Assembly: GCA_017853245.1 (NCBI GenBank)
Contig: JAFMJY010000017.1
Coordinates: 1 to 32,938 of the forward strand
Reading direction: 5' to 3'
Origin: Burkholderiales bacterium
GTDB lineage: Bacteria; Pseudomonadota; Gammaproteobacteria; Burkholderiales; Usitatibacteraceae
Length of the DNA stretch: 32,938 bases
The notes under the pieces were generated by a model. It saw only the letters and a list, made by a program, of their open reading frames with translations, was not told the DNA's origin and did not search any database. This document shows positions 1-32,938 of this stretch, in pieces. The position numbers and the translations under genes were made by a program. Position 1 is the stretch's first letter; the number at the start of each line of letters is the position of its first letter.

Positions 1-77
1 GGCGGCTTCACCCCGGCGAGCAGCGCGTTGAGTCGTTCGAAGGGGTAGGGCTGGAGCAGCCCCAGGCGGGGATTCAT
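1..77 (-). CDS. dapC: N-succinyldiaminopimelate aminotransferase DapC, N-terminal fragment cut by the window edge
   Basis: On the minus strand an ATG at 77 opens a frame that runs off the left end of the window. The 25 complete codons read MNPRLGLLQPYPFERLNALL and then AGVKP. A start of this kind (short leader, then LQPYPFERL and AGV.P) is characteristic of betaproteobacterial DapC, a PLP-dependent class I aminotransferase that makes N-succinyl-LL-2,6-diaminopimelate for lysine and peptidoglycan synthesis in the cytoplasm. No catalytic residue lies in the visible part, so the call rests on the N-terminal signature only. Its own predicted -10 box lies just upstream (111-116). The gene is too short here to judge anything beyond the start. 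Confidence 0.75.
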   Translation of the reverse strand, partial: MNPRLGLLQPYPFERLNALLAGVKP

Positions 78-110
78 CGGCCGCGACGCAGTGAGCGAAA
101 ACGAGCCCCG

Positions 111-116
111 ATTATA
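111..116 (-). promoter_or_regulatory. Predicted -10 box of dapC
   Basis: Read on the minus strand, 116 to 111 is a perfect TATAAT, 34 bases before the dapC ATG. The best -35 look-alike, TTGACG at 135-130, is only 13 bases away, too close for a normal sigma-70 promoter. The hexamer at the ideal 17-base spacing (GCGATT) is poor. A 10-base perfect palindrome, GGGCGCGCCC (118-127), fills most of the spacer. The box is in the short gap after the methyltransferase stop codon, so dapC probably has its own start site. Confidence 0.5.
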
Positions 117-131
117 CGGGCGCGCCCTGCG

Positions 132-1097
132 TCAATCGCGCAGCAAGCCGAGGTGCACGAGCGGCCGGCGTAGCCAGCCCCGTATGCCGGAGAGTCGGCG
201 CAGTTGCGCCTCGCGCGCCGCAAGCTGAGCCTGCGCTGCCGCCAAGGCTTCTGCGTGGGCGCCGGCATCGCGCTCCAGCTGCTCGCGCCGCGCTTGTTCC
301 TCGCGGTGGGCACGGGTGACGGCAAAGTAATCCGCGTACAAGAAATGATCTTGGTCGCCGAGCACGGACACGGCTGCATCGGCACCAACGGATTCGGGCG
401 TGCGCCCGGCGACGAGGATGAAGTAGAGCGGCGAGGCCATCGCTTGCGTCGGCTGTGCCGGCACTTGCAGCGTTGCCTCGAAGAACTCGCCGCGCGTGGC
501 CGCCGACTCCGGGGTGATGACGGAGTGAAAGTCCAGCCGGTGGCCGAACCAGCGCACGTGCGGGAACCGTTTAGTGACCAGCGCCGACAGCTCGTCGCGG
601 TAGAGCTCGCGAACGTGAAACTCGTTCTGATAGTTGCGCCGGTCCGAGTACTCCAGCTTGTTCGGGCAGGACAGGAGCAGCGTGCCGCCTGGGGCAAGGA
701 CGCGGGCGATCTCGTCCAGGAATGCCCCGTGCTCGTGGATGTGCTCGAGCGTCTCGAAGGACACGAACAGGTCGATGCTACCCGCCTCGAGCGGCAGCGT
801 GGTGCACGAGCCCTGCTCGTAGCGCAGCCCGGCAACGCCCTCGTAGGCGCGCCGAGCATGACCCACCGCTTCGGCCGACACATCGACGCCTACGACACTT
901 TTGGCGCTTCGCGCGAGCAACGCCGAGCCGTAGCCTTCGCCGCAAGCCACGTCGGCAACACGCTTACCCGCTGCCAGGCGCGACGCGAAGTGGTACCGGT
1001 GCCAGTGCTCCAGCCACATCTCGCCCTGGATGCCTGGCACGAAGCGCTCGCCCGTGAAGGCAAGCGCAGGCGATGCAGCGGGCGTGGGAGCGCTCAC
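132..1097 (-). CDS. Class I SAM-dependent methyltransferase with C-terminal helical tail
   Basis: This 321-residue protein has the Rossmann methyltransferase core. Motif I, DVACGEGYG, is at residues 49-57, followed by GVDVS (the acidic residue that holds the SAM ribose), then IDLFVSFETLEHI and a post-motif LAPGGTLLLSCPN. The closest general group is the Methyltransf_11/23 type often found with surface-glycan genes; the substrate cannot be read from the sequence. After the catalytic part comes an Ala/Glu/Arg-rich heptad-like helix of about 40 residues, then a short basic tail (RGWLRRPLVHLGLLRD) resembling the ends of some glycosyltransferases. A GTG at 1097 is chosen as start because earlier in-frame starts lie inside ridA and encode its antisense shadow. 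It is 34 bases downstream of ridA, so it is probably co-transcribed with queF and ridA. Confidence 0.82.
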   Translation of the reverse strand: MSAPTPAASPALAFTGERFVPGIQGEMWLEHWHRYHFASRLAAGKRVADVACGEGYGSALLARSAKSVVGVDVSAEAVGHARRAYEGVAGLRYEQGSCTTLPLEAGSIDLFVSFETLEHIHEHGAFLDEIARVLAPGGTLLLSCPNKLEYSDRRNYQNEFHVRELYRDELSALVTKRFPHVRWFGHRLDFHSVITPESAATRGEFFEATLQVPAQPTQAMASPLYFILVAGRTPESVGADAAVSVLGDQDHFLYADYFAVTRAHREEQARREQLERDAGAHAEALAAAQAQLAAREAQLRRLSGIRGWLRRPLVHLGLLRD

Positions 1098-1131
1098 GTG
1101 CGCGGCGTCGACAGTTCTCGCGAGGCGGGGC

Positions 1132-1602
1132 TTACTTGAGCTCGACAATGGCGTCGATTTCGACGCCCGCGTTGGCCGGCAGCGATGCAACGCCGACGGC
1201 GGCTCGGGCATGGCGCCCCGCTTCGCCGAGGACGTCGACCAGCAGGTCGGACGCGCCATTGATGCACTTCGGGATGTCGGTGAAGTCGTGCTCGCAGCTC
1301 ACGTAGCCCGTGATCTTGAGCACCCTTGCGACGCGGTCGAGGTCGCCGCCGCACGCTGACTTGAGCTGGGCCAGCAGGTTGAGCGCACAAAGCTGGGCTG
1401 CCATGTAGCCCTGATCGGTGCTGAGATCCTCGCCGAGTTGCCCCGTGTAAGCAATCTTCCCGTCGCGAAACGGGAGCTGGCCGGACAGGTAGACGGTCTT
1501 GCCGCTCAGGACGTAGGGAACGTAATTGGCGACCGGGGCGGCCGCGACGGGCAGGCGGTGGCCGAGTTCGAGGAGTTTTTTTTCTGCCTGGGAGATGGTC
1601 AT
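1132..1602 (-). CDS. RidA/YjgF-family protein (long-form subgroup)
   Basis: A 156-residue cytoplasmic protein of the RidA (YjgF/YER057c/UK114) superfamily. It is longer than the roughly 128-residue archetype and matches the subgroup that begins with a helix (EKKLLELGHRLP) and then carries VANYVPYVLSGKTVYLSGQL. The C-terminal segment RHARAAVGVASLP keeps an arginine where RidA enzymes bind the carboxylate of 2-aminoacrylate-type enamine/imine intermediates, and the characteristic VEIDAIVEL ending is present. The family role is hydrolysis of reactive enamines released by PLP enzymes; activity of this subgroup is less certain. It lies between queF (34-base gap) and the methyltransferase (34-base gap) on the same strand. 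The ATG at 1602 has no clear Shine-Dalgarno but is the only start that gives the full family N-terminus. Confidence 0.88.
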   Translation of the reverse strand: MTISQAEKKLLELGHRLPVAAAPVANYVPYVLSGKTVYLSGQLPFRDGKIAYTGQLGEDLSTDQGYMAAQLCALNLLAQLKSACGGDLDRVARVLKITGYVSCEHDFTDIPKCINGASDLLVDVLGEAGRHARAAVGVASLPANAGVEIDAIVELK

Positions 1603-1636
1603 GGGTCAGTGAGTGAGGAGGGTAAGTCGTGACCGG

Positions 1637-2131
1637 TCAGCCGGCCGAGTTGGGCTCGACGCCGAGGTCCACGCGCGGCTCAGGCTGCCAACCCTTGGCG
1701 CGATGCTCGGCCTCGACGGTGGTGTAAATGCCGCCTCGTACATAAAAATCAGCGGTGAGGCGCAGGAATCGCGGCCTGATGGCGCGCACGAGGTCGTCCG
1801 CAATCGCATTGGTGACGGCTTCGTGAAAGTGTCCCTCGTTTCTGAAGGACCAAATGTAGAGCTTGAGGCTCTTCAGCTCCACGCAGAGCCTGTCCGGGAT
1901 GTAGGCGAGGTGCAGGGTGGCGAAGTCCGGCTGCCCGGTCTTCGGGCAGAGGCAGGTGAACTCCGGCATCTCCATCCGAATCACGTAGTCACGGTTGCGA
2001 TTGGGGTTCGGGAAGGTTTCGAGCGACCGCGAGGCCTGGGCTCTCGGCCCGCTGCCGAGGCTCGTGAGGCCCGAGGTGTCGGAGCGGTTCGGGCCCGGCC
2101 GGGCGGTGCGCGCGGGGGTTCGGGGAGGCAT
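1637..2131 (-). CDS. queF: NADPH-dependent 7-cyano-7-deazaguanine reductase QueF, short (YkvM) form
   Basis: QueF reduces the nitrile preQ0 to the amine preQ1 in queuosine synthesis for tRNA wobble positions. This is the single-domain form. [14 protein letters not shown] at residues 57-70 holds the thioimide-forming cysteine (C62 by alignment to the B. subtilis motif [11 protein letters not shown]) and the catalytic aspartate (D69). [20 protein letters not shown] is the QueF signature with substrate-binding Glu and His. [10 protein letters not shown] closes the core. Relative to typical short QueF proteins there is a Pro/Arg/Ser-rich N-terminal extension of about 35 residues before SLETFPNP; no other ATG lies between them, so either the extension is real or a non-ATG start is used. 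The gene diverges from smc. Confidence 0.93.
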
Positions 2132-2159
2132 TGGGAGGGGGAGGGCGATCCGGTAAAAT
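2131..2159 (+). promoter_or_regulatory. Predicted sigma-70 promoter of the smc operon
   Basis: TTGGGA (2131-2136) and TAAAAT (2154-2159) are separated by exactly 17 bases, and transcription would begin near 2166. The -35 hexamer starts on the first base of the queF ATG when queF is read from 2131. The -10 match is 5 of 6 and the -35 match 4 of 6. This would give a leader of about 67 bases before the smc TTG. Confidence 0.6.
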
Positions 2160-2164
2160 CGCAG

Positions 2165-2170
2165 ATTGTA
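2165..2170 (-). promoter_or_regulatory. Predicted -10 box of the queF operon
   Basis: On the minus strand 2170 to 2165 reads TACAAT, a 5-of-6 match, 34 bases from the queF ATG. No good -35 is found at 16-18 bases. The box covers the predicted smc transcription start, and its own start (near 2158) falls within the smc -10, so the two promoters would overlap face to face. Confidence 0.4.
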
Positions 2171-2182
2171 CGCGAACCCCCG

Positions 2183-2212
2183 AACCCCATCGGTCGTCCG
2201 GCTGGTGGGGTT
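2183..2212 (+). promoter_or_regulatory. Hairpin in the smc leader, attenuator-like
   Basis: Positions 2183-2195 pair with 2200-2212 in a 13-bp stem (seven outer Watson-Crick pairs AACCCCA/TGGGGTT, then six inner pairs of which three are G-U) around a GTCC loop at 2196-2199. It is followed by TCTTC rather than a pure T run. It lies wholly inside the predicted smc leader. Confidence 0.5.
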
Positions 2213-2226
2213 TCTTCATAAGAAAC
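2210..2226 (+). repeat. Perfect 7-bp inverted repeat just before the smc start
   Basis: GTTTCTT (2210-2216) and AAGAAAC (2220-2226) are perfect inverted copies around CAT. The left arm shares 2210-2212 with the hairpin at 2183-2212, so the two RNA folds cannot both be complete. It ends six bases before the TTG at 2233. It could also be a protein-binding palindrome in DNA. Confidence 0.6.
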
Positions 2227-2232
2227 AATACC

Positions 2233-5200
2233 TTGCGACTCAATTCCATCCGGCTGGCGGGCTTCAAGTCGTTCGTCGAGCCCACCCAGATTGCCGTTCC
2301 CGGCCAACTGGTGGGCGTGGTTGGCCCCAACGGCTGCGGCAAGTCCAACGTCATCGATGCCGTTCGGTGGGTGCTCGGCGAATCCAGCGCCAAGCAGCTC
2401 CGCGGCGAGCACATGCATGACGTGATCTTCAACGGCTCCGCGGATCGCAAACCCGTGGCGCGCGCCTCCGTCGAGCTCGTGTTCGACAACAGCCTCGGGC
2501 GCGTGGCCGGCCCGTGGTCGCAGTACGCGGAGATCAGCGTGAAGCGCGTCCTGGCGCGCGATGGCGACTCGAGCTATTTCATTAACGGCTCGCACGTACG
2601 GCGACGAGACATCCAGGACATCTTCCTCGGCACGGGCCTCGGCCCGAGGGCCTACTCGATCATCGAGCAGGGGATGATCTCGCGCGTCATCACGTCGAAG
2701 CCCGAGGAATTGCGCGTGTTTCTCGAGGAGGCGGCCGGCGTGTCCAAGTACCGCGAGCGGCGGCGCGAGACGCAGCTGCGCCTGGAGGACACGCGGGAGA
2801 ACCTCGCGCGAGTTGGCGACATCCGCTCCGAGCTGGAAAGGCAATTGGAGCACCTCGCCCAGCAGGCCGAGGTGGCAGCACGCTACCAGGACCTGCAGGC
2901 CCAGCTCGCGCTGAACCACAACTTGCTCGCATTCACTCGCCTGCGCGAGGCGGAGCAGGCCAAGGCGCGTTTCGCCAACGACATCCAGAAGACGATGGTG
3001 GCCCTCGAGGCCGAGACCGCCAAGCTGCGCGAAGCCGAGCGGGCGCTCGAGTCGCTGCGCAGCCGGCACTACGAGGAAACCGACCGGCTCTCGGAGCTGC
3101 AGGGCGCCCTGTACGCCGCCAACGGCGAGGTGCAGTCGCTGGAGCAGGAGATCGCATTTCTGGGTGAGAGCCGCCGGCGCCTGTCCTCGCAAATAGAAAG
3201 CCTCGTGGCGGAAATGGCGGAGGTCGAGCGCGGCGTCGACGTGGCGCGGGCGGAAGGCTCGCGCTGGGAAGGCGAGATCGCCGGGGCGCAGTCGGCCATT
3301 GCATCGGCAGAGCAGGCGGCTTCCACGGCCCGCGAGGCGGTGCCGGCGGCCGAAGCGGCGGCGCGGTCGGCGGCAGACCAGGTGCGCGCGACGTCGGCTG
3401 AAGTGACCACGGCGGAGCAGGCCCAAGGCGTCGAGGAGACGCGCGAGTCCCACGCGCTCAAGATCCTCTCGCAGCTGGAGGCCCGGAAAAACCGCCTGAA
3501 GCAGGAAAACATGGGTCTCGTCTTCCCGGACCCCGAGAAGGTGGCGGGCCTCGACTCCCGGCAGCAGTCCCTCACGGGCCGGCTACGGGAGACGGAGCGG
3601 GCGCTCGCCGAGGTCGATGGACGGCTGCCGGGCCTCGAGGCCTCGCGCCGCGCGGCCCAGGAAGCCCTTCAAGCGAGCACTCGCGACCTCGCCCAGCTGG
3701 AAGCGGAGTTGCAGGCGCTCGAGGCCCAACAGGCCAAGCTGGACAACAATGCTCGCCTCGCCGACTGGGCCGAGGCGCATGCCCTCAACCGCGCCGAGCG
3801 GCTGTGGCAGGCCATCAAGGTCGACTCAGGCTGGGATGACGCAGTGGAAGCCGCCCTGGGCGTTCGCCTCAATGCGGCGAGGGTTGCCGACGACGGTGGC
3901 GTCGCTTCGTTGCTGGCCGATGCGCCCCCGGGCAATTTCGCCGTGTTCGTGGAACGCGGCGCCGCCGAGCCCCAGGCCCCCGGCGCGCGCCTGCAGCCGC
4001 TTGCCGAGGTGGTGACGGCAACCCGGCCCGGCGTGCTCGCCTACGTGCGGGAAGCGCTCGCCAACGTGTTCATCCTGCCGGACGGGGAGGACGGGCTTGC
4101 CACGGCGCGCGCCCTGGCAACCGGTGGCCTGCTGGTCAGCCGCGCCGGCCACCTCTTCAGCCGGTCGGGCGTCGTCTTTCACGGCCCGCAGTCGGAGTTG
4201 CACGGCGTGCTGCAACGACAGCGGGATATCGAGGCGCTGCGGGGCAGGCTGCCGGGCGAGTCGGCCCAGCGGGCCGGGGCGGAAGCCCGCCTCGCGGGCC
4301 TGGAGCGCGAGCTTGCCGAATCGCAGGCTTCGGCGCGCCGCATGCGCGATGACCTGGCGGCGCTTCGCAAGGACGCGCACGACCTCGAGGTCGAGAGCGT
4401 GAAGCTCGCCCAAAGCACCGCGCAGGCCGAGGCGCGCCGCGCTGCGATCGGCGTCGAGCTGGCGGAAATCCAGAAGGAGGAGGAAGCCGAGCGCCTGAAC
4501 CTGCAGGAGGCGCAGCACGCGCTCGAGGCGGGCTCGCAGCGCATCGCGGCGATCGTGCAGCGGCTGGAGGCGGCTGAAGCGGCCGAGCGGGAAGCACAAG
4601 CCGTGCTGCAGCGCGCACGCGACGCGGCCGTGCTGGCGGAGCGCGCCGTCGCCGAGGCCCGGTTCCAGGAAAAGCGGTGCCACGACCAGGTCGAGGCGCA
4701 GGCGCGGTTGGTCGCGTCGCTGGCCGAGCGGCTTACGGCTCTCGCCGCACCGCGCGACGCGGCCGCGGGCGAGCTCGGTCGGCTGGAAGAAGGCTCGGTG
4801 CGCGCGCGCCTTCAGTCGGCGCTTGCCGTGAAGGCGGAGCGCGAAGCGGCATTGTCGCAGGCGCGCGCCGGGCTCGAGCAGGTGAGCGACGAGCTGCGCT
4901 CGCTCGATGAGTCCCGCCTCGTGGCCGAGCAGGCGCTTGGCCCGTTGCGCGAGCGGATCACCGAGTTGCGCGTGAAGGAGCAGGAGGCAACCACCCACGC
5001 CGAGCAATACGAGGGGCAGATTACGGAGGCGGGCGCCACGCGGGAGGCGCTTGCCGAGCAGATCGAGAAGCGGGTGCGCTCCGCCGGGATGCAGGCCGAG
5101 ATCAACCGCCTCACCGAGGAAATCGCCGCCCTCGGCGCCGTGAACCTCGCAGCGCTTTCGGAGCTGGGCGCGGCAAAGGAGCGCAAGGACTTCCTGGACG

Positions 5201-5754
5201 CCCAGGCGAACGACCTCACGGAAGCGGTGGAAACTCTTGAGGCGGCAATCAAGCGGATTGACCGCGAGACGCGCGAGCTGCTGCAGGACACCTTCGACAC
5301 CGTCGATGGGCACTTTCGCGAAATGTTCCCGGCGCTCTTCGGGGGCGGCCAGGCGTCGCTCAAGCTCACCGGTGAGGAAATCCTGGACGCGGGCCTGCAG
5401 GTGTTCGCGCAGCCTCCAGGCAAGAAGAATGCGTCGATCCAGTTGCTCTCCGGGGGAGAGAAGGCGCTCACGGCCATCGCGCTAGTGTTCTCGCTCTTCC
5501 GACTGAATCCGGCGCCCTTCTGCCTCCTCGACGAGGTGGACGCGCCGCTCGACGACCCGAACACGGAGCGCTTCTGCGCCCTCGTGCGCCAGATGTCGGC
5601 CCAGACCCAGTTCCTGTTCATCACGCACAACAAGATCACGATGGAGCTGGGCCAGCAACTCATCGGCGTGACCATGCAGGAGCCGGGCGTATCTCGCATC
5701 GTCGAAGTCGACATCGAGGCGGCGATGGAATTCGCCCGCAAGCAGGCCGCCTGA
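2233..5754 (+). CDS. smc: Chromosome partition protein SMC
   Basis: SMC is the ATPase of the Smc-ScpAB condensin that compacts and segregates the chromosome. From the TTG at 2233 the protein has 1173 residues, the usual family length, and begins with LRLNSIRLAGFKSFVEPT like other SMCs. Walker A, GPNGCGKS, is at residues 31-38. A long first coiled coil follows, then the hinge domain from about 505 to 655, then a second coiled coil. The ABC signature LSGGE is at 1072-1076, and Walker B, CLLDEVDAPLDD, has the acidic pair D1100/E1101. An upstream in-frame ATG at 2131 would add 34 residues unlike any SMC and would include the promoter and leader, so TTG is preferred. There is no clear Shine-Dalgarno. 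It is the first gene of the run through 11490. Confidence 0.97.
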   Translation: MRLNSIRLAGFKSFVEPTQIAVPGQLVGVVGPNGCGKSNVIDAVRWVLGESSAKQLRGEHMHDVIFNGSADRKPVARASVELVFDNSLGRVAGPWSQYAEISVKRVLARDGDSSYFINGSHVRRRDIQDIFLGTGLGPRAYSIIEQGMISRVITSKPEELRVFLEEAAGVSKYRERRRETQLRLEDTRENLARVGDIRSELERQLEHLAQQAEVAARYQDLQAQLALNHNLLAFTRLREAEQAKARFANDIQKTMVALEAETAKLREAERALESLRSRHYEETDRLSELQGALYAANGEVQSLEQEIAFLGESRRRLSSQIESLVAEMAEVERGVDVARAEGSRWEGEIAGAQSAIASAEQAASTAREAVPAAEAAARSAADQVRATSAEVTTAEQAQGVEETRESHALKILSQLEARKNRLKQENMGLVFPDPEKVAGLDSRQQSLTGRLRETERALAEVDGRLPGLEASRRAAQEALQASTRDLAQLEAELQALEAQQAKLDNNARLADWAEAHALNRAERLWQAIKVDSGWDDAVEAALGVRLNAARVADDGGVASLLADAPPGNFAVFVERGAAEPQAPGARLQPLAEVVTATRPGVLAYVREALANVFILPDGEDGLATARALATGGLLVSRAGHLFSRSGVVFHGPQSELHGVLQRQRDIEALRGRLPGESAQRAGAEARLAGLERELAESQASARRMRDDLAALRKDAHDLEVESVKLAQSTAQAEARRAAIGVELAEIQKEEEAERLNLQEAQHALEAGSQRIAAIVQRLEAAEAAEREAQAVLQRARDAAVLAERAVAEARFQEKRCHDQVEAQARLVASLAERLTALAAPRDAAAGELGRLEEGSVRARLQSALAVKAEREAALSQARAGLEQVSDELRSLDESRLVAEQALGPLRERITELRVKEQEATTHAEQYEGQITEAGATREALAEQIEKRVRSAGMQAEINRLTEEIAALGAVNLAALSELGAAKERKDFLDAQANDLTEAVETLEAAIKRIDRETRELLQDTFDTVDGHFREMFPALFGGGQASLKLTGEEILDAGLQVFAQPPGKKNASIQLLSGGEKALTAIALVFSLFRLNPAPFCLLDEVDAPLDDPNTERFCALVRQMSAQTQFLFITHNKITMELGQQLIGVTMQEPGVSRIVEVDIEAAMEFARKQAA

Positions 5755-5764
5755 GGGACAAGCC

Positions 5765-8841
<3,077 letters not shown>

Positions 8842-8850
8842 GGAGCAGTG

Positions 8851-9822
8851 ATGGCCCGCAAGACACGAACCCCGCGCATCACCAAGGCCGTGTTTCCCGT
8901 GGCGGGCCTCGGCACGCGCTTCCTGCCGGCGACGAAGGCCTCGCCCAAGGAGATGTTGCCGATCGTCGACAAGCCCCTCATTCAGTACGCCGTCGAAGAG
9001 GCTGTCGCGGCGGGTGTCACGGACCTCATCTTCGTCACCGGCCGCGGCAAGCGCGCCATCGAGGACCACTTCGACCGCGCCCATGAGCTGGAAAGCGAGC
9101 TCGAGGCGGGCGGCAAGCACGCCCTGCTCGCCACCGTCCGGGGGCTCCTGCCGGCGGGCGTGCACTGCGCCTACATTCGTCAGGGCCAGGCGTTGGGTCT
9201 CGGGCACGCCGTGCTTTGCGCGCGCCGGCTGGTGGGCGATGAGCCTTTCGCCGTGCTGCTGGCTGACGACCTGATCGATGCCGACGTGCCCGCCCTCGCG
9301 CAGATGGCGGATGTTCACGAGGCGCACGGAGGCAGCGTCATCGCGGTACAGCAGGTGGAGCGCTCGCAGACGGGTTCGTACGGAATCGTCTCCGCCGGGC
9401 CCGAGCGCCACCGCGTGGCCCGCATGAGCGGCATCGTCGAGAAGCCGCACCCGAGCAAGGCCCCTTCCACGCTTGCCGTCGTGGGCCGTTACATCCTGAG
9501 CCCGCGCATCTTCGATCATCTCGCTGCCACCAAGCCCGGGGCGGGCCGCGAGATCCAGCTCACGGACGCGATCGCGCGCCTGCTCGCCGACGAGCCGTCC
9601 TGGGCGTATCGCTTCGAGGGGCGCCGCTACGACTGCGGCTCGAAGCTGGGTTACCTCGAGGCCACCGTCGATTACGCCTTGCGTCACAGCGAGGTAGCCG
9701 ACGGATTCCGCGCTTACCTGGAGTCGACGACAAAGCGTAACGGCGCGCCGACGGCTTCACGCTCCGCAGCCAAAGCCAAGACGAGGCCCGCGGCCCAAGC
9801 CCGGAAATCAGCCCGCCCGTGA
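8851..9822 (+). CDS. galU: UTP-glucose-1-phosphate uridylyltransferase GalU
   Basis: GalU makes UDP-glucose from UTP and glucose-1-phosphate for polysaccharide, LPS and osmolyte synthesis. The nucleotide-binding start [17 protein letters not shown] with the following [20 protein letters not shown] is diagnostic. The metal/sugar-binding LLADDLID and the late [12 protein letters not shown] motif are present. The protein has 323 residues from the ATG at 8851, which has a GGAG 5 bases upstream; a GTG directly before it at 8848 is a less likely start. After the family core, the last 30 or so residues are a Lys/Arg/Ala-rich low-complexity tail (for example [19 protein letters not shown]) that is longer than usual. 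The stop overlaps the GTG of the next gene. Confidence 0.97.
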
Positions 9823-10361
9823 GCGCCGATGCGCAGCGCATGCTCGCTGAATCCGATGTCGTTCACTCTGCCGACGCGGTACAGGCGGCACTCGCTCGCC
9901 TGGCCGCCGAGATCGAAGCTCGCCTGACGGAGCGCTTTCCGCTTGTGCTGGGCGTCATGGGGGGAGCCGTCGTCTTCGCTGGCCAGCTCCTGCCGCGCCT
10001 TGCCTTTCCCCTCGAGTTCGCCGCCATCGAGGCGACGCGCTACGGGCCACGCCTGTCGGGAGCCGATATCGATTGGCGGCTCGCGCCGCGCGAGCACGTG
10101 CGCGGCCGCACGGTGCTGGTGCTCGACGACATCCTCGACGAGGGCATCACGCTACGCGCCATCGTGGACCGGGTTCGCGCCATGGGGGCCGCTGAGGTTC
10201 AGGTGGCTGTCTTTGCGGAAAAGGACACGGGCCGGCCCAAGCCCGTGGCCGCCGACTTCGTCGGGCTTCGCGTGCCCAACCGATTCGTGTTCGGCTTCGG
10301 GATGGATGCCCGCGGCCTGTGGCGGAACCTTCCCGCCATTCACGCCCTGAGGGAATCCTGA
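9819..10361 (+). CDS. hpt: Hypoxanthine-guanine phosphoribosyltransferase
   Basis: A 180-residue type I phosphoribosyltransferase that would convert hypoxanthine or guanine plus PRPP to IMP or GMP. The PRPP loop [13 protein letters not shown] is at residues 99-111 with the acidic pair [18 protein letters not shown] supplies the N-terminal PPi-loop region, and [20 protein letters not shown] is the usual purine-side C-terminal segment (F/VxxGxGxD). The GTG start overlaps the galU stop as GTGA; a second in-frame ATG at 9840 is possible. It is followed after 2 bases by a nucleoside phosphorylase that would release hypoxanthine, so the two probably work in sequence. Confidence 0.9.
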
Positions 10362-10363
10362 CC

Positions 10364-11140
10364 ATGCTTGCCGTCCTTGGCGGCTCGGGCCTGACCGAGC
10401 TCGCGCCCCTGACCGTCACCCGCAAACAGATCGCCCGCACGCCCTATGGCGAGCCCTCCGGCCCGATCACCGTGGGCCGGCTGAACGGCGTGGAGGTGAT
10501 GTTCCTCGCCCGCCACGGCTACGGGCATACGCTCGCGCCCCATGAGGTCAACTACCGCGCCAACCTGTGGGCGCTCAAGGACAAGGGCGCGCGGCGGATC
10601 ATCTCCGTGTGCTCGGTGGGCGGCATTGACGCCCGCTTTGGCCCCGGCTCGATCGTGCTGCCCACGCAGCTCATCGACTACACGTGGGGGCGCAGCGCCA
10701 CCTTCTTCGAAGGCGCCGAGCAGGCAGTGGTCCACGTCGATTTCACGCACCCGTACTGCGCGCAGACGCGCCGCCTGATCCTTGACTCGGCCGTGGAGGC
10801 TGGCGTGCCCGTGGTGGAGGGGGCGACCTATGCCGCCACCCAAGGCCCGCGCCTGGAAACGGCGGCGGAGGTCGACCGCCTCGAGCGCGATGGCGCGCAC
10901 CTCATCGGCATGACGGGAATGCCGGAGGCGGTGCTCGCTCGCGAGCTCGAGCTTCCCTATGCCGCCATCGCTGTCGTGGTGAACGCCGCGGCCGGGCGCG
11001 GTGAGAGCGCCGGCGGCATCTCCCAGGAAGCCATGGGCCCGATCCTGCGCGAGTCGATGCAGCGCGTCATTCGCATTCTCGAGTGCGTGGCGCCGCGCGC
11101 GGCGCGCGCCAACCCTTCCCCGAAAGGAGCCACCCCTTGA
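10364..11140 (+). CDS. Purine nucleoside phosphorylase of the MTAP/MTIP family, probably S-methyl-5'-thioinosine phosphorylase
   Basis: A 258-residue trimeric-type phosphorylase that splits a purine nucleoside with phosphate. LAVLGGSGL at the start, the phosphate-binding RHGYGHTLAPHEVNYRAN and the central IGMTGMPEAVLARELEL are family hallmarks. In the base-binding stretch VVVNAAAGRGES an Asn stands where methylthioadenosine phosphorylases have Asp. By family knowledge this favours a 6-oxopurine, so methylthioinosine is the most likely substrate, giving hypoxanthine and methylthioribose-1-phosphate. Its position 2 bases after a hypoxanthine phosphoribosyltransferase agrees. The ATG at 10364 gives the family N-terminus; earlier in-frame starts lie in the previous gene. 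The last 15 residues are Pro/Ala-rich and probably disordered. Confidence 0.85.
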   Translation: MLAVLGGSGLTELAPLTVTRKQIARTPYGEPSGPITVGRLNGVEVMFLARHGYGHTLAPHEVNYRANLWALKDKGARRIISVCSVGGIDARFGPGSIVLPTQLIDYTWGRSATFFEGAEQAVVHVDFTHPYCAQTRRLILDSAVEAGVPVVEGATYAATQGPRLETAAEVDRLERDGAHLIGMTGMPEAVLARELELPYAAIAVVVNAAAGRGESAGGISQEAMGPILRESMQRVIRILECVAPRAARANPSPKGATP

Positions 11141-11490
11141 GCGATCCGATCCGAGACAACGACAAGCGCCTCGCGCACGTCCTCTACATCCTGCATGCGC
11201 TGGCGCCATTCACCGCCTGGCTGCTGGCGCTTTTTGCGATCGTGCTCGGGATGGCGCGTCGCGACGAGGTGCGCGGCACCTACCTCGAGTCCCACTTCTC
11301 GTGGCTCGCGCGCACGTTCTGGTGGGGCCTGCTGTGGATCGTGCTGTGCTTCGTGCTCACGTGGCTGATGATCCTCACGATCCTGCTTGTCTGGCTCGCG
11401 TGGCTTCCCTACACCGTGCTGTTCGTTTGGTACCTCTACCGCGTGATTCGCGGCTGGCTGAAGCTGAACGACGGGGTGCCAGTGCGCTGA
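11137..11490 (+). CDS. Small polytopic membrane protein, DUF4870/Tic20-like
   Basis: A 117-residue protein of unknown function. It starts at a TTG overlapping the mtnP-type stop by 4 bases, with GGAG 7 bases before it, and opens SDPIRDNDKRLAHVLYILHA. Three hydrophobic segments (about residues 14-38, 59-80 and 80-105) are separated by a conserved-looking polar loop, RRDEVRGTYLESHFSWLART, that resembles the DUF4870 family of small bacterial membrane proteins. No catalytic motif is visible. It is the last gene of the smc run, and its stop is 12 bases from the convergent glnD stop. Identity of the fold family is moderately sure, function is not known. Confidence 0.72.
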   Translation: MSDPIRDNDKRLAHVLYILHALAPFTAWLLALFAIVLGMARRDEVRGTYLESHFSWLARTFWWGLLWIVLCFVLTWLMILTILLVWLAWLPYTVLFVWYLYRVIRGWLKLNDGVPVR

Positions 11491-11502
11491 GCGGCGCCCG
11501 GC

Positions 11503-14100
11503 TCAGGCGGAGAGCTCTCGCTCCAGGTCGTCCGCCAGCGCTCGGCGGCCCTCGTCGGAGTCCAGCAGCGCCCCGGTCAACTCGAAGGTGTCCTCGGCTC
11601 GCGCGCCCAGCGTGGTGACGCGGGCGTCGACCAGGTTCAACCCGTGCCGCAGGAAGACCTGCGCGGTACGCGACAGGAGCCCCGGCCGATCCGCGCAGCT
11701 CACGAACACCTGCCAGCCGTTGTTGCGCCGGCGTGGCCGGATCGACACCTGGGGGGCGATCGGGAAATGCTTCACCCAGCGGGAGACGCGCCCGGAGGCT
11801 GCCGCGGAGTGGGTTGAGCCCTGGGCCAGCTGCGCGCGCAGCCCGCGCTCGACACCCTCGATCAGGTCGCGGGGGGATTCCAGCCCTCGGGCCTGCGCCA
11901 GCACCTGGAAGGTGTCGAGCGCGTATCCATGGGTGGTGGTGTAGACCTTCGCCTCCGCGACGCTGAATTGCTGGCGGTCGAGGAAGCCGGTGATCGACGC
12001 AAAGAGGCCGGGCTGGTCTGGCGCGTAGACCAGCACCTGCAGGCCTTCGCCCACGGGAGACAGGCGAGCTCGCACGACGGGCTCCTCCGGCTCCGGGCGC
12101 TCCCAGAGCGCGCGCGCATGCCAGGCGATTTCCCGGGCGCCGAAGCGCTGGAAATAATCGTCGTCGAACCGCGCCCACAGCGCCTCGTGGCGCCCGGGGC
12201 CGGGCACGTACTGCTCGAATTCGCCGAGCGCCTCGGCCTTTTTCGCCTCGATCGAGCGCTGGGCGAAGTCGGCGTTGCCACGCAGGATGTCGCGCGCCGC
12301 GAGGAAGAGGTCCTCGAGGAGCTGGGCCTTCCACGCATTCCACACCTTGGGGCTGGTGCCCCGGATGTCGGCCACCGTGAGCAGGTAGAGCGCGGTGAGG
12401 GAGCGCTCGTCGCCCGCTCGCGCGGCGAACTCCGAGACCACTTCGGGGTCGCCGATGTCCTGCTTCTGGGCCGTGGCTGACATCACCAGGTGGCTCTCCA
12501 CCAGCCATTGCACCAGTCGGGTGTCCGCTCGGCTGAGGCCGTGGGCCCGGCAGAAGCGCCCGGCGTCGACGGCTCCCCGCTCCGAGTGGTCGCCGCCGCG
12601 GCCCTTGGCGATGTCGTGAAACAACGCGGCGATGTAGAGGATCTCCGGCGCGTCGAAGGCCTGCATGAGGCGGGAGCAGAACGGGTGCTCGTGGCTGAAC
12701 TTGGCCAGCCGCAACCGGCGCAGGTTGCGGATCACCATCAGGATGTGCTCGTCCACGGTGTAGACGTGGAAGAGGTCGTGCTGCATCTGGCCGGTGACGC
12801 GGCCAAACGCGGGCAGGTAGCGGCCCAGCACGCCGTAGCGGCTCATCCGGCGCAGCGTCCAGGTGAGCCGGTCGCTGCGCAGGATCGCCAGGAAGCGCGC
12901 GCGGTTTTCGGGGCTGGCGTGAAAGCTTCGCCCCAGCGTGGGCAGCGCCTGCGCGAGCGCGCGCATCGCGCGGGGCGAGAGGTTCTCCAGGTCGCGTCGC
13001 CTCTGCAGGTGCAGGAAGGCGTCGAGAATCCGTTCCGGGGCGCGGCGGAAAAGATGTTCGTCGAACACGTCGAGCGTGAAGCCCACGGCCTGGAAGTCGT
13101 GGTCGATGGGCTCGGCCCTGTGGGCCGCGTCCGACAGCAGGCGCCCGCGGAGGGTGGCGAGCGCCATCTGGTTGAAGCGCCAGATCGATTTGGCAGCCCG
13201 GTAGTAGTGGCGCATCAGCAGGTCGGAGGCTGCGAGCGAGCGCGTGCCCTCAATGCCGAGTTGGTGTGCGATCTCGATCTGGTGGTCGAACACCAGCCGG
13301 TCCTCACGCCGCCCGGCGACGAGGTGCAGCCGCAGGCGCAGGTCCTGCAGCACGCGCTGGGCGCGCGCGACCGACCGTGCGTCATCCGGCGTGATGACGG
13401 CGCTCGCAGCGAGGGCGCCCCAGCTCTCGCCAAGCCCCGCCGCCCGGGCGACCCACAGCACCGTTTGCAGGTCCCGCAGGCCGCCTGGGCTTTCCTTGAT
13501 GTTGGGCTCGAGGTTGTAGGCCGCTTCCTGGAAGCGCTCGTGCCGGCGCTGCTGCTCCTCCGCCTTCGCGGTGAAGAAGGCCTTGGGGTCGCGCCGCCGC
13601 TCCAGCTGGCGGGCCAGCTCGGCTGCGAGACGGGCGTTGCCCGCAACCCGCCGCAGCTCCAGCAGGCTGGTGTCGACCGTGATGTCCTTGGCCGCTTCCT
13701 CGACGCACTCGCTCACGGAGCGCACGCTTGTCCCAGGCTCGATGCCGCAGTCCCAGAGCATGCCAACGAACGCCTCGGTCCCCGGGTCGGGCGAGTCGCC
13801 TTCTCGCCTCAGGATCAGCAGATCGACGTCGGAGTGGGGAAAGAGCGCGCCGCGCCCGTAGCCGCCGACGGCCACGAGCGCGCTGCCGCGCGAGCCGATG
13901 GCGGCCGACCACAACTTCGCGAGGATGGCGTCGACGGCGGCGGAGTAGGCGGCGAGGCAGCGACGCGCGTCGGGGCGGGCGAGATAGTCGGCAGCGATCG
14001 ATTCCCGTTGGGCTCGCAGCCAGCGCTTGGCCTCGGCGGGATTGCGCCCCGCCTCGTCTGGCGGCATCGGGCGGCGGGGCCGCCGGACCGCAGCAGCCAC
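11503..14100 (-). CDS. glnD: Bifunctional uridylyltransferase/uridylyl-removing enzyme GlnD
   Basis: GlnD senses glutamine and adds or removes UMP on PII proteins, setting glutamine synthetase activity and nitrogen control. The 865-residue protein carries the nucleotidyltransferase motif VGGYGRGALFPHSDVDLLIL at residues 78-97 with the metal-binding DVD. The central HD hydrolase site FHDIAKGRGGDHSERG is near residue 495. Two C-terminal ACT domains follow, at about 675-750 (VLVYAPDQPGLFASITGFLD) and 785-860 (VFVSCADRPGLLSRTAQVFL), which bind glutamine. Length and order match the family. The start used is a GTG 4 bases after the map stop; an ATG 11 codons later is an alternative. It is translationally linked to map. 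Confidence 0.97.
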   Translation of the reverse strand: MAAAVRRPRRPMPPDEAGRNPAEAKRWLRAQRESIAADYLARPDARRCLAAYSAAVDAILAKLWSAAIGSRGSALVAVGGYGRGALFPHSDVDLLILRREGDSPDPGTEAFVGMLWDCGIEPGTSVRSVSECVEEAAKDITVDTSLLELRRVAGNARLAAELARQLERRRDPKAFFTAKAEEQQRRHERFQEAAYNLEPNIKESPGGLRDLQTVLWVARAAGLGESWGALAASAVITPDDARSVARAQRVLQDLRLRLHLVAGRREDRLVFDHQIEIAHQLGIEGTRSLAASDLLMRHYYRAAKSIWRFNQMALATLRGRLLSDAAHRAEPIDHDFQAVGFTLDVFDEHLFRRAPERILDAFLHLQRRRDLENLSPRAMRALAQALPTLGRSFHASPENRARFLAILRSDRLTWTLRRMSRYGVLGRYLPAFGRVTGQMQHDLFHVYTVDEHILMVIRNLRRLRLAKFSHEHPFCSRLMQAFDAPEILYIAALFHDIAKGRGGDHSERGAVDAGRFCRAHGLSRADTRLVQWLVESHLVMSATAQKQDIGDPEVVSEFAARAGDERSLTALYLLTVADIRGTSPKVWNAWKAQLLEDLFLAARDILRGNADFAQRSIEAKKAEALGEFEQYVPGPGRHEALWARFDDDYFQRFGAREIAWHARALWERPEPEEPVVRARLSPVGEGLQVLVYAPDQPGLFASITGFLDRQQFSVAEAKVYTTTHGYALDTFQVLAQARGLESPRDLIEGVERGLRAQLAQGSTHSAAASGRVSRWVKHFPIAPQVSIRPRRRNNGWQVFVSCADRPGLLSRTAQVFLRHGLNLVDARVTTLGARAEDTFELTGALLDSDEGRRALADDLERELSA

Positions 14101-14104
14101 GGGG

Positions 14105-14935
14105 TCAGGAGACGGTGGCGGCAGGCGTGGCGGGCGCGGCCACGAACGCCGGTGGCGGCGGGCTGCCTGCAGACACGGTGAGGACCTCGAAGCCTTGCTC
14201 GGTCACCAGGACGGTGTGCTCCCACTGCGCGGAGAGCGAGTGGTCGGCGGTGACGATGGTCCAGCCATCCGCAAGGGCCCGGATGTCGCGGCGCCCCGCG
14301 TTCACCATCGGCTCCACCGTGAAGGTCATGCCAGGCTCGAGCGCGAGGCCCTGGCGGGGCTGGCCGTAATGCAGGATTTGCGGCTCCTCGTGAAAGCGGC
14401 GGCCGATGCCATGGCCGCAGAACTCCCGCACGATGCTGAAGCCGCGGCTCTCGGCGTGGCGCTGCACCGCGTGGCCGATGTCGCCCAGGCGCGCGCCGGC
14501 GCGCACCTGCTGGATCCCTTTCCACATGGCTTCGTAGGCCGTCTCGCACAGGCGTCGCGCCTGGATGGAGCCCTCGCCGACGATGAACATGCGGCTGGTG
14601 TCGCCGTGCCAGCCGTCCTTGATGACGGTGATGTCGACGTTGACGATGTCGCCGTCCTTGAGCACCCGGTCGCCGGGGATGCCATGGCAGACCTGGTGGT
14701 TCACGGAAGTGCAGATCGACTTGGGGTACGGCTTGTGGCCGGGCGGGGCGTAATTGAGGGGCGCGGGAATCGTGCCTTGCACGCCCACCATGAAATCGTG
14801 GCAGAGCCTGTCCAGCCCGCCCGTGGTCACACCGGGCTTCACGTGCGGGGCGATGAAGTCGAGCACCTCGGCCGCCAGCCGGCCGGCCAGGCGCATGGAC
14901 TCGATTTCCGACGGGGTCTTGGGGTGGATGGCCAC
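14105..14935 (-). CDS. map: Methionine aminopeptidase, type I
   Basis: Removes the initiator methionine from nascent proteins. The 276-residue protein has all five metal ligands in order: Asp in NVDITVIKDGW, Asp in HGDTSRMF, His in GHGIGRRFHEEP, Glu in TFTVEPMVNAG and Glu in QWEHTVLVTEQG. The substrate-site histidine is in SVNHQVCHGIP. The first 250 residues are the usual type I enzyme; the final 20 or so are a Pro/Ala/Val-rich tail (SPPPPAFVAAPATPAATV) beyond the common end. It diverges from rpsB and precedes glnD, the standard arrangement. A TATAAT box lies 36 bases upstream. Confidence 0.97.
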   Translation of the reverse strand: MAIHPKTPSEIESMRLAGRLAAEVLDFIAPHVKPGVTTGGLDRLCHDFMVGVQGTIPAPLNYAPPGHKPYPKSICTSVNHQVCHGIPGDRVLKDGDIVNVDITVIKDGWHGDTSRMFIVGEGSIQARRLCETAYEAMWKGIQQVRAGARLGDIGHAVQRHAESRGFSIVREFCGHGIGRRFHEEPQILHYGQPRQGLALEPGMTFTVEPMVNAGRRDIRALADGWTIVTADHSLSAQWEHTVLVTEQGFEVLTVSAGSPPPPAFVAAPATPAATVS

Positions 14936-14970
14936 GGGGCGGCGGCGGGCACGGGCGCGTTGGGAGCGGA

Positions 14971-14976
14971 ATTATA
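14971..14976 (-). promoter_or_regulatory. Predicted -10 box of map-glnD
   Basis: On the minus strand 14976 to 14971 is a perfect TATAAT, giving a start near 14964 and a leader of about 29 bases. The hexamer at the expected -35 distance (GCGGTG) is a poor match. The rpsB promoter points the other way from 15016, so the two do not overlap. Confidence 0.6.
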
Positions 14977-15015
14977 GCGGCAGGCCCCGTGGCCACCGCC
15001 GGGAGAGGGAAGCTT

Positions 15016-15044
15016 TTGAAAGCAGAGGCTTTTTCGGCTAGAAT
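15016..15044 (+). promoter_or_regulatory. Strong predicted promoter of the rpsB cluster
   Basis: TTGAAA (15016-15021) and TAGAAT (15039-15044) are 17 bases apart, close to sigma-70 consensus in both boxes. Transcription would start near 15051, leaving a leader of about 117 bases before rpsB. This is the best promoter in the window and fits a ribosomal-protein operon. Confidence 0.8.
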
Positions 15045-15074
15045 CGCGGGCTGCCTTGGACCGGTTCCCCGTGA

Positions 15075-15137
15075 GCCGCCGAGGCAAATTCGCACCCCTG
15101 CCCGCAGCACAAGGTCCCGGTCGTCCGGGTTCGGCGG
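15075..15137 (+). promoter_or_regulatory. Structured rpsB leader, candidate autoregulatory site
   Basis: CCGCCGA (15076-15082) can pair with TCGGCGG (15131-15137), closing a domain that contains an internal hairpin CCCGG-TCGT-CCGGG (15116-15129). The Shine-Dalgarno AGGGAG (15157-15162) lies just downstream. In gammaproteobacteria S2 represses its own operon through the rpsB leader; whether this fold does the same is inference. Confidence 0.4.
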
Positions 15138-15167
15138 GGGGAGGCCAACCTTGAACAGGGAGTCACC

Positions 15168-15920
15168 ATGTCCGTCACCATGCGCCAGATGCTGGAGGCC
15201 GGTGTGCATTTCGGCCACCAAACGCGCTACTGGAACCCGAAGATGTCGCCGTTCATCTTCGGTGCCCGCAACAAGATTCACATCATCAACCTCGAGAAGT
15301 CGCTTCCGATGTACCAGGAAGCGCTCAAGTTTGTCCGCACCCTCACGGCCAACAAGGGCACCGTGCTCTTCGTGGGCACCAAGCGCCAGGCGCGCGAGAT
15401 CGTGAAGGAAGAGGCGCAGCGTGCCGGCGCCCCGTACGTCGACTACCGCTGGCTCGGCGGCATGCTCACCAACTTCAAGACGGTGAAGCAGTCGATCAAG
15501 CGGCTGAATGAAATGGACCAGATGATCGTCGACGGCGCCGTCGAGCGGCTCACCAAGAAGGAAGCCCTCAACTTTTCCCGTGAGCGCGAGAAGCTCGAGC
15601 GCTCGATCGGCGGCATCAAGGATATGGGCGGCATCCCGGATGCCCTGTTCGTCATCGACGTGGGCTTCCACAAGATCGCCGTCACCGAGGCGCGCACGCT
15701 GGGCGTTCCCATCGTGGGCGTGGTCGACACCAACAACTCGCTCGACGGCATCGATTACGTGATCCCGGGCAACGACGATTCCACCCGCGCCATTCGCCTG
15801 TATGCGCGTGGGATCGCGGATGCGATCCTCGAGGGCCGCAGCCAGGTCATCACCGAAATGGTCGCCCCGGCCACCGAGGAATTCGTCGAGGTGAGCGAGG
15901 GCGAGGAAGCCAAGGGCTAG
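15168..15920 (+). CDS. rpsB: 30S ribosomal protein S2
   Basis: S2 is a late-assembling small-subunit protein that helps bind S1. The 250-residue sequence starts [20 protein letters not shown] and contains the S2 signatures [20 protein letters not shown] and [21 protein letters not shown]-type PTNNSPD variant. It ends in an acidic tail ([14 protein letters not shown]). The ATG at 15168 has AGGGAG 5 bases upstream. It heads the translation and envelope cluster, followed by tsf after an 88-base spacer with a hairpin. Confidence 0.99.
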
Positions 15921-15959
15921 CCCGCGCGCTGCACCAGCGCGGCCTTCATCAACGCGAAC

Positions 15960-15976
15960 GGGGGCGCTCCGCCCCC
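15960..15976 (+). terminator. GC-rich hairpin between rpsB and tsf, partial terminator or processing site
   Basis: GGGGGCG (15960-15966) and CGCCCCC (15970-15976) form a perfect 7-bp stem with a three-base CTC loop, followed by only TT. Without a T run it should at most terminate partly, which would lower tsf relative to rpsB. It sits 32 bases before the tsf ATG. Confidence 0.55.
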
Positions 15977-16008
15977 TTGCGCATCGACACGCAACCGGAG
16001 TTGAGGAA

Positions 16009-16887
16009 ATGGCGGAAATCACCGCAACCATGGTCAGGGACCTGCGCGAGCTCACCGGGCTCGGCATGATGGAATGCAAGAAGGCGCTCGAGGAAGCTGC
16101 GGGCGACATGAAAAAGGCTGAAGAGCTGCTGCGCATCAAGAGCGGCGCCAAGGCCTCGAAGGCGGCCTCGCGGGTTGCCGCCGAGGGCGCCATCGGCACC
16201 TACCTCTCGGGTGATGGCAAGCTCGCCGCCATGGTGGAAGTCAACTGCGAGACCGACTTCGTCGCCCGAAACCCCGACTTCGCCGCCTTTGCCGCCGGCG
16301 TCGCCAAGCTCGTGGCCGAGGCCAACCCGGCGGACGTCGCCGCGGTCTCGTCGATGAAGCTCGGCGCCCAGACGGTTGAGGAGGCTCGCCAGACGCTGGT
16401 GCAGAAGATCGGCGAGAACATCACCGTGCGCCGGTTCGAGCGCATCCAGAGCGCCGCGCGCTGCGTGCAATACCTCCACGGCGTGAAGATCGGGGTCACG
16501 GTCGAAGTCGACGGGCCCGAGGCGGTGGGCAAGGACATCGCCATGCACATTGCCTTTGCCCAACCCCGATTCCTGTCGAAGGCGGATGTCGCCCCCGAGG
16601 TGATCGCCGCCGAGCGCACCATCATCGAGGCGCGCGCGAAGGAGTCCGGCAAGCCCGCCGATATCGTCGCCAAGATGGTCGATGGTGGCGTCAACAAGTT
16701 CCTGGGCGAGATCACGCTGCTCGGCCAGCCCTTCGTCAAGGACGACAAGCAGACGGTCGAGAAGATGCTCGCTGCGGCCAAGGCGAAGGTCGTTTCCTAC
16801 CGCTTCCTGGTCGTGGGCGAAGGCATCGAGAAGAAGCAGGCTGATTTCGCCGCCGAAGTCGCGGCAATGTCCAAGACCGCAGCCTGA
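16009..16887 (+). CDS. tsf: Translation elongation factor Ts
   Basis: EF-Ts exchanges GDP for GTP on EF-Tu. The 292-residue protein begins with the UBA-like domain ([20 protein letters not shown], then KKALEEA) that contacts EF-Tu. The core carries the catalytic TDFVARN loop ([17 protein letters not shown]), followed by the dimer region and the C-terminal module with [18 protein letters not shown]. Length and motif order are normal for Proteobacteria. A GGAG and a GAGG precede the ATG. pyrH follows after 18 bases. Confidence 0.99.
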
Positions 16888-16905
16888 GGTCGCGAGGCGC
16901 CCGGC

Positions 16906-17619
16906 ATGGAGCCCAGGTACTCGCGCATCCTCCTCAAGCTCTCCGGCGAGGCGCTGATGGGCGACGACGCCTTCGGCATCAACCGGAGCGTGGTGGAGCG
17001 CATCGTCGCGCAAGTGAAGGAGGTTGTTGAAGCCGGCGTGCAGGTGGGCGTGGTGATCGGCGGCGGCAACATCTTCCGCGGCGTGTCGCTCGGCGCGGCG
17101 GGCATGGACCGCGCGACCGCCGATTACATGGGCATGCTTGCCACGGTCATCAACGCCCTGGCGCTGCAGGACGCCATGAAGCGCGCCGGCGTCCAGGCGC
17201 GGGTCCAGTCGGCCCTGAACATCGAGCCGGTCTGCGAGCCCTACATCCGCGGCAAGGCAATTCGCCACCTGGAAGAGGGCAAGGTCGTGATCTTTGCCGC
17301 CGGCACGGGCAACCCCTTCTTCACCACCGACACCGCAGCTGCCCTTCGCGGGCGGGAGATCGAGGCCCAGGTGGTTCTGAAGGGCACCAAGGTCGACGGT
17401 GTGTACAGCAGCGACCCGGTGAAGGACGCCGCCGCCACCCGGTACGAGCAGCTTTCCTTCGACGAGGCCATCGTCAAGAACCTCAAGGTGATGGACGCCA
17501 CGGCGCTCGCGCTCTGCCGCGACCAGCAGCTGCCGATCATCGTATTCTCGATCTTCAAGGACGGCGCCCTGAAGCGCGTCGTCATGGGCGAGCCGGAAGG
17601 CACGCTCGTGCAAAATTGA
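16906..17619 (+). CDS. pyrH: Uridylate kinase (UMP kinase)
   Basis: PyrH phosphorylates UMP to UDP, the step that feeds all pyrimidine nucleotides and is usually inhibited by UTP and activated by GTP. The 237-residue amino-acid-kinase fold shows [19 protein letters not shown] at the N-terminus, the glycine-rich [12 protein letters not shown], the UMP-site [19 protein letters not shown] and [19 protein letters not shown]. It is a normal-length bacterial enzyme. It is placed between tsf and frr (15-base gap), as in most Proteobacteria. Confidence 0.99.
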
Positions 17620-17634
17620 CCGGGAGAAACTGCC

Positions 17635-18201
17635 ATGCCCACCACGCCGGCCGACATTCGCAAGCAAGCCTCCGACAAGATGGCGAAGTCCCTCGAGACG
17701 CTCAAGTCCAACCTGGGGAAGGTTAGGACGGGGCGGGCGCACGCGGGCCTTCTCGACCACCTTCGTGTGGACTACTACGGCACGCCGACCCCGATCAACC
17801 AGGTGGCCAACGTCACCCTGGCGGACGCCCGCACCATCGGCGTCCAGCCTTATGAAAAGAAGATGGTCACGGTGATCGAGAAGGCCATCCGGGACTCTGA
17901 CCTCGGCGTGAACCCGGCCACCTCTGGCGACATGATCCGCGTGCCGATGCCCATGCTCACCGAGGAGCGCCGCAAGGAGCTCGTCAAGGTCGTGCGGGGT
18001 GAGTCGGAGGACGCCAAGGTCGCCATTCGCAACGTCCGACGCGATGCCAACACGGCCTTGAAGGAGCTCGCGAAGAAGCAGGATCTCCCGGAGGACGACG
18101 AGAAGCGCGCCCAGGACGAGATCCAGAAGCTCACGGACAAGGCGGTGGCGGACATCGACAAGATGCTCGCCGAAAAGGAGAAGGAACTCCTGGCGGTCTA
18201 G
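17635..18201 (+). CDS. frr: Ribosome recycling factor
   Basis: RRF, with EF-G, splits post-termination ribosomes. The 188-residue protein has the conserved helix start [20 protein letters not shown], then [21 protein letters not shown]-type residues, and the C-terminal helix with [17 protein letters not shown]. Its length is within a few residues of the E. coli protein. It follows pyrH with GGGAGAAA ahead of the ATG, and uppS begins 33 bases later. Confidence 0.99.
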
Positions 18202-18234
18202 GGCGCGAGCCCAGGGCCCCGCGAGCCCGTCGCC

Positions 18235-19002
18235 ATGGCCGAGTTCGAAAGCAGCACGCTCGCCATTCCCGCCACGGGTGCCGTTCCCCGGCACATCGCG
18301 ATCATCATGGACGGCAACGGCCGTTGGGCGCGATCCCGCTTCCTGCCGCGCGTGGCCGGCCATCGCAAGGGCCTCGAGGCGGTTCGCGAGACGGTCAGGG
18401 CCTGTGGCGAGCGGGGTGTGAAGCACCTCACGCTCTTTGCGTTTTCCAGCGAGAACTGGCGCCGCCCCGCTGAGGAAGTGAGCTTCCTCATGCAGCTCTT
18501 CCTGCGCTCCCTCGAGCAGGAGGTGGGCCGGCTGAACGACAATAGCATCCGGTTCCGAGTCATCGGCGACCTGTCCGCCTTCGACCCGGCAATCGTCGAG
18601 CATGTGGCGAGAGCTGAGGCCCTGACCGCAAAGAACGACCGGCTGGTGCTGACGGTGGCAGCCAACTACGGCGGCCGCTGGGACATCCTGCAGGCTGCCA
18701 ACCGCTGCGCGCGCGAGCACCCGGGCGAGGAAGTCACCGAGGAGCTGCTTTCGCGCTACCTGTGCCTGCGGGACGCGCCGGAGCCGGACCTCTTCATCCG
18801 CACCGGCGGCGAGGAGCGCATTTCCAACTTCCTCATCTGGCAGCTCGCTTACACGGAGCTCTACTTCACCGAGGTGCCGTGGCCCGACTTCGGGGCGAAG
18901 CAGCTCGACGAGGCGATCGCGTCCTATCAACAGCGGGAGCGCCGCTTCGGCCGCACCAGCGAGCAGCTCGCGGCGTCCCGCCTGCAACCCGACGTGGCCT
19001 GA
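18235..19002 (+). CDS. uppS: Undecaprenyl diphosphate synthase (isoprenyl transferase)
   Basis: This cis-prenyltransferase condenses isopentenyl diphosphate onto farnesyl diphosphate to give the C55 carrier used in peptidoglycan and O-antigen synthesis. [13 protein letters not shown] contains the catalytic aspartate, D26, at the same position as in the E. coli enzyme. [27 protein letters not shown] and, near the end, [21 protein letters not shown] bind substrate and magnesium. The length of 255 residues is typical. It is followed after 16 bases by cdsA, starting the envelope part of the cluster. Confidence 0.98.
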
Positions 19003-19018
19003 GGGCGGGCGCGCGAAC

Positions 19019-19849
19019 GTGCTGCGCACCCGCGTCCTCACGGCCATCGCCCTGCTGGCGCTCTTTCTCGGCCTGCTTTTTTACGCGCCCGCCCTCCTCT
19101 GGGCGCTGTTTGCCGCGGCCATCGTCGCGCTGGCCGGCTGGGAGTGGTCCCGGTTGTGCGGGCTCGGCTCCGGCAGCCGCCTCGCCTGGCTTGTCGTGTC
19201 GGCGGCGGCACTGGGGGTTGCAACGCTCGCCTTCTGGAAGGTGCCGGCGACCCAATTCGTGGAGGGCGCCCGCGCCGCCTTCGGCATCGCGCTCGTGTTC
19301 TGGCTGTTCGTGGCGCCCGTCTGGATGGCGTTGCGCGTTCGTCCGGCCCCCTGGCTTGCCGCGCTCGCAGGCTGGGTCGTTCTGCTGCCGCTGTGGGCGG
19401 CTCTCGTCGTGCTGCGTGACGCGGGGCCCTGGGTGCTGCTGGGCGCTGCTGCGATCGTGTGGGTCGCCGATATCGCCGCCTATTTCGTGGGCCGCCGCTT
19501 CGGGCAGCATCGTCTCGCCCCGTCAATTAGCCCCGGGAAGACCTGGGAAGGCGTCGCCGGCGCGGTCGTGGCTGTGATCGCATACGGGGTGCTGCTCGGC
19601 GCGCTGGCGGGCGCCGACCCGGGGCCGCTTTCGATGTTTACCGGCACGGGTGCCTGGCTGGGGCTCGTTGCCCTCGTCGTGGTGACGGCGTTGTCGATCG
19701 AGGGCGACCTGTTCGAGTCGTGGATGAAGCGACTGGCCGGCCGGAAGGACTCCAGCTCGCTACTTCCCGGGCACGGAGGCGTCCTGGACCGCATCGACGC
19801 GCTTGCGCCGACGCTGCCTTTCGCGGCATTGCTGGTGGCCCTGGGATGA
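19019..19849 (+). CDS. cdsA: Phosphatidate cytidylyltransferase
   Basis: CdsA makes CDP-diacylglycerol, the branch-point precursor of all phospholipids, in the inner membrane. The 276-residue protein is mostly hydrophobic with about eight predicted membrane segments. The C-terminal signature GDLFESWMKRLAGRKDSS followed by LLPGHGGVLDRIDAL is diagnostic. A GTG at 19019 is the start that gives the family N-terminus (LRTRVLTAIALLALFLG). The TGA stop overlaps the dxr ATG as ATGA. Confidence 0.97.
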   Translation: MLRTRVLTAIALLALFLGLLFYAPALLWALFAAAIVALAGWEWSRLCGLGSGSRLAWLVVSAAALGVATLAFWKVPATQFVEGARAAFGIALVFWLFVAPVWMALRVRPAPWLAALAGWVVLLPLWAALVVLRDAGPWVLLGAAAIVWVADIAAYFVGRRFGQHRLAPSISPGKTWEGVAGAVVAVIAYGVLLGALAGADPGPLSMFTGTGAWLGLVALVVVTALSIEGDLFESWMKRLAGRKDSSSLLPGHGGVLDRIDALAPTLPFAALLVALG

Positions 19850-21042
19850 GCGAGGCAACGCGCAAGGGCATCGTCATCCTCGGTGCCACGGGCTCGATCG
19901 GCGAGTCGACGCTCGACGTGGTGTCCCGGCACCCGAACCGCTTCGAGGTCGTGGCGCTCGCCGCGAACCGTAACCACGAAAAGCTTGCAGCCCTGTGCCG
20001 CCGCTTCCGACCGGAGGTGGCCGCCATGGCGGATGCAACCGCGGCGGAGCGGCTCGATAAAGCCCTCCGAGCCGAAGGCCTGGGCACTCGCGTGCTGGGC
20101 GGGCCCGATTCGCTGCCAGCCGTGGCGGCGCATGAGCGAGCTCACGCGGTGGTTGCCGCAGTCGTCGGTGCGGCCGGCCTTCCGGGCACGCTCGCTGCCG
20201 CGCGCGCGGGCAAGGACGTCCTGCTCGCCAACAAGGAGGCGCTGGTGGTGGCGGGCGAGCTTTTCCTTCGCGAGCTGGCCGCTGGCGGCGGCGCGTTGCT
20301 GCCTGTCGACAGCGAGCACTCAGCGATCTTCCAGTCGCTGCCCGACGGCTTCGTGTGCGGGCGCGCGGGCGAGTCCGAGCGCGCGGGGGTTCGGAGAATT
20401 CTGCTCACCGCCTCCGGTGGCCCCTTCCGCGAGCGCTCTGTCGGCACCCTGAGCGCGGTGACGCCGGATGAGGCCTGCGCGCATCCAAACTGGGTGATGG
20501 GCCGAAAGATCTCCGTCGATTCAGCCACGATGATGAACAAGGGCCTCGAGGTCATCGAGGCGTTCTGGCTTTTCGGGGCGCCGCGCGAGGCGATCGAGAT
20601 CGTCGTGCACCCGCAAAGCGTCGTCCACTCGATGGTCGAGTACCAGGACGGCTCCGTGATCGCGCAGCTGGGCGCGCCCGACATGCGCACGCCCATCGCT
20701 TGCGCGCTTGCCTGGCCCCACCGCATCGATGCCGGCGTTCGCCCCGTCGACTTCGCAACCCTGGGACGCCTCGATTTCGGCGGCGTGGACAGCGCGCGAT
20801 TCCCCTGCGTAGCGCTCGCCTACGCTGCGCTCAAGCGGGGCGGCACGGCGCCCGCCATCCTCAATGCCGCAAACGAAGTGGCGGTCGATCGTTTCCTCGC
20901 GGGCGCGCTGGCTTTTGACGCCATTCCGCGCGTGATCGAGGCCGCCCTCGCCGCCGTGACGCCCGCGCCGCTTGCCTCGCTGGAGGACGCCTGGGCGGCC
21001 GACCGTGCCGCGCGCGAAGCGGCGGGGCGCGCCGCGCGCTGA
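19846..21042 (+). CDS. dxr: 1-deoxy-D-xylulose 5-phosphate reductoisomerase
   Basis: Second step of the MEP isoprenoid pathway, converting DXP to 2-C-methylerythritol 4-phosphate with NADPH. The 398-residue protein starts with the NADPH-binding IVILGATGSIGESTLDVVS. LLPVDSEHSAIFQ provides the metal-binding Asp and Glu, and KISVDSATMMNKGLEVIEA is the conserved active-site segment with the second Glu. The ATG at 19846 overlaps cdsA by 4 bases; further upstream in-frame starts lie inside cdsA. Its product ultimately feeds the prenyl carrier made by UppS, encoded two genes upstream. Confidence 0.98.
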   Translation: MSEATRKGIVILGATGSIGESTLDVVSRHPNRFEVVALAANRNHEKLAALCRRFRPEVAAMADATAAERLDKALRAEGLGTRVLGGPDSLPAVAAHERAHAVVAAVVGAAGLPGTLAAARAGKDVLLANKEALVVAGELFLRELAAGGGALLPVDSEHSAIFQSLPDGFVCGRAGESERAGVRRILLTASGGPFRERSVGTLSAVTPDEACAHPNWVMGRKISVDSATMMNKGLEVIEAFWLFGAPREAIEIVVHPQSVVHSMVEYQDGSVIAQLGAPDMRTPIACALAWPHRIDAGVRPVDFATLGRLDFGGVDSARFPCVALAYAALKRGGTAPAILNAANEVAVDRFLAGALAFDAIPRVIEAALAAVTPAPLASLEDAWAADRAAREAAGRAAR

Positions 21043-21061
21043 AATCGGCGAGAATCGTCGC

Positions 21062-22432
21062 ATGTCCAGCGCGCTCATCACCGTCGCATCCTTCCTGCTC
21101 ACCGTAGGCCTTCTCGTGGTGGTCCACGAGCTCGGGCACTTCGCGGTTGCTCGCCTGTGCGGCGTGAAGGTGCTGCGCTTCTCCGTGGGCTTCGGGCGCA
21201 CGGTGTGGATGCGGCGCTTCGGCCCGGACCAGACGGAGTGGGCGGTTGCCGCCATCCCGCTGGGTGGCTTCGTGAAAATGCTCGATAGCCGCGAGGGACC
21301 GGTCGATGTCGCTGAGCGCGCCCGGGCGTTCGACCTCCAGCCCGTGTCCCGCCGCATCGCCATCGTGCTGGCGGGCCCGGCGGCAAACTTCATTGCGGCG
21401 TTCGCCGTGTTCTGGCTGCTCTTCGTGGTCGGGGTGCCCGGCGTGAAGGCCGTGGTGGGCGACCCGCCGGCCGGCAGCGCCGCTGCCGCAGCGCGCTTGG
21501 CAAACGGCGACACGATCCGCGCTGTGGGCGCAGAGCCCGTCGATACCTGGAACGACCTGCGCTGGCTGCTCCTCAAGGAAGCGGTGCGCCGCGGCGAGGT
21601 GGCCGTGGACGTGCAGCCCGCCGCGGGCGGCACCGTCACCCGCGCTCTCTCGCTATCCGGCCTGGAGAAGGAGGACCTGGACCGCGATTTCCTCATGAAG
21701 CTCGGCCTGCGCCCGTTCACGCCGCGCGCGCCGGCGGTGATTGGCCGCGTGCACGAGGGTGGGCCCGGCGAGATGTTGGGCCTTCGCGAGGGCGATCGCG
21801 TGCTCGCCATCGACGGCAAGCCCGTCGGCGCCTGGGGCGAGTTCACCGCAGCGGTTCGCGCAGGCGCTGGGCGTGTCCTTGCCATCGAAGTCGAGCGAGG
21901 CGGCAGGCGCCTATCGCTCACGGGCGCGCCCGAGGCCGTCGGCGAAGGCGAGTCGCGAATCGGGCGGCTGCGGGTGGAGCCGGGGCCCGAGGTTCGTCGT
22001 GAGTGGGAACGCATGACCACGACCGTCCGCCACGGCCCGCTGGATGCCGTGCCGAGGGCCGTGCACCGCGTCTGGGACCTGTCGGTGTTCAGCCTCAAGA
22101 TGCTTGGCAAGATGATCCTGGGCGAGGTGTCGTGGAAGAACCTCTCCGGGCCCATCACGATCGCCGATTACGCGGGCCAGTCGGCGCAAATGGGCTGGGT
22201 GAGCTTCGCGAGCTTTCTCGCGCTCGTGAGCGTGAGCCTCGGCGTGCTCAACCTGCTGCCGGTGCCGCTGCTCGACGGGGGGCACCTGGTGTATTATTTC
22301 GCCGAGATTTTGAAGGGGTCGCCAGTCTCCGAACGCGCGATGGAGATTGGCCAACGCGTGGGCCTTACCCTCCTCGCAGCCCTCACGCTTTTCGCCTTCT
22401 ATAACGACATCAACCGGCTCCTGACGGGTTGA
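21062..22432 (+). CDS. rseP: Site-2 zinc metalloprotease RseP
   Basis: RseP cuts anti-sigma factor RseA within the membrane in the sigma-E envelope stress response and clears signal-peptide remnants. The 456-residue protein has the zinc site VVVHELGHF with H22, E23 and H26 in the first membrane helix. GGFVKMLDSREG is the usual edge-strand region. Two tandem PDZ domains occupy the periplasmic middle (about residues 120-300), and the C-terminal NLLPVPLLDGGH near residue 397 supplies the third zinc ligand. The ATG at 21062 is chosen over an in-frame start 30 codons upstream inside dxr. bamA follows after 4 bases. Confidence 0.97.
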   Translation: MSSALITVASFLLTVGLLVVVHELGHFAVARLCGVKVLRFSVGFGRTVWMRRFGPDQTEWAVAAIPLGGFVKMLDSREGPVDVAERARAFDLQPVSRRIAIVLAGPAANFIAAFAVFWLLFVVGVPGVKAVVGDPPAGSAAAAARLANGDTIRAVGAEPVDTWNDLRWLLLKEAVRRGEVAVDVQPAAGGTVTRALSLSGLEKEDLDRDFLMKLGLRPFTPRAPAVIGRVHEGGPGEMLGLREGDRVLAIDGKPVGAWGEFTAAVRAGAGRVLAIEVERGGRRLSLTGAPEAVGEGESRIGRLRVEPGPEVRREWERMTTTVRHGPLDAVPRAVHRVWDLSVFSLKMLGKMILGEVSWKNLSGPITIADYAGQSAQMGWVSFASFLALVSVSLGVLNLLPVPLLDGGHLVYYFAEILKGSPVSERAMEIGQRVGLTLLAALTLFAFYNDINRLLTG

Positions 22433-22436
22433 TCCC

Positions 22437-24737
22437 TTGACCTCCCTCTTCCTCCGCGGCGTTCGCGCCCTGATCGCCGCCCTCTGCGTGGCTGCCGCCT
22501 TGCCGGCTGCGGCCATGCAGCCATTCACGATCCGCGACATCCGTGTCGAAGGCGTGCAGCGAACGGAGGCGGGCACGGTGTTCTCCTACCTGCCGGTCAA
22601 GATCGGCGACCGGATGGACGCGGAAAAGGCCGCCGCCGCGATCAAGGCGCTCTACGCCACCGGCTTCTACGCCGACGTCCGCCTGGAAGCCGAGGGCAGC
22701 GTGCTGGTCGTGGCCGTCCAGGAACGGCCCGCCATCGCCACCATCGATATCGAGGGCGCCAAGGAATTCAGCAAGGACAACCTGAAGGACGGCCTCAAGC
22801 AGGCCGGCATCGCGGAGGCGAAGATCTTCGACCGGTCGATCCTCGACCGGGCAGAGAAGGAGCTCAAGCGCCAGTACAACTCGCGCGGCTTCTACTCGGT
22901 CGACGTGAAGATCACCGTCACGCCGCTCGAGCGAAACCGCGTGGCGCTGCGTTTCGACATCGAGGAAGGCGAGATCACCCGCATCGCCGACATCAACATC
23001 ATCGGCGCGCAGGCCTTCAGCGAGCGCGAGATCCTGCGCCAGATCCAGCTCACCACGCCCGGCTGGCTCACCTGGATCACGAAGGACGACCAGTACTCCA
23101 AGCAGAAGCTCACCGCAGACCTCGAGACGCTCCGCTCCTTCTATCTCAACCGCGGCTACCTCGAGTTCTCCATCGACGCGACGCAGGTCTCGATCACCCC
23201 GGATCGCAGCAAGGTGTACATCGCCATCTCGATCACCGAGGGGCCGGTTTATCGCGTAGGTGAGGTGCGTCTGTCCGGCGACCTCGTGGTGGGCGAGAAG
23301 GAGTTGCGGGGCCTGATCCTGCTTCGGCCGGGCGAAACCTTCTCCCGGGAAAAGGTGGTCGAAAGCGTCAAGCGCATGACCGATCGGCTCGGCAACGATG
23401 GCTACTCGTTCGCCAACGTCAACCCGGTGCCGGACGTCGACCGCGACAAGCGCGTCGCCGCCTTCAACTTCCTGGTGGACCCGGGCCGCCGCGTATACGT
23501 TCGGCGGGTCAACGTCGTGGGCAACAGCCGCACGCAGGATGCCGTGATCCGTCGCGAGCTGCGCCAGCTGGAGTCGTCCTGGTATTCCCTCGAGAAGATC
23601 GCGCGCTCCAAGGAGCGGCTGCAGCGCACGGGCTACTTCTCCGACGTCAACATCGAGACGCCGGCGGTTCCGGGCACCCAGGACCAGGTCGATGCCGTCG
23701 TCACCGTCACGGAGCGCAACACCGGCGCGCTCAACTTCGGCGTGGGGTATTCCGACGCCGACAAGCTCACCGTCTCGGCGTCAGTCTCGCAGTCGAACAT
23801 CTTCGGGTCGGGCAACCAGCTTGCGTTTCAGGTGAACAGCGGCACGGTGAACAAGGTCTACGCCGTCACGTTCGTCAACCCCTATTTCACCGTCGATGGC
23901 GTGAGCCTTGGGGTGGACGTGTTCCGCCGCGACATCGACACGGCTTCCCTGGCGGTGTCCACCTATCAAACCTCGTCCAAGGGCGTCGGTGCCACGTTCG
24001 GCATCCCCGTGACGGAGTTCGACACGGTGCGCGCCGGCCTTACCGTCGAGAACACGCTCATCCGGATCAACGAGTTCAACTCCTCGCCCCGCTACCTCGA
24101 CTTCGTCAACCAGTTTGGCGAGCTCACCAACACCCTGCGCACCAACCTGGGCTACTCGCGTGACACGCGTGACAGCATCATCTACCCGACCAAGGGCCGG
24201 CTCACGGATATTTCCGTCGAGGTTGGCGTTCCCCCGGGGGACCTCCGGTATTACCGGGCCACGGTGCAGCAGCAGCAGCTCTTCACCCCGGAGCGCCCGG
24301 GCTGGCTCACGTTCCTCTTCAACACCGAAATCGGCCACGCCGGCGGCTTCGGCGGCAAGCCCCTGCCGTTCTTCAAGAACTTTTACGCCGGCGGCGTGGG
24401 CAGCGTGCGTGGCTTCGAGACGGCCTCGCTCGGGCCGCGCGACGCCAACGGCGACGTGCTTGGCGGCAACCGCAAGGTGATCGGCAACCTGGAGCTGCTG
24501 GTTCCGATGCCCGGCATCAAGGACAAGAGCGTGCGCCTGTCGGGCTTCATCGACACGGGCTACACCTGGGGGCCGGACCAGCGCATCCGGCTGGGCGACC
24601 TCCGCGCGTCGGCGGGGCTCGCAGCCAGCTGGGACTCGCCCGTGGGCCCGCTCAAGTTCTCCCTGAGCCAGCCGATCCGCAGCGAGACGGGCGACAAGGT
24701 GGAGCGGTTCCAGTTCCAGCTGGGCCGCATCTTCTGA
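22437..24737 (+). CDS. bamA: Outer membrane protein assembly factor BamA
   Basis: BamA is the Omp85 core of the BAM complex that folds beta-barrel proteins into the outer membrane. The 766-residue product has a Sec signal peptide (hydrophobic [15 protein letters not shown], cleavage near residue 26), five POTRA repeats from about 28 to 425 beginning [17 protein letters not shown], and a 16-strand barrel ending FQFQLGRIF with the C-terminal Phe required for recognition. The start must be the TTG at 22437, because the next ATG falls at the end of the signal peptide. There is no clear Shine-Dalgarno, so coupling to rseP 4 bases upstream is likely. The next gene is lpxD, not skp. Confidence 0.98.
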
Positions 24738-24753
24738 GCGCGGGGTCGCCGGC

Positions 24754-25785
24754 GTGAACCCGGGCCTCACCCTGCTGGAAATCGCGCGTCGCCTGGGTGG
24801 CGAAGTGGCCGGTGACTCGCAGCTGGTCGTGCGCGGCATGGCCACTCTCGAGGAGGCAGGCCCCGGAGACCTGGCCTTTCTTGCCAACAAGCGCTACCGC
24901 CGCCAGCTTGCCGACACGCGCGCGTCGGCCGTGATCCTGAGCCCCGACGACCGCGCCTTGACGACGTTGCCCTGCGTCGTGGTCACCAACCCTTACGCGG
25001 GCTATGCGCGGGTCGTCGCCATGTTCCACCCGCCCCGCAAGGCCAGGGCGGGCGTGCACCCGTCAGCCGTCATCGACCCGTCCGCAACCGTCGCCGCGAG
25101 TGCCGAAGTGGGCCCGCTTGCCCATATCGCCGCAGGCGCAGCCGTGGGCGAGGGCGCCATCATCGGCGCGGGCAGCGTGGTGGGGGAGGGGGCGCGGATC
25201 GGGGATGAGACGCAGCTCGTGTCGCGAGTGACGGTGTACGAAGCCTGTGTGATCGGCGCGCGTTGCATCGTGCATGCGGGTGCCGTGATCGGCGCTGATG
25301 GCTTCGGCATGGCGCCCGAGGGCGGCCGCTGGGTCAAGATCCCGCAGGTCGGGAGGGTCGTTGTCGGCGACGACGTCGAAATCGGCGCCAACACGGCCAT
25401 CGACCGCGGGGCGCTGGGGGACACGGTGATCGGCGAGGGCGTGAAGATCGACAACCTCGTGCAGGTGGCGCACAACGCCCGCATCGGCGCGCATACGGTC
25501 ATCGCCGGCTGCACGGCCGTGGCGGGCAGCGCCGTGATCGGGCGCCACTGCATGATCGGCGGTGCCTCGCGCATCCTCGGCCACATCACGCTGGCTGATG
25601 GCGTCACCGTCACGGGATGCTCGTTCGTCACCCGCTCAATTCGGGAGGCGGGCGTCTACTCGTCGGGCGTCCCGGCACAGCCTCACCGCCGCTGGATGCG
25701 AACGCTCGCAAGCCTGCGACGCCTTGACGGCGCCGCGGGCACAACCGACTTGCCGGGAGAAGACGATGGAACCGCTGGGCATTGA
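24754..25785 (+). CDS. lpxD: UDP-3-O-(3-hydroxyacyl)glucosamine N-acyltransferase
   Basis: Third step of lipid A synthesis: adds the second 3-hydroxyacyl chain, from acyl-ACP, to the UDP-glucosamine intermediate. The 343-residue protein has the N-terminal uridine-binding domain (GVATLEEA-like [19 protein letters not shown]), then a left-handed beta helix of hexapeptide repeats from about residue 105 ([20 protein letters not shown]). The catalytic histidine is in [18 protein letters not shown] start is used 16 bases after bamA. The last 20 bases overlap the start of fabZ. Confidence 0.97.
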
Positions 25786-26230
25786 CGACATCAAGCAGTA
25801 CATCGCGCATCGCTACCCTTTTCTGCTGATCGACCGCGTCACGGAATGGGAGGCGGGCAAGCGCATCGTGGCGCTCAAGAACGTGAGCGCCAACGAGCCT
25901 TTCTTCGCCGGCCATTTCCCGAACCAGGCGGTGATGCCAGGGGTCCTGATCATCGAGGCCATGGCGCAGGCCTCGGCGGTGCTCGCGGCCCTCACGCTGG
26001 GCAAGAAGGATGACGGCTCCAGCCTCTTTTACTTCGTGGGGATCGACAACGCCCGCTTCAAGCGTGTGGTGCGCCCCGGCGACCAGCTCACCGTCGAGGT
26101 GAACGTGCTTCGCATCGCCCGTGGGATCGGCAAGTTCACCGCCACGGCAAAGGTCGGCGACCAGCTCGCCGCCGAGGCGGAGCTTCTGTCCGCCATGCGC
26201 TCGGCGACCAAGCCGGAGGCGGGGGCGTGA
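25766..26230 (+). CDS. fabZ: 3-hydroxyacyl-ACP dehydratase FabZ
   Basis: Dehydrates 3-hydroxyacyl-ACP in fatty acid elongation, competing with lipid A synthesis for the same substrate. The 154-residue hot-dog fold shows the catalytic His in [14 protein letters not shown] and Glu within [20 protein letters not shown]. The ATG at 25766 has GGAG 6 bases upstream and begins inside the end of lpxD, a 20-base overlap that implies coupled translation. In-frame starts further upstream are in the lpxD shadow. lpxA overlaps its stop by 4 bases. Confidence 0.98.
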
Positions 26231-27003
26231 CGGGGGTTCATGCCACCGCCATCGTGGATCCCCGCGCCCGGGTCGGCGAGGGGGTCACCATCGGCCCCTA
26301 CACGGTGGTGGACGGCGACGTCGAAATCGGCGCCGGCACGACCATCGGCGCCCATAACGTCATCACCGGCCACACCACCATCGGGCGCGACAACCGCATC
26401 TTCCACTTCTGCTCGATCGGCGAGGCGAACCAGGACAAGAAATACCGAGGCGAGCCCACGCGCCTGGTGATCGGAGACCGCAACACCATTCGTGAATACG
26501 CCTCCCTCAACCGTGGCACCGTGCAGGATGCAGGCCTCACTCGCGTGGGCGACGACAACTGGATCATGGCGTATTGCCATGTCGCGCACGATTGCGTGGT
26601 GGGGAACCACACCGTGCTTGCCAATGCCGCAACGCTCGCGGGCCACGTTCACGTGGGCGACCACGCGATCCTGGGCGGGCTTGTGGGCGTGCACCAGTTC
26701 GTGCGCATCGGCGCCCACGTCATGGTGGGCGGCGCCTCCCTCGTCCTGCAGGATGTCCCGCCGTTCGTGATGGTGTCGGGCCACCCCTGCGCGCCGCACG
26801 GCATCAACTCGGAAGGGCTCAAGCGTCGTGGCTTCGGCCCGGAGAAGGTGGCGGCCATCAAGCGCGCGTACCGCACGCTGTATCGTGAAGGGCTGTCCCT
26901 CGAGGAGGCAAAGGCCGCGCTCGCCGCCCAGGCGGCCGAGTCCCCGGAAGTGGTCCCGCTCGTGGAGTTTCTCGCGGCATCCAGCCGCGGCATCGTGCGC
27001 TAG
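26227..27003 (+). CDS. lpxA: Acyl-ACP:UDP-N-acetylglucosamine O-acyltransferase
   Basis: First step of lipid A synthesis. The 258-residue protein is nearly all hexapeptide repeats in the first 190 residues ([20 protein letters not shown] onward), then a C-terminal helical domain. The catalytic His lies in [33 protein letters not shown] is the acyl-binding wall region. The GTG start overlaps fabZ as GTGA. It is one of the closely packed lpxD-fabZ-lpxA-lpxB genes typical of Gram-negative bacteria. Confidence 0.98.
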
Positions 27004-27006
27004 GCC

Positions 27007-28176
27007 GTGGCGATTCGTATAGGCATCGTCGCGGGCGAGGCCTCCGGGGACCTGCTGGGGGCTGCGTTGGTGCGCGCCGTGCGAAGCCAATATCCCGACG
27101 CGGATTTTTATGGCATCGCCGGCCCGGGTATGCAGGCTGCAGGCGCGCGCACGCTCGTCCCGATGGAAAAGCTTTCAGTACGTGGCTACGTCGAGGCACT
27201 GCGGAGCCTGCCGGAGCTGTTTCGCATCCGCGGTCGCCTGGCGAGCCAATTCCTGCAGGACCGGCCGGATCTCTTCATCGGCGTCGACGCGCCCGACTTC
27301 AATCTTGGGCTGGAGCGTCGCCTGAAGCGCGCCGGGATCCACACCGTGCATTACGTGAGCCCGTCGGTGTGGGGCTGGCGCCCGGGGCGCATGGACGGCA
27401 TCCGGAAGGCGGTAGACCACGTGCTCACGGTCTTTCCGTTCGAGGATGCCCTGTACCGCAAGGCGGGCATTGCCTCGACCTTCGTCGGGCACCCGCTGGC
27501 CGACCAGTTGCCGCTCACGCCGGCCCGTGACGAGGCGAGGCGCCAGTTGCGCCTGCCCCTGGGGCAGAAAGTGGTGGCGCTCCTGCCGGGCAGCCGGATG
27601 AGCGAGATCCAGGCACACGCAGACCTCTACCTCGAGACGGCGCGCCAGCTGGCCTTGCGCATGCCGGAGGCGCGCTTCCTGGTGCCGCTCGCCACTCGCG
27701 AAACGCGGGAGGCTTTCGAGAGGCGCCTCTATGCCCGCGACGCGGAATCCCTCAACCTCACCATCCTCTTTGGCCACGCTCGGCTGGCGCTGCAGGCGGC
27801 CGACGTCGGCCTGGTGGCGAGCGGCACTGCCACGCTCGAGGCGGCGCTGGCGCGTTGCCCGATGGTGATCACCTACCGCGTGCCGGGCCTCACCTATCGC
27901 CTCATGCTGCGTTCGGCGATCATTCCCTACGCGGGCCTGCCCAACATCCTGTCCGGCGAGTTCATCGTTCCGGAGATCCTTCAGGATCAGGCCACGGCCG
28001 CGAACCTCGCGCAGGCGCTTGGCAACTGGATGTCGCACAAGGAGGCGCGGGCGCTGCTGGAGGCGCGCTACGAGGCGATGCATCGCTCGCTCAAGCGCGA
28101 CAATGCCGATTGCGTGTTGCGCGCCCTTGCGCCGTTTCTCGAGGGCGCGGCAGGCCCCCATGCCCGTGCCGCCTGA
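27007..28176 (+). CDS. lpxB: Lipid A disaccharide synthase
   Basis: LpxB joins UDP-diacylglucosamine and lipid X to give the tetraacyl disaccharide 1-phosphate. It is a peripheral GT-B (GT19) glycosyltransferase of 389 residues. [20 protein letters not shown] opens the N-terminal domain, [14 protein letters not shown] is the substrate-binding signature, and [19 protein letters not shown] lies in the UDP-binding C-terminal domain. A GTG start is 3 bases after lpxA. Its end overlaps rnhB by 17 bases. Confidence 0.97.
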
Positions 28177-28762
28177 GCCCCTGCTTTGCGGCGTTGACGA
28201 GGCAGGCCGAGGGCCGCTGGCCGGGGCGGTCTTCGCCGCGGCGGTGATTCTCGACCCGGCGCAGCCCATCGACGGGCTTGCGGATTCGAAGGCGCTGTCG
28301 CCGACGCGCCGCGAGACGCTCGCCGAGCTGATACGGGCGCGGAGCCTCGCCTGGTCGGTGGCGAGCGCCAGCGCAGAGGAAATCGACGCGATGAACATCC
28401 TGCAGGCAAGCCTTCTCGCGATGGCCCGTGCCGTGGAGAGCCTTGCCATGCTTCCTGCGGAAGTATGGGTAGATGGCACGCACCGGCCAAGCCTCGGGCT
28501 GCCTTGCCGAGCGGTCGTCCGTGGGGACTCGCTGGTGCCGGCCATCTCGGCGGCATCGATCCTCGCCAAGACCGCCCGCGACGCGCAGATGCTGGCCCTC
28601 GACGCCGAGTTTCCCGGCTACGGATTTGCCCGCCACAAGGGCTATCCGACGCCCGAGCATCTGGAGGCCATCACCCGATTGGGGCCCAGCGCAATCCATC
28701 GCCGGAGCTTTGCCCCAGTCCGGGCGGCGGCCCGCGCTGCTGGCGCAGGCTTGTCCTCGTGA
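28160..28762 (+). CDS. rnhB: Ribonuclease HII
   Basis: RNase HII removes single ribonucleotides and RNA:DNA hybrids from the genome. The 200-residue protein has the catalytic start [13 protein letters not shown] with Asp and Glu, [11 protein letters not shown], the third acidic residue in VWVDGTHRP, and the fourth in [13 protein letters not shown]. The conserved [19 protein letters not shown] follows. It starts at the ATG at 28160 inside the end of lpxB (17-base overlap), and its stop overlaps the GTG of the next gene by 4 bases. The lpxB-rnhB link is standard. Confidence 0.97.
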
Positions 28763-29535
28763 AGCGAATTGCCTCGCGAGACAACCCTGCATTCAAGTCG
28801 CTGGCGAGGCTGCTTGCGTCTGCCGCCGAACGACGACGACAAAACGCGTCGTTGATCGAGGGCCCCAACCTGGTTTCCGGTTGCCTCGATGCGGGGCACT
28901 CGGTCGAGCAGCTGGTCTTGTCGGACGCCTTCGCCGAGACGGCCGAAGCCGAGGCGCTGCGTGCGCGCCTTCCCGGTGTGACTTGCCTGCGGATGCCGCA
29001 GGCCCTCTTCGCCAAGCTGAGTGGGCTTGCCACCCCGTCGGGCGTGCTTGCCGTGGTGCCCACGCCGGCAGGCCGCCCCGTGCCGTCCAGCGCGCGCTTC
29101 TGCCTCGCGCTCGAGGACGTGCAGGACCCTGGCAATGTGGGGACGCTGTTGCGGGCCGCGGCCGCGGCCGGCGTCGAGCATGTCTTGCTTTCGCCCGGCT
29201 GCTCCTTTGCCTGGGCGCCGAAGGTGTTGCGCGCGGCGCAGGGCGCGCATTTCGTGCTCAATATCGTCGAGAGCTGCGACCTCGACGCCTTTCTGCGGCG
29301 CTTTTCCGGCGCTTCGGTCGCGCTCAGCGGAGCGGCTCCGGAAAGCCTCTATGACGTCGACCTGCGAGGGCCGCTGGCCATCGTGGTGGGCAACGAGGGG
29401 CAGGGCCTTTCAGCCGGGCTGCAGGGGCTTGCTGGCAGGCGTGCCCGCATTCCCATGCCCGGGAAGGCAGAGAGCCTGAATGCGGCGGTGGCGGGAGCAG
29501 TGGCCCTCTTCGAGGCCGTCCGGCAGCGCCGCTAG
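28759..29535 (+). CDS. TrmH/SpoU-family RNA 2'-O-methyltransferase
   Basis: A 258-residue SPOUT methyltransferase that should methylate a ribose in rRNA or tRNA. The N-terminal substrate-binding domain ([20 protein letters not shown]) is followed by the three SpoU motifs: [32 protein letters not shown] and [20 protein letters not shown], which build the knotted SAM site. The exact target nucleotide cannot be read from the sequence. The GTG start overlaps the rnhB stop by 4 bases. It is the last gene of the fifteen-gene cluster and ends next to a convergent hairpin. Confidence 0.92.
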
Positions 29536-29562
29536 CCGGGCGCGACTTGCGCCGCGCCCGGC
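29535..29562. terminator. Perfect 10-bp hairpin between two convergent genes
   Basis: GCCGGGCGCG (29535-29544) pairs perfectly with CGCGCCCGGC (29553-29562) around an 8-base loop. The stem begins on the last base of the RNA methyltransferase stop and ends 10 bases before the esterase stop, so it could serve both strands. No T run follows on either strand, so it may act as an RNA 3' barrier or with Rho rather than as a classical intrinsic terminator. Confidence 0.55.
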
Positions 29563-29571
29563 CGGGCAGGG

Positions 29572-31470
29572 TCAGAACCGGACCGATACCGTGGCGGAGA
29601 TGGAGTCCTCGCTCACGCCTTGTCGGCTGTTCACCTTGGTGTACTGCAGGCCGTAGCCCAGCCAGCCCTCGATCGTGCCGCGCAGGCCGCCCGTCATCGT
29701 GATGAACGAGTTGTCGGCGGGCTGGTAGGCGGCGATGTCGTAGCTGTTCCCAGTGGAGAGCGACAGCGGCGTGGCGGTCACGAAGCGCTCGGACTTGGCG
29801 CGCTCGCGGTCGGCCGTGACACGGATGTACGGGGTGACGCTGCCGAGGTTGTACGAGGCGCGCACGCCGATGCCGGCGACTTCCGAGCGGCGAGTCTGGG
29901 AGTCGACCTTGAGCCCCGCCGAGCCGCCGCCGGATTCCGAGAAGCCCTCGACCTCGACGTTTTGGGAGGTCCAGGTCACGGCCGGCCCGACCGACAGCTT
30001 GTCGATGGTGAAGTCGTAGCCACCCTGCAGGGAGAAGGAGGAGTTGGAGCCGTCCGTGCTGGCGCGGGCGATGCGGTTGGAGACGCCCAGGGCAATGTTG
30101 CGCTCGACCTTGCGGAAGTCCGTTTGCGACAGGCTGCCGATGACGGTGCCGTAGAAGCCCTTGTGCTTCACGCTCGCAAACGCGGAGTAGGCCACTTCGG
30201 CAGCCTCGTAGCTGCCGAGGTTGCCGCCGAAATTGCCCTGGCCGCGGACGCGCCCGATGCCCAGGCCCAGCGTGGCTGCCTCGCTCGCCCGCATCGTCAC
30301 CCCCATGCCGTAGGAGCGGTTGGTGGCGTTGAGGCCATCCGTGCCGTTGCCACGGGCGATCTCGAAGCCGCCGTCGCCCACCGAGGCGAATGCCGCCAGG
30401 CGGCCAACCTTGGCCGATTGGCCCTGGGCGAGGCCATCGTTGATCGTCTGCACGTAGGCGCTACGCATGGCGAGCGGGGCCTCGGCGAGCAGCGAGTAGG
30501 CCGTGGGGCCTTCGATCAGCGACTTCGTGAAATCCGAGATGACGCGGTGGGCGCCAGTGGTCGGGTGCACGCTGTCGGCAAACGCGTAGGTGTTCTCCGC
30601 GTTGGGCGCGACGGTGTTCACGCCGGCGATGCAGAACTGGGCGCTGGCCGATGTCGTGATCGGCGGGAAGGGGCCGCAGGCCGGCGTCGTGATGTTGGTG
30701 AACCCGAACGAGGCCGGGTTGGTGCGGATCTCGGTGAACAGGGCGAACATGTCGACCGGGATCGGGCGCAACCCGGCGGTGCGAAGGCCCGCGAAGAGGG
30801 TCAGGTTATAGCCCGCGGCGGCCTGGCTGGCCTGGGCGCTGGCGGCGGCGCCGGAACTGAGCGCGAACGGCGTGCCTCCCAGGTCCGGCAGTGAAAAGAC
30901 GAGCACGTAGCGCGCGCCAGCTCCAAAGAGCCGGCCGATCTGGCCTACCTCGGCCTGCGCAGCCCCCAGGAACGCCGCCTGGAATTGGTCTGGCGTGATC
31001 TGGCCAGCGCCGAGACGGCTGAAGTTGTTCAGGAAGTCGTTGCCGCCAGCCCAGACGGCAAAGAGCGCGTTGGGGTCTGCGCGGCCGCCACTGCGCTGGA
31101 GATATTCGGTGATCTGAACCGAGACCGGCCGCTGGGCGAAGCCGGGCGGCGTGCTGGGGGAGTCGGTCGCGACCGTGGCGCCGCCCTGGGCGTAGATCCA
31201 GCCGCCTGCGTTCGAGGCGCCCGGCGTCACGCCGTAGTACTGGGAGATCAACTCGGACCAGACGGGGCCCGGGTTGGTGGTGAAGCGCCCCAGCGTGGCG
31301 ACGGTGGGCCCCGGCAGGCCGATGGCGGCCAGGAAGGGTCGGAAGTAACCCGCGTCGGACAGGCTGTCCCCGAACACCACGACGTTGGAGAATTTCGCGG
31401 CTTGGGCAGTGGGCGTGGCGACGGCGAGAGACAGCAACAAGGCGCTAAGGGCGCGGCGGACGGGCTTCAT
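29572..31470 (-). CDS. GDSL/SGNH esterase autotransporter (EstA-like)
   Basis: A 632-residue type Va secretion protein. A signal peptide (SALLLSLAVATPTAQA, cleavage near residue 24) is followed by a GDSL hydrolase passenger. FGDSLSDAG gives the nucleophile S36, an oxyanion glycine lies in YAQGGATV, the block III Asn is in GGNDFL, and the catalytic Asp and His are in DSVHPTTGAH. Two cysteines (ACGPFPP and AQFC), the only pair visible in the passenger, could form a disulfide. The last 280 or so residues form an autotransporter beta barrel (SYGMGVTMRASEAATLGLG onward) ending SISATVSVRF with the C-terminal Phe. An AGGAG lies 8 bases before the ATG. By analogy with EstA it would display a lipase or esterase on the cell surface; the substrate is not known. 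Confidence 0.92.
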   Translation of the reverse strand: MKPVRRALSALLLSLAVATPTAQAAKFSNVVVFGDSLSDAGYFRPFLAAIGLPGPTVATLGRFTTNPGPVWSELISQYYGVTPGASNAGGWIYAQGGATVATDSPSTPPGFAQRPVSVQITEYLQRSGGRADPNALFAVWAGGNDFLNNFSRLGAGQITPDQFQAAFLGAAQAEVGQIGRLFGAGARYVLVFSLPDLGGTPFALSSGAAASAQASQAAAGYNLTLFAGLRTAGLRPIPVDMFALFTEIRTNPASFGFTNITTPACGPFPPITTSASAQFCIAGVNTVAPNAENTYAFADSVHPTTGAHRVISDFTKSLIEGPTAYSLLAEAPLAMRSAYVQTINDGLAQGQSAKVGRLAAFASVGDGGFEIARGNGTDGLNATNRSYGMGVTMRASEAATLGLGIGRVRGQGNFGGNLGSYEAAEVAYSAFASVKHKGFYGTVIGSLSQTDFRKVERNIALGVSNRIARASTDGSNSSFSLQGGYDFTIDKLSVGPAVTWTSQNVEVEGFSESGGGSAGLKVDSQTRRSEVAGIGVRASYNLGSVTPYIRVTADRERAKSERFVTATPLSLSTGNSYDIAAYQPADNSFITMTGGLRGTIEGWLGYGLQYTKVNSRQGVSEDSISATVSVRF

Positions 31471-31584
31471 GGCGTTTCTCCTCTTGTGCGAGCCGTGGCG
31501 CTCCTGCGGCCTTGCGGGGTGGCTCTTGTCCCCGGCCGGCCCATGCGTAACCCCGGGCGCGCGGATTCTCTCATAGCTGGGGCG

Positions 31585-32406
31585 TCAAAACACCTTCCGC
31601 GTGAGATGGGCTTCGTGCAGCAGCGTCGTGGCAATTTCCTCGATCGATTTCGTGGTGGAGTCGAGGAACGCGATGCCGGCCGATTGCATGAGCCTCTCGG
31701 CTGCGGCCACCTCCTGGCGGCAATTGTCCATCGCGGCATACGTCGAGTTGGGGCGACGCTCGGTGCGGATCTGGTGCAGGCGCTCGGGCTGGATGGTGAG
31801 GCCCCAGGCCTTGTGCTTGAGCGGGATGATCGAGGGCGGCAGGCGCTTGGCGTCGAGATCCTCGGGGATGAGCGGATAGTTGGCCACCTTGAGCCCGAAC
31901 TGCATCGCCATGTAGAGGGAGGTCGGCGTCTTACCGCTGCGCGAGACGCCGACCAGAATCAACTCGGCTTCCTCCAGCGCCCGGTGGCTGACGCCGTCGT
32001 CGTGCGAGAGCGTGAAGTTGATGGCCTCCATCCGGTGGTCGTAGTCGTTCGTGTTGGCGGCGCTGTGGCTCTTGCCGATGGCGTGCGACGAGCGCTGCCC
32101 CAGCTCCTTCTCCAGTGGCACGATGAAGCGCTCGAAGACGTCGAGGACCAAGGCGTCGGCCTGGCTGATTTCCGCGCGCACGGCCTCATCTACCAGCGAC
32201 GTGAACACCAGGGGCCGCTCGCCGCTCTCGCGATGGGCTGCGCCGATCTGGCCCACGGCGTCCCGGGCCTTGGAGGGGCTGTCGATGAAGGGTAGCGTCG
32301 TGCGGTTGCGGCCAACGCCGTCGAACTGGGCCATCAGGGATGAGCCCAGCGTCTCGACGGTAATGCCCGTGCTGTCGGAAATGAAAAAAACGTGGCGCTG
32401 CGGCAT
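31585..32406 (-). CDS. ppsR: PEP synthase regulatory protein (bifunctional kinase/pyrophosphorylase)
   Basis: PpsR inactivates PEP synthase by ADP-dependent phosphorylation of a threonine and reactivates it by Pi-dependent dephosphorylation. The 273-residue length equals the family norm from the ATG at 32406, which has GGAG 6 bases upstream; an ATG nine codons earlier lacks this. FFISDSTGITVETLGSSLM is the conserved start and GVSRSGKTPTSLYMA is the P-loop. Divergence from ppsA, its target gene, is the usual arrangement and supports the assignment. The usual neighbour on the downstream side is the RNA methyltransferase; here the esterase gene lies between. Confidence 0.96.
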   Translation of the reverse strand: MPQRHVFFISDSTGITVETLGSSLMAQFDGVGRNRTTLPFIDSPSKARDAVGQIGAAHRESGERPLVFTSLVDEAVRAEISQADALVLDVFERFIVPLEKELGQRSSHAIGKSHSAANTNDYDHRMEAINFTLSHDDGVSHRALEEAELILVGVSRSGKTPTSLYMAMQFGLKVANYPLIPEDLDAKRLPPSIIPLKHKAWGLTIQPERLHQIRTERRPNSTYAAMDNCRQEVAAAERLMQSAGIAFLDSTTKSIEEIATTLLHEAHLTRKVF

Positions 32407-32476
32407 AGGGTCTCCATGGGGGCTTCGCGGCATGAACCAGCCCTGATGGCAGTCAAGGCCGAACGGAAGCCTTCGC

Positions 32477-32482
32477 TATAAT
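32477..32482 (+). promoter_or_regulatory. Predicted -10 box of ppsA
   Basis: A perfect TATAAT, giving a start near 32489 and a leader of about 49 bases. The -35 hexamers at 17 (CAAGGC) and 19 (GTCAAG) bases are weak matches, so an activator could be involved. Confidence 0.55.
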
Positions 32483-32537
32483 TGCAAAATTCGCCTTGCC
32501 CGTCACTCTCCTCTTCCCGCGCTGCCATCGAGGGCCC

Positions 32538-32938
32538 ATGCAAAACGCCTATGTCCTTCCCCTCGACTCGCTGCGCATGGCCGACGTGCCCCGCGTCGGT
32601 GGCAAGAACGCCTCCCTTGGGGAGTTGATCAGCCAGCTATCGGCGGCCGGTGTGCGAGTGCCGGGCGGGTTCGCCACCACGGCCCTGGCCTACGAAGACT
32701 TCCTGAACGCGGGTGGCCTCAAGGCGCGCATCGACGCGCTGCTCGACCAACTTGATGTGGACGACGTGAAGGCCCTGGCGGAGGCGGGCGCGAAAATCCG
32801 CGGCTGGGTGCTGCAGGCGCCGCTTCCCGAGCGGCTCGAGCGTGAAATCCGGCAGTCGTACTTGCAACTCGCCGGTAGTGACGGCGAGATGAGTTTTGCG
32901 GTGCGCTCCTCGGCCACGGCCGAAGACCTGCCCGACGC
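32538..32938 (+). CDS. ppsA: Phosphoenolpyruvate synthase, N-terminal part (cut by the window end)
   Basis: PEP synthase makes phosphoenolpyruvate from pyruvate and ATP in gluconeogenesis. Only the first 133 codons are here. They match the ATP-grasp-like nucleotide-binding domain: VGGKNASLGELI near residue 20, VPGGFATTALAYEDFL, and FAVRSSATAEDLPDA at the window end, which contains the conserved RSSA(T)xED stretch of PEP-utilizing enzymes. The phosphohistidine and PEP-binding domains lie beyond the window. It is divergently transcribed from its regulator ppsR. Confidence 0.96.
   Translation, partial: MQNAYVLPLDSLRMADVPRVGGKNASLGELISQLSAAGVRVPGGFATTALAYEDFLNAGGLKARIDALLDQLDVDDVKALAEAGAKIRGWVLQAPLPERLEREIRQSYLQLAGSDGEMSFAVRSSATAEDLPD

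Follow-up and report, generated by a model that had tools for sequence, protein, structure and literature searches.

Likely loss of skp from between bamA and lpxD in one species of a genus that keeps the gene

Results

The bamA-lpxD junction

Skp is a chaperone that holds outer-membrane proteins while they are unfolded and keeps them from clumping. The features that surround its usual position in the window (the whole stretch of 32,938 nucleotides that was analysed) are collected in Table 1, and the gene order around the junction is rseP, bamA, lpxD, fabZ, lpxA, lpxB. Read directly from the sequence, the TGA stop codon of bamA occupies positions 24735-24737 and lpxD starts with GTG at 24754. 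An earlier note on this DNA had placed the end of bamA at 24737 and the start of lpxD at 24754, with no room for skp, and these coordinates are exact. The spacer is without a reading frame, no Skp homologue is found at this ancestral site, and RNA structure in the 16 bases is unremarkable (z -0.98). Both flanking genes are whole. BamA passes the NCBIfam equivalog model TIGR03303 with 859.5 bits (cut-off 297.15), LpxD passes TIGR01853, also an equivalog model, with 377.2 bits (cut-off 242.5), and the C-terminal end of BamA agrees with the BamA ends of relatives. In the window 32 bases separate the end of the BamA barrel match from the start of LpxD homology, whereas in seven relatives the same distance is 557-681 bases. 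The absence of skp from the junction is more than chance, given that skp occupies this place in all seven congeners and in 76 of 80 named loci. Downstream, the true start of fabZ probably lies inside the open frame given in the table, because the FabA match begins at residue 82.

Table 1. Positions of the features discussed, numbered from the first letter of the window
Feature	Coordinates	Strand	Evidence
rseP, site-2 protease upstream of bamA	20972..22432	+	Peptidase_M50 223.5 bits, PDZ
bamA, outer-membrane protein assembly factor	22437..24737	+	TTG-start frame, 766 aa; five POTRA stretches, Omp85, TIGR03303
bamA-lpxD spacer, skp site in relatives	24738..24753	.	16 bases; read directly
lpxD	24754..25785	+	GTG start, 343 aa; TIGR01853; 67-72% identical to congeners
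fabZ open frame	25562..26230	+	FabA domain 121 bits
lpxA	26227..27003	+	Acetyltransf_11, Hexapep
lpxB	27007..28176	+	LpxB 340.7 bits
GDSL-lipase autotransporter	29572..31470	-	Autotransporter beta-domain 101.9 bits, Lipase_GDSL 59.7 bits

The search for skp elsewhere in the genome

The genome to which the window belongs comprises 2,751,320 bases in 202 contigs and is given as 98.72% complete and 2.48% contaminated. The search with an OmpH profile that the earlier note had proposed was carried out with Pfam OmpH (PF03938) and returned no match in this 98.72% complete assembly of 202 contigs. A second profile was built from 15 aligned Skp proteins of the same family, six of them from congeners. 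It matched all seven congeners with E values of 4e-88 to 4e-83, and it was sensitive enough to pick up Skp fragments of 35 and 47 residues at the contig ends of two other genomes of the order, G065 and G203. In the window's genome it gave a single weak match, with an E value of 0.2. This match falls in an AraC-type regulator, whose frame carries an AraC-type helix-turn-helix together with a DJ-1/PfpI domain, and was rejected as a diverged or hidden skp; neither PF03938 nor the family profile lends support to such a gene in the assembly. Skp is conserved among the congeners, five of the proteins being 87-96% identical to a sixth, and a relocated copy would therefore be easily seen. The suggestion that skp had simply moved elsewhere is thus unsupported within the assembly. 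A comparison of congener Skp with a plasmid collection matched 10 records, all at less than 60% identity, and is not informative on the present species.

Distribution of skp

The named relatives, which we take to be the Usitatibacteraceae of GTDB, include the isolates FeB_7, TGS_PRO46, JPNG_maxbin.109 and BP07 and the complete genome of strain GR16-43; the congeners are presumably the genus FEB-7. In all seven congeners a Skp match lies between the BamA and LpxD matches on the same contig. A BamA scan of the named genomes yielded at least 287 loci, of which the best 80 were taken. Among these best 80, skp is next after bamA in 77, and in the remaining three the contigs end 44-145 bases past the bamA match. 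An LpxD match follows Skp in 76 of the 80, at a distance of 13-329 bases except for 1,019 bases in one locus (L108); in another (L111) skp is present and the LpxD match is absent from the locus. Of the 28 genomes of the family, 16 were searched with OmpH and 15 of these matched, namely the seven congeners and all eight other members tested; the sole non-match was the window's own. It had been asked whether the clean junction is common to the whole family. The congeners, the family genomes and the named loci rule this out, and among the genomes sampled the junction without skp is specific to this species within its genus.

At the level of the order, OmpH matched 289 of 300 genomes (the window's own being among the 300), 288 of them over the cut-off, and 262 of 270 in the good-quality subset. 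LpxD was searched in the ten non-matching genomes other than our own and in G065, where the OmpH match was weak. In seven (G006, G033, G122, G193, G212, G244 and G276) no convincing LpxD was found and the skp site is therefore unreadable, and in G203 and G065 a contig end interrupts skp. In G168 (contig 113, L090) LpxD is present, with no BamA within the 1.5 kb read upstream. The Skp-profile and SurA_N searches covered the eight of these 11 genomes that are at least 90% complete. G168 gave no Skp match and a weak SurA_N match (67.3 bits). G244 (1.3 Mb, 99% complete) has no Skp and no LpxD match, with SurA and DegP present; this segment of lipid A synthesis may be absent from its lineage, or the assembly may have missed the locus. 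Apparent absences of skp are thus seldom readable, since of the 11 genomes in 300 without an OmpH match only two, our own and G089, present a readable bamA-lpxD junction without skp.

G089 is a member of the order represented by a single contig of 1.6 Mb, given as 100% complete, in which bamA is followed after 112 bases by lpxD (contig 1, about 677205-681600; L091, L190). No Skp was detected in it, the best family-profile match having an E value of 0.011 over 40 positions of an 827-residue frame, and it alone among the eight genomes searched was without a SurA_N match. Its DegP-like protease scores 366.2 bits, under the family cut-off of 416.2. The PDB chains nearest to its BamA are 9cmw (723 bits) and 4k3b (718 bits), the latter presumably from Neisseria, and the next chain scores 429. 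Its junction resembles that of the window in that bamA stands directly before lpxD with no Skp match, and differs in coming from a distant lineage, in a stretch of low G+C (0.34), and in a genome with no SurA_N match. Its clean junction is independent of that in the window.

Remaining chaperones and their clients

SurA_N matches were obtained in all eight genomes of the genus, the window's own included. In the latter, the SurA frame comes after lptD and carries a SurA_N match of 126 bits and two Rotamase (PPIase) stretches. The frame is truncated C-terminally by the contig end and its 230.2 bits fall below the cut-off of 394 for the NCBIfam SurA model, perhaps because it is both cut and distant. 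A DegP-type protease of 482 aa passes TIGR02037 with 475.8 bits (cut-off 416.2). The genome and three congeners each have one match over this cut-off; the remaining four congeners have two apiece. The genes for TamA, TamB and LptD are present, and outer-membrane proteins that would be clients are still encoded. Besides LptD and a patatin-Omp85 protein beside tamA/tamB, these include the autotransporter at 29572-31470, an assignment already made in the earlier note and confirmed here by the Pfam Autotransporter and GDSL lipase matches; it is likely a client of periplasmic chaperones.

Inspection by eye showed that the readable parts of the congener contigs are collinear with the window, and the difference in gene order that was seen concerns the patatin-Omp85 gene, which in three congeners follows rlmB and in two of these stands beside a frame of 269 or 335 residues without a Pfam match. 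In the window rlmB and the autotransporter are only 37 bases apart (29535-29572), and the patatin-Omp85 gene is found instead by tamA/tamB on another contig (C197). The loci compared were L182:6537-9553, L185:11228-14448, L183:16724-18949 and L209:5131-7470. A linked loss of outer-membrane load was considered and rejected, since the gene that is absent after rlmB sits beside tamA/tamB.

Timing of the probable loss

A tree was made from the bamA barrel and lpxD of this species, six congeners and skp-bearing relatives outside the genus; the seventh congener (G300) was omitted on account of an lpxD broken across contigs. The species is sister to the six congeners with a support of 81, supports inside the genus being 55-100. 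Its branch is 0.33 long, compared with 0.02-0.14 for the congener tips, part of which reflects the lack of a nearer sampled relative, and its root-to-tip distance is 0.76 versus 0.62-0.71 for the congeners. From the sister position, and because both the congeners and the outgroups bear skp, it follows that the loss is derived and took place on the species' own branch. The assembly measures 2.75 Mb versus 3.2-3.9 Mb in the seven congeners, a difference that fits gene loss without proving it.

Discussion

The explanation that we favor is that a deletion between bamA and lpxD removed skp on this species' own branch and left both neighbours intact. Outer-membrane proteins, the autotransporter at 29572-31470 included, would then most likely reach the BAM complex by way of SurA, and DegP may hold or degrade those that go astray. 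We consider it probable, with some room for doubt, that the deletion took place in the living organism and is no fault of assembly; a true loss is likely, on the evidence of a 202-contig assembly and one genome of the species.

The most serious competitor is an artefact, in which some 550 bases carrying skp were dropped during metagenome assembly and the living cell has the gene in its place. The genome is fragmented and is the one assembly of its species. Elsewhere in the order, contig ends account for the absence in G203 and for the weak match in G065, and seven of the ten other non-matching genomes are without a convincing LpxD, so that the site is unreadable there. Here, however, the join is internal to a 33-kb contig, coincides exactly with the two spacers and leaves both genes whole. 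Further, in seven relatives direct repeats across skp reach 7-11 bases at most, which would give an assembler little to merge on. Taken together, these observations make an artefact improbable. These 7-11-base repeats are not taken as evidence of a deletion by recombination between short repeats.

It might also be argued that skp relocated and now resides in an unassembled portion of the genome, since the assembly may fall short of the expected genome by about 1.3% and the differing position of the patatin-Omp85 gene relative to three congeners indicates that relocation happens in this lineage. However, a moved copy would need to fall in that small missing part, and wherever the named loci among the best 80 are not cut, skp adjoins bamA; we regard such a move as very unlikely. 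Equally implausible is a replacement, in which an unrelated periplasmic chaperone took over the role of Skp. The clients do persist (the autotransporter, LptD, the patatin-Omp85 protein and TamA), but no candidate was noticed and SurA and DegP would suffice, because Skp is described as subsidiary in several species in the available text of PMC9578438.

To return to the deletion of skp, the earlier note had raised the prospect that this lineage folds its outer-membrane proteins with SurA, DegP or another chaperone. The genes for SurA and DegP are indeed present, and from that presence we infer that their products do the work of Skp in this organism. The available portion of PMC9578438 reports that Skp is dispensable in the species tested there, that it is subsidiary to SurA in most of them, with Neisseria meningitidis relying on it as the main chaperone, and that combined loss of surA and skp is something that N. 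meningitidis and A. baumannii tolerate and E. coli does not. This literature on dispensability makes life with SurA and DegP and without Skp plausible. The absence of skp is accordingly best described as a gene loss of a known type, in which a backup chaperone has gone at the level of one species. No paper on a bamA-lpxD junction without skp was recognised in the literature, as judged from titles and the opening lines of abstracts, and searches under the family or genus name returned nothing useful; PMC9992710, in the part available, concerns a symbiont that has skp.

The present case offers a natural test of the dispensability of Skp, at the level of a species and inside a genus that keeps the gene. 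G089, where Skp and SurA_N both go undetected in a genome of one contig, is more striking than this species-level loss and offers the better starting point for defining the minimum needs of BAM. A wider generalization, which we put forward tentatively and think rather unlikely to hold, is that Skp has been lost occasionally and independently in Betaproteobacteria with a working outer membrane. The present species, which still encodes a patatin-Omp85 protein and an autotransporter, would be one example and the closed, Neisseria-like G089 another; in G089 SurA would have gone as well, and outer-membrane proteins would reach BAM through the DegP-like protease alone or a chaperone not yet known.

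Comparison with known systems places the junction in context. The complete genome of GR16-43 (CP019169, locus L105) is an example of the bamA-skp-lpxD-fabZ-lpxA-lpxB block of Betaproteobacteria, and the window has the same order and strands; GR16-43 has Skp at this locus (291 bits), whereas the window does not. Among bacteria that live without Skp, the available text of PMC9578438 describes skp knockouts of Acinetobacter baumannii AB5075, which are viable, as is even the surA skp degP triple mutant. These differ from the present species in being deliberate knockouts in a gammaproteobacterium, in which the other two chaperones are removed only in the multiple mutants. Natural losses are also on record, for according to the part of PMC2635482 available to us Skp occurs in all proteobacterial groups and is absent from cyanobacteria, and Anaplasma and Ehrlichia are without SurA. 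These Alphaproteobacteria and cyanobacteria resemble the present organism as bacteria with an outer membrane that dispense with Skp or SurA. In those cases, as that source presents them, whole groups lack the chaperone, whereas here it is one species in a genus that keeps skp.
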